Shown here in pieces: positions 1 through 64,000 of a DNA stretch of 64,000 nucleotides (its first letter is position 1; the number at the start of each line of letters is the position of its first letter). The notes beneath the pieces are model-generated. The model made no database searches, was not told the DNA's origin, and saw only the letters and a list, made by a program, of their open reading frames with translations. The position numbers and the translations under genes are program-made. Source of the stretch: an uncultured Burkholderiales bacterium (GTDB lineage Bacteria > Pseudomonadota > Gammaproteobacteria > Burkholderiales > Burkholderiaceae_C); the NCBI GenBank assembly GCA_903831655.1, contig CAIKYO010000437.1, positions 1-64,000 on the forward strand. Direction: 5' to 3'.

Positions 1-356
1 ATTCGGGGAAAGGACATTTGCGCGCTTTGCAGATCCCTTTTGGCACCCACATGGTGGTGCTCTTGAACTTTGGTTTTGTGCTTGACCACTTGGCGGTCAA
101 GTTTATCAACCAAATCGTCAACGGCTGCGTACAAATCGGCATTGGCACTTTGTGCAAATAAATCACTTCCAGGTACATGAATGCTGCATTCTGCAGTTTG
201 TCTGAGTCCCTTTTCTCGGCTGGTCTCCACGCTGAGCAACACTCGAACATCCACGACTTGATCAAAATGACGCATGACCCGATCCAGCTTGTTGACCACA
301 TAGTTATGCAGCGCTGGCGTTACTTCTAAATGATGTCCACTGATTGTCATGTTCAT
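1..356 (-). CDS. hpf: Ribosome hibernation promoting factor HPF/RaiA family, C-terminus runs off the window edge
   Basis: Minus-strand translation from CAT at 354-356 reads MNMTISGHHLEVTPALHNYVVNKLDRVMRHFDQVVDVRVLLSVE..., typical of HPF; frame is open to position 1 (not in the ORF track because no stop is present). Confidence 0.85.
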   Translation of the reverse strand, partial: MNMTISGHHLEVTPALHNYVVNKLDRVMRHFDQVVDVRVLLSVETSREKGLRQTAECSIHVPGSDLFAQSANADLYAAVDDLVDKLDRQVVKHKTKVQEHHHVGAKRDLQSAQMSFPR

Positions 357-627
357 ATCTATCGTCTCCCAAGTTGGTTCGCACAATTGATTTTTTCTCA
401 GGGCGACTGCTCCGAGAGGCCAGGTGGTCAAGACCTGCCCCTCAAAGCAATCAACTTCACTATGCTACCAAGTGACCTAAATTGCAAGGGTATCTGTCAT
501 CATTTCTTCACATAAATTTCTATCCAATGGGCTAACGGGCGCTTTTTAAAAGCTGATCGCCTGTTTGTGAATAAAAAGGGTGGTTTTTTTAAAGGGCCTC
601 TGCCATAATTCAGAGATCTTGACTTCG

Positions 628-791
628 GAGAGTACTCTCTTGGACACCCCCTCTACATGGGGAGTTATGTAAAGCGGTCGTCATTGAGTAAAACTTGGGC
701 TTGGCTTTTGATCACGCCCCCGACTCATGAGGTTTCGCGTTGTAGCTCCCCAACTCCCAATACAACCGAACCTTCGTAGCCACTGGGCTAC
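628..791 (+). promoter_or_regulatory. Candidate structured 5' leader of corA (several hairpins)
   Basis: Perfect palindrome GAGAGTACTCTC at 628-639; GTTGTA (739-744)/TACAAC (761-766) stem; GTAGCC (776-781)/GGCTAC (786-791) hairpin ending 12 nt before the corA ATG. No known riboswitch family assigned by eye. Confidence 0.4.
657..779 (+). CDS. Putative 40-aa leader peptide upstream of corA (MGSYVKRSSLSKTWAWLLITPPTHEVSRCSSPTPNTTEPS*)
   Basis: Open ATG...TAG frame read directly from the sequence; below the size cut-off of the ORF track. Pro/Thr/Ser-rich C-terminal half; no strong Shine-Dalgarno seen. Confidence 0.3.
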   Translation: MGSYVKRSSLSKTWAWLLITPPTHEVSRCSSPTPNTTEPS

Positions 792-803
792 CCTGAGACA
801 AAT

Positions 804-1790
804 ATGCTTAATATTTTTACGCTTGCCAATGGACGCCTGTTCCAAGAAGAAATCGAGTCGCTCGAGGAACTCTCAAAATTTTTACCCATTTGGGTAGACC
901 TTGAGTCTCCAACGCCTGAGGAAAAACGCTGGATCAAACAGTATTACGGCCTCTTGATTCCAGATGATGCGATGGACGAAGACATTGAGGAGTCGGCCCG
1001 CTTTTACGAAGAAGACAATGGAGAGTTGCACATTAGGAGCGACTTTTTGATTGCCGATGAAGATGAGCCCCGATCCGTTCGCGTCGCTTTCATTTTGAAT
1101 CAGCACAATCAAGACCTAAAAAGCCGTGGCGTTTTATTCTCCATTCACGATGAGGACGTGCCTGTCTTTAGACTCCTTCGCCTCAGAGCAAGACGTGCCC
1201 CAGGCCTCATCGAAGACGCCAAGGATGTGCTCTTAAAGCTTTTTGATGCAGATGCTGAGTACTCCGCCGACACATTGGAGAACATCTACGATCAACTCGA
1301 AGAGGCTGGCAAGAAAGTGTTGTCGGAGCATGTGACCGACGCCTTGGCCGGTGAGGTTTTGGGTGCCATCGCACGACACGAAGACTTGAATGGACGAATT
1401 CGCAGAAACGTCATGGACACACGCCGAGCGGTGAGTTTTTTGATGCGCCTGAAGATGTTCAACTCTGATCAATTTGAAGAAGCACGGCAAATTTTGCGCG
1501 ACATTGAGTCGCTTGATAATCACACCGCCTTCTTGTTTGACAAGATTAACTTTTTGATGGACGCCACCGTTGGTTTCATCAACATCAATCAAAATAAAAT
1601 CATCAAAATATTCTCTGTGGCGAGCGTCGCTTTGCTGCCTCCCACTTTGATCGCCAGTATTTATGGCATGAATTTTCAATACATGCCTGAACTCAACTGG
1701 TCTTTGGGCTACCCCTATGCCATTGGCTTGATGTTGGCAAGCGCTTTGGTCCCCATGTGGTATTTTAGAAAGCGCGGCTGGCTTCAATAA
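804..1790 (+). CDS. corA: Magnesium/cobalt transporter CorA
   Basis: 328 aa, C-terminal two TM helices with the signature YGMNF motif. Confidence 0.95.
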   Translation: MLNIFTLANGRLFQEEIESLEELSKFLPIWVDLESPTPEEKRWIKQYYGLLIPDDAMDEDIEESARFYEEDNGELHIRSDFLIADEDEPRSVRVAFILNQHNQDLKSRGVLFSIHDEDVPVFRLLRLRARRAPGLIEDAKDVLLKLFDADAEYSADTLENIYDQLEEAGKKVLSEHVTDALAGEVLGAIARHEDLNGRIRRNVMDTRRAVSFLMRLKMFNSDQFEEARQILRDIESLDNHTAFLFDKINFLMDATVGFININQNKIIKIFSVASVALLPPTLIASIYGMNFQYMPELNWSLGYPYAIGLMLASALVPMWYFRKRGWLQ

Positions 1791-1843
1791 GACCTGATTT
1801 TTGAGCGCCCACCTTGGGTGGTTGGCTCTTACCCAAGTGGCCC

Positions 1844-2623
1844 CTACTCGTCGGTGGGCCTGGTCTGCAAGTACGATTGAATGACATGAGCGCCATAGGG
1901 AGCTGCAACTTCTTCGATGAATTGCGCAAAATTAACGCTCGCTTGATCATCGGCTCTGTCAGAAATGACTCTCACCGCTGCAAAAGGAACTTTGAAGTCA
2001 AAGCAAACCTGAGCCACTGAAGCCCCCTCCATCTCTGCCGCCAAAGCAAGGGGCAAGCGAGCTCTCAGATCCTCCCTTTGCGCTTGACTAGAAATGAATT
2101 GATCTCCGCTGACGACAAGCCCCTCATGAACCACAATCTCATTGGCATTCACCCCCAAGGAGCCCAAAAGATGCTCTCCCTGCATCGCTTTTGAAAGTCC
2201 AGGCAAACAGGCCTTGGCCGCTTGAACCAACCATTGATGCTGAAGGTGAGAGGATACAAAATGAGACCGACCATAGAGTGGAATCTCATAGCGAGGAAAG
2301 AGTGGTGAAGCATCAAAGTCATGCTGCAGCAGCTCTTTGGCGACCACCACGTCACCGACCTTGACACCATCCCCTAGACCACCAGCCACCCCTGAAAAAA
2401 GCACTTCTTGAACGCCAAAACGCTCGATGAGTGTTGCAACGGTTGTGGCTGCTGCAACTTTGCCAATGCCAGACAACACGGCGACAACGTCATGTCCAAA
2501 CCATTTGGCGCGCCAAAAAACACGAGAGCCCACCGTGGTGGGCTCTCCTGACATGAGTTCAATCAGCGTTGAGAGCTCCTCTTGCATGGCACTCACTATG
2601 GCGATAGGGCCTAGGTTGCGCAT
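1844..2623 (-). CDS. mtnN: 5'-methylthioadenosine/S-adenosylhomocysteine nucleosidase
   Basis: Translation from internal Met MRNLGPIAIVSAMQEELSTLIELM...; MTA/SAH nucleosidase motifs (SGVAGGL, AAEMEGASVAQV). ORF extends upstream to 2710 but overlaps pntB. Confidence 0.88.
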   Translation of the reverse strand: MRNLGPIAIVSAMQEELSTLIELMSGEPTTVGSRVFWRAKWFGHDVVAVLSGIGKVAAATTVATLIERFGVQEVLFSGVAGGLGDGVKVGDVVVAKELLQHDFDASPLFPRYEIPLYGRSHFVSSHLQHQWLVQAAKACLPGLSKAMQGEHLLGSLGVNANEIVVHEGLVVSGDQFISSQAQREDLRARLPLALAAEMEGASVAQVCFDFKVPFAAVRVISDRADDQASVNFAQFIEEVAAPYGAHVIQSYLQTRPTDE

Positions 2624-2660
2624 GAAAAGAAGCTCTGAGTTAACGCTTAAAAAGCCACTC

Positions 2661-4130
2661 TTATTCGATGGCCTTGACCATGTCTTCAACGACCTTTTTG
2701 GCGTCCCCAAAAACCATCATGGTCTTGTCCATGTAAAAGAGCTCATTGTCCAAGCCTGCATAGCCAGCAGCCATGGAGCGCTTATTGACGATGATGGTCT
2801 TCGCTTTGTAAGCTTCCAAAATTGGCATGCCATAAATGGGACTGCCCTTGACCATGGCCGCTGGATTGACCACGTCGTTGGCGCCCAAAATGATGGCAAC
2901 GTCGACTTGACCAAACTCACCATTGATGTCTTCCATCTCAAAGACTTGGTCATAGGGGACCTCAGCTTCGGCCAAAAGCACATTCATGTGGCCTGGCATG
3001 CGACCCGCAACAGGGTGAATCGCGTACTTCACGTTCACACCTTTGGCGGTCAATTTGGCAGCCATTTCTTTCACAGCATGCTGCGCACGAGCCACAGCCA
3101 AGCCATAACCAGGCACAATCACCACGCTCTCAGCGTTACCCAAAACAAAGGCCGCGTCATCAGCGCTTCCGCTCTTAACGGAGCGTTGTACTTGCTCTCC
3201 AGCAGCTTGAGTCGTTGCATCGCCACCAAAACCGCCCAAGATCACATTGAAGAAGGAACGGTTCATGGCTTTACACATGATGTAGCTCAAAATCGCGCCC
3301 GAGCTTCCCACCAATGAACCCGCAATGATCAACATGGAGTTGTTCAATGAAAAACCAATGCCTGCTGCCGCCCAACCTGAGTAAGAGTTCAACATCGAAA
3401 CCACGACTGGCATATCTGCACCGCCAATGGGAATGATGATCAACACACCCAAAACGAAGGACAGCGCCAACATGGCGAAAAAGGCCTCCCAAACACCCGT
3501 GGCCATGAAGTAGAAACCCAATCCAAGGGTTGCCAATCCCATGACCAAATTGAGCAAATGCTGCCCTTTGAAGATCACGGGTGCGCCACGGAAAAGGCGA
3601 AACTTGTACTTGCCAGAAAGTTTTCCAAAGGCGATCACCGAACCCGAGAAGGTAATGGCACCAATGGCCGCACCCAAAAAGAGCTCTAAACGATTACCAG
3701 CGGGAATGGGGTCTCCCAAGTGATGAACGATTTGGAAAGCTTGGGGCTCGGCCACCGCAGCAATCGCAATGAACACCGCAGCCAAGCCAATCATGCTGTG
3801 CATGAAGGCCACCAGCTCAGGCATCTTGGTCATTTCCACTTTTTGTGCCATGTAGGCACCCAAACTTCCGCCAATCAAAAGACCCAAGAGCACATGCCCC
3901 AAACCCAACCAAGCACCTTGGTCACTGGGCGCCACACCTTCAACGGGAACTTGCATTCCCAAGGCCAATTTGTAGATCAATGCGGCGGTGGTCAAAATGG
4001 CCAAAGCCATGCCCAACATGCCAAACAAGTTACCGCGAATAGAAGTCGTTGGATGACTCAAGCCCTTCAAAGCTTGAATGAAACAAATACTGGCAATCAA
4101 ATACAAAAGAGTTACCAAACTCATGCTCAT
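2661..4130 (-). CDS. pntB: NAD(P) transhydrogenase subunit beta
   Basis: 489 aa, multiple TM helices then NADP-binding domain (VIVPGYGLAVARAQHAVKEM, HPVAGRMPGHMNVLLAEA). Confidence 0.95.
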   Translation of the reverse strand: MSMSLVTLLYLIASICFIQALKGLSHPTTSIRGNLFGMLGMALAILTTAALIYKLALGMQVPVEGVAPSDQGAWLGLGHVLLGLLIGGSLGAYMAQKVEMTKMPELVAFMHSMIGLAAVFIAIAAVAEPQAFQIVHHLGDPIPAGNRLELFLGAAIGAITFSGSVIAFGKLSGKYKFRLFRGAPVIFKGQHLLNLVMGLATLGLGFYFMATGVWEAFFAMLALSFVLGVLIIIPIGGADMPVVVSMLNSYSGWAAAGIGFSLNNSMLIIAGSLVGSSGAILSYIMCKAMNRSFFNVILGGFGGDATTQAAGEQVQRSVKSGSADDAAFVLGNAESVVIVPGYGLAVARAQHAVKEMAAKLTAKGVNVKYAIHPVAGRMPGHMNVLLAEAEVPYDQVFEMEDINGEFGQVDVAIILGANDVVNPAAMVKGSPIYGMPILEAYKAKTIIVNKRSMAAGYAGLDNELFYMDKTMMVFGDAKKVVEDMVKAIE

Positions 4131-4450
4131 GCTTGTTCTCCTTTGGATGCGGCAGGTTTTTTATCTTTTTTCTTGAACATCTCAAGCATTCGTCGGGTGA
4201 CCAAAAAGCCACCAAATACATTCACCGCAGCCAAAGCCACTGCGAGAACACCCATGGTTTGACCCAGTGTGGTTTGTGTGAGTGCGGCAGCCAACATGGC
4301 GCCCACAATCACGATGGCCGACACCGCATTCGTCACCGCCATGAGAGGTGTGTGCAATGCAGGTGTCACGGTCCACACCACGTGGTAACCCACGTAGATG
4401 GCCAAGACGAAAATGATGAGATTGGTGATGGTTGGAGATACGATATCCAT
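4127..4450 (-). CDS. pntAB: NAD(P) transhydrogenase subunit alpha part 2 (membrane)
   Basis: 107 aa, TM helices; 4-bp overlap with pntB and adjacent to pntAA. Confidence 0.92.
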   Translation of the reverse strand: MDIVSPTITNLIIFVLAIYVGYHVVWTVTPALHTPLMAVTNAVSAIVIVGAMLAAALTQTTLGQTMGVLAVALAAVNVFGGFLVTRRMLEMFKKKDKKPAASKGEQA

Positions 4451-4453
4451 TTT

Positions 4454-5569
4454 TTACTTCCTTTTAACTTGACCGTCTTGTGTCATTAAACAAGCGTTCA
4501 CGATGTCATCACCCTCTGGCATGTGAAATGCGCCTTTTTCAGCACTGATGAGCTTGACGAAGTCAAGCACATTGCGAGCGTAAAGCGCGCTGGCATCCGC
4601 TGCCACCAACGCTGGCATGTTGGTCTCACCAATCAATGTCACGCCATGTTTTTGAACAATTTTGTCGGCTTCAGTCAAAGGGCAATTGCCCCCTTGGGCA
4701 GCGGCCAAGTCAACGATCACAGATCCGGGCTTCATCGATTGAACCATCTCGGGAGTCACCAAAACGGGGGCTGCACGACCAGGAATCAATGCCGTGGTGA
4801 TCACCACATCGGCCAAGGCTACACGTTTGGCAACCTCCACCTTTTGACGATCCAACCAGGATGCTGGCATGGGCCTGGCGTAGCCGCCAACGCCCTCAGC
4901 AGCCTCGCGCTCCTCATCGGTCTCGTAGGGCACGTCAATGAACTTAGCGCCCAGCGACTCCACTTGTTCTTTCACGCTTGGACGCACATCCGAGCATTCA
5001 ATCACGGCGCCCAAACGCTTGGCGGTCGCAATGGCTTGAAGACCCGCCACACCCACACCTAGAATCACCACTCGAGCCGCTTTAACTGTACCCGCGGCGG
5101 TCATGAGCATGGGAAAGAAGCGCTGATAACGATCAGCGGCCATCATCACCGCTTTGTAACCGGCAATGTTGGCTTGAGAGGACAGCACGTCCATGCTTTG
5201 GGCGCGTGTGGTCCTGGGGGCAGCCTCCAAGGCAAATGAGCACAACTGCGCAGCGGCAAGTCGCTCCAAGCCCTGAGCGTCAAAAGGATTCAACATCCCC
5301 ACCAAAACGGCGTTGGGCTTCATTTTGCTCGTCTCTTGCTCGTTGGGAGATCTTACTTTGAGCACCAACTCTTGAGCAAAAGCTCCTTGCGTATCCGTGA
5401 TTTGGGCCCCAGCAGCCTGGTATGCCTCATCGGTGATGCTGGCTTTAAGGCCAGCACCAGACTCAACATGGACTTGGTGACCAAGTGCCAAAAATTTCTT
5501 CACTGTCTCAGGTGTGACCGCTACGCGGGTCTCACCATGCACAGTCTCTACAGGAACGCCGATGTTCAT
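4454..5569 (-). CDS. pntAA: NAD(P) transhydrogenase subunit alpha part 1
   Basis: 371 aa; MNIGVPVETVHGETRVAVTPETVKKFLALGHQV..., AlaDH/PNT family motifs. Confidence 0.94.
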   Translation of the reverse strand: MNIGVPVETVHGETRVAVTPETVKKFLALGHQVHVESGAGLKASITDEAYQAAGAQITDTQGAFAQELVLKVRSPNEQETSKMKPNAVLVGMLNPFDAQGLERLAAAQLCSFALEAAPRTTRAQSMDVLSSQANIAGYKAVMMAADRYQRFFPMLMTAAGTVKAARVVILGVGVAGLQAIATAKRLGAVIECSDVRPSVKEQVESLGAKFIDVPYETDEEREAAEGVGGYARPMPASWLDRQKVEVAKRVALADVVITTALIPGRAAPVLVTPEMVQSMKPGSVIVDLAAAQGGNCPLTEADKIVQKHGVTLIGETNMPALVAADASALYARNVLDFVKLISAEKGAFHMPEGDDIVNACLMTQDGQVKRK

Positions 5570-5814
5570 TTGAAGGCTCCAAATCTAGACAATCGCGCAT
5601 TACATAGCGCATGAAATAGATCAATAATAGGGTTAAAAGAAAAATCACAAAAAAGAGTATTCTAGTGATGTATTGATGCTCTTTCGAGTTTACGCTTTGA
5701 GTCTGACAATATTTTTACGGCAAGAGACACCGTTCTGTCATCGATTGAACTCATCTTTCTTTCTAGTATTCCACCCATAACACACCCCTAAAACGCAGCA
5801 TTCTTTACAAACTC

Positions 5815-6345
5815 ATGAATCCCTCCTCACCCACCCCTCAAGTTCTCCAATCTGAGAGATGGCGACCCAGCGTCACGGTTGCAGCCATCATCGAAAAAGA
5901 CGGACAATTTTTGTTGATCGAAGAACACACCCCCGAAGGGCTCAAACTCAACAACCCCGCGGGCCATTTGGACCCCGGAGAGTCTCCCATCCACGCCTGC
6001 GCTAGAGAAGCCCTCGAAGAAAGTGCCTACGTCTTTACCCCGACTTTTTTAGTGGGTCTTTACCTCTCAAGGTTTCAGCGCGCCTTGCCCCAAGACCACC
6101 AAATCGAGGACATTACGTATTTGAGGTTTGCTTTTGGCGGCACATTGGGCGCATTTCAACCCCATTTGAAGCTTGACCATGGAATAGTTCGCACCCTTTG
6201 GTTGAGTCCAGATGAAGTTCGTGCTTCTCACCAACAACACCGCAGCCCCCTGCTGCTCCAATGCATGGATGACTATTTGATGGGCAAGCGCTATCCACTC
6301 GAGATGGTCTACACTGACCCAAGCGTCACCCACCCAGGCTCTTGA
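5815..6345 (+). CDS. NUDIX hydrolase
   Basis: Nudix box GHLDPGESPIHACAREALEESAYV. Confidence 0.92.
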   Translation: MNPSSPTPQVLQSERWRPSVTVAAIIEKDGQFLLIEEHTPEGLKLNNPAGHLDPGESPIHACAREALEESAYVFTPTFLVGLYLSRFQRALPQDHQIEDITYLRFAFGGTLGAFQPHLKLDHGIVRTLWLSPDEVRASHQQHRSPLLLQCMDDYLMGKRYPLEMVYTDPSVTHPGS

Positions 6346-6416
6346 GCTTGACTTCGGGCTTGACACAATGTGCGCTTATTCAAAAGCGGACATAATAAGC
6401 AGACTCTTTTTTTTAT

Positions 6417-8750
6417 TTGACTTTACTGAGGTGTTTTGTGGATCAATCTAATCTAAGGTTTGGTAGCGGTTTGGCTGTCAAGCGCATTGAAGATGAACTG
6501 TTGCTCAAGGGCGAGGGTCGTTATACAGATGACGTTTCACATGAGCATCAACAGCACGTGTACTTTGTGCGCTCGCCTCATCCACACGCCAAAATTCTAA
6601 AAATCGACACCCAAGCCGCGCGCTCTATGCCTGGTGTTTTGGCGGTGCTCACCGCCGAGGATCTCCTCAAAGCGGGCGTCAAACCCATGGCCAAACCGGT
6701 CAACTTTAAGCGTGCTGATGGCTCTCCCATTGCCTCAGCAACGCGCTATTTTTTAGCCACTGAGCGTGTTCGCTTTGTGGGCGAGATGGTCGCAGCCGTG
6801 GTTGCCTCCTCCGTTCACGAAGCCAAAAACGCTGCGGAAGCCGTCTTCGTCGATTACGAGCCCTTGCCAAACGCTGTGACCCTTGATGAAGCCTTGGCTC
6901 CCAATGCGCCTCTTTTGTGTGAAAACAATGACAACATCGTCGCAGAAACACGGTACGGGGACGCACAAAAAGCGCAAGAAGCATTTGCCCAAGCGGCACA
7001 CGTTGTGAGTTTACAAATCATCAACCAACGGGTGGTGGCCTTGACCCTGGAGCCACGCTCTGTGCAAGCCTACATTGAAGAGGATCGCTTGGTGGTCCGC
7101 ATGAGCTCACAAATGCCCACCGCCTTGCGTACTCAGGTCTCAGATCTGTTCAACATCTCTCCGGAGAACATCCGCGTGATTGTGGGTGATGTGGGCGGTG
7201 GATTTGGTATGAAAACGGGGGCTTACGCCGAAGACTTGGCCGTTGCCTTTTGCTCGCACCACTTGAGAGTTCCTGTGAAATGGCAAGCCGAGAGAGGCGA
7301 GGACTTCCTCTCAAGCACCCATGGTCGAGACATTGAAAGCAGAGCTGAAATGGCAATTGATGCCACAGGTAAAGTCCTCGCCCTGCGCATTCACAACCGT
7401 GCCAATGTAGGCGCCTATCCTGGCATGACAGGTGTTGCGATTCAAATTTTGATTGGACCTTGGGTCCAAACCAGTGTCTATGACATTGGCTTGATTGACT
7501 TTCATTTCACCACCGTGATGACCAACACCGCTCCAACAGGAGCCTACCGAGGTGCGGGACGTCCTGAGGCCATTTTCAACATCGAGAGGTTGATGGACGA
7601 GGCCGCCCGTGTGAGTGGCATCGACCGAGTTGAACTCAGACGTCGAAACTTCGTCAAACCGGAACAAATGCCCTACAAAAACGCAATGGGTCAAACCTAT
7701 GACACGGGTCACTTCGAATCCATCATGGACCAAGCCCTGAGTTTGTCTGACTGGTCTGGTTTTGAGGCCAGGGCCAAAGCCTCTTTGGCCAAAGGACGAT
7801 GGAGAGGACTTGGTATCGCGACCTTCTTGGAGTGGACCGGAGGCAATGCCTTAGAGGAAAAAGTCAATGTCAGGATCATGGCCGACGGCGTGATTGAGGT
7901 CTTCACCGCCGTCAATGCCATGGGACAAGGCATTGCTACCACCTTGGCTCAACTTGTGGTTGACGTGTTTGGGGTGGACATCTCCCGCGTAAGAGTGGTC
8001 ATGGGCGACACAGACCGTGGCAATGGATTTGGCTCCGTTGGCTCACGCTCCCTCTTCACCGGTGGTTCAGCCGTCTCTGTGGGCGCTCAACTCGCATTGG
8101 ACAAAGCCAAAGATTTGGCTGCAAAGTCCCTTGAGGCCAGCGCCGATGATTTGCGCTACGAACAGGGATCCTTCTTGGTCGCTGGGACCGATTTGAAAAT
8201 TTCACTGGCCGAACTGGCGGGCAAAGAGCCCATGGGTCGAATCGAGCTTGACTCGAGCACTTCTGCCTCTGGCCCCACTTGGCCCAATGGATGTCACATC
8301 TCTGAAATCGAGCTCGATCCACAAACCGGTGAAATTGAAATCTGTCGCTACTCTTCCATGAACGATGTTGGACGCGTGGTCAACCCCATGATCGTTCAAG
8401 GCCAGCTCGACGGCGGCGCAGTTCAAGGCATTGGACAGGCTCTGTACGAAGAGATGATCTACGACTCAGAGACGGGACAGCCTTTGAGCGGCAGTTTGAT
8501 GGACTATGCAATCCCCCATGCAGATGTGATGCCCTCTATGTTTGTCACTCAAATGGACACCAGCATTCCCTGTAAAAACAATGTCCTGGGTGTCAAGGGC
8601 GTGGGCGAATTGGGCACCATTGGTGCAACCCCATCCATCGTGAATGCGGTCGCTGATGCATTGGCCAGAAACGGACAAGCTAAGAAATCAGCACACCTTC
8701 AAATGCCGCTGACACCTCACAAGATGTGGTCTTTGTTGAATTCACACTGA
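6417..8750 (+). CDS. Xanthine dehydrogenase family (CoxL-like, form II) molybdopterin-binding subunit
   Basis: 777 aa; GAYRGAGRPEA (form II loop) and GVKGVGELGTIGA (catalytic Glu region). True start may be the GTG near 6438. Confidence 0.9.
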   Translation: MTLLRCFVDQSNLRFGSGLAVKRIEDELLLKGEGRYTDDVSHEHQQHVYFVRSPHPHAKILKIDTQAARSMPGVLAVLTAEDLLKAGVKPMAKPVNFKRADGSPIASATRYFLATERVRFVGEMVAAVVASSVHEAKNAAEAVFVDYEPLPNAVTLDEALAPNAPLLCENNDNIVAETRYGDAQKAQEAFAQAAHVVSLQIINQRVVALTLEPRSVQAYIEEDRLVVRMSSQMPTALRTQVSDLFNISPENIRVIVGDVGGGFGMKTGAYAEDLAVAFCSHHLRVPVKWQAERGEDFLSSTHGRDIESRAEMAIDATGKVLALRIHNRANVGAYPGMTGVAIQILIGPWVQTSVYDIGLIDFHFTTVMTNTAPTGAYRGAGRPEAIFNIERLMDEAARVSGIDRVELRRRNFVKPEQMPYKNAMGQTYDTGHFESIMDQALSLSDWSGFEARAKASLAKGRWRGLGIATFLEWTGGNALEEKVNVRIMADGVIEVFTAVNAMGQGIATTLAQLVVDVFGVDISRVRVVMGDTDRGNGFGSVGSRSLFTGGSAVSVGAQLALDKAKDLAAKSLEASADDLRYEQGSFLVAGTDLKISLAELAGKEPMGRIELDSSTSASGPTWPNGCHISEIELDPQTGEIEICRYSSMNDVGRVVNPMIVQGQLDGGAVQGIGQALYEEMIYDSETGQPLSGSLMDYAIPHADVMPSMFVTQMDTSIPCKNNVLGVKGVGELGTIGATPSIVNAVADALARNGQAKKSAHLQMPLTPHKMWSLLNSH

Positions 8751-8812
8751 AACCGTTCACCCCCGAACCAACGTTTTGGGGACGTGTGATTCAGGCTCAA
8801 CGTTCACTAGGG

Positions 8813-8847
8813 TCCTCCTCAGAGATTCTTTCTGAGGAGGATTTTTT
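8813..8847 (+). terminator. Rho-independent terminator downstream of the CoxL-like gene
   Basis: tcctcctcaga-N7-tctgaggagga followed by a T-run. Confidence 0.85.
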
Positions 8848-11762
8848 TATTCAGATGACAAATGCGGACTGAGCAACCCGGCGATCTCAAACATGGTCAC
8901 GCTATCTTTACCAAACACTTTTGAGAGTGATGCGTCGCAAAGAATGGTTCTCTTGTCCTTGCTGTCTTGCAAGCCTTTGGCCTTGATGTAGTCCCACAAT
9001 TTCTTGACTGCCTGAGTTCGAGCCACCAACTCGTCTCCAATGACTTGTGCCAAGGCCCCACTGGGCTTTAAATTCGCAGTGACTTTTCTGGGCGCCTTTG
9101 GAGCTTTGTCCACCTTGGCTGCTTTGGCAGTGGCACCTTTGGCGCCAGCCTTCATCGTTTTTTTGCCTGCAACTTTTTTAGCAACAGCAGCCGTTTTTCT
9201 GGGTGGGTACTTGCTGTTTCTGGGCTCAAACTGGAAGGAAACCTTTGCGGCCTCAGGGTCCCAAGCCAAATACGCCTTGAAGGGACGGCGCGTCCTCATG
9301 GACACAAACTTATCGAGCAAATCCGTTTTGCCTGTTTCTAGCAGTTTCTTGACTTGGTCAGCGTCAATGGGTTGCTGAAGAACCATTTTGCCCGTCTTGA
9401 AGGTGCAATTGGGCGTGGCCAGCGTCAAACTGGGTACGGCATGCTCACATACATATTGTGATCCATGTTCAAAAACACCCGATCCACAGGCGGGACATGT
9501 GCCTAAAGAGACTTTTTGTGAGAAATCGATGAGCTCTCCTGACTCCTCGGCATTCTTATCTTCACCAAAGTCAAACTCAAGCTTCCAGTTCTGATCTTCT
9601 TCACTGAACTTCAATACCATCTCAGCAGTGAAAGGCCATCCCGCCTTAGAGCGGAACCCATCTAGGGGGCCAATGTGTTTATTGGCCAAGAAAGACTCCA
9701 CCTCGGCGATCTCAAACGCTCGACCGGCTGGGGTTTTTCCAAAAGAAAATCCACAGCCCTCTGACTCTCCATTTACACCTTGACAGGTGTAGCGACGGTA
9801 ATTTTCTTTGACCTGTCCACCACACTTGGGACAAGGGGTGGCCAAAGTCACATAGTCCCCGGGCACGGTGTCTCTGTCGTATTCCTTGGCCTTTTTAACG
9901 ATGTGTTCCGTCATTTGAGCAATGTCTTGCATGAACGCATCGCGGCTGAGTTGTCCATGTTCCATCAATGACAGCTTGTGTTCCCACTCTCCTGTGAGCG
10001 CGGGTTTGCTCAACTCCTCCACGCCCAGGCCTCGGAGCAAGGTCATCAACTGGAACGCCTTGGCCGTTGGAATGAGCTCTCGACCCTCTCTGAGCATGTA
10101 CTTCTCGTTCAAGAGCCCCTCAATCGTGGCTGCTCGCGTGGCTGGCGTGCCCAATCCCTTTTCCTGCATGGCCTCTCTGAGCTCATCGTCTTCAACCAAT
10201 TTGCCAGCCCCTTCCATGGCGCCCAACAGGGTGGCCTCGGAATACCTGGCAGGGGGTCTCGTCTTTAGCCCCTTGGGTTCAACTTCTTGAGCGAGCGCAT
10301 TTTCACCCTCTTGCACCACCACCAAACTCTTGCCCGAGCCCTCCTCCTCAGAGACCTCTTTTCCGTAAATGCTCATCCACCCTGGGTTGACCATGACTTT
10401 GCCATCTGTTTTAAAAGCGTGCGTTTGCTCTTTTAAGTCAATCAAAGTGGTACGGGTGGTCACCAAAAACTCAGCCGAAGGGAAAAAGATGGCCATGAAG
10501 CGACGAACGACCAAGTCATAGAGCTTTTGCTCTGCCTCGGACAAGCCTTTGGGCTCTTCAAGCGTCGGGATGATTGCAAAGTGATCGCTCACTTTGCTGT
10601 TGTCAAAAATTCGCTTGGAGGGACGAATCATCTTCTCTTTTAGTGCAACACGGGCATGAGGTGACAAATGCTTCATGCCACTCTCAGCAATCATCTCAAA
10701 GGTGCTCACCACGGTGGGCAAATAGTCCTCAGGCAAATGCCTAGAGTCTGTCCTGGGGTAGGTCAGGGCTTTGTGCCTTTCGTACAAACTCTGTGCCAAA
10801 GCCAATGTGGTCTTGGCTGAATATCCAAAGCGTCCGTTGGCCTCGCGTTGCAAAGAGGTGAGGTCAAAAAGGGCTGGAGCGGCTTGCGTGGTCGGCTTGC
10901 TCTCATCAATCACACGACCAGACTGGCTCTTTGTCGCATTGGCAATCTCCAATGCCTCTTGATGAGTCCAAACCCGATCGGCTTTTTTCTCGGGATCGTT
11001 CTCATCCTTTTTATGCTGTGGATTGATCCATTTGGCCGAATACTCACCGGCCTTGACTTTGAAGTTGGCTTGAATTTCCCAATAGTCGCGGGAGATGAAT
11101 TTTCTGATCTGCTCTTCACGCTCCACCACCACTGACAAGGTTGGTGTTTGAACACGGCCCACCGTTGTTAGAAAAAAACCACCATCGCGCGAATTAAAGG
11201 CAGTAAATGCTCGAGTCCCGTTGATGCCCACCAACCAATCGGCCTCAGACCGACTCCTTGCAGCATCCGCCAAGCCTTGCATTTGTGCCTCTGTTCTAAG
11301 ACTCTCAAAGCCATCTCGAATGGCCTGAGGAGTCATGGACTGCAACCACAACCGGCGAACTGCCTTGTTGGATTCTTTTTGACCAAAGGCGTACTGCTCA
11401 ATCAAGCGAAAGATCAACTCCCCCTCTCGGCCTGCATCACAAGCGTTGATCAACTCGCCTATATCTTTTCTCTTGAGAAGCTTGACCACTGCGTTGAGCC
11501 TGGACTTGGTCTTGTCCACAGGTTTCAGCTCAAAATGAGGCGGTATAACGGGTAAGTTTGCAAAGCTCCATTTGCCTCGCTTGACGTCAAACTCCTCTGG
11601 CGCCTTGATCTCCAACAAATGACCAACAGCACTGGTGACCACATATTTGTCATTTTCAAAATGATCATCGTGCTTTTCAAATTTACCCGCAACCGGGGTC
11701 AGAGCCCGGACGATGTCTTGGGCCACTGAGGGTTTTTCTGCAATCACCAAAGTTTTTGTCAT
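8847..11762 (-). CDS. topB: DNA topoisomerase III with C-terminal Lys/Ala-rich linker and SWIB domain
   Basis: 971 aa; N-terminal TOPRIM (MTKTLVIAEKPSVAQDIVRAL), active-site region ALTYPRTDSRHLP, C-terminal Zn-finger-like CPKCGG/CPACGSG, last ~71 aa match the SWIB/MDM2 pattern (VKKLWDYIKAKGLQDSKDKRTILCDASLSKVFGKDSVTMFEIAGLLSPHL). Confidence 0.93.
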   Translation of the reverse strand: MTKTLVIAEKPSVAQDIVRALTPVAGKFEKHDDHFENDKYVVTSAVGHLLEIKAPEEFDVKRGKWSFANLPVIPPHFELKPVDKTKSRLNAVVKLLKRKDIGELINACDAGREGELIFRLIEQYAFGQKESNKAVRRLWLQSMTPQAIRDGFESLRTEAQMQGLADAARSRSEADWLVGINGTRAFTAFNSRDGGFFLTTVGRVQTPTLSVVVEREEQIRKFISRDYWEIQANFKVKAGEYSAKWINPQHKKDENDPEKKADRVWTHQEALEIANATKSQSGRVIDESKPTTQAAPALFDLTSLQREANGRFGYSAKTTLALAQSLYERHKALTYPRTDSRHLPEDYLPTVVSTFEMIAESGMKHLSPHARVALKEKMIRPSKRIFDNSKVSDHFAIIPTLEEPKGLSEAEQKLYDLVVRRFMAIFFPSAEFLVTTRTTLIDLKEQTHAFKTDGKVMVNPGWMSIYGKEVSEEEGSGKSLVVVQEGENALAQEVEPKGLKTRPPARYSEATLLGAMEGAGKLVEDDELREAMQEKGLGTPATRAATIEGLLNEKYMLREGRELIPTAKAFQLMTLLRGLGVEELSKPALTGEWEHKLSLMEHGQLSRDAFMQDIAQMTEHIVKKAKEYDRDTVPGDYVTLATPCPKCGGQVKENYRRYTCQGVNGESEGCGFSFGKTPAGRAFEIAEVESFLANKHIGPLDGFRSKAGWPFTAEMVLKFSEEDQNWKLEFDFGEDKNAEESGELIDFSQKVSLGTCPACGSGVFEHGSQYVCEHAVPSLTLATPNCTFKTGKMVLQQPIDADQVKKLLETGKTDLLDKFVSMRTRRPFKAYLAWDPEAAKVSFQFEPRNSKYPPRKTAAVAKKVAGKKTMKAGAKGATAKAAKVDKAPKAPRKVTANLKPSGALAQVIGDELVARTQAVKKLWDYIKAKGLQDSKDKRTILCDASLSKVFGKDSVTMFEIAGLLSPHLSSE

Positions 11763-11888
11763 TTAAATTTTCACGTCCTTGTTGACCCGCATTGTGCACT
11801 TTTTTTGCGCAGTCTTGGCAAACACTTTAAAATCATAACCGTGAGCCTCATTATCCAAAATTTGCTCATCCTCCCTTTTTTTATTGAA

Positions 11889-12398
11889 ATGACCTCCATT
11901 GTGACCACCACCAAACCTAAAAAATCCAAACACAAACGCATTGAAACCCGTCAATCCGGCGTCCACGGCAAAGGTGTCTTTGCTCTGGAGGATATACCCA
12001 AGGGAGAGGTCATCATCGAATACAAGGGAGAGGTGATCAGCTGGAAGGAAGCCCTTAGACGACACCCCCACAACCCCGCAGAACCCAATCACACCTTTTT
12101 TTTCCACATCAATGAAAAAAACGTGATTGACGGGGGCTCCAAAGGCAACAGTGCTCGCTGGATCAACCATTCTTGTAAGCCCAATTGCGAAGCGGATGAA
12201 ATTGGCAATCGTGTTTTTATCAAATCCATCAAGAAAATCAAAGCTGGCGAAGAGCTCAACTACGACTACGGCTTGATCATTGATGGCAAATACACCAAAA
12301 AGCTCTTGGCCGATTACCCATGCTGGTGTGGCTCCAAAAAATGCCGTGGCACCCTCTTGGCCCCCAAAGACGAGCCCAAAAAATCATCCAAGCACTGA
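11889..12398 (+). CDS. SET domain-containing protein-lysine N-methyltransferase
   Basis: SET motifs GVHGKGVFALEDIPKGEVIIEYKGE, RWINHSCKPNCEA, GEELNYDYG and post-SET CWCGSKKCRG. Start taken at internal Met (MTSIVTTTKPKKSKHKRIE); ORF opens at 11805. Confidence 0.9.
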   Translation: MTSIVTTTKPKKSKHKRIETRQSGVHGKGVFALEDIPKGEVIIEYKGEVISWKEALRRHPHNPAEPNHTFFFHINEKNVIDGGSKGNSARWINHSCKPNCEADEIGNRVFIKSIKKIKAGEELNYDYGLIIDGKYTKKLLADYPCWCGSKKCRGTLLAPKDEPKKSSKH

Positions 12399-12413
12399 CC
12401 CAGCCCATTTATT

Positions 12414-13220
12414 TTGTCTGATTTGCCCTCCCCCTCTTTGCCTCAAACCCCCACCGAATGGGGGTTTGAGAGGGTTCAAGAAATCGACTCTACATCCAGT
12501 GAACTCATGCGTCGCGCAAAAGCGGGGCACTGTGATTCAACCCTTTTGCTGGCCGAACTCCAAACAGCGGGACGCGGGCGGCAAGGTCGCGTTTGGGTCA
12601 GCGAGCCTGGACAAGCACTGACTTTTTCAATGGGGTTTTTATACAACCCCCAGGACTGGATGGGACTTTCTTTGGCCATCGGCGTGGCGTTGGTCAAGGC
12701 CATCGATCCATCCAAAACCCTTCAGATCGGATTGAAGTGGCCCAATGATGTTTGGCACATCGGGGCGATGGGACCCGCAAAATTGGCCGGTATTTTGATT
12801 GAAACCGTCAGTGTCTCCAACCCTTTGGGTGACAGCGCCACTCGGTACTGTGTTCTTGGAATCGGCTTGAACCGATTCACACCTAACTTATCGAAGTTTG
12901 AAGGCTTCTATCCTCCACCCATTGGATTGTTGGAGTTGGGCTGCTCTTTGGGCGAGGACGAATTGCTTGAGCGCATTTTGGCCGAACTCACGCCCACACT
13001 CTTGCAGTTTCAGTCCGAGGGTTTTAGACCCTTCAAGGCCTCTTTTGATCGCTTGGATCTTTTGAAGAACCGCGAAATCAACGTCAATGCGGCCCCCTAC
13101 GGCGTCGCGCTGGGTGTGAACGATAGAGGGGAGTTACAGGTGAACACTTCGCTTGGTCTACAAAGCATGGTCAGCCAAGAGGTGAGTGTGCGCCCGGCAC
13201 CCCTGCGCTCTGAGTCATGA
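12414..13220 (+). CDS. birA: Biotin--[acetyl-CoA-carboxylase] ligase
   Basis: TAGRGRQGRVWVSEPGQALTFSMGF and LKWPNDVW biotin ligase motifs; start may lie slightly downstream of 12414. Confidence 0.9.
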   Translation: MSDLPSPSLPQTPTEWGFERVQEIDSTSSELMRRAKAGHCDSTLLLAELQTAGRGRQGRVWVSEPGQALTFSMGFLYNPQDWMGLSLAIGVALVKAIDPSKTLQIGLKWPNDVWHIGAMGPAKLAGILIETVSVSNPLGDSATRYCVLGIGLNRFTPNLSKFEGFYPPPIGLLELGCSLGEDELLERILAELTPTLLQFQSEGFRPFKASFDRLDLLKNREINVNAAPYGVALGVNDRGELQVNTSLGLQSMVSQEVSVRPAPLRSES

Positions 13221-13223
13221 GAC

Positions 13224-14804
13224 TCACGTTTGCCTTTTAAAGAACTTTGAAGCAGAGGGGGGCATCGCAAAGCTCACCTTCACCCTGAGTCCTGGACCCC
13301 CGCGAACAGCACGTCCAAGCTCGTTGTTGGTGTGGCCTCCCCCCCTGGCCTCGAGCGTGATCTCTGCGTTGTGCTGATGTGCAATCTCACGCACGATGGA
13401 CAACCCCAATCCAGAACCCTCTGTTTCATTGTCCATGATTCGATAAAAGGGTTGAAAAACCAACTCTCTCTCACTTGGATCAATCCCAGGTCCTGAGTCC
13501 TCAATTTGAAAAACCAGCCGTTTAGGATGACGCTCTTTGTACAAGGACAAGGTCACCACTCCGGGATGATCTTGACTCGAAGGTGTGTAATGAATTGCAT
13601 TGTCTAGCAAATTTCTGATCATCTCTTTGATCAAAGTTGGGTTGACATCAATCTTCCAATTTTTGTGTGGTGCATCGTTGCTCTCATAGCCCAAATCAAT
13701 GTGCTTGGCCATTGCAAGAGGCAACGCATCTTGCATCACCTCCTTGATCAATAGGCTCAAGTCTTGGCTTTGTTTCACCATGGACTGCGCTCCACTCTCA
13801 GCCCTGGCCAGAGCGAGCAATTGATTGACCGTGTTGGTGGCTCTGACACTAGAGCGGCCGATCAATTTAAGTGAATGCATCAATTCTTGTGCGCTTGAAT
13901 TCTCCCTTTGAGCCAACTCAGCTTGCATTCGCAATCCCGCCAAAGGTGTTTTGAGCTGGTGGGCCGCATCGGCCAAGAATTTCTTTTTGGTCTCAATGGA
14001 TACTTGTAGTCGCGCCAATAAATCATTGATCGATCCGGTCAAGGTGCTCACCTCGATGGGCAGTGCTTGGCTATCGAGTGGGCTTAAGTCATCTGGGCGG
14101 CGACTGCGAATTTGCTCCTCAAGTCTTTGAAGAGGCTCTAAACCCTTCGCCAGGGCCATCCACAACAAAAGAACGGCCAGGGGCACGATGGCAAATTGTG
14201 GCAACATCATGCCTTTGATGATTTCATTGGTCAAGAGACTTCGCGAGTGAAGGGTTTCACCCACTTGAATCAACGCAAGGGGTTCTTTGTCCTCACTTCT
14301 GACCCATGTGTAGGACAAACGCAGTCGCTTACCGTGCCACATCTCGTCTCTGAACAAAATTTCTGATTTGCCACCCATCTCATCTGGCTCCCTCAAAGGC
14401 AAAGGCAAATCGGGTTCGCCCAAGGTGGTGTTGGTCTTGTACCAATGAATTTGGTAAACCATGAGGTGGCGGTCTCCCTCACCGCTTGAATCGTCCGAGT
14501 ATTGCAGTCCATGCATGGGCAAAGCACCTGAGAGCTCGGGTGCCGTTTTAAGATCCGCTTTTGAGGCTGATCCCACTTTGGAGGGGCCAACAAAGTCCTT
14601 GCCATCGCGCTGCATTGGGTCCATCAAGCGCTTTAATTCATTGACTCGAAATTCTAAATTTCTATCATAGGGTTTGTTGGCAATTCCGTCGGCGACCAAC
14701 CATGTCAATCCCACACTCATGGGCCATAAACATGCCAATGCAATGAACATCCAATCCAAGATGCCCCCCACCAAAGAGGGCTGTTTTCGTTGAAATAACT
14801 TCAT
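13224..14804 (-). CDS. Sensor histidine kinase (TctE/QseC-like)
   Basis: DAAHQLKTPLAGLRMQ H-box, NLLDNAIHYTP N-box, DSGPGIDPSERELVFQPFYR, GSGLGLSIVREI. Confidence 0.92.
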   Translation of the reverse strand: MKLFQRKQPSLVGGILDWMFIALACLWPMSVGLTWLVADGIANKPYDRNLEFRVNELKRLMDPMQRDGKDFVGPSKVGSASKADLKTAPELSGALPMHGLQYSDDSSGEGDRHLMVYQIHWYKTNTTLGEPDLPLPLREPDEMGGKSEILFRDEMWHGKRLRLSYTWVRSEDKEPLALIQVGETLHSRSLLTNEIIKGMMLPQFAIVPLAVLLLWMALAKGLEPLQRLEEQIRSRRPDDLSPLDSQALPIEVSTLTGSINDLLARLQVSIETKKKFLADAAHQLKTPLAGLRMQAELAQRENSSAQELMHSLKLIGRSSVRATNTVNQLLALARAESGAQSMVKQSQDLSLLIKEVMQDALPLAMAKHIDLGYESNDAPHKNWKIDVNPTLIKEMIRNLLDNAIHYTPSSQDHPGVVTLSLYKERHPKRLVFQIEDSGPGIDPSERELVFQPFYRIMDNETEGSGLGLSIVREIAHQHNAEITLEARGGGHTNNELGRAVRGGPGLRVKVSFAMPPSASKFFKRQT

Positions 14805-14856
14805 GCGTTGATGTTTTAAATAACTTGCATCGGTGTTGCAAGCTCAGATGACCCAG

Positions 14857-15531
14857 TTATTGGGTAATTTTCTCTAGACAGTAACCCAGACCACGGACGG
14901 TCACAATGCGTATCGGCCCTTTTTCAATTTTTTTACGCAAGCGATGGATGTAGACCTCGATGGCGTTGTTGCTCACCTCCTCGCCCCATTCACACAAACG
15001 CTCCACCAATTGGTCCTTGCTCACCAATCGGCCCGTGCGCTGCAACAAGACTTCCAACAACCCCAACTCTCTGGCTGATAAATCGACCATCTTGCCATCA
15101 ATGGTGGCCACACGTCCCGTTTGGTCATACACCATGGGTCCGTGTTTGATCAGCGCACTGTTGCCCCCCATGCCCCTTCTAATAAGGGCTCTTACACGCG
15201 CCTCTAACTCTTGCAGGGAGAAGGGTTTGGCCATGAAGTCATCGGCACCATAATCCAAGCCTTTGACTCGGTCCTCGATGCTGTCGGCCGCCGTCAAAAT
15301 GAGTACAGGACATGTGCTGCCTCTAGAACGCAAGCGCTTTAAAACCTCGAGCCCATGCATTTTGGGCAATCCCAAATCGAGAATGAGCAAATCAAACTCA
15401 TGGGTATTGAGGAGTGCGGTATCCGCTTCCAAGCCGTTTGAGACATGGTCCACGACTGCACCCGAGCTTCTTAGGCCGCGAAGCAAACCATCCGCCAGCA
15501 CTTGATCGTCTTCAGCTATGAGTATTCGCAC
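14857..15531 (-). CDS. OmpR/PhoB-family response regulator (TctD/QseB-like)
   Basis: MRILIAEDDQVLADGLLRGLR; LLILDLGLPKMHGLEVLKRLR; C-terminal winged helix ending VRGLGYCLEK. Confidence 0.93.
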   Translation of the reverse strand: MRILIAEDDQVLADGLLRGLRSSGAVVDHVSNGLEADTALLNTHEFDLLILDLGLPKMHGLEVLKRLRSRGSTCPVLILTAADSIEDRVKGLDYGADDFMAKPFSLQELEARVRALIRRGMGGNSALIKHGPMVYDQTGRVATIDGKMVDLSARELGLLEVLLQRTGRLVSKDQLVERLCEWGEEVSNNAIEVYIHRLRKKIEKGPIRIVTVRGLGYCLEKITQ

Positions 15532-15586
15532 AGTTCAAGCACTCCGTTTTTCAATTGCCTTCATTTTAGGACCCATTTCCTTGATT

Positions 15587-16093
15587 TCAGCCAAGTGCGT
15601 AGACCTCTAATCCCAAAGCGATGACGGTTGCCACCTCTGCGCCCACCTCTTGTCGAAATTCCTCCTCGGCACGGGCCACAGCCCCTCTAAAGGCCTCCAG
15701 CCACGCGAGCCCCGTAGGGGTGAATCGAATTAGCTTTGAGCGCTTGTCCAATTCGTCCATCTCTCGCTCCACCAATCCCCAAGCTTGGCATTGATCAACC
15801 ATCGCCCCCATGGCCTGCTTGGTCATTCCCGCATCTTGCGCGAGATCCCGCAAGGTTGAGCCCTTGGTGCTCAAATGTCTGGTGATGTGCACGTGTGCGG
15901 CACTCACCTGCGCACGGCTTGCCAGATTGGACAATGCAAGAGGCACTTGGACATCGTGCGCCATCAAATACAAGACGCGTTCATCGAAACGACGCATCGC
16001 TTGCCCCAACAAGCGACCCAAATGATTTTGACGCCAGTCCTGTGGCAGTTTTTCGCGCGGGTCGGTTTTTTTTGATGTCGTTCTTGCTTTCAT
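15587..16093 (-). CDS. MarR-family transcriptional regulator
   Basis: 168 aa; RDLAQDAGMTKQAMGAMVDQCQAWGLVEREMDELDKRSKLIRFTPTG winged-helix pattern. Confidence 0.85.
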   Translation of the reverse strand: MKARTTSKKTDPREKLPQDWRQNHLGRLLGQAMRRFDERVLYLMAHDVQVPLALSNLASRAQVSAAHVHITRHLSTKGSTLRDLAQDAGMTKQAMGAMVDQCQAWGLVEREMDELDKRSKLIRFTPTGLAWLEAFRGAVARAEEEFRQEVGAEVATVIALGLEVYALG

Positions 16094-16106
16094 ATTGTGA
16101 CTTTAT

Positions 16107-16129
16107 TATAGTCAGCTAAACTGACTATA
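16107..16129. promoter_or_regulatory. Candidate MarR-family operator (perfect 9-bp inverted repeat, 5-nt spacer)
   Basis: TATAGTCAG-CTAAA-CTGACTATA, centred ~25 bp upstream of the marR start codon. Confidence 0.6.
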
Positions 16130-16166
16130 TTTTCTATTTACAAGATCTAATGCTTGTTATAAATTA

Positions 16167-16182
16167 CTGGTTAAGCATACAG
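16167..16182. promoter_or_regulatory. Candidate LexA box upstream of recA
   Basis: CTGG-TTAAGCAT-ACAG, one mismatch from CTGT-N8-ACAG, 60 bp upstream of recA ATG. Confidence 0.5.
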
Positions 16183-16241
16183 CTTAATTTGAAGTTGTAC
16201 TGTTTGATTTTAATTAATTCATTGATTCTTAAGGAGTTTTC

Positions 16242-17324
16242 ATGGACGCACCCGTCAAAGGTCTTACTGCTGCTGCAAGCGAAAAATCAAAGGCTCTACA
16301 AGCAGCCCTGGCTCAAATTGAAAAACAATTTGGCAAAGGCACCATCATGCGATTGGGCGAGGGAGAGGTCATTGAAGACATCCAAGTCGTCTCAACAGGG
16401 TCTTTGGGGTTAGACATTGCGTTGGGCGTAGGCGGTCTGCCACGCGGACGCGTGATTGAAATTTACGGCCCAGAGTCTTCGGGTAAAACGACCCTAACGC
16501 TCCAAGTGATTGCAGAGATGCAAAAACAAATGGGCACTTGCGCTTTTGTGGACGCAGAGCATGCCTTGGACATCCAATACGCTCAAAAATTGGGTGTGAA
16601 CTTGCAAGAATTGTTGATCTCTCAGCCAGACACAGGCGAGCAAGCCCTTGAAATCGTTGACAGCTTGGTGCGCTCAGGCGCCGTTGACCTGATTGTGGTT
16701 GACTCGGTCGCGGCTTTAACGCCCAAGGCAGAGCTTGAAGGCGACATGGGAGACTCCTTACCCGGTCTTCAAGCCAGACTCATGAGCCAAGCCTTGAGAA
16801 AACTCACCGCAACCATCAAAAAGACCAATTGCATGGTGATTTTCATCAACCAAATCCGCATGAAAATTGGCGTGATGTTTGGCTCCCCCGAGACCACAAC
16901 AGGTGGAAACGCACTCAAGTTCTACGCCTCTGTCAGGCTCGACATTCGCCGCACTGGCACCATCAAAAAAGGCGAGGACTCGATTGGCAACGAAACCAAA
17001 GTCAAAGTCGTTAAAAACAAAGTTGCTCCGCCCTTTAAAACCGCCGAATTCGACATCTTATTTGGCGAGGGCATCTCTCGCTTGGGTGAGATCATTGACT
17101 TGGGCGTGAATGCACGTGTGATCGAAAAGTCTGGTGCTTGGTACGCTTACAACGGCGAAAAAATTGGCCAAGGTCGCGACAACTCACGAGAATTCTTGCG
17201 TGAGAACCCCAGTCTGGCCATGGAAATCGAAAACAAGGTTCGCGAGTCCCTCGGCATTCCCTCTTTGGCGGGATCTTTGGCCGCCCCTCTTGCAGTGGGT
17301 CCCACGCAACCCAGCGAAGCCTAA
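16242..17324 (+). CDS. recA: Recombinase RecA
   Basis: 360 aa; [19 protein letters not shown] Walker A; typical RecA throughout. Confidence 0.98.
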
Positions 17325-17479
17325 ACGAGCACCGTGACTCGCCTTAAGCATAGGGCGAGCGTCAGCATTGCGCACCCCACAGCCCCATCACAGGCTGTGG
17401 GCTCAACCCCTACAAAACTCCCCATCCACACACAAAACAAAGCGCCATGTTCAACTCCCAAAACAAACCCTATCCCTTG

Positions 17480-17935
17480 ATGAGTCTGAAGTCCCGTGCA
17501 CTTCGCGCTTTGTCTCAGCGTGAATACTCACGTGCTGAACTCTTCAAAAAGCTCAGCGCCTTTGAATCCTCAGAAGGTGAGTTGGAAGGTGTTTTAAATG
17601 AGCTCGAAGCCAAGGGGTTCCTAAACGAAGAACGCCACGCACTCTCGCTTGCGAGAAAGAGAAGTGAGAAACACGGCGTGTCTCGCATTCGCCAAGAGAT
17701 GAAGTCCAAGGGAGTCCCACAACAGATTGCGGACAAAGCACTTGAGGAACTTCAAAACACGGAACTCGAACGTGCCAAAGCCCTGTGGGCCAAACGCTTT
17801 GCTGAGCTACCTCAGGACAGCAAAATGCTTCAACGACAACAGCGCTTCATGCTCTACAGAGGTTTTAGCGCGGAGACCATTCGAATGGTACTCAAATCGG
17901 CACACGCCCCATCAAACGCCGAGCATGAGCTTTAA
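17480..17935 (+). CDS. recX: Recombination regulator RecX
   Basis: MSLKSRALRALSQREYSRAELFKKL...; located directly after recA. Confidence 0.92.
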   Translation: MSLKSRALRALSQREYSRAELFKKLSAFESSEGELEGVLNELEAKGFLNEERHALSLARKRSEKHGVSRIRQEMKSKGVPQQIADKALEELQNTELERAKALWAKRFAELPQDSKMLQRQQRFMLYRGFSAETIRMVLKSAHAPSNAEHEL

Positions 17936-18832
17936 GTTTTGCACCGCAGCACCACTGGCTCCTTTGCCCAAGTTGTCCAAGCGAGCCATCACCACCGCTT
18001 GTTGTTTGCGAGCGTTGTAAAACACTGCAATTTCAAGCTCATCGCCTCCATTGAGCTGCGTGGCATCAAAACGCTCTGAGGCCAACTCAGGCAAGACATG
18101 AACATGTCCTTGCTGGATTTGACCGTAGTGCTGAGCATAAACATGGCGAATGTCAGCACCAGAGCTGACCCCTGTCATTTGAGACAGATGAAGCGGGAGC
18201 TGCACCACCATGCCTTGGGCAAAATTGCCCACCGAAGGCACGAAAATGGGCGCACAAGTCAATCCTCCATACGCCATGATTTCTGCGTAATGCTTGTGCT
18301 CTAGTCCCAGTCCATAGTACTCTAGCAAAGGCGCTTCATGCGCCTCATAGGCTTCAATCATGCTGCGCCCTCCTCCTGAGTACCCGCTCACACTGGGCAA
18401 ACAAAGAGGGGTGTGCTTGGCAATGACACCCGCCTCGACCAAGGGGTGAAGCAAGGCAATGGCCCCTGTGGCGTAGCAACCTGGGTTGGCAACCCTGGAA
18501 GCTTGGGCAATCAATTGTGCTTGTACTGGCGAATACTCAGCAAACCCATACACCCACCCGCTAGCGGTTCGGTGTGCGGTGGATGCATCGATGATTCTGG
18601 GGCGTTCTCCCTCGGGCAATGTGTCAATCAAAGCCACGGATTCAATGGCTTGGGCATCGTGAAGACACAAAATGACCACGTCCGCTTGAGCCATGCATTC
18701 AAGCTTTGCACCTGGGTCCTTGCGCAAGTGAGCCTCAATTTGCAGCAATTGCATGGTGGCGTCAGATTGCAGGCGTTCCCGAATTTGCAATCCGGTTGTA
18801 CCGGCTTCCCCGTCGATGAAGATTTTGTGCAT
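17912..18832 (-). CDS. argC: N-acetyl-gamma-glutamyl-phosphate reductase (short type)
   Basis: MHKIFIDGEAGTTGLQIRERL..., NPGCYATGAIALLHPL. Confidence 0.93.
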   Translation of the reverse strand: MHKIFIDGEAGTTGLQIRERLQSDATMQLLQIEAHLRKDPGAKLECMAQADVVILCLHDAQAIESVALIDTLPEGERPRIIDASTAHRTASGWVYGFAEYSPVQAQLIAQASRVANPGCYATGAIALLHPLVEAGVIAKHTPLCLPSVSGYSGGGRSMIEAYEAHEAPLLEYYGLGLEHKHYAEIMAYGGLTCAPIFVPSVGNFAQGMVVQLPLHLSQMTGVSSGADIRHVYAQHYGQIQQGHVHVLPELASERFDATQLNGGDELEIAVFYNARKQQAVVMARLDNLGKGASGAAVQNLKLMLGV

Positions 18833-19003
18833 GAATTAACACCCAAAAGAACTAATTTTATAAAACTTTTGTACTCGATGTAAGCAAAAGGGAAGAATTT
18901 TGACCTTGGTCGTGATACATTTCGGGACGGCAAACTATAGAACTTGGGGTCATGCCCAGTGTAGACATCCTATTCTATTTCCTCCAGAACTACTGAGATA
19001 AAT

Positions 19004-20167
19004 ATGAAAATTCACGAATACCAAGGCAAAGAAATTTTGCGCCAATTTGGCGTGCCCGTTCCAAAAGGCATTCCCGCGTTCACAGTCCAAGAGGCCGTTG
19101 AGGCAGCTCAAAAGCTGGGCGGTCCTGTTTGGGTCGTTAAAGCTCAGATTCACGCTGGAGGCCGTGGCAAGGGCGGTGGCGTTAAGCTTGCGCGCTCTAT
19201 TGATGAGGTGCGCACCTTGGCTGGTGAGATCCTTGGCATGCAACTGATTACTCACCAAACTGGTCCAGAAGGCCAAAAGGTTCGTCGTCTTTTGATCGAA
19301 GAGGGCGCCGACATCAAGAAAGAATATTACGTCTCAGCGGTGACAGACCGCGCCTCGCAAAAAGTGGTGCTCATGGCCTCCTCCGAGGGCGGCATGGACA
19401 TTGAAGAGGTGGCTCACGCAACTCCAGAGAAAATTATCAAAGCATTCGTGGACCCCTTGGTGGGGCTCACCCAAGAGCAAGCACTGGAGTTGTGCCACGG
19501 CATGGGCGTGCCTGCTGGCGCCTCCACAGATCAAGCCGTTGATGTCTTGAAAAAGCTCTTCACCGCTTACATGGAAACCGACTGCTCACTGGCGGAAATC
19601 AACCCCCTGATCCTAGAGGGCAATGGCAACATCAAAGCCCTTGATGCCAAATTCAACTTTGATCCAAACGCACTCTTCAGACACCCAGAGATCGTCGCTT
19701 ACCGCGATCTAGACGAAGAGGATGCAGCTGAAATCGAGGCCAGCAAATTTGACCTGGCCTACATCAGCTTGGATGGCAACATTGGCTGCTTGGTCAATGG
19801 TGCGGGTCTTGCGATGGCCACCATGGACACCATCAAACTCTTTGGTGCTGAGCCCGCCAACTTCCTAGACGTTGGAGGAGGTGCCACGCCTGAGAAGGTC
19901 ACCGAAGCCTTCAAAATCATGCTCAAAAACCCCAAAGTCAAAGCGATCTTTGTCAACATCTTTGGCGGCATCATGAGATGCGACACCATTGCAACTGGCG
20001 TCATCACGGCTTGTAAGGCTGTGAATTTGAACGTCCCATTGGTGGTTCGCATGAAAGGCACGAATGAAGAGTTGGGCAAGAAAATGCTCGCCGAATCGGG
20101 TCTTCCCATCATCAGTGCAGACAGCATGGCCGAGGCCGCTCAAAAAGTCGTTGCCGCCTTGAAATAA
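19004..20167 (+). CDS. sucC: Succinyl-CoA synthetase (ADP-forming) subunit beta
   Basis: [38 protein letters not shown]. Confidence 0.98.
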
Positions 20168-20184
20168 GACCTAGGAAACACATC

Positions 20185-21078
20185 ATGTCAATCTACATCA
20201 ATAAACACACCAAAGTCATCACACAAGGCATTACTGGTAAAACAGGCCAATTCCACACCGAAAAATGCCAAGAATATGCGAACGGTCGCGAATGCTTCGT
20301 TGCAGGCGTGAATCCCAAAAAAGCAGGCGAGCGCATTTTTGACATCCCAATTTATGGCTCTGTCAAAGAAGCCGCACACGAAACAGGTGCCACGGTCTCC
20401 GTGATCTATGTGCCTCCAGCAGGCGCTGCTGCTGCCATTTGGGAAGCGGTTGAAGCCGATCTTGACTTGGCCATTTGTATTACCGAGGGCATTCCTGTTC
20501 GAGACATGCTCATGGTGAGAAACAAAATGAAAGCCAAAGAGGCAGCGGGTGGCAAGAAAACCCTCCTCCTTGGACCCAACTGCCCAGGACTGATCACGCC
20601 CGATGAAATCAAAATCGGCATCATGCCTGGCCACATTCACAGAAAAGGTCGCATTGGCGTGGTCTCACGCTCAGGCACGCTGACCTATGAAGCGGTTGCG
20701 CAATTGACTGAGATTGGTCTTGGACAATCCAGCGCCGTGGGCATTGGTGGGGATCCCATCAATGGTCTGAAGCACATCGATGTCATGCGTGCCTTCAACG
20801 AGGACCCCGATACCGATGCAGTCATCATGATTGGTGAAATTGGTGGACCCGATGAGGCAGAAGCCGCTCGCTGGTGCAAAGACAACATGAAAAAACCCAT
20901 TGTGGGCTTCATTGCAGGCGTAACCGCCCCCGCAGGCAAGAGAATGGGACACGCAGGTGCCTTGATCTCTGGTGGCGAAGACACCGCGGATGCAAAACTG
21001 GCGATCATGGAGGCTTGTGGCTTCAAAGTCACCAAGAACCCCTCTGAGATGGCGAAATTGCTCAAAGCAATGCTCTAA
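20185..21078 (+). CDS. sucD: Succinyl-CoA synthetase subunit alpha
   Basis: GITGKTGQFHTEKC; RMGHAGALISGGEDTADAK phospho-His region. Confidence 0.98.
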   Translation: MSIYINKHTKVITQGITGKTGQFHTEKCQEYANGRECFVAGVNPKKAGERIFDIPIYGSVKEAAHETGATVSVIYVPPAGAAAAIWEAVEADLDLAICITEGIPVRDMLMVRNKMKAKEAAGGKKTLLLGPNCPGLITPDEIKIGIMPGHIHRKGRIGVVSRSGTLTYEAVAQLTEIGLGQSSAVGIGGDPINGLKHIDVMRAFNEDPDTDAVIMIGEIGGPDEAEAARWCKDNMKKPIVGFIAGVTAPAGKRMGHAGALISGGEDTADAKLAIMEACGFKVTKNPSEMAKLLKAML

Positions 21079-21128
21079 ATCGTCTGACCAAACTCTCACA
21101 CTGATACAAACAATACGGGGACTCACGC

Positions 21129-21824
21129 ATGGACATGATTCAAACTGCCGATTTTTGGCTCAACTTGATCAAAATCATTTGGATTAACATCATTTTGTCG
21201 GGTGACAACGCTGTGGTGATTGCCATGGCTGCAAGAACCCTTCCACCCAAAGAAAAGAAGATGGCCATCATCATCGGCTCTGCCGTGGCGGTGGTGCTCT
21301 TGGTGGCACTCACCATTGGCGCAGCACAATTGATGGAGTTGCCCTATCTTGAGTTGGTGGGTGGTGCGTTATTGCTTTGGATTGGTGTGAAGTTGTTGGC
21401 TGAGGAAGAGGACGGCGAGGACGATGCCATCCAACACGCCTCCCTTTGGGCTGCTGTCAGGACCATTTTGATTGCTGACTTGGTCATGAGCTTGGACAAC
21501 GTGATCGGTGTTGCAGCGGCAGCAAAAGGCTCCATATTGCTGTTGTGCTTGGGTTTGGCCGTGAGCATTCCTGTGGTGGTCTTTAGCAGTGCTCTCATGA
21601 TCAACATCATGAACCGCTTCCCCATCATCATCACATTGGGTGCTGCATTGATTGGGTGGGTGGCTGGAGAGTCCATGATGGGAGATGCTGCCATTCGTGA
21701 CTTCATCGAAACCATGCCCGTGTTGGACTACGCCATTCCAGCAGTTTGTGCATTGTTTGTCGTGGGCCTTGGAAGGTATTTGCAAAACAAATCTGCCTCT
21801 CACAGCGAAAGCGAAGCAGCCTGA
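21129..21824 (+). CDS. TerC/YjbE-family integral membrane protein
   Basis: WINIILSGDNAVVIAMAARTLP and DLVMSLDNVIGVAAA TerC motifs. Confidence 0.92.
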   Translation: MDMIQTADFWLNLIKIIWINIILSGDNAVVIAMAARTLPPKEKKMAIIIGSAVAVVLLVALTIGAAQLMELPYLELVGGALLLWIGVKLLAEEEDGEDDAIQHASLWAAVRTILIADLVMSLDNVIGVAAAAKGSILLLCLGLAVSIPVVVFSSALMINIMNRFPIIITLGAALIGWVAGESMMGDAAIRDFIETMPVLDYAIPAVCALFVVGLGRYLQNKSASHSESEAA

Positions 21825-21870
21825 GTTTCTTTTGAGCCCTGGAAGGACGACTTTCTTGGGACAAGCTAAA

Positions 21871-21908
21871 AAAAGACCTCGCAGAAGAATGCTTCTGTGA
21901 GGTCTTTT
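21871..21908. terminator. Bidirectional intrinsic terminator between terC-like gene and moaC
   Basis: AAAAGACCTCGCAGAAG-AATG-CTTCTGTGAGGTCTTTT; A-tract/T-tract flanks; genes converge here. Confidence 0.9.
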
Positions 21909-21913
21909 TCATT

Positions 21914-21941
21914 GAGCCTTGCGCCTTGCGCCTAGCGCCTT
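21914..21941. repeat. Four tandem 7-bp units, consensus GCGCCTT
   Basis: GAGCCTT GCGCCTT GCGCCTA GCGCCTT abutting the moaC stop codon. Confidence 0.7.
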
Positions 21942-22441
21942 TACTTGGAAGGAGAGCCTCCTCTTTCATAAAGTCCTGAGCGTCCGCCACTTTTTGTCAG
22001 CACACACACGTTGGTGATCACCATGCCACGGTCAATGGCCTTGCACATGTCATAGACCGTGAGCAATGCCACTTGCACGGCACTCAAGGCCTCCATTTCA
22101 ACACCCGTGGGACCCACCGTCTCCACTTGTGCTTCGCAACGCATGCCGAACTCCTGCTTGTGCTCATCGCGAACCACCTCCCAATCCAAACTCACACGGG
22201 TGAGCGCCAAAGGGTGACAAAGGGGCACCAAATCACTGGTTTTCTTGGCCCCTTGAATGCCAGCAACCCTTGCAATGCCCAAGACATCGCCTTTTTTGGC
22301 CGTGCCTTGCTCGATCACTTGCAAGGTTGCTTTCTCCATGAGAATTAAACCTTGGGCTCTGGCCACGCGGTGGGTCGACTCTTTTGCTGACACATCCACC
22401 ATGTGTGCATGGCCTTGGGCATCAAAATGGGTCAAGGACAT
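21941..22441 (-). CDS. moaC: Cyclic pyranopterin monophosphate synthase MoaC
   Basis: [51 protein letters not shown]. Confidence 0.95.
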
Positions 22442-22503
22442 TTTTGATTTCTCTCTTTCTGATTCAATTAAGCGTTAACATTTGTGCATCATCATACGTT
22501 GAA

Positions 22504-24153
22504 ATGAAGCCCCACTCCTATTCATCCACACCCCCCAAGCTCAACGCCATGGATAAAGCGTTGCGCAGGGTGCGTGTCTTGATCCTTTTCTTGGTTGGGG
22601 TGAGTCCCTTGAGCTTTGCACAGCCCCAGAGCGACCCTCAACAAACCCCGACTCCTCAGACAAGCCCCGCCACGCTCTCCTCGGGCAGACTGCCACGCAT
22701 CGGAGACGGAGCGGAGATGGGATTTGGTCAAGAAAGACGCATTGGAGACTCAATTGCCAAAGAGATCTTCAAAGATCCTGACTACGTGGACGATCCTATC
22801 TTGTTGGAATACGTTCAAGCCATTTGGTTCAAATTGATCGAGGCTGCCAAGTTCAGGGGCGACATCTCAAGCGACATGCAAGAGCGCTTTGCTTGGGATG
22901 TCTTGCTCATCAAAGATCCCTCGATCAACGCCTTTGCACTCCCAGGAGGCTACATGGGCGTTCATTTGGGACTCATTGGCATTGTCACCAGTCCCGACGA
23001 ACTGGCCTCAGTCTTGGGTCACGAGTTGAGCCACATCACGCAGCGCCACATCTCGCGCATGTTCACCCAACAAGCACAACAAACACCGCTCTTGATTGGC
23101 GCAATGCTGTTGGGCATTTTGGCAGCCGGGCGAAACCCCAATGCGGGTGGCGCCTTGATGGTGGGAGGACAAGCCGCAGCGACTCAAAGTCAACTGAACT
23201 TTTCACGCGACATGGAGCGCGAAGCGGATCGCTTGGGCTACGGTGTGATGACTCAAGCGGGATACCAAGGATCTGGTTTTGTCACCATGTTTCAAAAGTT
23301 GCAAAACGCATCCCGACTCAATGACAATGGATCTTATCCTTACCTCAGAAGCCACCCCCTCACCACCGAGCGCATTGCAGACATGCAATCTCGTGAGCTC
23401 GACCTCTCCAAGGAAGCCTCGCCCGTGGCCGACCTCATAAGCCAGTGCCTGCACAGCATGATGGCTGCTCGTTCACGTGTTTTGGTGCAACACGACACAC
23501 AAGGGCTTCAACTCATCTTGGACATCGCCTCCCAACCTGAGCGCAACCCCAAACTGGGTCTTTCTCAACAAATGGGGCAACTCTATGCGGGAGCATTGGC
23601 TGCGATCAAGACTCGCCGACCCTTGCTGGCCGAGCAGTTTCTCCTTCGCTTAAACGATCTCATCACGCCTTTGAAAAACACCCAACTGCAATATCAATGG
23701 GTACAGCTCAAAGCAGAAATCGCACTTGCACAAAATGCACCCCTCACCAGCATTGCAATCTTGGAGAGCTTGCCTGAGAGTCGAGCCACGGTCCTGGCGT
23801 TGTCTCAAAGCCGTTTACTCTCCAAATTGGCTTCACAAATTTCACGCGCCAAAGAGGACCTCAATCTTTGGGTTCAGCGTTACCCCAAGGACATTCAAGC
23901 CTGGGAGCTCTTGTCGCAATCGCAAGGTCTAAGTGAGGACCCCATTGGGGCCATACGTTCCATGGCCGAATCCTACGCTTTGAAGTTTGACTACCCAGCC
24001 GCCATTGATCGGCTTCGCGCAGCACAAGCCAAAACCAAACAACTCCAATCGAGCGTGGGGCTTGGCCGAGCGCAAGAAATGCAGGCCTCCATCGTAGACG
24101 CTCGTCTCAGGGCGCTTTTGGAATTGAGAAAAGCGGAAATGCTTGAAAAGTAA
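22504..24153 (+). CDS. M48-family periplasmic metalloprotease (BepA-like) with C-terminal repeats
   Basis: HELSHITQRH (HExxH), SRDMEREADRLGYGVM; N-terminal signal-like hydrophobic segment. Confidence 0.9.
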   Translation: MKPHSYSSTPPKLNAMDKALRRVRVLILFLVGVSPLSFAQPQSDPQQTPTPQTSPATLSSGRLPRIGDGAEMGFGQERRIGDSIAKEIFKDPDYVDDPILLEYVQAIWFKLIEAAKFRGDISSDMQERFAWDVLLIKDPSINAFALPGGYMGVHLGLIGIVTSPDELASVLGHELSHITQRHISRMFTQQAQQTPLLIGAMLLGILAAGRNPNAGGALMVGGQAAATQSQLNFSRDMEREADRLGYGVMTQAGYQGSGFVTMFQKLQNASRLNDNGSYPYLRSHPLTTERIADMQSRELDLSKEASPVADLISQCLHSMMAARSRVLVQHDTQGLQLILDIASQPERNPKLGLSQQMGQLYAGALAAIKTRRPLLAEQFLLRLNDLITPLKNTQLQYQWVQLKAEIALAQNAPLTSIAILESLPESRATVLALSQSRLLSKLASQISRAKEDLNLWVQRYPKDIQAWELLSQSQGLSEDPIGAIRSMAESYALKFDYPAAIDRLRAAQAKTKQLQSSVGLGRAQEMQASIVDARLRALLELRKAEMLEK

Positions 24154-24230
24154 AAAAATCGCAAAGTAACCCTATTTTTCGATTTTTTTTACCCTTTTCC
24201 ACGCCTTGATGCGTCTATCATTGGCCCCCT

Positions 24231-24692
24231 ATGTCCAGCATCCACATCACCGATATCGAAGCCGCGATCAATTATTGGCGCGACAAGTCCCCATCCCCCG
24301 ATGGCATTACCTTGGCTCCTGCCCTAAGAGCCTTGGCCGAGGTGTATGCATTGATGATTCATTACCATGAGGAAGAAGCCGCCTTCAATGGCTTTCCTCC
24401 CAAAGCACTCGATGCTTGGCTTGAGTGGTATCACCACTTGCCCGACACGCCTTGCATTGCGATATGCTCAACCAGTCAAGGTGATGAAACATGCAAGGGA
24501 TGTGGTCGCTCTTTTGAAGAAGTTCAAAATTGGACTCAAATGAACCCTGCTGAGAAACGCACGGTGTGGCGACGCATCACCCTAGATCAATCGGCGTGGC
24601 GTTTTAACCGCTACGCTGAACGCGCACAAGAGTCTTTGAAAGACCACTCTGGCTCTGAGCGCGAGTCTCTTGAACGCCCAAGCGCAAAGTAA
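24231..24692 (+). CDS. DUF3717 + DUF1289 two-domain protein
   Basis: N-term SIHITDIEAAINYWRDKSPSPDG; C-term PCIAICSTSQGDETCKGCGRSFEEVQNW. Confidence 0.75.
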   Translation: MSSIHITDIEAAINYWRDKSPSPDGITLAPALRALAEVYALMIHYHEEEAAFNGFPPKALDAWLEWYHHLPDTPCIAICSTSQGDETCKGCGRSFEEVQNWTQMNPAEKRTVWRRITLDQSAWRFNRYAERAQESLKDHSGSERESLERPSAK

Positions 24693-24729
24693 AACAGGTA
24701 ACCCCTGGCCATTACACGCTAGTAATGGC

Positions 24730-26175
24730 TTACGCCCTAGATGGGCCCTTTTGGTGAGCCAATGTCTGGGCCAAGCCCGTGTAACTCCAAGGGGTCAACG
24801 ACAACAAGCGCTCCTTGGCCTCTTGGGGTATCGCGAGTCTCTCAATGAGCGCATGCAAGTCTTTGGCCAAAACGACTTGGCCTCTTGTCACGTCCTTGAG
24901 TTGCTCATAGGCGCCGGAGACACCATAGCGTCGCATCACCGTTTGAATGGGCTCGGCCAACACCTCCCAAGACAACTCCAAGTCCTCCATGAGCTTGGAG
25001 GGGTTGATCTCCAACTTGTTAAAGCCCGTTTGCAAGGACTGATAAGCGAGGATTGAGTATCCAAAGGCCACACCAATGTTTCGAATGACGGTGCTGTCGC
25101 TCAAATCCCTTTGAAAACGTGAGATCGGCAACTTTTCTCCCATGTGCTTTAACAGCGCGTTGGCCAACCCCAAGTTGCCCTCTGCATTTTCAAAATCAAT
25201 GGGATTGACTTTGTGCGGCATGGTGGATGAACCAATCTCGCCTGCTTTGAGCCTTTGCTTGAAATAGCCAGCAGAGATATAGCCCCAAATGTCACGTGAG
25301 CAATCGATCAATATGACATTGATGTGCGCCAAGGCATCAAAGAACTCACCCATGTAATCATGGGGTTCAATTTGTGTGCTGTAGTCTTGAAAAGTCAAGC
25401 CCAGTCCATGCAAATGCTGGAGTTTTGAGTCTTCATCCAGCGTCGGTTTGGTTTGGACCACTCGGCGTGCAAGCGCTGGCCAATCGAGCTCGGGATAGGC
25501 CACCACCTGCGCGTTGTAATTGCCCACCGCGCCGTTGATTTTTCCCATCAACTCAACCGATGACAAACGCTGCCTGGCACGCTCCAAGCGACGCACAAAA
25601 TTGGCCATCTCTTTGCCAACCGTGGTCGGGGTTGCTGTTTGTCCATGTGTCTTGGAGAGCATGGCTGTGTCAGCGTGCTCCTGAGCCATTTGGGACAAGG
25701 TATGGATCAACCCATCCACCATGGGTAGCAAAACCTCTTGCCTGGCAGCTTGAATCTGCAAAGCGTGTGACGTGTTGTTGACGTCCTCGCTTGTGAGGGA
25801 GAAGTGTACAAACTCTAAAATCTGAGCAAATTCCGCCAACAATTCGCTGGGAAGTTTCGAATCTTCAAGCCTTGCTTTGATCCAATACTCGACCGCTTTG
25901 ACATCGTGATTGGTGGTTTTTTCAATGTCCTTGATGGCCTGGGCATCGCTGGCAGAAAAACCCCGCACCAAAGACTCCAAGTACTCGATTGCTTTTGATG
26001 AAAAGGCCTTGAATTCAGGTAACTTGGCTTGGCTCAATGCAATAAGCCATGTGATCTCCACTTGAACTCTGCGGTGCATGTACCCATATTCAGACATGAT
26101 GGGCCGCAATTGCGCCAATTTTTGAGCATAACGGCCATCTAAGGGCGACAAGGCTTGGAGTGAGGTGTGGTTCAT
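24730..26175 (-). CDS. purB: Adenylosuccinate lyase
   Basis: LSPLDGRYAQKL...; SSTMPHKVNPIDFENAEGNLGLANAL signature. Confidence 0.97.
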   Translation of the reverse strand: MNHTSLQALSPLDGRYAQKLAQLRPIMSEYGYMHRRVQVEITWLIALSQAKLPEFKAFSSKAIEYLESLVRGFSASDAQAIKDIEKTTNHDVKAVEYWIKARLEDSKLPSELLAEFAQILEFVHFSLTSEDVNNTSHALQIQAARQEVLLPMVDGLIHTLSQMAQEHADTAMLSKTHGQTATPTTVGKEMANFVRRLERARQRLSSVELMGKINGAVGNYNAQVVAYPELDWPALARRVVQTKPTLDEDSKLQHLHGLGLTFQDYSTQIEPHDYMGEFFDALAHINVILIDCSRDIWGYISAGYFKQRLKAGEIGSSTMPHKVNPIDFENAEGNLGLANALLKHMGEKLPISRFQRDLSDSTVIRNIGVAFGYSILAYQSLQTGFNKLEINPSKLMEDLELSWEVLAEPIQTVMRRYGVSGAYEQLKDVTRGQVVLAKDLHALIERLAIPQEAKERLLSLTPWSYTGLAQTLAHQKGPSRA

Positions 26176-26313
26176 GCCTCGATTCTAAAGCCTGGCGAGT
26201 CACAATCGTTTTTTGGGTTTGACCCCAATTAATTGCTTTCTCACGTCGCACTCTCACAACACTTGGCCTTGCACTCACACATAGAATGCAAAGCTCAGAC
26301 ACCAGATTTAAAC

Positions 26314-26928
26314 ATGAAACTCATCGGCGCCAATTCCAGCCCCTATGTTCGCAAAGTGCGGATATTCATGGCTGAAAAAAAACTTGATTACCACTTCATC
26401 CCTGAAATGGTTTGGTCAAAAGACACCCAAATCACGCAATCCAACCCTTTGGGCAAGGTGCCTTGCTTGGTGATGGAGGGGGGTGAGGCGCTCTTTGACT
26501 CACGTGTCATCGTTGAATACTTGGACACCCTCTCACCCGTTGGCAAATTGATCCCCGCCAGCGGTCGCGAGCGTGCTGAAGTCAAGACTTGGGAGGCCTT
26601 GGCGGATGGGCTCTTGGATGCAAGCATTTTGGCCCGCCTTGAGCAAACCTGGGGGGAGAGAACCGATGCACAGCGTTCCCCCGCTTGGATCGATCGCCAA
26701 ATGGGCAAAGTTCAAGCCAGTCTTGATGCCATGGAAAAAGGCTTGGGTGACAAACTCTTTTGCTTTGGTATCCATTTGAGCTTGGCTGACATTGCCGTGG
26801 GCTGTGCTTTGGGGTACTTGGACTTCCGATTCCCTGACCTGGATTGGCGCAGCACCCACCCAGAACTTCATAGGCTCTATGACAAATTGATGGCGCGTCC
26901 CTCTTTCACGGAAACCATACCCTCTTGA
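26314..26928 (+). CDS. Glutathione S-transferase family protein
   Basis: MKLIGANSSPYVRKVRIFMAEKKLDY; NPLGKVPCLVMEGGEALFDSRVIVEYLD. Confidence 0.92.
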   Translation: MKLIGANSSPYVRKVRIFMAEKKLDYHFIPEMVWSKDTQITQSNPLGKVPCLVMEGGEALFDSRVIVEYLDTLSPVGKLIPASGRERAEVKTWEALADGLLDASILARLEQTWGERTDAQRSPAWIDRQMGKVQASLDAMEKGLGDKLFCFGIHLSLADIAVGCALGYLDFRFPDLDWRSTHPELHRLYDKLMARPSFTETIPS

Positions 26929-26947
26929 AGCGCCTGAACGGTTCTTC

Positions 26948-27415
26948 TCACGCTCTCAGTTTCGATTTAAGCCAGCGCATCAACACGCCCAACAAGGGTA
27001 ATTTTTCATACAACTCTTGGGCTGCATCCCAATAGTCTTTGTGCAGGCAGACTTGCCACCCCTGCACCTCATCTTTTTGCCACCTCAAGTGCGTAGCACC
27101 TTGAATGCATTGCTCATGGGTGTGGCTCATGGCATCGAGCCAAAAATAAAATCGCCACGTCAAGAAAGTGTTCTCCCCTTGGGTGACTTGTTCATCCACC
27201 ACAAAACGGGGCTCTCGCATGGTGCTGAACATGTGCAAAAAAATACGCTCAATGCCCTCCCATCCCCTCACGTCATTGAATGGATCTTGAAATTGAGCTT
27301 GAGGAGCATAAAATTTTTGCAAACCCGGCAAACTCTCCAAACTCAATGATTCATACAGCTGGCCCAATTCACGCACTCTCAGCTCCAACGTAGGGTCCTC
27401 GTTTTCAGTCGTCAT
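26948..27415 (-). CDS. Nuclear transport factor 2 (SnoaL-like) family protein
   Basis: 155 aa; LQKFYAPQAQFQDPFNDVRGWEGIERIFLHMF pattern; in lipid-type cluster. Confidence 0.75.
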   Translation of the reverse strand: MTTENEDPTLELRVRELGQLYESLSLESLPGLQKFYAPQAQFQDPFNDVRGWEGIERIFLHMFSTMREPRFVVDEQVTQGENTFLTWRFYFWLDAMSHTHEQCIQGATHLRWQKDEVQGWQVCLHKDYWDAAQELYEKLPLLGVLMRWLKSKLRA

Positions 27416-27445
27416 GATGACCTCCTCCTCACTGCGTCTTTCTGT

Positions 27446-28219
27446 TCATCGGACCACCCATTTTTTGATGATCGCAAAGTACCATGAATAGGGAAGAATC
27501 CTCAAGAGCTTCAATACACGCGTGAAGGCCTTGGGAAAATGGATTTCAAACTCCCCTCTCTCCCAACCTTCAATCATGTATTGGGCGGCCTCTTTGGGCA
27601 TCAACAAATAAGGCATCTCAAATGTGTTTTGAGCCGTGAGCGGTGTTTTCACAAAACCGGGATTGACCACACTCACACCCACACCACAAGGGCTCAAGTC
27701 CAAATACAAACACTCAACCAAGTTGATCATGGCCGCCTTGGTGGGCCCATAAGCCAAACTTTTTGGCAACCCCACAAAGCCTGCCACACTTGAGACCAGG
27801 CTCACATGGCCACTCCCTTGTGAGACCAGTGTAGGCAGCACGCAATCCAATACACGGCAAACCCCCATGTAATTGATGTCTTGGTGTTTGAACATCTCAG
27901 CATAAGTAAACGCCTTGGCGTCTTGAGCCAAGTAATGCCCGGCCAAGTAAATCACCCAGTCTAGCCCTTGATGCGCCTTGACCGCCTCGCTCGCACGAGC
28001 CACACTCTCGCCACTTTGAACATCCATGGTGCAAGCATAAAGAGAGGGATGCTCCAGCACGAGCTGATCCAAAGCCGACTGGCTTCTTGCACTCACTGCG
28101 ACCCTCGCTCCCAACTGGCTCAACTCCAAAGCCAAGGCCATCCCAATTCCACTGGACGCACCAATGAGCCAAACACTCTTGTTGTGCCAACTCTTCACCT
28201 TTGAGTTCAAGGGCTTCAT
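27446..28219 (-). CDS. Short-chain dehydrogenase/reductase
   Basis: VWLIGASSGIGMALALELSQLGARV; YGPTKAAMINL catalytic motif. Confidence 0.9.
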   Translation of the reverse strand: MKPLNSKVKSWHNKSVWLIGASSGIGMALALELSQLGARVAVSARSQSALDQLVLEHPSLYACTMDVQSGESVARASEAVKAHQGLDWVIYLAGHYLAQDAKAFTYAEMFKHQDINYMGVCRVLDCVLPTLVSQGSGHVSLVSSVAGFVGLPKSLAYGPTKAAMINLVECLYLDLSPCGVGVSVVNPGFVKTPLTAQNTFEMPYLLMPKEAAQYMIEGWERGEFEIHFPKAFTRVLKLLRILPYSWYFAIIKKWVVR

Positions 28220-28785
28220 TTGGACTTTACGGTTAAATCAGGAGCGCCTTGCTTACTAAAGGCGAGCGTGACTTCACCCAAGTCAAAGCCCCATTTGCTC
28301 ATCTTGGATTTGTTGAGCATCGTTTGCTCGTCCATCAGGTACATCCAGTCGTCGAATTCAACATTCCACGTGCGCTCACCCACTGGGAGCGCGAGGGTGT
28401 ATTGCCAACGAAATGCGTTTCCACTGGTTTGTCCATTGGCTTGGCCCACGACATCATCTGCACGCCCTTGGTAGCGACCGTCTCCCTCATCAACCATGTG
28501 CCAGACACGCCTTTGAAGGGTCCCGTCAGAGTACACAAAGTGCTCGTCAAAAACGCCTTGATTGCCATTCCACTCACAATCCATGTCAACACTAAAACGC
28601 TTGACCACTTTTCCAAATCGATCGGTGAACATCCCCCACGCCTTCAACTTGCCATTGAAATAATCGCGCAACACCAACTTGGGGGTTTCGTTTTGATAGG
28701 TCAATAACGCAGGACCTGCACAGGCACTCAATCCCAAAGCGGGGAGCGCCAATGAGCTCAATAAGATTCGTCGCTTTTTGTCCAT
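28216..28785 (-). CDS. DUF3833-family lipoprotein
   Basis: MDKKRRILLSSLALPALGLSACAG lipobox; YFNGKLKAWGMFTDRFGKVVKRF pattern. Confidence 0.78.
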   Translation of the reverse strand: MDKKRRILLSSLALPALGLSACAGPALLTYQNETPKLVLRDYFNGKLKAWGMFTDRFGKVVKRFSVDMDCEWNGNQGVFDEHFVYSDGTLQRRVWHMVDEGDGRYQGRADDVVGQANGQTSGNAFRWQYTLALPVGERTWNVEFDDWMYLMDEQTMLNKSKMSKWGFDLGEVTLAFSKQGAPDLTVKSK

Positions 28786-28999
28786 GTTGTGGCGCTCCTT
28801 TGTACTTGTCTTGAGTTGATGATTGATCTTGGCCGCTTTATCACACATAGCCAAACGTTGAACAAACACCGCTTGATCAATCCCGAGTATCGTTCTTTTT
28901 GGTTCAAGCTTCATGACCCTTTCAGATTCCACCCAAAAGTGAGCCCAAAAAGGGGAACAATAAAGCGCCCTCACCCCATGCAAGAATAAAAAAATCCCT

Positions 29000-29707
29000 T
29001 TACTCTCGCGCCTCTATCTTCTTTAGACCCTGCCCCAACAAAGCCTCTCGCATCTTGGGCTGAGAGGTTTGGGGCGAGAGCCAGATACCCATGAAAGACT
29101 GTGCCAAAAGAGGGTCACTCAAGCGGCCCAATGGCTCAAATGACGAGTGGCCTTTGGGCTTGCCCATTAAAACAACTCGACCTAAATCTTGCATTTCATA
29201 AATGGCAAGCAATTCATCTTGAGCGCCCACATTGGGTAAAACGCCCAAGAGCTCTCGCTCCCAACTTGCGCCCTGTCCCTGGGGGATGACGTGCTGTGCC
29301 ATCATCTCCTCAAGGCTTCGCTTGACCAAGACCTCCTTGGAAAATCCTCTTTGATAAACCAAGTGCAAGGCAACAACGCCTTGTGGCAAGCCCCACGGGG
29401 TGCGGGCCAAACCATTGACATTGAAGGGCGCACCCGTCTCGCTCAACTTGGAGCCCAGCCACAAGTTCGCTTTATAAATGGACAAACCCCAATAGGTGAA
29501 GTCATGATGTCCAAGCAACTGCCAAGTCCAAGAGGACTTGTCCTCGGCTGGCGTCTTGTCTTGCCAAACAAGCGGCAAGCTCTCTGCTAGGTCTCGCTCC
29601 TTGGCCTCCTCTCGGGCCTGCACACCACACACCAAGCCACAACAAACCAACGCACAAAACCAGATCAGGGCTCTAGAGTTGAAACATCTAAGGAATGTGA
29701 AACTCAT
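29000..29707 (-). CDS. Chalcone isomerase-like domain protein (exported)
   Basis: Signal-like N-terminus; YWGLSIYKANLWLGSK..., LVYQRGFSKEVLVKRSLEEM, YEMQDLGRVVLMG, LSDPLLAQSFMGIWLSPQTSQPKMREALLG pattern. Confidence 0.7.
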   Translation of the reverse strand: MSFTFLRCFNSRALIWFCALVCCGLVCGVQAREEAKERDLAESLPLVWQDKTPAEDKSSWTWQLLGHHDFTYWGLSIYKANLWLGSKLSETGAPFNVNGLARTPWGLPQGVVALHLVYQRGFSKEVLVKRSLEEMMAQHVIPQGQGASWERELLGVLPNVGAQDELLAIYEMQDLGRVVLMGKPKGHSSFEPLGRLSDPLLAQSFMGIWLSPQTSQPKMREALLGQGLKKIEARE

Positions 29708-29760
29708 CTGAGATTGAATGGCTTAGAGGGCATTTTTTAAAGCAGACATGGGCGTCGGGT

Positions 29761-30999
29761 TTATTTTTTCTTGAGCGTAAATTGAATCACATTGGTGTTG
29801 CCCTGAGCGAAGGCCGCTTCACAATAACTCAAGTAAAAAGCCCATTTTCGACAGAATACATCGTCAAAACCCAAGGCTTTGACCTCTTCCAAACGAGAGG
29901 CAAAAGTTTCATGCCACATCTTCAAGGTCTTTGCATAACTCAATCCAAAGCTAAATTCATCAATCACCTCAAACCCCGCGGCCAAGGCATTGGTTTTGAA
30001 GGTCATGGGGGAAGGCAAGAAACCACCAGGAAAGATGTACTGCTGAATAAAGTCCGTTCCCTTTTGATAACGATCAAAGAGCTCATCAGCAATCACAATG
30101 GTTTGAATGCAGGCCAAGCCTCCGGGCTTGAGGTGATCGTGTATGGCTTTGAAGTAACTGGGCCAATAGGCTTTTCCAACCGCCTCCATCATCTCAACAG
30201 AGCACACCGCATCGTATTGCTCATGTGCGGGGATCTCTCTGTAGTCTTGTAGCCTAAAGTCAGCCTTGAGCCCTTGGGAGGCGAGTCGCTTTTGTGCGAA
30301 GTCGAGTTGCTCCAAACTCAAAGTGACACCCGTGATGTGGGCACCAAATTCTTTTGCACCCATCTCGGCCAAAGCACCCCAGCCAAAGCCAATTTCCAAA
30401 ATTCGCTGATCGGCCCCAGCTTGAACCCCTGACATCGACAGCACACGACGCATTTTCGATTGTTGCGCTTGCACCAAGCTCTCGCCCTCATGGTCTTCGA
30501 AAAGCGCGCTTGAATAGTTCATGCTCTCATCGAGCCACAGGGTGTAAAAAGAATTGCCTAAATCATAATGAGATTGGATATTTTCAACACTCTTTTTGAT
30601 CGTGTTCTCGTTGAGCCAATGCTTAAAGGTGTACCAAGCTCGGCCAAGCCAGTGGCCATAAACCATTCGCTCAACAGCTTGACGGTTCATGATCAAAAAG
30701 GACAGCAAGGCCGTCAAATCTGATGTCTCCCAGTCTCCCCTCATGTAGCCTTGTGAAAACCCAATGTCTCCCGCTTGCAAGGTTTCAGAAAAAATCACCC
30801 AGTCGTGCACCTTCATCTCGACTTGGGGAGTGCGATCGTGTCCAAAGTGATAGATCTGTCCTTGGGGACCCGTGAGCGTGAGCGAGCCCATGGGCAAGCG
30901 TTCAAGAAGTTTGAACACACGTTGCACGTCTTTGGGCAATTTTTCTTTTGTGGCCGGCTGAGCCTTCACGAGGCCTTGAGTAAATGAGTCTTGGTGCAT
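29761..30999 (-). CDS. Cyclopropane-fatty-acyl-phospholipid synthase family methyltransferase
   Basis: SHYDLGNSFYTLWLDESMNYSSALF; LEIGFGWGALAEMGAKEFGAHITGVTLS; MMEAVGKAYWPSYF. Confidence 0.92.
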   Translation of the reverse strand: MHQDSFTQGLVKAQPATKEKLPKDVQRVFKLLERLPMGSLTLTGPQGQIYHFGHDRTPQVEMKVHDWVIFSETLQAGDIGFSQGYMRGDWETSDLTALLSFLIMNRQAVERMVYGHWLGRAWYTFKHWLNENTIKKSVENIQSHYDLGNSFYTLWLDESMNYSSALFEDHEGESLVQAQQSKMRRVLSMSGVQAGADQRILEIGFGWGALAEMGAKEFGAHITGVTLSLEQLDFAQKRLASQGLKADFRLQDYREIPAHEQYDAVCSVEMMEAVGKAYWPSYFKAIHDHLKPGGLACIQTIVIADELFDRYQKGTDFIQQYIFPGGFLPSPMTFKTNALAAGFEVIDEFSFGLSYAKTLKMWHETFASRLEEVKALGFDDVFCRKWAFYLSYCEAAFAQGNTNVIQFTLKKK

Positions 31000-31019
31000 G
31001 GTCGATCTTGTCTTAATGC

Positions 31020-31823
31020 CTATGGCTTTGCCCCGTTGGAGATCATCTCCCTAGGGGGTGATGGTTTAGAGTGAAATTGCGCTTTTTTGATCCACAAACG
31101 CAATGCATGCCAATGAATTCTGAACATGACGCCAAAAGTCATCAAGGGGTATTTCAACATGGCTTGTCTCGCGTTCTTGGCACTCAAAGGCGAGAGCGTG
31201 CCACTCACACTGGTTAACAACAAGGGTCCCTCCTCGTCGTGGTATTCGATCCTCACCACCGTGTGCGCCGGGTCCTCGCTCTGATTTGTGCCTGAGTCTT
31301 TGAGCATGAATCGAAATCGATATTCTCCCTTGACCGCACAAAACGGGGACACATGGAACACTTTATCAGCCTTGAGCTCAGCACCATATTTTGGATGCTT
31401 GAGCAAATAACAATGCCGCTCTCCAAAGGTGTTGTTGACCTCCACCAAGATTGCCAAGAGTTGCCCCTGTGCATCATGCCCGTACCAAAAACTAACCGGT
31501 TTGAAGGTGTAGCCCCATACTCTGGGAAAACAATGCAACCAGATTTCTCCGTCTACACCTTGTACGCCCTCTTTCTCAAAAACCTCCCTCGCCCAAGCAA
31601 GAGATCCGCCTTCCTTGGGTCCACGCCCATCTCCATGGTCCTCATCAAAAAAGGACATTGGAGCAAAGCGATTCCAGCCCAAAGGGCTGCCATCACCCTT
31701 TTTCTGGGACATTTGCACCATGGGAAGCCATAAAAAATACGACCCGTATGCAAAGGCATGGACTTTGGGCCTGAGTCTTTTGTGGCGCACTTGCCCCACA
31801 CCCAGTTGTGGCCCCTCAAGCAC
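31020..31823 (-). CDS. DUF1365-family protein
   Basis: GQVRHKRLRPKVHAFAYGSYFLWLPM; PRVWGYTFKPVSFWYGHDAQGQLLAILVEVNNTFGERHCYLL. Confidence 0.88.
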   Translation of the reverse strand: MLEGPQLGVGQVRHKRLRPKVHAFAYGSYFLWLPMVQMSQKKGDGSPLGWNRFAPMSFFDEDHGDGRGPKEGGSLAWAREVFEKEGVQGVDGEIWLHCFPRVWGYTFKPVSFWYGHDAQGQLLAILVEVNNTFGERHCYLLKHPKYGAELKADKVFHVSPFCAVKGEYRFRFMLKDSGTNQSEDPAHTVVRIEYHDEEGPLLLTSVSGTLSPLSAKNARQAMLKYPLMTFGVMFRIHWHALRLWIKKAQFHSKPSPPREMISNGAKP

Positions 31824-33147
31824 TGCGCTGGTCCCTCATGGGTTCTAGCTTTTGGCTCAAAGCCTGGGCGGCTCTGAGGCCAGCTTGAAATCCATCTTCG
31901 TGGAAACCGTATCCCATCCAAGCACCGGCAAACCACACGGGCCATTGACCTGCGTTCAACTCGGGCACCCGGGCCTGAGCCTGGGTTGCCACTTGATCAA
32001 GCACCGGATGGTCGTAATTGAATCGACCCAGCACGTGCTCGTTGGCAATGGGTTCAAGTGGATTGAGTGTGACGAAAACATCTTGACCAAATGGCAAGGG
32101 CTGCAAACAGTTGAGCCAGTAGTGAAGGCAAACTTTGGATGCGCTTTGGGACGCACTGTCTGTCTGAAAATTCCAGGCCGCCCAAGCGGCTTTTCTTGAA
32201 GGCATGACACGGGTATCGGTGTGCAAAACCGCCTCATTGGCTTGCACGTGCACCGCACCCAAAATTTCTCTCTCGTGGATTTGAGGATCCTTCAACATCT
32301 TCAAAGCTTGATGGGCATGCGTTGCGACAATCGCCCCATCAAACCACTCCGAGCTTTTGCTCGACACCACTCGAACACCAGCCTCGTCACGCTCCAAACT
32401 CAAAACGGCCTCATTGAGCCTCGCATCCGCCACGCCTGAGACAATTTTGTCAACATAGTTTTTAGATCCGCCCTTTGGGGTGAACCACTTGGGTCTTTGG
32501 CTGATTTGCAACAAACCGTGGTTGTGACAAAAACGCACCAAGCTCTGCAAGGGATGAGCCAGCATTTGCTCAGTAGGACAGCTCCATATGCAGCCCAACA
32601 TGGGAAGCAAATAACCCTCCTGAAAATCACGCCCCAAGTGGTGGTGATCTAAAAACTGCTCCAAAGACCACGAACTCTCTTGGACCACTTGTTTGCCTAC
32701 CAACTGATGAGCCAACTCAGTGGCCAAGCGGTTAAAGCGCACGATTTCTTTGATCAGGTACCAAAACCTTGGGCGCAGCAAGTTGCTTCGTTGTGCAAAC
32801 AAGCCCTTCAAATCCGAGCCGCACCACTCCAAATCCACTCCGGACCAAAACCCCTTGGCTTGGACAGAGAAAGACATGTCCGAGCCTGCCGCTTGTACAC
32901 CCAGGTCTTCAAAGAGTTTGATCAAGCCAGGATAGGTGCGCTCATTGAAGACCAAAAATCCGGTATCAACACCGCTTGTGACGGGCACACCGGTTGGAGA
33001 TTTGAGGGTCACATCAACCGTGTGCGCGTGGCCTCCAAAGTACTCAGCCGCCTCAAAAAGAGTGATTTGTGCCTTCCCTCTTAACGCATGTGCTGCCGAC
33101 AAGCCCGACACCCCAGAGCCCACAATGGCAACGCGCGGCAAAGTCAT
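31816..33147 (-). CDS. FAD/NAD(P)-binding amine-oxidase-type oxidoreductase
   Basis: VAIVGSGVSGLSAAHALRGKAQITLFEAAEYFGGHAHTV Rossmann motif; WFAGAWMGYGFHEDGFQAGLRAAQAL C-term. Confidence 0.9.
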   Translation of the reverse strand: MTLPRVAIVGSGVSGLSAAHALRGKAQITLFEAAEYFGGHAHTVDVTLKSPTGVPVTSGVDTGFLVFNERTYPGLIKLFEDLGVQAAGSDMSFSVQAKGFWSGVDLEWCGSDLKGLFAQRSNLLRPRFWYLIKEIVRFNRLATELAHQLVGKQVVQESSWSLEQFLDHHHLGRDFQEGYLLPMLGCIWSCPTEQMLAHPLQSLVRFCHNHGLLQISQRPKWFTPKGGSKNYVDKIVSGVADARLNEAVLSLERDEAGVRVVSSKSSEWFDGAIVATHAHQALKMLKDPQIHEREILGAVHVQANEAVLHTDTRVMPSRKAAWAAWNFQTDSASQSASKVCLHYWLNCLQPLPFGQDVFVTLNPLEPIANEHVLGRFNYDHPVLDQVATQAQARVPELNAGQWPVWFAGAWMGYGFHEDGFQAGLRAAQALSQKLEPMRDQRSA

Positions 33148-33148
33148 C

Positions 33149-33802
33149 TCAGTGAGCCTTCGCGTTCAAGGCTTCTTCCACATGGGCCATGAAGGTTCGG
33201 TCTTGTGGGCCGGTTAAGCTTCCAAAGCTCTCAACACTTTGCCCGTCTCTGGAAATCAGGTATTTGTAGAAATTCCACTTGGGTGTGGTGTTCGTGCGCT
33301 TGGTGAGCCACTTAAAGAGAGGTGTCGCTTGAGAGCCCTTGACAGCCGTTTTGGTAAACATAGGGAATTTCACACCATAGGTGTTTTCACAAAAATCGGC
33401 GATTTGCTGATTGCCATCGGGTTCTTGAGAAAAGTCATTGGAGGGGAACCCCAAAACCACCAATCCTCGGTCCTTGTATTGGTCGTAGAGCGCCTCCAGG
33501 CCTTTGTATTGAGGTGTAAAGCCACAGTAGCTGGCCGTGTTGACCACCAAAACCACCTTGCCTGCATACTGGCAAAGGTTTTGTGGCTTCTCATCTTGCA
33601 GCCGATCGGCCATGAAATTCAAGGCAGCGGGGCAAGGCGGCGTGGCACTCGCAACTTGAGGGCCCTTTTGTAGCTCGCTGGGAAGCTCTGCACCCCAAGA
33701 GCAAAAAGGCAATGAAAAGATCGCAATGGACATAGCCAAGCGCATGCACGTTGTGACAGCCAAGGCCATCCATGAGCGGGGAAATTGAAAATAAAGCATC
33801 AA
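33149..33802 (-). CDS. Exported glutathione peroxidase (Cys type)
   Basis: VVLVVNTASYCGFTPQYKGLEALYDQYKDRGLVVLGFPSNDF; PKWNFYKYLI; N-terminal hydrophobic signal-like segment. Confidence 0.92.
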   Translation of the reverse strand: MMLYFQFPRSWMALAVTTCMRLAMSIAIFSLPFCSWGAELPSELQKGPQVASATPPCPAALNFMADRLQDEKPQNLCQYAGKVVLVVNTASYCGFTPQYKGLEALYDQYKDRGLVVLGFPSNDFSQEPDGNQQIADFCENTYGVKFPMFTKTAVKGSQATPLFKWLTKRTNTTPKWNFYKYLISRDGQSVESFGSLTGPQDRTFMAHVEEALNAKAH

Positions 33803-33980
33803 ACGTCACCTTTGAGAGCAGACCCAAGAGAAAATTCATTTATGCTTGAACGAGCCCACAAGTCTTGGTGTGACCCAGAACAGAGATAGACTAACACCCA
33901 TGGACTCGTAACTCAGCTTAAAGTAAGCTTGGCAATAGTCAAATTCTACCCACTGTGACCCCCCACTCAAAGCCCTTACA

Positions 33981-34511
33981 TTGCCTGTGCCCAAGATGGA
34001 TGACACCAAAAATCACTTTCATTTGAAAATTCAACCCCTGTCCCAAGCCAAGGCTTTCCTCAATGAATTGAAAACAAGGGGGCCACTGGTGTTTACCAAC
34101 GGTGTGTTTGATGTGCTGCACCGTGGACATGTGACTTACCTTGAGCAAGCACGCGCCTTGGGTGCGAGCTTGGTGGTTGCTTTGAACACCGACCTCTCTG
34201 CCAAGCGTTTGGGCAAAGGCCCAGAGCGCCCTTTGAACAACGAAGTGGACCGTGCTTGGGTCATCGCAGCCCTAGAGTCCGTGAGCTTGGTGACTTGGTT
34301 TGACGAGGACACGCCGCTCAAAGCCGTCCAATTCATCGAACCCGACTTCTTGGTCAAGGGAGGCGACTATGACATGGACCTCCTCGAAGAGGCCAGATGG
34401 GTCCGCGCGCAAGGCGGGCAAGCGCTGGCAATCCCTTTTGTAAGCGGTTATTCAACCACCCAATTGGTTCAAAAAATCAAACGCCCTTCTTCCAACTCTT
34501 CTCCCCAATGA
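33981..34511 (+). CDS. rfaE2: D-glycero-beta-D-manno-heptose 1-phosphate adenylyltransferase (stand-alone RfaE domain II)
   Basis: FTNGVFDVLHRGHVTYLEQARALGASLVVALNTDLSAKRLGKGPERPLN. Confidence 0.92.
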   Translation: MPVPKMDDTKNHFHLKIQPLSQAKAFLNELKTRGPLVFTNGVFDVLHRGHVTYLEQARALGASLVVALNTDLSAKRLGKGPERPLNNEVDRAWVIAALESVSLVTWFDEDTPLKAVQFIEPDFLVKGGDYDMDLLEEARWVRAQGGQALAIPFVSGYSTTQLVQKIKRPSSNSSPQ

Positions 34512-37500
34512 CCCAAGAAGATCCCAGCGTTAGCTCCACAAACCCCCAAGCCCCGAGCGCTCAGTTGAACCCAAAAGTCAATCGAGTGGGCCTGTCTTGG
34601 CGTTGGATCGACCGCTTGAGTCGCGCCCTCTTTTGGGCCTGTTTGAGTTTTTGGTTGCTCATCATGGCCTTGGTTTTGGTGGTGCACTTTGTCTTGCTTC
34701 CACGAATCGATGTCTTGCGCCCGCGCTTGGAGTCCTCCCTCTCAAACGCCTTGGGCGCCCAGGTCTCCATTGCCCAACTGCAAGCGAGCACCAATGGCTT
34801 CTTTCCTGTGTTTGAGCTCAATCAATTGCAAGTTCGCCAACATGATGCGGTGGTCTTGGACATTCCTCGCTTGACAGCCAGTGTGTCTGGAGCCTCCTTG
34901 GCCCGCTTGAGCCTTGATCAACTGAGCGTTGAGGGTTTGCGCATCACAGCGCAATTGGACACCCAGTCGCGCTTGTGGCTAGGAGGGATGGAGATCGCGC
35001 ACAACACAGACAACAGCAGCGTCTTGGACCAATTTTTCTCCGTGCGTCATGTTCTTTTTTCTCACGCCACCCTTGACTGGAGAGACGATTTGCATGGACA
35101 AGAGGTGCGCACTTTCTCTGAGACCGAGCTCAAAATCAACAATGGCCTGCGTCAACACAGCATCGCTTTGAGTGGCTTGGGCTCAAAGCCATTGATGGGT
35201 GCATTTGATGTGCGCGCCCACGTCACGCACCCCTTACTGAGCTTGCACCCTGGAAAATGGCAGGATTGGAGTGGGGACGTGTTTGCTCAAGCCCTTGAAT
35301 TGAACGTGCCTGGCTTGGTGGGCGCTTGGGGCTCAGAGGAGTCATCAAACGGCCCTCAATCTGGCGAGGGCTGGGTTCGAATCTGGAGCAACTTGAATTC
35401 AGGCACCTTGAGCAACCCAGTGGTTGATTTTTCGCTCAACCACCTCAAAACCAATGCCTGGCTCGATGCACCGCCAATCTCGGTTCAAAGCATTCAAGGT
35501 CGAGTGAGCTCTAATCAATGGGGGACAGGCCGCACTTGGAGGGCTCAGCACTTGTGGCTTCAAAGCGCCGAGCACTCCGATGTTCATGACCTCTCAGGCT
35601 TGACCGTGTCTTTGTCCAACCCCAAAGACCCCTTTGCTCCTCAAAGCCGAGGAGAAGTTCAAATTCCTGCACTGAACTTGGATACGCTCACCACGCTGGG
35701 CATGCATTTTTACCCTTCTCATTCAATGGTCCAGGCGCTTGACAAGTTCAACGCTCACGGAGAGCTCCAAGAGCTTGAGCTCTCATGGGGTGAGAGCTCA
35801 CAAATCAAGGGTATGGGGTCGAGCCTGTCCACACTGCCAAGTTGGATCGATCAATACAAGCACTGGTGGTCCAAGTTGCCCTTTGTATCAGCAAATAACA
35901 AAGCGACCCACCCAACGCCCAACTCCAATGAAGTGCCCACTCAAAACCCATTGAATCAACTTGGGTTGTATCACCTCAAAGGCAAACTCATCAACTTTGA
36001 GCGCATGAGCTCAAAAGGCTCTGCACCCGATCACCCATTGCCCTCCATCCAGGGCTTAAACGCCAGCTTTGATTTCAACCAAGAACAAGGGCGAATGGAG
36101 CTCTCGGTGAACTCGGGGTTTTTGGATGGACTTACCTTCTTGGACCAAAGCCACGTGGACATTGAAGAGTTGAGTGCCAACCTTTCTTGGCTTCACAAAG
36201 ATTCGGACTGGCAAATTCACGTGGACAGTGGCCACATTAAAAACTCATCCCTCCAAGGTCAGTTCAACTTTGATTGGACCAGACCTGACTTCGAGCGCAT
36301 TCAGTCGGTGCCCACAAATGCAAGGCCCGAGTTGGCGTTGGGACACTTGGATTTAGACGCGCAAATTCTGGATGTCAAGGCACAAGCCATCACTGGCTAT
36401 TTGCCAAGTGTGATCAACCCCGCAGTCAGGCGCTATTTGAGCGAGGCCCTTCAACAAGGTCACGTGAGCAAAGGACACATCCGCATCAAAGGGCCCTTGG
36501 CGCTGATGCCCTTCTCCAACCCCAAAAGTGGCGAATTCTCAGTGACGGGTCACTTGAACGACGTCAACTTTAATTTTTATCCCTCCTCCATTCAAAACAA
36601 CAAAGATGCGGGCAACGACTGGCCGCTCCTCACAGGCATCGACGGTGATCTCCACATCAATGGTGCACGACTAGAGATCAACAACGCCAAACTGTCCATG
36701 GGGCAAGACAACCCTGTTTTGTGGCCCAAAGTGGAGGCTCGCATTGATGACTTGATGCATGCAACACTTGAAGTTTCAGCGCAAACCAAATCCGCCTTGG
36801 CCGATCAACTCTTTGTTTTCAATCACTCTTGGTTGAGTGGGAAAATTGACCGCGCCCTTGAACCTTTGATGGCCAAAGGCTTGGCTGAGTTAAAGCTCAA
36901 ACTCACACTGCCTCTGACTCAAATCGATCACAGCAAAGTGCTAGGTAGCCTCCAGTTTTTGGGCAACGATGTCCAATTCACACCGGACACGCCCAATCTA
37001 TCCAAAGTCAAGGGGAGCCTTAGCTTTACAGAGTCTGGTTTTGCACTTCAAAACATGCAAGCTCGAATCCTTGGGGGCGATGCAAAAATTGAAGGCGGCT
37101 TGAAGCCCTCTAGCCCTGGAGCTGAGGCCCCTCTTCAACTGCGAGTCAGTGGTGCTTTTAGCGCACAAGGCCTCAAAGAAGCCTGCGAACTGGGGTGGTT
37201 ATCGAACCTGGGAAACCTCTTTGAAGGCTCTGCACCCTACTCTGCACAACTGAGTTTTCGCCGCTCAGCGGACCCTGACATTTTGTTGACCTCCACACTC
37301 CAAGGGGTGAGCATCAATGCTCCCCAGCCTTTGAGCAAAACCAGCACTTCCAACTTGACTTTGAGATACCAGTCCGCTGCGACTCGGGACTCAAACTCAA
37401 AACTCTCCAAGTCTTTGGTGCAAGTCTCACTTGGAGACCATTTGTACGCCTCCTTCATCAAAGAGCATGCCCCTGAATCGAGTTTGAACCACATCTCCAA

Positions 37501-38863
37501 AGGGCTCCTCAGTTTGAGCTCCCAGTCACTTGCCTCCCGTGCCTTACCTGGCCTGTCCTCCAATGCACGAGAAGCTTTTGCCAACAACGGATGGATTGCT
37601 GCACTCGACTTGGATGAATTCAACTTTGACGCGTGGCAGCAGTGGCTCACGAGGTCAGCACCCTCAGCGTCCAATGCGCTCAATTGCGAGCGAGCCCATT
37701 TTGTGCCTCAAGCCCAAAATGCCGAGACCCTGCTCAGTCCCTCCAGCATGAAAGACTGGCCAGTTCAAATCACACTCAAAACTCCAAAAATCTTGGCGCA
37801 AGGACGCCTCTTTAACAACAACAGCATCACCGCAAAACGAGAAGATTCACAGTGGCGGGTCGAGCTCAATGCAGCTGAGGTCAAAGGTCACTTGGACCTC
37901 AAGCTAGACCCCAACCCCAAACTCAGACAATTGGCCGCCAACCTCTCCTTGCTCAACGTTACACCCAGGGAGTCTGAGGACAAAGACCCGCTGTTGAGTG
38001 ACGACACGCCCTTGTTCACCATCCTTGACTTGAACATTGAGGACTTGCAACTCAAAAGCAAAAGCCTTGGGCACGCCAACCTGCGTGCTGTAAACGAACC
38101 TTTGACCAACGGTTCAGGAAGAGCTTGGCGGTTCAGCAACATTGAGTTGGACAACTCTGATGTGGCACTCAAAGCCCAAGGCCGTTGGGAGTCCCAATCT
38201 CAGCTGCGCACTTTTGGCAATCAGTCCCATCTCGACCTTGAGATGAACATCATCAACGCAGGTCGCTTGCTCGATCGATTGGGCACTCCAGGCGTGGTGA
38301 AAAACGGCAAAGGGCTCTTGAAGGGGCAATTGAGTTGGCAGGGATCCTTGATCAACCCTCAGTTTGACACCTTGAATGGCGCTTTCACGGTTGACGTGGA
38401 GCGGGGCCAATTCCTTAAAACCGACCCTGGCGCGGCTCGCTTGTTGGGTGTTTTGAATCTCCAAGCCCTACCCCGACGTTTGACCCTGGATTTTCGCGAT
38501 GTCTTTGCAGAAGGATTCTCCTTTGACAACTTCAAAGGAGACGTTCAAGTCAATCAAGGCGAAGCACAAACACACAACTTGATCATGAAAGGCGTGAGCG
38601 CTGCTGTGATGCTGGAGGGCCGGGCCAACATTGGTGCAGAAACCCAAGATGTGAATGTGGTGGTGGTACCTGAGATCAATGCGGGCACCGCCTCCTTGCT
38701 TTACGGTACCATCAATCCCATTGTCGGACTCACCAGCTTTTTGGCGCAAGTGGTACTTCGTGAACCGCTCATCAAAGCCAACACCCGAACCTTCCACATC
38801 AGTGGCAGTTGGAGCGATCCACAAGTCAACAAGACCGAACTATCAACGGAGAATGCACCATGA
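34508..38863 (+). CDS. yhdP: YhdP family envelope protein (AsmA/DUF3971-like, TIGR02099)
   Basis: ~1451 aa with one N-terminal TM helix and C-terminal INAGTASLLYGTINPIVGLTSFLAQ...; ATGA overlap with preceding gene. Confidence 0.88.
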   Translation: MTQEDPSVSSTNPQAPSAQLNPKVNRVGLSWRWIDRLSRALFWACLSFWLLIMALVLVVHFVLLPRIDVLRPRLESSLSNALGAQVSIAQLQASTNGFFPVFELNQLQVRQHDAVVLDIPRLTASVSGASLARLSLDQLSVEGLRITAQLDTQSRLWLGGMEIAHNTDNSSVLDQFFSVRHVLFSHATLDWRDDLHGQEVRTFSETELKINNGLRQHSIALSGLGSKPLMGAFDVRAHVTHPLLSLHPGKWQDWSGDVFAQALELNVPGLVGAWGSEESSNGPQSGEGWVRIWSNLNSGTLSNPVVDFSLNHLKTNAWLDAPPISVQSIQGRVSSNQWGTGRTWRAQHLWLQSAEHSDVHDLSGLTVSLSNPKDPFAPQSRGEVQIPALNLDTLTTLGMHFYPSHSMVQALDKFNAHGELQELELSWGESSQIKGMGSSLSTLPSWIDQYKHWWSKLPFVSANNKATHPTPNSNEVPTQNPLNQLGLYHLKGKLINFERMSSKGSAPDHPLPSIQGLNASFDFNQEQGRMELSVNSGFLDGLTFLDQSHVDIEELSANLSWLHKDSDWQIHVDSGHIKNSSLQGQFNFDWTRPDFERIQSVPTNARPELALGHLDLDAQILDVKAQAITGYLPSVINPAVRRYLSEALQQGHVSKGHIRIKGPLALMPFSNPKSGEFSVTGHLNDVNFNFYPSSIQNNKDAGNDWPLLTGIDGDLHINGARLEINNAKLSMGQDNPVLWPKVEARIDDLMHATLEVSAQTKSALADQLFVFNHSWLSGKIDRALEPLMAKGLAELKLKLTLPLTQIDHSKVLGSLQFLGNDVQFTPDTPNLSKVKGSLSFTESGFALQNMQARILGGDAKIEGGLKPSSPGAEAPLQLRVSGAFSAQGLKEACELGWLSNLGNLFEGSAPYSAQLSFRRSADPDILLTSTLQGVSINAPQPLSKTSTSNLTLRYQSAATRDSNSKLSKSLVQVSLGDHLYASFIKEHAPESSLNHISKGLLSLSSQSLASRALPGLSSNAREAFANNGWIAALDLDEFNFDAWQQWLTRSAPSASNALNCERAHFVPQAQNAETLLSPSSMKDWPVQITLKTPKILAQGRLFNNNSITAKREDSQWRVELNAAEVKGHLDLKLDPNPKLRQLAANLSLLNVTPRESEDKDPLLSDDTPLFTILDLNIEDLQLKSKSLGHANLRAVNEPLTNGSGRAWRFSNIELDNSDVALKAQGRWESQSQLRTFGNQSHLDLEMNIINAGRLLDRLGTPGVVKNGKGLLKGQLSWQGSLINPQFDTLNGAFTVDVERGQFLKTDPGAARLLGVLNLQALPRRLTLDFRDVFAEGFSFDNFKGDVQVNQGEAQTHNLIMKGVSAAVMLEGRANIGAETQDVNVVVVPEINAGTASLLYGTINPIVGLTSFLAQVVLREPLIKANTRTFHISGSWSDPQVNKTELSTENAP

Positions 38864-39687
38864 TCAAAGTTGCCGCCCTTCAAATGATCAGCACCCCTGT
38901 GGTCCAAGACAACTTAGACCTTGCACAGCAACTGCTCAAACAAGCCCAAGGCGAAGGTGCTGAATTGGCCGTGTTGCCAGAGTATTTCTGTTTGATGGGT
39001 AACCGTGACAAAGACAAACTGACCATTCAAGAGCACATTGGACAGGGTCCCATTCAAGACTTCCTCTCTCATCAAGCCCAGTCTTTGGGCATCTGGATCG
39101 TGGCGGGCACCATCCCATTGAGCACGCAAAGGGATGGTTCAAGCGAGACCGTTTACAACGCGACTTTGGTCTACAACCCCCAGGGAGAGTGCGTGTGTCG
39201 GTACGACAAAATCCACCTCTTTCAATTCCAAACGGACAAAGAACACTACGACGAGAGCGTGACCCTAAAACCGGGTGAGCAGCCAAGCTACTTTGATGTG
39301 ACCACGAGCCAGGGGGAGACTTGGCGCTTTGGTTTAAGCATTTGCTACGATTTGCGTTTTGCAGAGTTGTACCGTCACTATGCGAGCCACCAAGTTGATG
39401 TGATGCTCGTGCCTGCCGCCTTCACTTACACCACTGGCCAAGCCCATTGGGAAATCTTGTTAAAAGCACGGGCCATCGAGAACTTGGCCTACGTGGTAGC
39501 AAGCGCACAAGGGGGTGAGCACCTGAATGGTCGCAAAACCTTTGGCCACTCCATGGTGATTGACCCGTGGGGAAAGACCTTGGCCTCCATGGGTTTGGGA
39601 CAAGGTGTGGTGGTGGCCGAGTTGGACCGTCATCACATGCTCAACCAAAGAGAGCAGCTCCCGGCTTTGAACCACAGACGCCTTTGA
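38860..39687 (+). CDS. Carbon-nitrogen hydrolase (nitrilase superfamily, Nit1-like)
   Basis: MIKVAALQMISTPVVQDNLDLAQQL; LPEYFCLMG; CYDLRFAELYRHYA. ATGA overlap with yhdP. Confidence 0.93.
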   Translation: MIKVAALQMISTPVVQDNLDLAQQLLKQAQGEGAELAVLPEYFCLMGNRDKDKLTIQEHIGQGPIQDFLSHQAQSLGIWIVAGTIPLSTQRDGSSETVYNATLVYNPQGECVCRYDKIHLFQFQTDKEHYDESVTLKPGEQPSYFDVTTSQGETWRFGLSICYDLRFAELYRHYASHQVDVMLVPAAFTYTTGQAHWEILLKARAIENLAYVVASAQGGEHLNGRKTFGHSMVIDPWGKTLASMGLGQGVVVAELDRHHMLNQREQLPALNHRRL

Positions 39688-39711
39688 GGCGAAGCTGGTG
39701 CTCCAAAAGCA

Positions 39712-39858
39712 TCACGCCTTGGTCTGTGGGCCAGTGTCCTGGGTCTCACCGCTTGGCTCCACAAGCTCTCCCTTGTGGCGACCTGCGAACATGGTCCACC
39801 AAACGATCAGCACCAATATCATCCCGGCCAAAAATGCTTCTAAAACGATATAAATCAT
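39712..39858 (-). CDS. Small (48 aa) single-TM hypothetical protein
   Basis: MIYIVLEAFLAGMILVLIVWWTMFAGRHKGELVEPSGETQDTGPQTKA; start overlaps mltA start on the other strand. Confidence 0.5.
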   Translation of the reverse strand: MIYIVLEAFLAGMILVLIVWWTMFAGRHKGELVEPSGETQDTGPQTKA

Positions 39859-41071
39859 GATTCGATTGTCGCTCAATCTGCTGGGTATCGCATTGACCTT
39901 GATTTTGCTCTCTTGTGCCCAAGCCCCTTTGCGTGTTCCTTCGAGCGTTCCTGCAGGGACAAGCTCCACACCCGCACCGAGTGTCCCTGGCGATGCCCCT
40001 CTTGAGCTCGGGCCTCAAAGCAGCAGCTTGCAAGCCCCTACAAACGCATTCTTACCCATCAAAAGCACTTGGGTGGCCGCATCGTGGAATGACATTGAGG
40101 GCTTTAACGCAGACCCCATCCATGAAATTTGGAGCACACTGGTTGCGGGGTGTGAAAAACCTCACCCCATCATGAAGCCTTTGTGCCCCCAAATCAGAGC
40201 CCAAAGTCTTGAAGACGAAAGCGAACAAAGGCTGTGGCTCATGACCCACCTTCAGCCCTTTCAAATCACAGCCAAGGAGAGCTCCTCTTCACTTCCCAAC
40301 CGAGAGATTGGCCTCTTGACCAGTTACTATGAGCCCGAAATCAATGCTCAATTGAGCCCAGACAACCTCTTCAAATACCCCCTGTTTGCCCCCCCACCTT
40401 CTCTTGCCTTGGCTCACGCTCAGTCCAAACCCTGGTACACCCGGCAAGAAATCGAGTCATCAACCGCGGTGCAAAATGAGCTCAAAGGCCATGTCCTGGC
40501 TTGGCTAAGTGACCCCTTGGATGTGATGATCGTTCACATCCAAGGCTCTGCGCGACTCAAAGTCGCGGGCTCGGGTCCTGCACCCACTGTTTATCGCTTG
40601 AAGTATGCCGCCTCCAACGATCAACCCTACATCAGCATGGGCCGTTGGATGATCGACCAAGGTCTTTTGAAGGATGCCAGCTGGCCCAACATTCGCTCTG
40701 TCTTACAAGCGCATCCTGAACGCGCACAAGAGGCCTTTTGGAGCAACCCCAGGTACATCTTCTTCTCCCTTGAGCCCTTGAGCCAAACCCAACTGGGTCC
40801 GACAGGGGCGCTGGGCGTGCCGCTGTTGGCGGGTCGATCGGTGGCTGTGGATACCCAAAGCGTGCCTTTGGGCATTCCACTTTGGCTCTCCTCCACGGGT
40901 GCCTCCCCTTTGAGCCGCTTGGTCTTGGCTCAAGACACGGGTGGAGCGATACAGGGAGCCGTTCGCGCTGACTTTTTTGCCGGCACGGGAGAGGCTGCTG
41001 GTGCCTTTGCCGGACAATTGAAACAGCCCCTCAAAATGTGGGCCCTGTGGCCACGAAACCTGCCTCAGTGA
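39857..41071 (+). CDS. mltA: Membrane-bound lytic murein transglycosylase A (lipoprotein)
   Basis: Lipobox LTLILLSCAQ; LLTSYYEPEINAQLSP; AVDTQSVPLGIPLWL; LVLAQDTGGAIQGAVRADFFAGTGEAAGAFAG. Confidence 0.93.
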   Translation: MIRLSLNLLGIALTLILLSCAQAPLRVPSSVPAGTSSTPAPSVPGDAPLELGPQSSSLQAPTNAFLPIKSTWVAASWNDIEGFNADPIHEIWSTLVAGCEKPHPIMKPLCPQIRAQSLEDESEQRLWLMTHLQPFQITAKESSSSLPNREIGLLTSYYEPEINAQLSPDNLFKYPLFAPPPSLALAHAQSKPWYTRQEIESSTAVQNELKGHVLAWLSDPLDVMIVHIQGSARLKVAGSGPAPTVYRLKYAASNDQPYISMGRWMIDQGLLKDASWPNIRSVLQAHPERAQEAFWSNPRYIFFSLEPLSQTQLGPTGALGVPLLAGRSVAVDTQSVPLGIPLWLSSTGASPLSRLVLAQDTGGAIQGAVRADFFAGTGEAAGAFAGQLKQPLKMWALWPRNLPQ

Positions 41072-41322
41072 ATGAGGCCTGGATTTGTAACGAATTTGTC
41101 GTTTTAATGCCTTTGTCCGACTAAAACAGCACGTTTTTAAGCATCTATGCACCTCTTGGCCCTTTGGACCCGACTCACGCATACAATTGGCGCTCTTGGG
41201 TTTCACATGGAAACTTGGCTTCTGAGGGTTACGCGTCTTTGGTCTCATTCAGTCCTGCCTCCCATGTCAGAGCTCACGCCTGATGGCGTTGGATCATCTG
41301 TTTAGATTTCGTCACTGTTTTT

Positions 41323-41673
41323 TTGGAGAATTTTGTGTTCATTTCCTCTGCTTACGCTCAATCCGCCCCAGCCGCTGCGGGCTCAACCGACCTTAGCTCA
41401 TCGCTCATGAGCATGTTGCCCTTGGTGCTGATGTTTGCTGTGCTCTACTTTGTGATGATTCGCCCACAAATGAAGCGCCAAAAAGAACACAAAACCATGA
41501 TCGAAGCTTTGGGCAAGGGCGATGAGGTGGCCACTGTGGGCGGCTTCTTAGGTCGCGTTACACAACTGTCTGAGCACAACTTGACGCTTGAAATTGCGCG
41601 TGGCGTAGAGATTCAACTCCAACGCTCCGCTGTAACTCAAGTGTTGCCAAAAGGCAGTGTTAAAAACTTTTGA
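41323..41673 (+). CDS. yajC: Preprotein translocase subunit YajC
   Basis: LPLVLMFAVLYFVMIRPQMKRQKEHKTMIEALGKGDEVATVGG. Confidence 0.95.
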   Translation: MENFVFISSAYAQSAPAAAGSTDLSSSLMSMLPLVLMFAVLYFVMIRPQMKRQKEHKTMIEALGKGDEVATVGGFLGRVTQLSEHNLTLEIARGVEIQLQRSAVTQVLPKGSVKNF

Positions 41674-41678
41674 TTGAA

Positions 41679-41749
41679 CAGGGCTTTGGGACTCCTGCCT
41701 TTGTCGAAGGCTCAAACTCAAGCCCTGGTTTAAATTCCCCCTTTTTTTT
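41679..41749 (+). terminator. Candidate attenuator/terminator-like structure in the yajC-secD gap
   Basis: CAGGGCTT (41679-41686)/AAGCCCTG (41720-41727) outer stem enclosing GCCTT/AAGGC inner hairpin, then C5-T8 tract near 41738-41749. Confidence 0.45.
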
Positions 41750-41919
41750 GAGATTGTGATTGCCCTCGTGTGATCGCCCAAAGAGAGTGAGGGGAATGGG
41801 ACTTTGTCGCGTCGTGGCTTGCCTGCACTTTTTTGTTTTTTTGTGTTGAGCCCCTCTTTGTATTGGTTGAGGTCTTCATGGCCCTCAAGCCCCCAGAGGT
41901 GGCGATGATTGGATGGATC

Positions 41920-43809
41920 ATGAATCGGTACTCACTTTGGAAGTATTTAACGCTTGCTATTGCTTTGATCGTTGGTGGTGTTTTCACGCTGCCTAATTTT
42001 TTTGGTGAGTCTCCCGCCGTTCAAATATCCAGCGCCCACTCCGGGCAGCCTCTGCCCACTGAGCTTGCTAGCCAAGTGGCTGGCATCTTAGAGGGTTTGC
42101 ACATCACCCCTGAATCCAGCAGCTCAGATGCCAACAGTTTCCGTGTGCGCTTGTCCTCAACTGAGGACCAATTGCGTGCCAAAGACGCCATTGAGCACGG
42201 CCTCAATACCGACGCCTCCGCTGCGAATTACATCGTTGCTTTGAATCTCTTGCCTCGCTCACCCCAATGGTTGTCCTCCTTGAACGCCTCTCCCATGTAC
42301 CTGGGTTTGGACTTGAGGGGTGGCGTGCACTTCATGCTGCAAGTGGACATGCAAGCGGCGCTGTCCAAAAAGGCCGAGGCCTTGGCGGGTGACTTGAGAA
42401 CGCAACTGCGCGAGCAAAACATCCGCCATGCAGGCATCAGTCGCAACGGATTTTCTGTCGAAGTTTTGTTCCACGACGAAGCCACTTTGGAGGCTGCAAA
42501 AAAATTACTGTCTGATCAATGGCCTGACTTGGTCACCACTCAAAGCACCCAAGGCAGTGACATCAAATTGGCATTGACACTCAAGCCCCAAGCGGCCAAA
42601 AAAGTTCAAGAACAAGCCATCAAACAAAACATCACCACTTTGCACAACCGTATCAATGAGCTCGGCGTTGCCGAGCCTGTCATTCAACAGCAAGGCATCG
42701 ACCGAATTGTGGTTCAACTCCCCGGCGTTCAAGACACCGCCAAGGCCAAAGACATCTTGGGACGAACTGCAACCTTAGAAATTCGCTTGGTCGATGATTC
42801 CAGTGATGCAAGAAGTGCCGAAGTGAGCTCCTCGGCAAGCGTGCCCTTTGGAGATGAGCGCTACAGTGAAAGAAGCGGTCAGTTTGTGGTGGTCAAAAAG
42901 CAAGTTCTCCTAACGGGTGAGAACTTAACCGATGCACAACCTGGTTTTGACAATCAAACGCAAGAGGCCGCAGTGCACCTCACCTTGGATGCCAAGGGTT
43001 CTCGCATTTTTAGAGACATCACACGTGAAAATGTCGGTAAACGAATGGCCATCATTTTGTTTGAAAAGGGCAAAGGTGAGGTGGTGACTGCTCCTGTGAT
43101 CCGTTCGGAAATTGGCGGGGGCCGAGTTCAAATTTCTGGTCGCATGAGCACCATGGAAGCCAATGAGACCGCCCTGCTCTTGCGCGCTGGCTCACTTGCC
43201 GCTCCCATGGAAATCATCGAAGAGCGCACCATTGGACCCTCTTTGGGAGCTGAAAACATCGCCAAAGGCTTCAACAGCGTCACATGGGGCTTTGTCGGCG
43301 TGGCCTCCTTCATGGTCATTTATTACATGCTCTTTGGGCTTTTCTCCAGCATTGCATTGGCCGTCAATTTGTTGCTTTTGGTGGCCTTGCTCTCCATGCT
43401 TCAAGCGACACTCACCTTGCCCGGCATGGCTGCCATGGCCTTGGTGCTGGGTATGGCCATTGACGCCAATGTGCTCATCAATGAGCGGGTTCGCGAGGAA
43501 CTGCGCCAAGGTGTGCCTCCCCAACAAGCGATTCATGCAGGCTATGACCGTGCTTGGGCCACCATTCTTGACTCGAACGTCACCACGCTCATTGCCGGCT
43601 TGGCGCTCTTGGCCTTTGGCTCAGGCCCTGTGCGTGGCTTTGCGGTCGTGCACTGCCTGGGCATCATGACCAGCATGTTCTCCTCTGTCTTTTTCTCCCG
43701 TGGTTTGGTCAACCTTTGGTATGGAAGACAAAAGAAGCTCAAGGGTGTCTCCATTGGAACCGTTTGGAAGCCCGTGTCCACCCCCCAGCCCTCAGAGACA
43801 CAAAGCTGA
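41920..43809 (+). CDS. secD: Protein translocase subunit SecD
   Basis: MNRYSLWKYLTLAIALIVGGVFTLPNFFGESPAVQIS; LGLDLRGGVHFMLQVD; ALVLGMAIDANVLINERVREEL. ORF opens at 41833. Confidence 0.95.
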   Translation: MNRYSLWKYLTLAIALIVGGVFTLPNFFGESPAVQISSAHSGQPLPTELASQVAGILEGLHITPESSSSDANSFRVRLSSTEDQLRAKDAIEHGLNTDASAANYIVALNLLPRSPQWLSSLNASPMYLGLDLRGGVHFMLQVDMQAALSKKAEALAGDLRTQLREQNIRHAGISRNGFSVEVLFHDEATLEAAKKLLSDQWPDLVTTQSTQGSDIKLALTLKPQAAKKVQEQAIKQNITTLHNRINELGVAEPVIQQQGIDRIVVQLPGVQDTAKAKDILGRTATLEIRLVDDSSDARSAEVSSSASVPFGDERYSERSGQFVVVKKQVLLTGENLTDAQPGFDNQTQEAAVHLTLDAKGSRIFRDITRENVGKRMAIILFEKGKGEVVTAPVIRSEIGGGRVQISGRMSTMEANETALLLRAGSLAAPMEIIEERTIGPSLGAENIAKGFNSVTWGFVGVASFMVIYYMLFGLFSSIALAVNLLLLVALLSMLQATLTLPGMAAMALVLGMAIDANVLINERVREELRQGVPPQQAIHAGYDRAWATILDSNVTTLIAGLALLAFGSGPVRGFAVVHCLGIMTSMFSSVFFSRGLVNLWYGRQKKLKGVSIGTVWKPVSTPQPSETQS

Positions 43810-43855
43810 TGCTCTGTCATCGCTTTGGACTACATTGCATTTAAGGTAATTACAA

Positions 43856-44806
43856 ATGGAATTCTTCAAAATACGCCGTGACATTGCATTCATGCGACAT
43901 GCATTGATCTTCAATGTCATTTCTTTGATTACATTTCTAGCGGCCGTTTTCTTTCTCACCACACGCGGTCTCAATCTCTCTGTTGAGTTCACCGGTGGCA
44001 CCATCATGGAGGTCAATTACCCACACGTGGTGGATTTGAACTTGGCACGTGAGCACATCGCCAGTTTGGGACTCAAAGACATTGAGATCCAAAATTTTGG
44101 TAGCGCTCAAGACATCATGATCCGCTTGCCCGCAGCAAAAGGTCTTGCCAACGAAGAGCAAAACACGCGTGTGATCAATGCTTTAAAGCAAGCCGATGAA
44201 ACCGCTCAGGTCAGAAGAACCGAGTTTGTGGGCCCTCAAGTGGGCGATGAGCTCGCTCTTGACGGACTCAAAGCGCTTGGGTTTGTGATTTTGGGCATCA
44301 TGCTTTATTTGGCGGTTCGTTTTGAATGGAAGTTCTCTGTTGCCGCCATCGTTGCCAACTTGCACGATGTGATCATCATTTTGGGCTTTTTTGCAGCCTT
44401 TCAGTGGGAGTTTTCACTCCCCGTCTTGGCAGCGGTATTGGCTGTTTTGGGGTATTCGGTGAATGAATCGGTTGTGATTTTTGATCGAATTCGAGAGAAC
44501 TTCCGTCGTTTTCGCAAAATGAACACCCAAGAAATCATCGATAACGCCATCACTTCAACCATGAGCCGTACCATCATCACGCATGGCTGTACCCAACTCA
44601 TGGTGCTCTCGATGTTGTTCTTTGGCGGCCCCACCTTGCACTACTTTGCTTTGGCGCTCACCATTGGTATCTTGTTTGGTATTTACTCCTCTGTCTTTGT
44701 GGCAGCAGCCATTGCCATGTGGCTTGGGATCAAACGAGAAGACCTCATGAAAAGCATGAAAAATGCAAACGACCCCGACGACCCCAATTCGGGTGCAGTG
44801 GTCTGA
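43856..44806 (+). CDS. secF: Protein translocase subunit SecF
   Basis: GLNLSVEFTGGTIMEV; LGYSVNESVVIFDRIRENFRR. Confidence 0.96.
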   Translation: MEFFKIRRDIAFMRHALIFNVISLITFLAAVFFLTTRGLNLSVEFTGGTIMEVNYPHVVDLNLAREHIASLGLKDIEIQNFGSAQDIMIRLPAAKGLANEEQNTRVINALKQADETAQVRRTEFVGPQVGDELALDGLKALGFVILGIMLYLAVRFEWKFSVAAIVANLHDVIIILGFFAAFQWEFSLPVLAAVLAVLGYSVNESVVIFDRIRENFRRFRKMNTQEIIDNAITSTMSRTIITHGCTQLMVLSMLFFGGPTLHYFALALTIGILFGIYSSVFVAAAIAMWLGIKREDLMKSMKNANDPDDPNSGAVV

Positions 44807-44828
44807 GTCTCAGATGCTTTGACCAAAT

Positions 44829-44859
44829 AAAAAAGGCCATTTACAAATGGCCTTTTTTT
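44829..44859. terminator. Bidirectional intrinsic terminator between secF and smg
   Basis: AAAAAAGGCCATTT-AC-AAATGGCCTTTTTTT. Confidence 0.92.
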
Positions 44860-44884
44860 GTGACTTGTGCGTATCAATTCAAGA

Positions 44885-45370
44885 TCAATGCGCCACACGG
44901 TTGGCGGTATCACACAACTCATCCAAAATCAACGAATCGGGCTCTACCCCAGCGCTCCAATAGACCATCAACACAATGATCTTCAAGTCGTCCAAACAAA
45001 CAGGACGACCTGGAACAGCCATGGCACGATCCACCACGATCTCTCTCATGCTGGCAGGCAACACACTCGCAGATTCCAAAAAGCTGATGAAACCCAAACT
45101 CTCAGCCCCCAAGTGGTCTTGCTCAGCAACTGAGTAGACCCTTAAACTGTTTGAAGATTGTGCGGTGCTTGTGTGCTCTTGGGGTGGTGTGAGCTCAATG
45201 CCCCGGGTTTGCGTGGAGGCCAAACTCAAACCGGCAAGCCACTGAAGGGCTTGTTCGATTTGTTCGGGATCAAACCCAACCGCATTGAGCTTGCGGCTCA
45301 AGTGAGAGAGCTCGGGACATGCGTCACCGCGCCAATAATTTTCGTAAACGTACACCAGGACTTCAAACAT
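44885..45370 (-). CDS. smg: DUF494 / Smg family protein
   Basis: MFEVLVYVYENYWRGDACPELSHLSRKLNAVGFDPEQIEQALQWL. Confidence 0.9.
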   Translation of the reverse strand: MFEVLVYVYENYWRGDACPELSHLSRKLNAVGFDPEQIEQALQWLAGLSLASTQTRGIELTPPQEHTSTAQSSNSLRVYSVAEQDHLGAESLGFISFLESASVLPASMREIVVDRAMAVPGRPVCLDDLKIIVLMVYWSAGVEPDSLILDELCDTANRVAH

Positions 45371-45498
45371 GTGTTCAATATACCTCTTTTTTGGTACCCA
45401 TCTGGATGACAGGGGAAACTGAACTGAAATTGGCCTGTCTCAATTCTGCACTATTTTTAATGGTTTTAAAATATTAAATTATCGAAGACAATCTTGCC

Positions 45499-46011
45499 AT
45501 GGCTTTACTTCCAATTCTTTGCTACCCCGACCCCAAATTGCACACGGTTGCCAAGCCTGTTACCCGTTTTGACGAGGCTTTGAAAACCAAGATCGCCGAC
45601 ATGTTTGAAACCATGTACGAGGCCAAAGGGATCGGTTTGGCAGCCACACAAGTTGATTTCCATGAGCGCTTGATCGTCTTAGACGTCTCAGAGACAAAGG
45701 ACCAGCCCTTGGTGGTCATCAACCCCACCATCGTGAGCGCAAGCTCGCAGCACATCGTGGGCGAAGAAGGATGCCTGTCGGTGCCGGGCATTTATGACGA
45801 AGTCGAGAGGGCTCAAACCGTTGAGATCGCCTACTTGGACGAACAAGGGCAATCCAAGCGGCTTGTCGCACACGATTTGCTCTCGATTTGTATCCAGCAT
45901 GAAATGGATCACTTGATGGGTCGTGTCTTTGTCGAATACTTGTCTCCATTAAAGAGAAACCGCATCAAAACCAAAATGATCAAAGCTCAGCGCGAAGCTG
46001 CTCGCTCCTAG
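45499..46011 (+). CDS. def: Peptide deformylase
   Basis: GIGLAATQVD, EEGCLSVPG, IQHEMDHLMG motifs. Confidence 0.97.
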   Translation: MALLPILCYPDPKLHTVAKPVTRFDEALKTKIADMFETMYEAKGIGLAATQVDFHERLIVLDVSETKDQPLVVINPTIVSASSQHIVGEEGCLSVPGIYDEVERAQTVEIAYLDEQGQSKRLVAHDLLSICIQHEMDHLMGRVFVEYLSPLKRNRIKTKMIKAQREAARS

Positions 46012-46012
46012 C

Positions 46013-46993
46013 ATGAGAGTTGCTTTTGCAGGAACACCCCCATTTGCGCAACAAGCCCTCCAAGCGCTTTACAAGAGCGGGCATGACATCGAACTGGTGC
46101 TCACCCAACCTGATCGAGCTGCGGGTCGTGGTTTAAAGCTTCAGCCTTCCGCAGTCAAATCTTTCGCTCTTGAGCATCAACTCCCTCTCATTCAACCGCA
46201 AAGCTTGCGTTTAGATGGCAAGTATCCAAAAGATGCCCAAATGGCTCAAGAGGCCTTGCTCGCCTCCAAGATCGACGTGATGGTGGTGGCCGCCTATGGA
46301 CTGCTTTTGCCCAAATGGACACTGGAACTCCCCAAGTTTGGATGCCTCAACATCCACGCCTCCTTGCTTCCACGCTGGCGAGGTGCTGCACCGATACAAC
46401 GCGCCATCGAAGCGGGAGACGAAATGAGTGGAGTTTGCATCATGCAGATGATGGAAGGCCTGGATACAGGTCCCATCTTGCTTCAAGCCCCTGAGCCCAT
46501 TACGTCACTTGACACCGCGCACACACTTCTTGAAAAACTCACCCACCTGGGGTGCGATCTGGTTGTTCAAGCTTTGAGGGACCTCCCCTCTCTCAAGCCC
46601 ACTGAGCAAGCCCAGGAGGGCGTCACGTATGCCCACAAAATCACCAAAGAAGAAACCCATCTCTCTTGGACTGAAGATGCGCTGAGTCTTGAGAGAAAAA
46701 TTCGCGCCTTCAACCCCTCCCCAGGCACCCACTTTCCCTGGGGACTTTTTGACGCACCCAGCTTGAAGGTTTGGCAAGCCACTGCCTTGCAAGTCGATTT
46801 ATCCTCCTCCCAAGCCCAGCCCGGGCGAGTTTTGGAGGTCTCAGCCTCAGGCATCGATGTTGAGTGCTCACAGGGCGTTTTGCGCTTAACAGAGGTTCAA
46901 CTCGCTGGACACAAACGCATGTCTTGCGAGGCATTCTTAGGGGGTCATGCAGTACGCGCTGGCGATCAACTGAAGCTTTTCAACAGCGACTGA
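46013..46993 (+). CDS. fmt: Methionyl-tRNA formyltransferase
   Basis: MRVAFAGTPPFAQQALQAL; NIHASLLPRWRGAAPIQRAIEAGD. Confidence 0.97.
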   Translation: MRVAFAGTPPFAQQALQALYKSGHDIELVLTQPDRAAGRGLKLQPSAVKSFALEHQLPLIQPQSLRLDGKYPKDAQMAQEALLASKIDVMVVAAYGLLLPKWTLELPKFGCLNIHASLLPRWRGAAPIQRAIEAGDEMSGVCIMQMMEGLDTGPILLQAPEPITSLDTAHTLLEKLTHLGCDLVVQALRDLPSLKPTEQAQEGVTYAHKITKEETHLSWTEDALSLERKIRAFNPSPGTHFPWGLFDAPSLKVWQATALQVDLSSSQAQPGRVLEVSASGIDVECSQGVLRLTEVQLAGHKRMSCEAFLGGHAVRAGDQLKLFNSD

Positions 46994-47114
46994 GTCAGGG
47001 GTGGCCCTGGTATTTTTAGGCCGTAAAATGTGACTCTTTTGTGAAGGTCAAATGGTGAGCCATTGTGCTTTCTCAATTTGATGTTCTCCAACCACTGCCC
47101 GAGTACACCCTCTC

Positions 47115-48308
47115 ATGGAATTCCTTCGTTTCTCTGACCTTTGCCAATCTGGACAAGTGCGCAACAAGCGCGTTTTCATTCGCGCGGACTTGAACGTGCC
47201 TCAAGACGGAAATGGTCACATCACCGAGGACACACGCATCAAAGCCTCAGTGCCTTGCATCAACATGGCCCTTGAGGCTGGTGCAAGCGTGATGCTCACA
47301 TCCCACTTGGGCCGTCCCGTGGAAGGTCACTGGAGCGCAGACATTTCACTTGAACCCGTTGCAAAGCGATTGAGCGAATTGATGGGGCGCCCCATTCCTT
47401 TGGTCAAGGATTGGGTCAATGGCGTTGAGCTCAAAGCGGGTGAAGTGGTCTTGCTAGAGAACTGCCGGGTCAATGTTGGGGAGAAGTCCAACGACGCCAA
47501 GCTCTCTGAGCACATGGCGCAGTTGTGCGATATTTTTGTACACGATGCCTTTGGCACAGCCCACCGAGCTGAGGCAAGCACCTATGGCATCGCTCAATAC
47601 GCCAAGATCGCATGTGCTGGCCCCTTGCTTACCGCTGAGATCGATGCCATCTCTCGTGCACTGACACAACCCCATCGTCCCTTGGCCGCCATTGTGGCGG
47701 GCTCCAAGGTATCGACCAAACTCTCGATTTTGAATGCGTTGGCTCAAAAGGTAGACCAACTCATTGTTGGCGGCGGCATTGCCAATACCTTCATGCTCGC
47801 CAGCGGTTTGCCCATTGGCAAAAGCCTTTTTGAGGCAAATTTGCTGGATGAAGCCAAAAAAGTCATTCGCACCATGAAAGATCGTGGAGCCGATGTGCCC
47901 ATCCCTGTTGATGTGGTCGTGGCCCATAAATTTTCTCCCGATGCTGTGGCCACTGTGAAGGACGCAAAAGATGTGTCCGAGGATGACTTGATTTTGGACA
48001 TCGGTCCACAAACGACAGCCAATTTGTCCAAGCAACTCCTGAGTGCTGGAACCATCGTGTGGAATGGTCCTGTCGGCGTCTTTGAGTTTGATGCCTTCTC
48101 AAAAGGCACAGAAGGCATCGCCAAAGCCATTGCAGCCTCCAGCGCCTTTAGCCTAGCGGGTGGAGGAGATACCTTGGCCGCCATTGCTAAATATGGTTTG
48201 ACCGATCAAATTGACTACATCTCAACCGGAGGTGGTGCCTTTTTGGAAGTGCTTGAGGGCAAAACACTTCCCGCATTTGAGATCTTGTCCAAACGCGCCA
48301 AAGCTTAA
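47115..48308 (+). CDS. pgk: Phosphoglycerate kinase
   Basis: [66 protein letters not shown]. Confidence 0.98.
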
Positions 48309-48316
48309 GGCGAAAA

Positions 48317-48346
48317 AAAGGCTTCACCTTTTAGGGTGAAGCCTTT
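48317..48346. terminator. Intrinsic terminator downstream of pgk (converging with the desaturase gene)
   Basis: AAAGGCTTCACC-loop-GGTGAAGCCTTT with A-rich left flank. Confidence 0.75.
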
Positions 48347-48398
48347 GATAAAGTACTTGAACTCTAGAGCAAGTCTCTGCTCTTTGCGTCAAGCTGCA

Positions 48399-49484
48399 TC
48401 AAACGGGCAAAGCTGCTGGCGTTGAGGTGGGGTGACCTTGGTAATCAGTCCAGCAACGCTCTTTGAAGTCATATAGTTTGCATCTCTTAGCGGTCTCAAA
48501 GTACCAATTCCATGAGAAAGGTTGAACGATGATGCGCTCAGGCAAGAGTTCCTCCAACTTGCTTTGGGCTTGTTTGAGTTTGTACAAAGGAATGCTCATG
48601 TCAACGTGGTGAGCTGTGTGCTCCATGATGTGGTGCATCAAGGCGCCAATGTTAAAGGGGAAAGTCAAATGCACGGTGGTTGACACAAAAGGTTGTGCTT
48701 TAGACCAAGCAGTTCGGTCGTCGTGCCAAGACACACGAACATGTGTGTGGTGAACGTAGACCACAAAACCAATCATCGCACACCAAAACAAGAAAGGTAT
48801 AGCGAAACTAAACAGCACAGTCAATGCAAATGATTGCTGGGTTGCATCGGCCAAAACCCACAATGCAGCAAACCAAACCAACGCAAATGCGGAGACCAAT
48901 AAATTGTCTTTGATGAAAATGGGACGACGAGTAGGCATGTTTTTCTTATTAGGGAAAAACATTTTGTTCCACCAAATCTCAATCATGTAGTAAAGCCCAG
49001 GTGCCCATCCACTGCGGTAGATGCGGTCCAGTGCTTTTTGAGCCACACTGGCTTGGTCGTATTCGGTTTTGGTGAGTGGGGCCCATACAAAATCAAAACC
49101 TTTTAAGTTGGTGTACCCGTGGTGAACCACGTTGTGTCCAATGTCCCACAAACTAAAGGGTGTGAGTGAGGGTAAAAAAGCAATTCGTCCCACCCATTTA
49201 TTAAGTGTTCTGTGAGGTGTCAAACTTTGGTGACATGCATCGTGTCCAATGATGAACAAACGACCAATCGTAAAACCCGCTGCAAGAGCACAGACCAACT
49301 TCAACCCCAAGTTGGAGAAGAAAATGGTTCCAGCCGTGAGTGAGATCCAAATGCAATAGTCCACCAAAAGGATGGCCAGAGCGTTGAAAGTGGTGCGTCC
49401 CGACAGAGGAATCAACCACTCACGAATGATCTTCCTGTGGGGCATGGGTTCAGACAATGGAATGGGCGTTTCTAGAGTTTTCAT
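48399..49484 (-). CDS. Membrane fatty acid desaturase
   Basis: His boxes IGHDACHQS, HNVVHHGYTN, HHIMEHTAHHVD; several TM helices. Confidence 0.9.
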   Translation of the reverse strand: MKTLETPIPLSEPMPHRKIIREWLIPLSGRTTFNALAILLVDYCIWISLTAGTIFFSNLGLKLVCALAAGFTIGRLFIIGHDACHQSLTPHRTLNKWVGRIAFLPSLTPFSLWDIGHNVVHHGYTNLKGFDFVWAPLTKTEYDQASVAQKALDRIYRSGWAPGLYYMIEIWWNKMFFPNKKNMPTRRPIFIKDNLLVSAFALVWFAALWVLADATQQSFALTVLFSFAIPFLFWCAMIGFVVYVHHTHVRVSWHDDRTAWSKAQPFVSTTVHLTFPFNIGALMHHIMEHTAHHVDMSIPLYKLKQAQSKLEELLPERIIVQPFSWNWYFETAKRCKLYDFKERCWTDYQGHPTSTPAALPV

Positions 49485-49882
49485 CGAAAATTATTTGGTT
49501 CACCAAGCACGAGCTGTTTTAATTATGAAAAAACAAGGCTCGCGCCATTGAAATTGCAATCCGTTTAGGTTCGGTCCGCTTTGAAAATGAAACCTCCAAA
49601 GAGACCCATCTGCAAAGCCTGTCAATTATCCTACCTCTTCACTAAAAGGACAAATGACCTGGATCAAGCGTGTCAACAAGAAAGGGCTATTGAGTTCACA
49701 AAAGAATGCTTTTGTATTCATTGTGTCGCTTTTTGTTGCCACCTAAGAGGTTTTTGCACAGCCTCTTCGCTTCTTCACGTCCTGTCTGGGTTGTCAATCT
49801 GTCCTTGTGCTCTAACGGGAGGTCCTTTTCATGTGGCCTCCCAAGTGCTCCATTTTCACACTTTCGTGTGACAATTGAACCC

Positions 49883-51334
49883 ATGACAACTCAAAAATCT
49901 CCACTCCAACGCGCCACCAAAATTGTGGCAACCCTAGGCCCCGCTTCCAGCCAAGCGCACGTGATTGAAGAGATGATTCGACAAGGCGTGAACGTGGTGC
50001 GCTTGAATTTTTCTCATGGCACCGCCCAAGACCACATTGACCGAGCACGTCTGGTGCGTGAAATCTCTGACAGAGTAGGCATCGAGGTGGCCATCATGGC
50101 CGACCTTCAAGGTCCCAAAATTCGCGTCGGCAAATTTGAAAATGGCAAGGTTCAGTTGATCCCCGGTGAGCCCTTTGTGCTCGATGCTTCAATGACCACA
50201 CTTGGCAACAACAGCGGAGTGGGCCTTGACTACAAAGAACTACCCAAAGACGTTCGAGCCGGCGATACCCTTCTCTTGAACGATGGTTTGATCGTTTTAG
50301 AAGTACTCAAAGTGGTTGCTGAACAGGTCCACACCCGTGTCGTGCTAGGCGGTGAGTTGTCCAACAACAAAGGGATCAATAAAAAGGGCGGTGGACTAAC
50401 CGCGCCCGCCCTCACAGCCAAAGACATGGAGGACATCAAAACCGCCATGAGTTTTCAAGCCGACTACGTGGCGGTGAGCTTTCCAAAAACAGCAACCGAC
50501 ATGGAGCTCGCCAGGCAATTGGCCAACGTGGCCGCAGCTCAATACAAACACAAGCCCGCCTTGATTGCAAAAATTGAGCGAGCCGAGGCCATTCCCCATT
50601 TAGAAGAAATTTTGCGTGCCAGCGATGGCATCATGGTCGCGCGTGGCGACTTGGCCGTTGAGGTGGGCAATGCCGCTGTACCCGCACTGCAAAAGCACAT
50701 GATCCGCCGAGCCAGAGCACACGACAAAGTGGTGATCACTGCCACTCAAATGATGGAGAGCATGATCACCAACCCCGTGCCCACTCGAGCAGAGGTCAGT
50801 GACGTTGCCAATGCGGTGCTTGACGGTACAGATGCGGTGATGCTCAGTGCAGAGACCGCAAGCGGCAAGTTTCCCATTGAAACCGTGATTGAAATGGCCC
50901 AAATTTGCCAAGCTGCGGAAAGCGCAGAGTTGGTCGAACTCGATCAAGACTTCAGTGGCAAAACGTTTGAACGCATTGATCAAACCATTGCCATGGGCGC
51001 CTTGTTCACGGCACATCACCTCGAGGCCAAAGCGCTCGTGGCTCTCACAGAGTCGGGCTCCACCGCACTTTGGATGAGCCGTCACCGCATTCACATTCCC
51101 ATCTACGCTTTGACAAGCAAACTCAGCACGCAACGCAAAATGGCCATCTACCGCAATGTGACGCCACTTTTGATGGACACCAGCACCGACCGTGACACCG
51201 CCCTTGAGCAAGCGGCCAACCATTTAAAGAACATGCACGTGGTTCAAAAGGGCGACACCTATTGCATCACGTGTGGAGAGCCAATGGGCTCCCCAGGGGG
51301 CACCAACATGCTCAAGATTTGCCAAATGGAGTGA
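49883..51334 (+). CDS. pyk: Pyruvate kinase
   Basis: MTTQKSPLQRATKIVATLGPAS; MVARGDLAVEVG; TATQMMESMI. ORF opens at 49706 but homology starts at 49883. Confidence 0.97.
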   Translation: MTTQKSPLQRATKIVATLGPASSQAHVIEEMIRQGVNVVRLNFSHGTAQDHIDRARLVREISDRVGIEVAIMADLQGPKIRVGKFENGKVQLIPGEPFVLDASMTTLGNNSGVGLDYKELPKDVRAGDTLLLNDGLIVLEVLKVVAEQVHTRVVLGGELSNNKGINKKGGGLTAPALTAKDMEDIKTAMSFQADYVAVSFPKTATDMELARQLANVAAAQYKHKPALIAKIERAEAIPHLEEILRASDGIMVARGDLAVEVGNAAVPALQKHMIRRARAHDKVVITATQMMESMITNPVPTRAEVSDVANAVLDGTDAVMLSAETASGKFPIETVIEMAQICQAAESAELVELDQDFSGKTFERIDQTIAMGALFTAHHLEAKALVALTESGSTALWMSRHRIHIPIYALTSKLSTQRKMAIYRNVTPLLMDTSTDRDTALEQAANHLKNMHVVQKGDTYCITCGEPMGSPGGTNMLKICQME

Positions 51335-51448
51335 CCGCCCCCAAAAACACCCATGGAACACACCCGAGGAGCTCCTTCAAAGCACTAGAATTTGTAGCTT
51401 CTCGCATTAAAATACCCGTTTGATTCAAACAATTACCAGGATAAAAAA

Positions 51449-52513
51449 ATGGCTCTCGTTACCATGCGCGAACTCCTTGATCATGCAGCAGCCAATGGCT
51501 ATGGCATCCCCGCATTCAACGTCAACAACCTCGAACAAGTTCAAGCGATCATGGAAGCCGCCGATGAAACTGGCGCTCCTGTCATCATGCAAGCGAGTGC
51601 TGGAGCCCGCAAATATGCAGGTGAAGTGTTCTTGAAGCGCTTGATTCAAGCGGCCATCGAAACGTATCCTCACATTCCCGTGGTCATGCACCAAGATCAC
51701 GGACAAAGTCCCGATGTGTGTCAAGGCGCCATCAATTTGGGCTTTTCCTCGGTCATGATGGATGGCAGTTTGATGCAAGACGGCAAGACCATCGCCAGTT
51801 TTGATTACAACATCGAAGTGACTCAAAAAGTGGTTGCCTTGGCACACCGCGTGGGCGTCACAGTTGAGGGCGAGTTGGGTTGTTTGGGCTCCTTAGAGAC
51901 CCTCAAAGGTGACCAAGAAGATGGACATGGTTCAGAGGACACCCTCACCAAAGAGCAACTCTTGACCGACCCCGAGCAAGCGGCTGAGTTCGTTAAAAAG
52001 ACACAAATCGATGCCTTGGCCATTGCCATTGGAACCAGCCACGGTGCTTACAAATTCTCGCGTGTGCCCACAGGCGACATATTGGCCATCCAACGCATCA
52101 AAGAAATACATGCGCGCATTCCCAACACGCACTTGGTCATGCACGGCAGCTCCAGTGTGCCTCAAGACATTTTGAAGAAAATCCGCGAGTTTGGCGGGGA
52201 AATGAAAGAGACCTACGGTGTTCCCGTCAAAGAAATTCAAGAAGCCATCAAATATGGTGTTCGCAAAATCAACATCGACACCGACATTCGTTTGGCCATG
52301 ACGGCAGCAGTGCGCGAATTCATGAAAGAAAACCCCTCCAAGTTTGACCCACGTGAGTTCTTAAAGCCCGCCAAACTGGCTGCAAAAGCTTTGTGCAAAG
52401 AGCGTTACTTGCAGTTTGGCTGTGAAGGCCAAGGCTCAAAAATCAAAGGCGAGTCACTCCCCTTTGTAGCTGCCAAATACAGCAGTGGTCACTTGGCTCA
52501 GGTCGTGGCCTGA
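51449..52513 (+). CDS. fba: Fructose-bisphosphate aldolase class II
   Basis: [49 protein letters not shown]. Confidence 0.97.
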
Positions 52514-52569
52514 TTTCTTTCGTTTTCAACCTGGCAAGCATCTTTGTAACTTTCTTGTTGCTCTGTATG

Positions 52570-52618
52570 CCCTCGTCGCGAGGGCGTCAAAGTCACCATC
52601 TTTGTTGACTTTGACGCC
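52570..52618 (+). promoter_or_regulatory. Overlapping hairpins between fba and purC (candidate purC leader structure or T-less terminator)
   Basis: CCCTCG-TCG-CGAGGG (52570-52584) overlapping GGCGTCAAAGTCA (52583-52595)/TGACTTTGACGCC (52606-52618). Confidence 0.6.
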
Positions 52619-52664
52619 TCTACCTTAGCGTGCAGCCTTACATCCCTTCCCTTTGGAGCCCAGC

Positions 52665-53570
52665 ATGAGCACCCCTCAAGTACTGCACACCTCTCAATTG
52701 AAAAGTCTTCCCCTTTTGGCAAGAGGCAAGGTACGAGACAACTATGCAGTTGGGGAGCATCAAATTCTCATGGTTGCGAGCGACCGCATCAGCGCATTTG
52801 ATGTCATCATGAATGAGCCCATACCGGGCAAAGGCGAATTGCTGACCCGCATGGCTTTGTTTTGGTTTGACAAGCTCTCAGGCGTCATCGCCAACCACCT
52901 CACCCAAAGCGCACCCGAGAGCGTGGTAAGCGCTGAGGAAAAAGACCTGGTCAAGTCCCGCTCCATGCTCGTCAAAAGACTGCGTCCTCTGCCCATCGAG
53001 GCCGTTGTCAGAGGCTATCTGGCTGGGAGCGCTTGGCAAGAATATCAACACGCGCAAACGGTCTGCGGCCTGCCTCTCCCCAAGGGGCTGGTCAATGCGA
53101 GTGCCTTGCCTGAGCCCATTTTTACGCCTGCGACCAAAGCCGAAATGGGCGAGCACGACGAAAACATATCCTTTGAAGAGATGGCTCAAAAAGTAGGGTT
53201 TGAGCTTGCAAATCAAGTTCGCACAGTGAGCTTGGAGCTCTACTCCAAAGCCCGTGACATTGCACTCCAAAAGGGCATCATCATTGCGGACACCAAGTTT
53301 GAGTTTGGTCTGGACGAAAACGATCAACTGGTCTTGATGGATGAGGTGTTGACCCCCGACTCATCACGCTACTGGCCACAAAGCTCGTATGAACCCGGTC
53401 AAAATCCACCAAGCTTTGATAAACAATTCCTGCGCGACTGGTTGGAGAGTGTGCGCATCAATGGCAAACCTTGGAACAAAGAGGCTCCAGCACCCTCGCT
53501 CCCGCAAGAGGTGATTGATCAAACCGCACAAAAGTACAACGAAGTGTGGTTGCGCTTGAGTGCCGCCTGA
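52665..53570 (+). CDS. purC: Phosphoribosylaminoimidazole-succinocarboxamide synthase
   Basis: LLARGKVRDNYAVGEHQILMVASDRISAFDV; GLPLPKGL; SSRYWPQSSYEPG. Confidence 0.97.
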   Translation: MSTPQVLHTSQLKSLPLLARGKVRDNYAVGEHQILMVASDRISAFDVIMNEPIPGKGELLTRMALFWFDKLSGVIANHLTQSAPESVVSAEEKDLVKSRSMLVKRLRPLPIEAVVRGYLAGSAWQEYQHAQTVCGLPLPKGLVNASALPEPIFTPATKAEMGEHDENISFEEMAQKVGFELANQVRTVSLELYSKARDIALQKGIIIADTKFEFGLDENDQLVLMDEVLTPDSSRYWPQSSYEPGQNPPSFDKQFLRDWLESVRINGKPWNKEAPAPSLPQEVIDQTAQKYNEVWLRLSAA

Positions 53571-53627
53571 GCAACACTCACCCATCAAAGAGAGTCCTTT
53601 TGCAGCGCTTTAAGCGCTGCTGATTTC

Positions 53628-54584
53628 TCAATTCAAGGCCATGCTGAGTTTTCTGCGATAGCGGCTAACAAGCTCTGATTGCGGGTCCATTTCCGAGGCG
53701 ATGTGGCCAGCCAATTCGATGCCTGCATTGGATTTGTTGGCCTCTGACTCCTGTGACTTGGGTTTCGCAGGGGTCATGAGCTCCAATATTGCCACATACA
53801 AGCGCCGAGCAATTTGGTCTTGCCACGCTTTGTCACGCATCACAATTTCAAGCAATTCATCCATGGCGCGTGGCATCTCTGCTGAGACCACCAAACTCCT
53901 GGCGAACCCCAAACGAACATCAAAGTCTCGCTTGTCTTTGGCCAAATGCGCTTCGTATTGCTCAAGGGTCCATGACCCTTTGGGGTCATTCATGACGTAT
54001 TTGAAACATGCAAGCCAGTGGTGCAAAGCATCAAAGCGCAATTGAAGGGGGATTTGAGCCATGGCGGGAGCCAACGCCACCTCAGCGGCCTCCAACTCAC
54101 CCGATTTGATCAACAACTTCGCGTAGTCATAGCGCGCATCGTCATTTGCAGGATTGATGGCCAAGGCCTCTTGCAGCTTGGCCAGCGCCGCCTCTTCGTC
54201 GCCGTCTTCCATCAAAGCTTGGGCCTCTTGGGCCTCCTCAAGTGCGATCAATTCATCGACAGAGGGCAGGTGTTTGTCCAAAAACGCTTTGATTTGCCCC
54301 TCCGTTTGTGCGCCCATGAAACCGTCAACAGGGCGTCCACCCATGAGCAAAATACAAGTGGGAATGCTTCGAATGCCAAAAGCTTGCGCGAGTTGCTGCT
54401 CCTCATCGGAGTTGATCTTGACCAACTTGAAGCGCCCCTGGTAATCCTCTTCTAGCCTCTCAAGCAAGGGTCCAATGGTCTTGCAAGGACCACACCATGG
54501 GGCCCAAAAATCAACCAAAACCGGTGTTTCTTGCGAAGCAGCAATGACCTCTAGTTCGAAATTTTCTACTGTGACATCTAACAT
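53628..54584 (-). CDS. Thioredoxin-TPR co-chaperone (YbbN/CnoX-like)
   Basis: Thioredoxin domain PVLVDFWAPWCGPCKTIGPLLE followed by tetratricopeptide-like region. Confidence 0.9.
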   Translation of the reverse strand: MLDVTVENFELEVIAASQETPVLVDFWAPWCGPCKTIGPLLERLEEDYQGRFKLVKINSDEEQQLAQAFGIRSIPTCILLMGGRPVDGFMGAQTEGQIKAFLDKHLPSVDELIALEEAQEAQALMEDGDEEAALAKLQEALAINPANDDARYDYAKLLIKSGELEAAEVALAPAMAQIPLQLRFDALHHWLACFKYVMNDPKGSWTLEQYEAHLAKDKRDFDVRLGFARSLVVSAEMPRAMDELLEIVMRDKAWQDQIARRLYVAILELMTPAKPKSQESEANKSNAGIELAGHIASEMDPQSELVSRYRRKLSMALN

Positions 54585-54657
54585 TTAATAAGCTCTCCTC
54601 ACAAAAACCGTAAAATCTACCTTTGTGCATTTCTGCACGCTTTTAGGCCGCTACACA

Positions 54658-55152
54658 ATGACACACCCCATTATCGGCGTCGTGATGGGCTCCCAATCGG
54701 ACTGGGAGACCATGCAACACGCTTGTGAGATTTTGCACGACTTTCAAATTCCCTTTGAGTCACGCGTGCTCTCCGCACATCGAATGCCAGATGACATGTT
54801 TGTGTACGCCCAAGAGGCCCGCGACAAAGGTCTTCACGCCATTATCGCTGGTGCAGGTGGTGCGGCTCATTTGCCTGGCATGCTGGCCGCCAAAACCACA
54901 GTTCCCGTGCTAGGCGTGCCTGTGGCCTCCAAACACCTACAAGGTCAGGATTCTTTACTGAGTATCGTACAAATGCCAAAAGGTATTCCTGTGGCCACCT
55001 TCGCCATCGGTGTGGCGGGTGCGGCGAACGCCGCTCTTTTTGCGGTGAGCATGCTCTCTTTGCACAACCCCTCTTTGCTTGTGAAACTTGAGGCCTACCG
55101 TTTGGCCCAAACCCAAGCGGCGCAAAATTCTTCTCTGCCCCTGAAAGCATGA
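54658..55152 (+). CDS. purE: 5-(carboxyamino)imidazole ribonucleotide mutase
   Basis: IIGVVMGSQSDWETMQHA; SAHRMPDDMF; AGAGGAAHLPGMLA. Confidence 0.97.
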   Translation: MTHPIIGVVMGSQSDWETMQHACEILHDFQIPFESRVLSAHRMPDDMFVYAQEARDKGLHAIIAGAGGAAHLPGMLAAKTTVPVLGVPVASKHLQGQDSLLSIVQMPKGIPVATFAIGVAGAANAALFAVSMLSLHNPSLLVKLEAYRLAQTQAAQNSSLPLKA

Positions 55153-56390
55153 CCCAGCCCACCACAAGCGCTCAAATGCCTCTCTCCCTACCACCGGCAT
55201 GCTTGGGCGTCATGGGGGGCGGTCAGCTGGCTCGCATGTTCATTCAAGCGGCCCACCAAATGGGCTACCAAACCGCTGTGCTCGACCCCGATCCGGCGTG
55301 CCCCGCAGCCTCTTTGACCCATCACTTTGTTCACGCCAAGTACGATGATGCCTTGGGTTTAAAAAAACTCGCTCAAACGAGCCAAGCTGTAACCACCGAG
55401 TTTGAAAACGTTCCCCAGTCTTCTCTTGAAATCCTGGCTCGCTCTCTTTGGGTGAGTCCCCCTTCCAAAGCCGTTGGCATCTCACAGGATCGAGCTCTTG
55501 AGAAAGCCGCCATTACCCAAGCAGGCTTTGACGTTGCGCCCTACCAGACCTTGTCCCTTCGCTCCCAAGTGAACGCACAAACCCAAAACTTGTTGCCGGG
55601 CATTTTGAAGACCACGCGCATGGGCTATGACGGCAAAGGCCAGCAAAGACTCAACAACATAGAGCAGTTACAACTTGCGCTCGACGCGGACCCAGACAGC
55701 CCCAAGCGGGCCACCTATGTCCTTGAAAAGCAACTGCCTCTCTTGGCAGAGTGCTCCGTTGTCATTGCACGCTCCTTTGATGATCAAGTCGTTCATTTGC
55801 CCGTTCAACTTAATGTTCATCGCGCTGGCATCTTGTTCTCCACCACCGTCATCCCCAATTGGATTGAGCAAACTCTCTGTGATGAACTGATTCTCGCCAG
55901 CACCCAATTGGCAAAGGCTTTGAATTACGTCGGTGTTTTGTGCGTCGAGTTCTTTGTGCTTGAAAAAGCCCAGAACAGCACCGACTCCAAATACCACTGG
56001 GTCATCAATGAAATCGCACCGCGCCCCCACAACAGCGCACACCACAGCTTGAACTCTTGTAGCGTCTCTCAGTTTGAGCTCCAAGTGCGCACCTTGGCCA
56101 AGCTGCCCCTGACACAACCCACACAACACAGTCCTTGCTTGATGTTGAACCTAATGGGAGAGATGTGGCTAAGGGGGGGTGCACAGCAAGTGGAGCCCCA
56201 TTGGGACGAAATATTGCGCTTGCCTGGAACTCATCTGCATTTGTATGGCAAACACGAGGCACGCATCGGTCGGAAAATGGGGCACCTCAACATCACAGCC
56301 CCTGATGCATCAAAGGCCTTGGCGACCTTTGATGCCTGTTGCAACATATTGGGCGTTGAGCCCGGTGATCACAAGCCGTTGCTCTTTTAA
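55149..56390 (+). CDS. purK: 5-(carboxyamino)imidazole ribonucleotide synthase
   Basis: LGVMGGGQLARMFIQAAHQMGY; EIAPRPHNSAHHSLNSCSVSQFE; ATGA overlap with purE. Confidence 0.96.
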   Translation: MTQPTTSAQMPLSLPPACLGVMGGGQLARMFIQAAHQMGYQTAVLDPDPACPAASLTHHFVHAKYDDALGLKKLAQTSQAVTTEFENVPQSSLEILARSLWVSPPSKAVGISQDRALEKAAITQAGFDVAPYQTLSLRSQVNAQTQNLLPGILKTTRMGYDGKGQQRLNNIEQLQLALDADPDSPKRATYVLEKQLPLLAECSVVIARSFDDQVVHLPVQLNVHRAGILFSTTVIPNWIEQTLCDELILASTQLAKALNYVGVLCVEFFVLEKAQNSTDSKYHWVINEIAPRPHNSAHHSLNSCSVSQFELQVRTLAKLPLTQPTQHSPCLMLNLMGEMWLRGGAQQVEPHWDEILRLPGTHLHLYGKHEARIGRKMGHLNITAPDASKALATFDACCNILGVEPGDHKPLLF

Positions 56391-56394
56391 CGCC

Positions 56395-57402
56395 ATGATC
56401 ATCTCCAACCCCAGCACACATGAAATCGAGCAAGCAGCGCAACTGCTTCAAGATGGCTCTTTGGTGGCCTTTCCCACCGAAACCGTTTACGGCTTGGGTG
56501 CTGATGCACAAAACCCAGCCGCAGTCGCTCAAATTTTTGCTCTCAAAGGCCGACCCAAAGATCACCCCTTGATCGTGCACTTGGCATCGGTAGAACTCGT
56601 TCACCACTTCGCACTCGATATTCCAGATTTTGCGACCCAACTCATGGCCCATTTTTGGCCGGGTCCCATGACCTTGATTTTGAAAAAACAAAAGGGAGTC
56701 GCCGACGATGCCAGCGGCCATCAATCCAGCATTGGTCTGCGCATTCCCGATCACCCGCTTGCCATGAATCTCTTACAAAAAGCGGCAAAGCTGGGCGTGA
56801 TGGGAGTTGCCGCTCCAAGTGCCAATCGATTTGGACGGGTAAGTCCCACGCGAGCACAGCACGTGCTCGATGAATTTGGCCCTTCACTGTGTATTTTGGA
56901 TGGCGGCTCATGTGACATCGGCATCGAGTCGACCATCGTTGACTGCACCCGGGGCACGCCTATTTTGCTGCGACCGGGTCACTTGCTCGCGAAAGACATT
57001 GAACGCTTTTCACCTGAACCGCTTGACACCCCAAGCCCCAAGATCCCCTCAAACTCGGCGCCCAAAGCCTCTGGCACGCTTTTGTCTCACTATGCCCCAA
57101 AGGCTCGCGTGCGCTTGATGAGCTTGGAAGAGTTACAAAGGGCCTTTGAAACATCCTTTCCCACAAACGTGGCCCTTTGGACAAAGAGTCCCTGGTCTAA
57201 CCCAAGTGGGGATGCCTCAAGCTTGACCACTCCCCTTTGGAGAGCCATGCCTTCCACAGCCCACGCGTGCGCACACGAGTTGTTTTCAACACTCAGAGAC
57301 TTTGACGCTTTGGGCGTGTCTGAAATCTGGATCCAATCTCCCCCCAACGAGCCCGAGTGGCTTGGGGTCATCGACCGTTTGAGCCGCGCTGCGCACGTTT
57401 GA
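56395..57402 (+). CDS. L-threonylcarbamoyladenylate synthase (Sua5/YciO/YrdC)
   Basis: GSLVAFPTETVYGLGADA; KGRPKDHPLIVHL; C-terminal Sua5 domain. Confidence 0.94.
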   Translation: MIISNPSTHEIEQAAQLLQDGSLVAFPTETVYGLGADAQNPAAVAQIFALKGRPKDHPLIVHLASVELVHHFALDIPDFATQLMAHFWPGPMTLILKKQKGVADDASGHQSSIGLRIPDHPLAMNLLQKAAKLGVMGVAAPSANRFGRVSPTRAQHVLDEFGPSLCILDGGSCDIGIESTIVDCTRGTPILLRPGHLLAKDIERFSPEPLDTPSPKIPSNSAPKASGTLLSHYAPKARVRLMSLEELQRAFETSFPTNVALWTKSPWSNPSGDASSLTTPLWRAMPSTAHACAHELFSTLRDFDALGVSEIWIQSPPNEPEWLGVIDRLSRAAHV

Positions 57403-57457
57403 CAACAAAAGCCTGACTGTCCGTTAAACTACTCCCAATATTAGGAATTGCCTCATC

Positions 57458-58402
57458 ATGATTAAATCCGACAGCGGTTTAGGCCGCGCAGTTCAAAGAA
57501 CCCTCATTCTTGCCTTGACGATCCTCATTTGTGGATGCGGCGCAAGTACCAAAATTGATGAGTTCATCCCCACCCGCATTGTGAGCGTGGGAGATGCTTT
57601 GAGCTACCAAGGTACTGCGGCCAATGGCTACAACGACCGCTTGACCGTGAATGGTGATGGTACGGTGAACAACTGGCTCGTGGAGTTGGCAACCAACTAC
57701 GGCATCACCTTTGACCCCACAGCCACAGCCTTTGCCAAACCCAATGCAAGGGTTGCCGATTTGCCCTCTCAACTCAATGGCTTTGTGCCTCAGGTGGGCG
57801 ATATGCTGGTTATTCAAGGAGGCAACAACGACATTTTGTTCCACACCCAAGCGGTGATCAACAAAACCGAAACCCCCGCACAGGCCTTGAGCACCATGAC
57901 CTCGCTGGGCTACACTTTTCAGTTGTTTGCGAGAGCTCAACTCAGCAACTTCTCACACATCTTGATCCTGAATGCCAATGACCTCAAGGGCAGCATGTTT
58001 GCTCAAAACAATGCTGCCGCTTTTGCTGCATCAGCTCCCTCTTACACGGGCGGCATTACGCAGTTCATCTTGGATCTCACACGGGCCTTCAATTCAGCCA
58101 TCATCAGCAACGCTGGCACCTACGCCTCCGGACAAGGGGTGCGACTCTTTGATGCAGAGGGCTTGCTGCTAACCGCCGATCTCCAAGGCTACGGCATCAC
58201 GACCGCAGGACTCACCATGGAGGCCTGCTCGGGCTTTAATGTCGGGTTGAATTGCAACTACAACCCCACCACCAGCACCGGTACAGCTGACCCCAACTAT
58301 GCAGCGTACCTCTACGCCGATGACACCAACTTGACACCCGTGGGTCATCGCCTCTTGGGCAACCTCGCCTACCTCTTCCTGCGAAGCCCCAAAGGTTGGT
58401 AA
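57458..58402 (+). CDS. SGNH/GDSL hydrolase-like lipoprotein with GDAL in place of GDSL
   Basis: Lipobox-like LTILICGCG; VSVGDALSYQG (block I), VIQGGNNDILF (block III), DDTNLTPVGH (block V). Confidence 0.75.
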   Translation: MIKSDSGLGRAVQRTLILALTILICGCGASTKIDEFIPTRIVSVGDALSYQGTAANGYNDRLTVNGDGTVNNWLVELATNYGITFDPTATAFAKPNARVADLPSQLNGFVPQVGDMLVIQGGNNDILFHTQAVINKTETPAQALSTMTSLGYTFQLFARAQLSNFSHILILNANDLKGSMFAQNNAAAFAASAPSYTGGITQFILDLTRAFNSAIISNAGTYASGQGVRLFDAEGLLLTADLQGYGITTAGLTMEACSGFNVGLNCNYNPTTSTGTADPNYAAYLYADDTNLTPVGHRLLGNLAYLFLRSPKGW

Positions 58403-58429
58403 GATACCACTGAGCCCACACCTGTGGGC

Positions 58430-59908
58430 TCACTGCTCGGCCACCCAATTCACCAAAGCATCTAAAACAGGGCGTGCTGTGTTCGCCTTGGCGTCGTTCA
58501 CCAGCGCCACCACAATGAAGCGCGCGCCGGTTTGGGTTTGAACAAATCCTGCAACACCCATCACATCTTTTAAGCTGCCTGTTTTCAAGTGGGCCATCAC
58601 GCCCAAAGTGCTCCTCTCCAAGGTTCCTTCCTGACCCACACTGGGCAATGAGGCCAACAACTCAGGCATCCACGGAGATCTCCAACCCCAACTGAGCACA
58701 TCGGCCAAACCACTGGCTGAAATGCTCTCGCTTCGACTCAGTCCTGAGCCTTTGTCGAGTACCGGAAGTTGTGTGGACTTGGGCATGTTTCGAACCCACC
58801 AAGATTTGACCTTTTCTTGGGACTGCTCAAAGCTTGCGGGTACTGAACCACCCAAACTCAAACTCAAAAAAAGTTGTTGGGCCATCACGTTGTTGGAGAA
58901 TTTGTTCATGTCTCTGATGATCTGTGCCAATGTGCTTGAACTCTCAACCCACAAGGGTTTGAGAGCGGCAGGCACCAAGCCCGCCCGCACCTTTCCCGTC
59001 ACCCCGCCCCCAAGCGCAGACCACATCCCTGCCAATGCCCGCTCGGTGTACTCTTGAGGCTTGGGGTACGCCAAGGGCCAAGTGCGCTCAGCACATTCAC
59101 TGGCATATGCGCCCTTGAATAAAAGTGCGTTTGGATTGTCAAAGTTGACCTTCAACATCGCTCTGTAATCCAAACATGGTCCCGAGACGAGAGGCACTGC
59201 GGCTTGAACAGTGAGTCCTTGAAGGGGGGGCTGAACTTGTACACGAGCCACCCCTGATTGGACATCAGGCACAAAGGTGATGAGCAAGGCATTGAAGTTG
59301 ATCAACAAGGCATCTGCACCCACGTTGTAGGGCCGCAGGGGTTGGTCATCAAAGCCGCCTGGATCTTGACTCATGGGCTCAAACACACTTTTGTCAAACA
59401 CCAAATCGCCTTGGATGCGTTTGATCCCAAATGCCCTGAGTTTTTGAAGCATCCGCCACGCGTTGTCCAAACTCAATTTGGGGTCCCCACCGCCTTTGAT
59501 GTAGATGTTGCCTTCAAGCACGCCGTCACTGCTTAATTCACCTTCTTTGTAAAAGGCGGTCTTCCAAGTAAAGCCAGGCCCCAACTGATCCAAAGCGACC
59601 TGTGTGGTCAAGAGCTTCATGAGAGAAGCGGGCGTTCTGGCTACGCCTGCTCGGTGAGCGAGCAAAACACCACCCTCCAGCGAACCCCCTTTGGGCGCAT
59701 CCAAAGACCTCACCACCGCGCTCAAACTGCTCTCAGCAATGCCCGTCTTTTTGAGTTGCAACTCCACACTTGCAGGCAAGCCTTGGCCCAGGGTCCATAG
59801 AGGTGCGAACAACGCAACCCAGAGCACAAGGCCCACTTTGAACCGCCTTAAAATCAAAGGCACACCCATGGCGTTGGAACCTATGCCTTGGCTCTCACAA
59901 CTTTTCAT
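58430..59908 (-). CDS. dacB: D-alanyl-D-alanine carboxypeptidase/endopeptidase (PBP4 type)
   Basis: TPASLMKL (SxxK), KFSNNVMAQ (SxN), HLKTGSLKDVMGVAGFV (KTG). Confidence 0.94.
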   Translation of the reverse strand: MKSCESQGIGSNAMGVPLILRRFKVGLVLWVALFAPLWTLGQGLPASVELQLKKTGIAESSLSAVVRSLDAPKGGSLEGGVLLAHRAGVARTPASLMKLLTTQVALDQLGPGFTWKTAFYKEGELSSDGVLEGNIYIKGGGDPKLSLDNAWRMLQKLRAFGIKRIQGDLVFDKSVFEPMSQDPGGFDDQPLRPYNVGADALLINFNALLITFVPDVQSGVARVQVQPPLQGLTVQAAVPLVSGPCLDYRAMLKVNFDNPNALLFKGAYASECAERTWPLAYPKPQEYTERALAGMWSALGGGVTGKVRAGLVPAALKPLWVESSSTLAQIIRDMNKFSNNVMAQQLFLSLSLGGSVPASFEQSQEKVKSWWVRNMPKSTQLPVLDKGSGLSRSESISASGLADVLSWGWRSPWMPELLASLPSVGQEGTLERSTLGVMAHLKTGSLKDVMGVAGFVQTQTGARFIVVALVNDAKANTARPVLDALVNWVAEQ

Positions 59909-59950
59909 CGGTCCTCACCCCCAACTGTAGAAACTCACGATAATTGCACA

Positions 59951-60667
59951 ATGAACTTTCTTTGCACCGACACCAGCACCGACACCCTGTCGCTCAGCAT
60001 CAACTGTGGTGATGAGCACTTTGCTTTCGATGCCGTCGGTGCCCCCAAGTCCTCAGACCTGATCATCTCACACTGCCTGGAGGGGCTTCAATCCTTGGGC
60101 CTTGGGTGGAGCGACCTGCGTGCTTTGGTCTACAACCAAGGGCCTGGGTCTTTCACTGGGCTTAGAACGTCCTGCGCCGTTTTGCAAGGCTTTTCCTTGG
60201 TTCATGCCTTGCCTTGCCTTGGATTTTCTTCGCTGTTGGTTGTGGCACAACAAGCCCATGCCCTTCAGCCCACAGCTCAGCGTTTTCTTTGTGTCTTGGA
60301 TGCTCGCATGGGAGAGATCTATTGGGCCGCATATGAGTGGGCCCATGGCAATTGGATCACCCGAATCGCCCCCCAAGTTGGTGCGCCGCAAACGATCACG
60401 CCTCCACTTGAATGGCAAGATGGCTTGGCCCAAGAGGTCTGGTTTGTAGGTCACACGCAACTCGAAACGCTTGAACCCTTGAGGGAAAAGCACCCCAGCT
60501 TAAAACTCAATCCCCATGCAAGCGCTCTCAATGCCTTGGCACAACTCTTTTACAGCCTCGGTCAAAGTGCCACATGGGCACAAGAGGGGGTTGCCATGCC
60601 GCTTTATGTCCGAAACCAAGTGGCGCAAACCACCGCTCAAAGGAAAGAAGCTCAACGCCTCAGCTGA
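59951..60667 (+). CDS. tsaB: tRNA threonylcarbamoyladenosine biosynthesis protein TsaB
   Basis: MNFLCTDTSTDTLSLSINCG; YNQGPGSFTGLRTSCAVLQGFS. Confidence 0.94.
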   Translation: MNFLCTDTSTDTLSLSINCGDEHFAFDAVGAPKSSDLIISHCLEGLQSLGLGWSDLRALVYNQGPGSFTGLRTSCAVLQGFSLVHALPCLGFSSLLVVAQQAHALQPTAQRFLCVLDARMGEIYWAAYEWAHGNWITRIAPQVGAPQTITPPLEWQDGLAQEVWFVGHTQLETLEPLREKHPSLKLNPHASALNALAQLFYSLGQSATWAQEGVAMPLYVRNQVAQTTAQRKEAQRLS

Positions 60668-60675
60668 GCCTTGCT

Positions 60676-61149
60676 ATGCAGCCCATGCCCCATGAGCCCA
60701 ACCCTTCTTTGCATTTGGTGCCCTTGGACGAAGAACGCCTTGATGCGTTGCTTCGCATAGAACAATCCGTTTATTCAAATCCTTGGAGTCGCGGAAATTT
60801 TTTGGATGCCATCAAACACAACAACTGGTGTTACCTTTTGATGCATGAATCCACCTTGGTCGGCTATTTTGTGGCAATGATGGGTTTTCAAGAGGTTCAC
60901 CTCTTGAACATCACCGTCGCCAAAGACCACCAAGGACAAGGCTTGGGCCTTTATTTGTTAGAAAACGTCAAAACACTCTCCAAAGCAGTTCAAGCCCAAT
61001 GGATTTGGCTAGAAGTGCGGGTGAGCAACACACGGGCCATTGAGGTCTACCAAACCTTTGGTTTTCAAAGGGTGGGGGAGCGTAAAAATTATTATCCCCT
61101 GCGCCCAGGCATTCGCGAGGACGCTATGATCATGAGTCTGAGACTTTAA
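60676..61149 (+). CDS. rimI: Ribosomal protein S18-alanine N-acetyltransferase
   Basis: GNAT fold: LLNITVAKDHQGQGLGLYLLENV; EVRVSNTRAIEVYQTFGFQRVGERKNYY. Confidence 0.93.
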   Translation: MQPMPHEPNPSLHLVPLDEERLDALLRIEQSVYSNPWSRGNFLDAIKHNNWCYLLMHESTLVGYFVAMMGFQEVHLLNITVAKDHQGQGLGLYLLENVKTLSKAVQAQWIWLEVRVSNTRAIEVYQTFGFQRVGERKNYYPLRPGIREDAMIMSLRL

Positions 61150-61153
61150 ATCC

Positions 61154-62041
61154 ATGACCCTGAACATCACCCCTAGGCGTGACGCCATGCTGCAAGAAAT
61201 GGGCATCGTGCTGTTTGCCAGAAATCCCAGCTCCCGCACCCAAGCCCCGGTTGCTCGGGTCTCACACGCGCCTGTGCGAGTGGGCATGACTGCACTCGCG
61301 CCAAAGGCACAAGCCAAGGTCTCATCACCCCCCGTCTCCGCGCCTCTCGCGCTAGAGAGCACGTTGCGCCCAACACCGCATGGCACCCCGACGCAGCAAC
61401 CCATGCCTGATTTGCAAGCCCTCTCCTGGGAAGCTTTGAATGCGTGTGCTGCATCCTGCGACCGATGCCATTTGGGAGCACAAGCACCAGCCAGACACTT
61501 TGGCTCTAAGCCTTTGCTACCCGCTCCTGTCTTGACCAACGAACAACCCCAAGCGGTCTCGTGGCTTGTGGTCTCAGATGTTCCCAAATTGGGTCTAGAC
61601 CAACAAGCTCATGTTTTCAACGCAGCCAGTCAGCCCCTTTTTGAGCAATTCTTCAAAGCCCTGGGCGCAACTCTACCCCTCGAGCACGCTTGGGGCGAGG
61701 CGGTTTACTTGACCTCTGCACTCAAATGCGTTCCCACCCAACACGAAGATGCATTGCGAAAAGAAAGCCTCATTTGTTTGGCGTTTTTGCGTGAACAAAT
61801 TCGTCGCTTAAAGCCCAAGGTCATCGTCGTGATGGGGCGCGTTGCTGCCCAACTTTTATTGACTGGCACACCTGAACAAGATCAACCCCTGGGTCGACTC
61901 AGAGGCAAGGCCCTGAGCTTTGAGGGAACACCCATGGTTGTGACTTATTCACCAGAATTCTTACTTCACGCCCAACCAGACAAAGCGCTTTGTTGGGAAG
62001 ATCTGTGCTTGGCACAATCCATCGAGGCCCAAACTGCATGA
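61154..62041 (+). CDS. Uracil-DNA glycosylase family protein (Fe-S type)
   Basis: CAASCDRCHLGA; VYLTSALKCVP; VIVVMGRVAAQLLL; VVTYSPEFLLHAQPDKALCWEDL. Confidence 0.88.
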   Translation: MTLNITPRRDAMLQEMGIVLFARNPSSRTQAPVARVSHAPVRVGMTALAPKAQAKVSSPPVSAPLALESTLRPTPHGTPTQQPMPDLQALSWEALNACAASCDRCHLGAQAPARHFGSKPLLPAPVLTNEQPQAVSWLVVSDVPKLGLDQQAHVFNAASQPLFEQFFKALGATLPLEHAWGEAVYLTSALKCVPTQHEDALRKESLICLAFLREQIRRLKPKVIVVMGRVAAQLLLTGTPEQDQPLGRLRGKALSFEGTPMVVTYSPEFLLHAQPDKALCWEDLCLAQSIEAQTA

Positions 62042-62892
62042 CTTTCACCGAACAACTGCGCCACGCAAGAGCCCTTAACCATTCCATGTTGTGCGTGGGC
62101 TTGGACCCAGAACCCAGCAAATTTCCCACGGCTTGGCACGCAAATCCCCATAAAATTTTTGATTTCTGTGCAGCCATTGTTGACGCATGCGCCGATCTTG
62201 CCGTGGCCTTTAAGCCTCAAATTGCGTATTTCGCAGCCCATGGTGCTGAGGCCCAGTTGAGCGCCTTGATTGAGCACATCCGTCGTGTCGCACCCCATGT
62301 GCCCGTGATCTTGGATGTCAAACGAGGCGACATTGGTTCAACCGCTGAGCAGTATGCAATCGAGGCGTTTGAGCGCTACGGTGCCGATGCGCTCACCCTA
62401 TCACCCTACATGGGACAAGATTCCATCGCTCCCTATCTCAAGTACCACGGCAAAGGTGCATTTTTATTGTGCAGAACCTCTAACCCCGGAGGAGATGACT
62501 TGCAAAATTTACGCCTCAAGTCCCCATCTCACGAACCCAAACTCTACGAGCACATTGCTCACTTGGCCCAGCACGAGTGGAACACCAACCAACAATTGGG
62601 TTTGGTGGTGGGAGCCACCTATCCCTCAGAGCTCAAACGTGTGCGAGAGATTGCGCCCACCTTGCCGCTCTTGATTCCGGGCATCGGCGCTCAAGGAGGA
62701 GACGCCATGAGCACGGTCAAAGCGGCCTGGGTCGATGAAAGTGTTCCCGTTGTCATTAGCTCATCGCGTGCCATTTTGTACGCCTCAAGAGCGTCAGATT
62801 TTGCCGCTCAATCCAGAGCGGTTGCCGCTCAAACTCGGCAACTCTTAGAGGACTGCTTGAGCCAAGTGGTGGCGGAACAAAACAAGGCTTAA
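62038..62892 (+). CDS. pyrF: Orotidine-5'-phosphate decarboxylase
   Basis: [54 protein letters not shown] overlap with preceding ORF. Confidence 0.96.
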
Positions 62893-64000
62893 GTCGCGTT
62901 GTTGAACTCGTTCAACATCTTTTTCAAGTACTTGCCCGTGTAACTGCTCTCGATTTGGGCCAGCAACTCTGGGGTTCCAACACCCACCACTTGACCGCCA
63001 CCGCTCCCACCCTCGGGGCCCATGTCAATCAACCAGTCGGCCGTTTTGATGACGTCCAAATTGTGCTCAATGATCACAATGGTATTGCCCGCATCCCTTA
63101 AGCGGTGCAACACTTTGAGCAGCATTTCAATGTCTGCAAAATGCAAGCCCGTGGTCGGTTCATCCAAAATGTAGAGCGTTCTCCCCGTGTCACGCTTTGA
63201 CAATTCGAGCGCCAATTTCACCCTCTGCGCCTCACCTCCGGATAGGGTGGTGGCCGATTGACCCAGCTTCAAATAGCTCAAACCCACTTCCATCAAGGTT
63301 TGTAGTTTGCGGTGAATCGTGGGCACTGCTTGAAAACAATCCAAGGCCGCCTCAACGGTCAAGTCCAAAATCTGCGCGATGTTGAGCCCTTTGTAGCGAA
63401 CCTCCAAAGTTTCGCGGTTGTACCTCTTGCCCAAACAAACATCACAAGGGACGTAAACATCTGGCAAAAAGTGCATCTCCACCCTCACCACACCGTCTCC
63501 TTGGCAAGCCTCGCATCGCCCCCCTTCGACGTTAAAAGAGAAACGTCCTGCACCGTAGCCCCGCTCCTTGGCAAGTGACATCTCTGACAACAACTCCCTG
63601 ATCGGCGTCATGAGACCCGTGTAAGTGGCAGGGTTGCTCCTGGGTGTGCGACCAATGGGGGACTGGTCGACATTGATCACTTTGTCAAACTGCTCCAAAC
63701 CCGTGATCTCATCGTGTTCAGCAGGCTCCTCGTGCGCTCGGTACAAGTGCTTGGCAGCAGCGGTGAACAAGGTATCGTTGACCAACGTGGATTTGCCAGA
63801 GCCCGACACCCCAGTCACACAAGTCATGAGACCCACAGGTATATGGACCGTGACGTTTTGCAAGTTGTTGCCTCTTGCACCCTTCACCGACAAACTCAAG
63901 CCCTGTGTACTTTGGCCCTCACCTGCTGCCATCTTGGTACTCGAGGGCCCTGGCTGCTCTGCTTGCAAGACATCCGCATCTTGCCCCTTTGATGCCATGC
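62889..64000 (-). CDS. uvrA: Excinuclease ABC subunit UvrA, C-terminal part (gene continues beyond right edge)
   Basis: [18 protein letters not shown] Walker [28 protein letters not shown] Zn finger; [16 protein letters not shown] signature. Confidence 0.97.

Follow-up and report, generated by a model that had tools for sequence, protein, structure and literature searches.

The SET-domain gene described here lies head-to-head with topB and just ahead of birA, forming a topB–SET–birA block that is more conserved than its surroundings across the family, birA being as conserved as topB. Bacterial SET enzymes have been studied mostly as weapons on host chromatin; a SET gene kept since deep in the past of a large, mostly free-living water and soil family, beside topoisomerase genes and H1-like tails, points instead to lysine methylation of the native nucleoid. 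We judge the chances to be evenly balanced that the enzyme natively methylates AKK-type tails of the cell's own nucleoid proteins.

Gene structure and products

Within the window—the whole 64,000-nucleotide stretch of DNA that was analysed—the block comprises the following features:

8847–11762, minus strand: topB, DNA topoisomerase III (971 aa), its C-terminal SWIB domain preceded by a Lys-rich linker (Pfam and NCBIfam)
8856–9068, minus strand: SWIB domain of TopB, residues 899–969 (Pfam)
9075–9224, minus strand: Lys/Ala-rich linker of TopB, residues ~847–896, its KAPKAPRK end just before SWIB (sequence)
11763–11888, no strand: divergent topB/SET intergenic region, 126 bp (ORF boundaries)
11889–12398, plus strand: SET-domain protein, predicted lysine methyltransferase, 169 aa, with HGxG, NHSCxPNC, GEELxYDY and post-SET CxCxxxxC motifs (Pfam, alignment, structure)
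12414–13220, plus strand: birA, biotin protein ligase, third member of the block (profile matches, loci)

The product of 8847–11762 is a complete topoisomerase III, made up of Toprim, the type IA core, two Toprim_Crpt repeats, the linker and SWIB (Pfam: Topoisom_bac, E = 1.4e-108; Toprim; Toprim_Crpt, twice; SWIB, E = 2.9e-26, at residues 898–968). The NCBIfam model NF011313 (PRK14724), ‘DNA topoisomerase III’, matches it over its whole length, residues 1–969 and thus including the SWIB end, scoring 1784 bits where the cut-off is 1088; the annotation of this model makes no mention of SET. The linker reads RNSKYPPRKTAAVAKKVAGKKTMKAGAKGATAKAAKVDKAPKAPRKVTAN and does contain all of the Ala-Lys motifs (AKAAK, GKK, APK) originally attributed to it. 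Of 59 SWIB-bearing TopB tails, 32 contain the pattern K[ATV]PR[KT], where shuffling would lead one to expect 0.49; in these linkers (9075–9224 in the window) it resembles the K14-A-P-R-K18 stretch of histone H3 and typically stands immediately N-terminal of SWIB. Two genomes (G106 and G114) carry extra, diverged copies of topB, with 48–50% identity to the TopB of the window.

For the SET gene, the start codon is the ATG at 11889; the start at 11805 in the ORF list belongs merely to a longer, mechanically called frame. Its product matches Pfam SET (E = 1.4e-26), with no second domain found; in sequence comparison its best SET match is human MLL1 (E = 2.7e-25), and the predicted structure (mean pLDDT 82) has the SET domains of MLL1 and MLL3 as its nearest Foldseek neighbours (MLL1, E = 2.3e-12). 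In an alignment of 30 relatives, which takes in non-adjacent and gyrB-linked SETs, residues H26, G27, G29, N93, H94, C96, P98, G120, E122, Y125, D126 and Y127 are invariant, as are the post-SET zinc cysteines C145, C147 and C152 that go together with C96. Given this invariance of cofactor motifs, catalytic motifs and post-SET cysteines alike, the protein looks like a working lysine methyltransferase. A tyrosine at its F/Y-switch position would presumably favour low-order (mono) methylation, as we assume from what is known of MLL1. SET is also better conserved than its neighbour, with a median identity among relatives of 64% against 42% for BirA.

Many SETs of the family bear long, Lys-rich, H1-like C-terminal tails (G139, G150, G170, G077, G133 and others). 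A second and more distant SET paralog of ~150 aa is present in many genomes of the same genus (G001–G036), though not found in the genome of the window; in one of these, G006 (97% complete), the more distant paralog is the only SET.

The genes are arranged as first proposed, the SWIB-bearing topB and an intact SET standing head-to-head over 126 bp, and SET is followed by birA after a gap of 15 bp. The further proposal of shared promoter control gained no support from a scan of 11700–12500, which gave neither a sigma-70-like promoter nor a promoter pair; the one recurring element is a TAAAAT box at 11828–11833, seen in 9 of 10 aligned relatives.

Conservation within and beyond the family

Of 300 family genomes, 286 contain a SET relative (E ≤ 0.001); by genus the tally is 120 of 126. 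Sampling one genome per genus (141 genomes, 126 genera) yielded both topB and SET in 132, and in 130 of these the two are divergent on the same contig, which extends the pairing far beyond close relatives, in support of the first proposal; the distance is within 1 kb in 129, and the median gap between hits is 164 bp. Exceptions are G133, with the genes 8 kb apart; G119, with the genes on two contigs and both hits at contig ends; and G186, where they are unlinked and SET clusters with another SET in the poorly resolved gene tree (142 columns). The same gene order is seen in records of Limnohabitans, Polaromonas, Hydrogenophaga, Rhodoferax, Caenimonas and Variovorax, and many freshwater and groundwater MAGs are found among the relatives.

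The principal rival to native methylation of nucleoid proteins is synteny by simple descent: the region may be rarely rearranged, and the substrate of SET unrelated to its neighbours, for instance a ribosomal or metabolic protein. We hold this to be quite possible, if short of probable. As a control for plain synteny we took 41 long loci, themselves located via SET, of which 39 retain both topB and birA. Beyond birA, the next gene (a sensor kinase) is kept in 26, the one after in 22 and recA in 16; on the far side of topB, the next gene is kept in 7. The functionally unrelated birA thus keeps its place as well as topB does, which speaks for descent; that the block persists through the sampled genera better than its flanks do speaks against it.

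Losses of SET bear on the same question. Four genera (g48, g50, g62 and g92) have no SET, and there topB is directly divergent with birA; SET is therefore dispensable, and its removal from an undisturbed topB–birA pair again fits synteny alone. These genera amount to a natural experiment. Two further absences were set aside: that in G184 is a contig-edge artefact, a piece of SET lying at the contig end, and that in G111 looks like another, its topB being a mere fragment on a small contig.

Outside the family, SET is present in 26 of 136 genomes sampled from the order, topB accompanying it in 23 of the 26 as against 42 of the 110 SET-less genomes. The expected co-occurrence of SET and TopB is hence borne out in the order by Fisher's test (p = 4.5e-6), a statistic that ignores kinship and to that extent leaves room for descent. 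In f32 SET lies directly downstream of gyrB in the origin cluster (dnaA–dnaN–gyrB–SET; L339, L341), and in f6 it sits directly behind gyrB and tail-to-tail with topB (dnaN–gyrB–SET–topB–dprA; L333, L334); such adjacency to gyrB and/or topB beyond the family is not what synteny by descent within it would lead one to expect. Members of f4, f8 and f10 have SET 4–17 kb from topB. Elsewhere its neighbours vary by family, as descent alone would allow: ilvD in f47, thyA in f66 (outside the order) and other unrelated genes. With class-level sampling, a SET match at E ≤ 1e-25 was found in just 7 of 273 other genomes. The idea that SET joined topoisomerase genes anew and wholly independently was considered and rejected: the arrangements in f6 and f32 may just as well be what is left of a single ancestral cluster near the origin, and such a cluster can explain the SET–gyrB and SET–topB links no less well than repeated association.

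Lysine-rich tails and the loss of SET

The genome of the window encodes two H1-like proteins, one of which is an H1-like tail joined to SWIB:

L361:1327–1767 (contig C110 of the same genome), minus strand: stand-alone H1-SWIB protein, 146 aa, AKK H1-like tail plus SWIB
L360:1480–1926 (contig C335 of the same genome), minus strand: HC2-like histone H1 protein, 148 aa, mainly AAKKPAAKKVAAKK repeats

The HC2 match (E = 8.9e-20) is over the cut-off, and the H1-SWIB protein has a match in 41 of 41 family genomes. The 148-aa protein adjoins an ORF resembling the small subunit of ribonucleotide reductase. Comparing HC2 (PF07382) with SET status gave matches over the cut-off in 10 of 28 genomes with SET and in none of the 12 without it; we discarded this comparison, because the model performs badly on low-complexity repeats and the genomes without SET are small.

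The TopB linker plus SWIB shares 55% identity with the H1-SWIB protein that stands alone elsewhere in this genome, so that the end of TopB looks like a fused copy of the H1-SWIB module. About half of the family members sampled have SWIB on their TopB. The idea that it serves as the partner domain of SET found no support: 57 SET-bearing genomes have a TopB lacking SWIB, most of them ending in a short tail, for example RAAKVPAKKAAAKKAA, and on the TopB tree the changes in the two are uncorrelated, leading us to reject SWIB–SET co-evolution.

The tails themselves do vary with SET. H1-SWIB tails hold a median of 9 KK doublets (range 1–14) in 29 SET-bearing genomes versus 1–2 in 12 SET-less ones, and PGLS (lambda = 1, TopB-core tree) gives p = 0.013 for H1-SWIB tails and p = 0.024 for TopB tails, the doublets being depleted where SET is missing. 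SET loss accordingly accompanies depletion of lysine doublets in both kinds of tail, over 1–3 loss events and with a measure picked after inspection of the data. TopB tails from the rest of the order go in the same direction (p = 0.013, uncorrected for phylogeny), and eight SET-bearing genera have H1-SWIB tails that are short or doublet-poor (≤3 KK doublets). Since SET was lost in 1–3 events, we treat the correlation as a weak lead and not as proof; as far as it goes, it counts against synteny alone.

A second alternative, overlapping with native methylation of nucleoid proteins, is that the TopB tail is the specific substrate of SET and that both genes are co-controlled from the region they share. 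The divergent adjacency is near-invariant in the family, with a convergent counterpart in f6, and a KxPRK motif stands ahead of SWIB, both as this alternative would have it. It would also account for lysine-free TopB tails being confined to g48 (SET lost) and G186 (SET unlinked; tail AAEAAE). Such tails are nevertheless no clean mark of SET loss: they are limited to these two cases, and composition bias explains much of the lysine-free tail of g48, because this genus has the highest GC of the groups and a low K/(K+R) in the TopB core also. Lysine-rich TopB tails are retained without SET in g50 (there with SWIB), g62 and g92, and many families of the order that lack SET have them too; nor did the scan show a promoter pair that would speak for co-control. 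In f6 the SET-linked TopB has an Arg-rich tail with one lysine, because of which the TopB tail is unlikely as a universal substrate. Of the original proposal, then, the depletion of KK doublets after SET loss still speaks for the TopB tail, and the retained lysine-rich tails and the Arg-rich one weaken its claim to be the specific target; we think the TopB-specific alternative rather unlikely, and regard H1-like and H1-SWIB proteins as better candidate substrates.

Known SET systems and a proposed role

The remaining alternative, a secreted effector acting on eukaryotic host chromatin in the manner of RomA/LegAS4 or BtSET, is highly improbable: known proteobacterial SETs are described mostly as effectors (PMC3980110), and the sole NCBIfam match of SET is to the AnkI/LegAS4 model NF043024, at a weak 47.7 bits against a cut-off of 550, yet the gene sits inside a housekeeping block in 286 of 300 family genomes, among whose relatives are those many freshwater and groundwater MAGs, and its product is a SET domain alone, with neither ankyrin repeats nor any other effector domain found.

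Native methylation of nucleoid proteins, by comparison, has precedents. The cpnSET of Chlamydia pneumoniae binds and methylates the histone H1-like Hc1 (Murata et al. 2007, reviewed in PMC3980110), and the likeness lies in a bacterial SET with H1-like, Lys-rich nucleoid proteins in the same cell as likely substrates, here marked by the HC2 match in the same genome. It differs in belonging to an obligate intracellular pathogen, and the review mentions no linkage to topB; our SET is carried by nearly all genomes of a family in which many members are free-living, and its substrates are putative. Go1-SET of Methanosarcina mazei, which methylates MC1alpha (Manzur and Zhou 2005, reviewed in PMC3980110), is likewise a prokaryotic SET whose target is a DNA-binding chromosomal protein, but it is archaeal and has a single likely target lysine, unlike the AKK repeats proposed here. 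BaSET acts on H1, and BtSET and LegAS4/RomA are host-directed (PMC3980110); the latter share the SET domain and come from relatives within the Proteobacteria, but are described as secreted effectors on host histone H3, whereas the SET of the window has no effector domain. Among the papers searched, none names the SET domain together with Comamonadaceae.

From gene structure, motifs, arrangement, losses and tail correlates we infer the following scheme. SET would be a housekeeping enzyme, an active protein lysine methyltransferase that belongs to the MLL/SET1-like class and has a post-SET zinc site. It would methylate lysines within (A/P)-A-K-K repeats in the H1-like tails that the cell itself produces: those of the stand-alone H1-SWIB protein and of H1-like proteins and, in many species, that of TopB. 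Methylation may tune how tightly these tails hold DNA, and the inheritance of SET beside topB, or gyrB in other families, would reflect a role in maintaining nucleoid and supercoiling. SWIB on TopB would be a lineage-specific fusion of the H1-SWIB module and no required partner. A bolder version—that one SET writes methyl marks on the KK doublets of H1-like tails (those of H1-SWIB, topoisomerase III and, in some lineages, SET itself) in most of the Comamonadaceae-type family, thereby coupling DNA topology to the packing of the nucleoid in free-living bacteria, with the gene travelling with topB or gyrB—we consider doubtful.

SWIB has been called rare in prokaryotes outside Chlamydia, and in Chlamydia trachomatis the SWIB domain of TopA contributes to growth (PMC12445093). 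That enzyme, like the TopB of the window, is a type IA topoisomerase with a C-terminal SWIB after an unstructured stretch; it is, however, a topoisomerase I, whereas here a topoisomerase III carries an AK-rich linker, and SWIB is present on roughly half of the TopBs sampled in the family.
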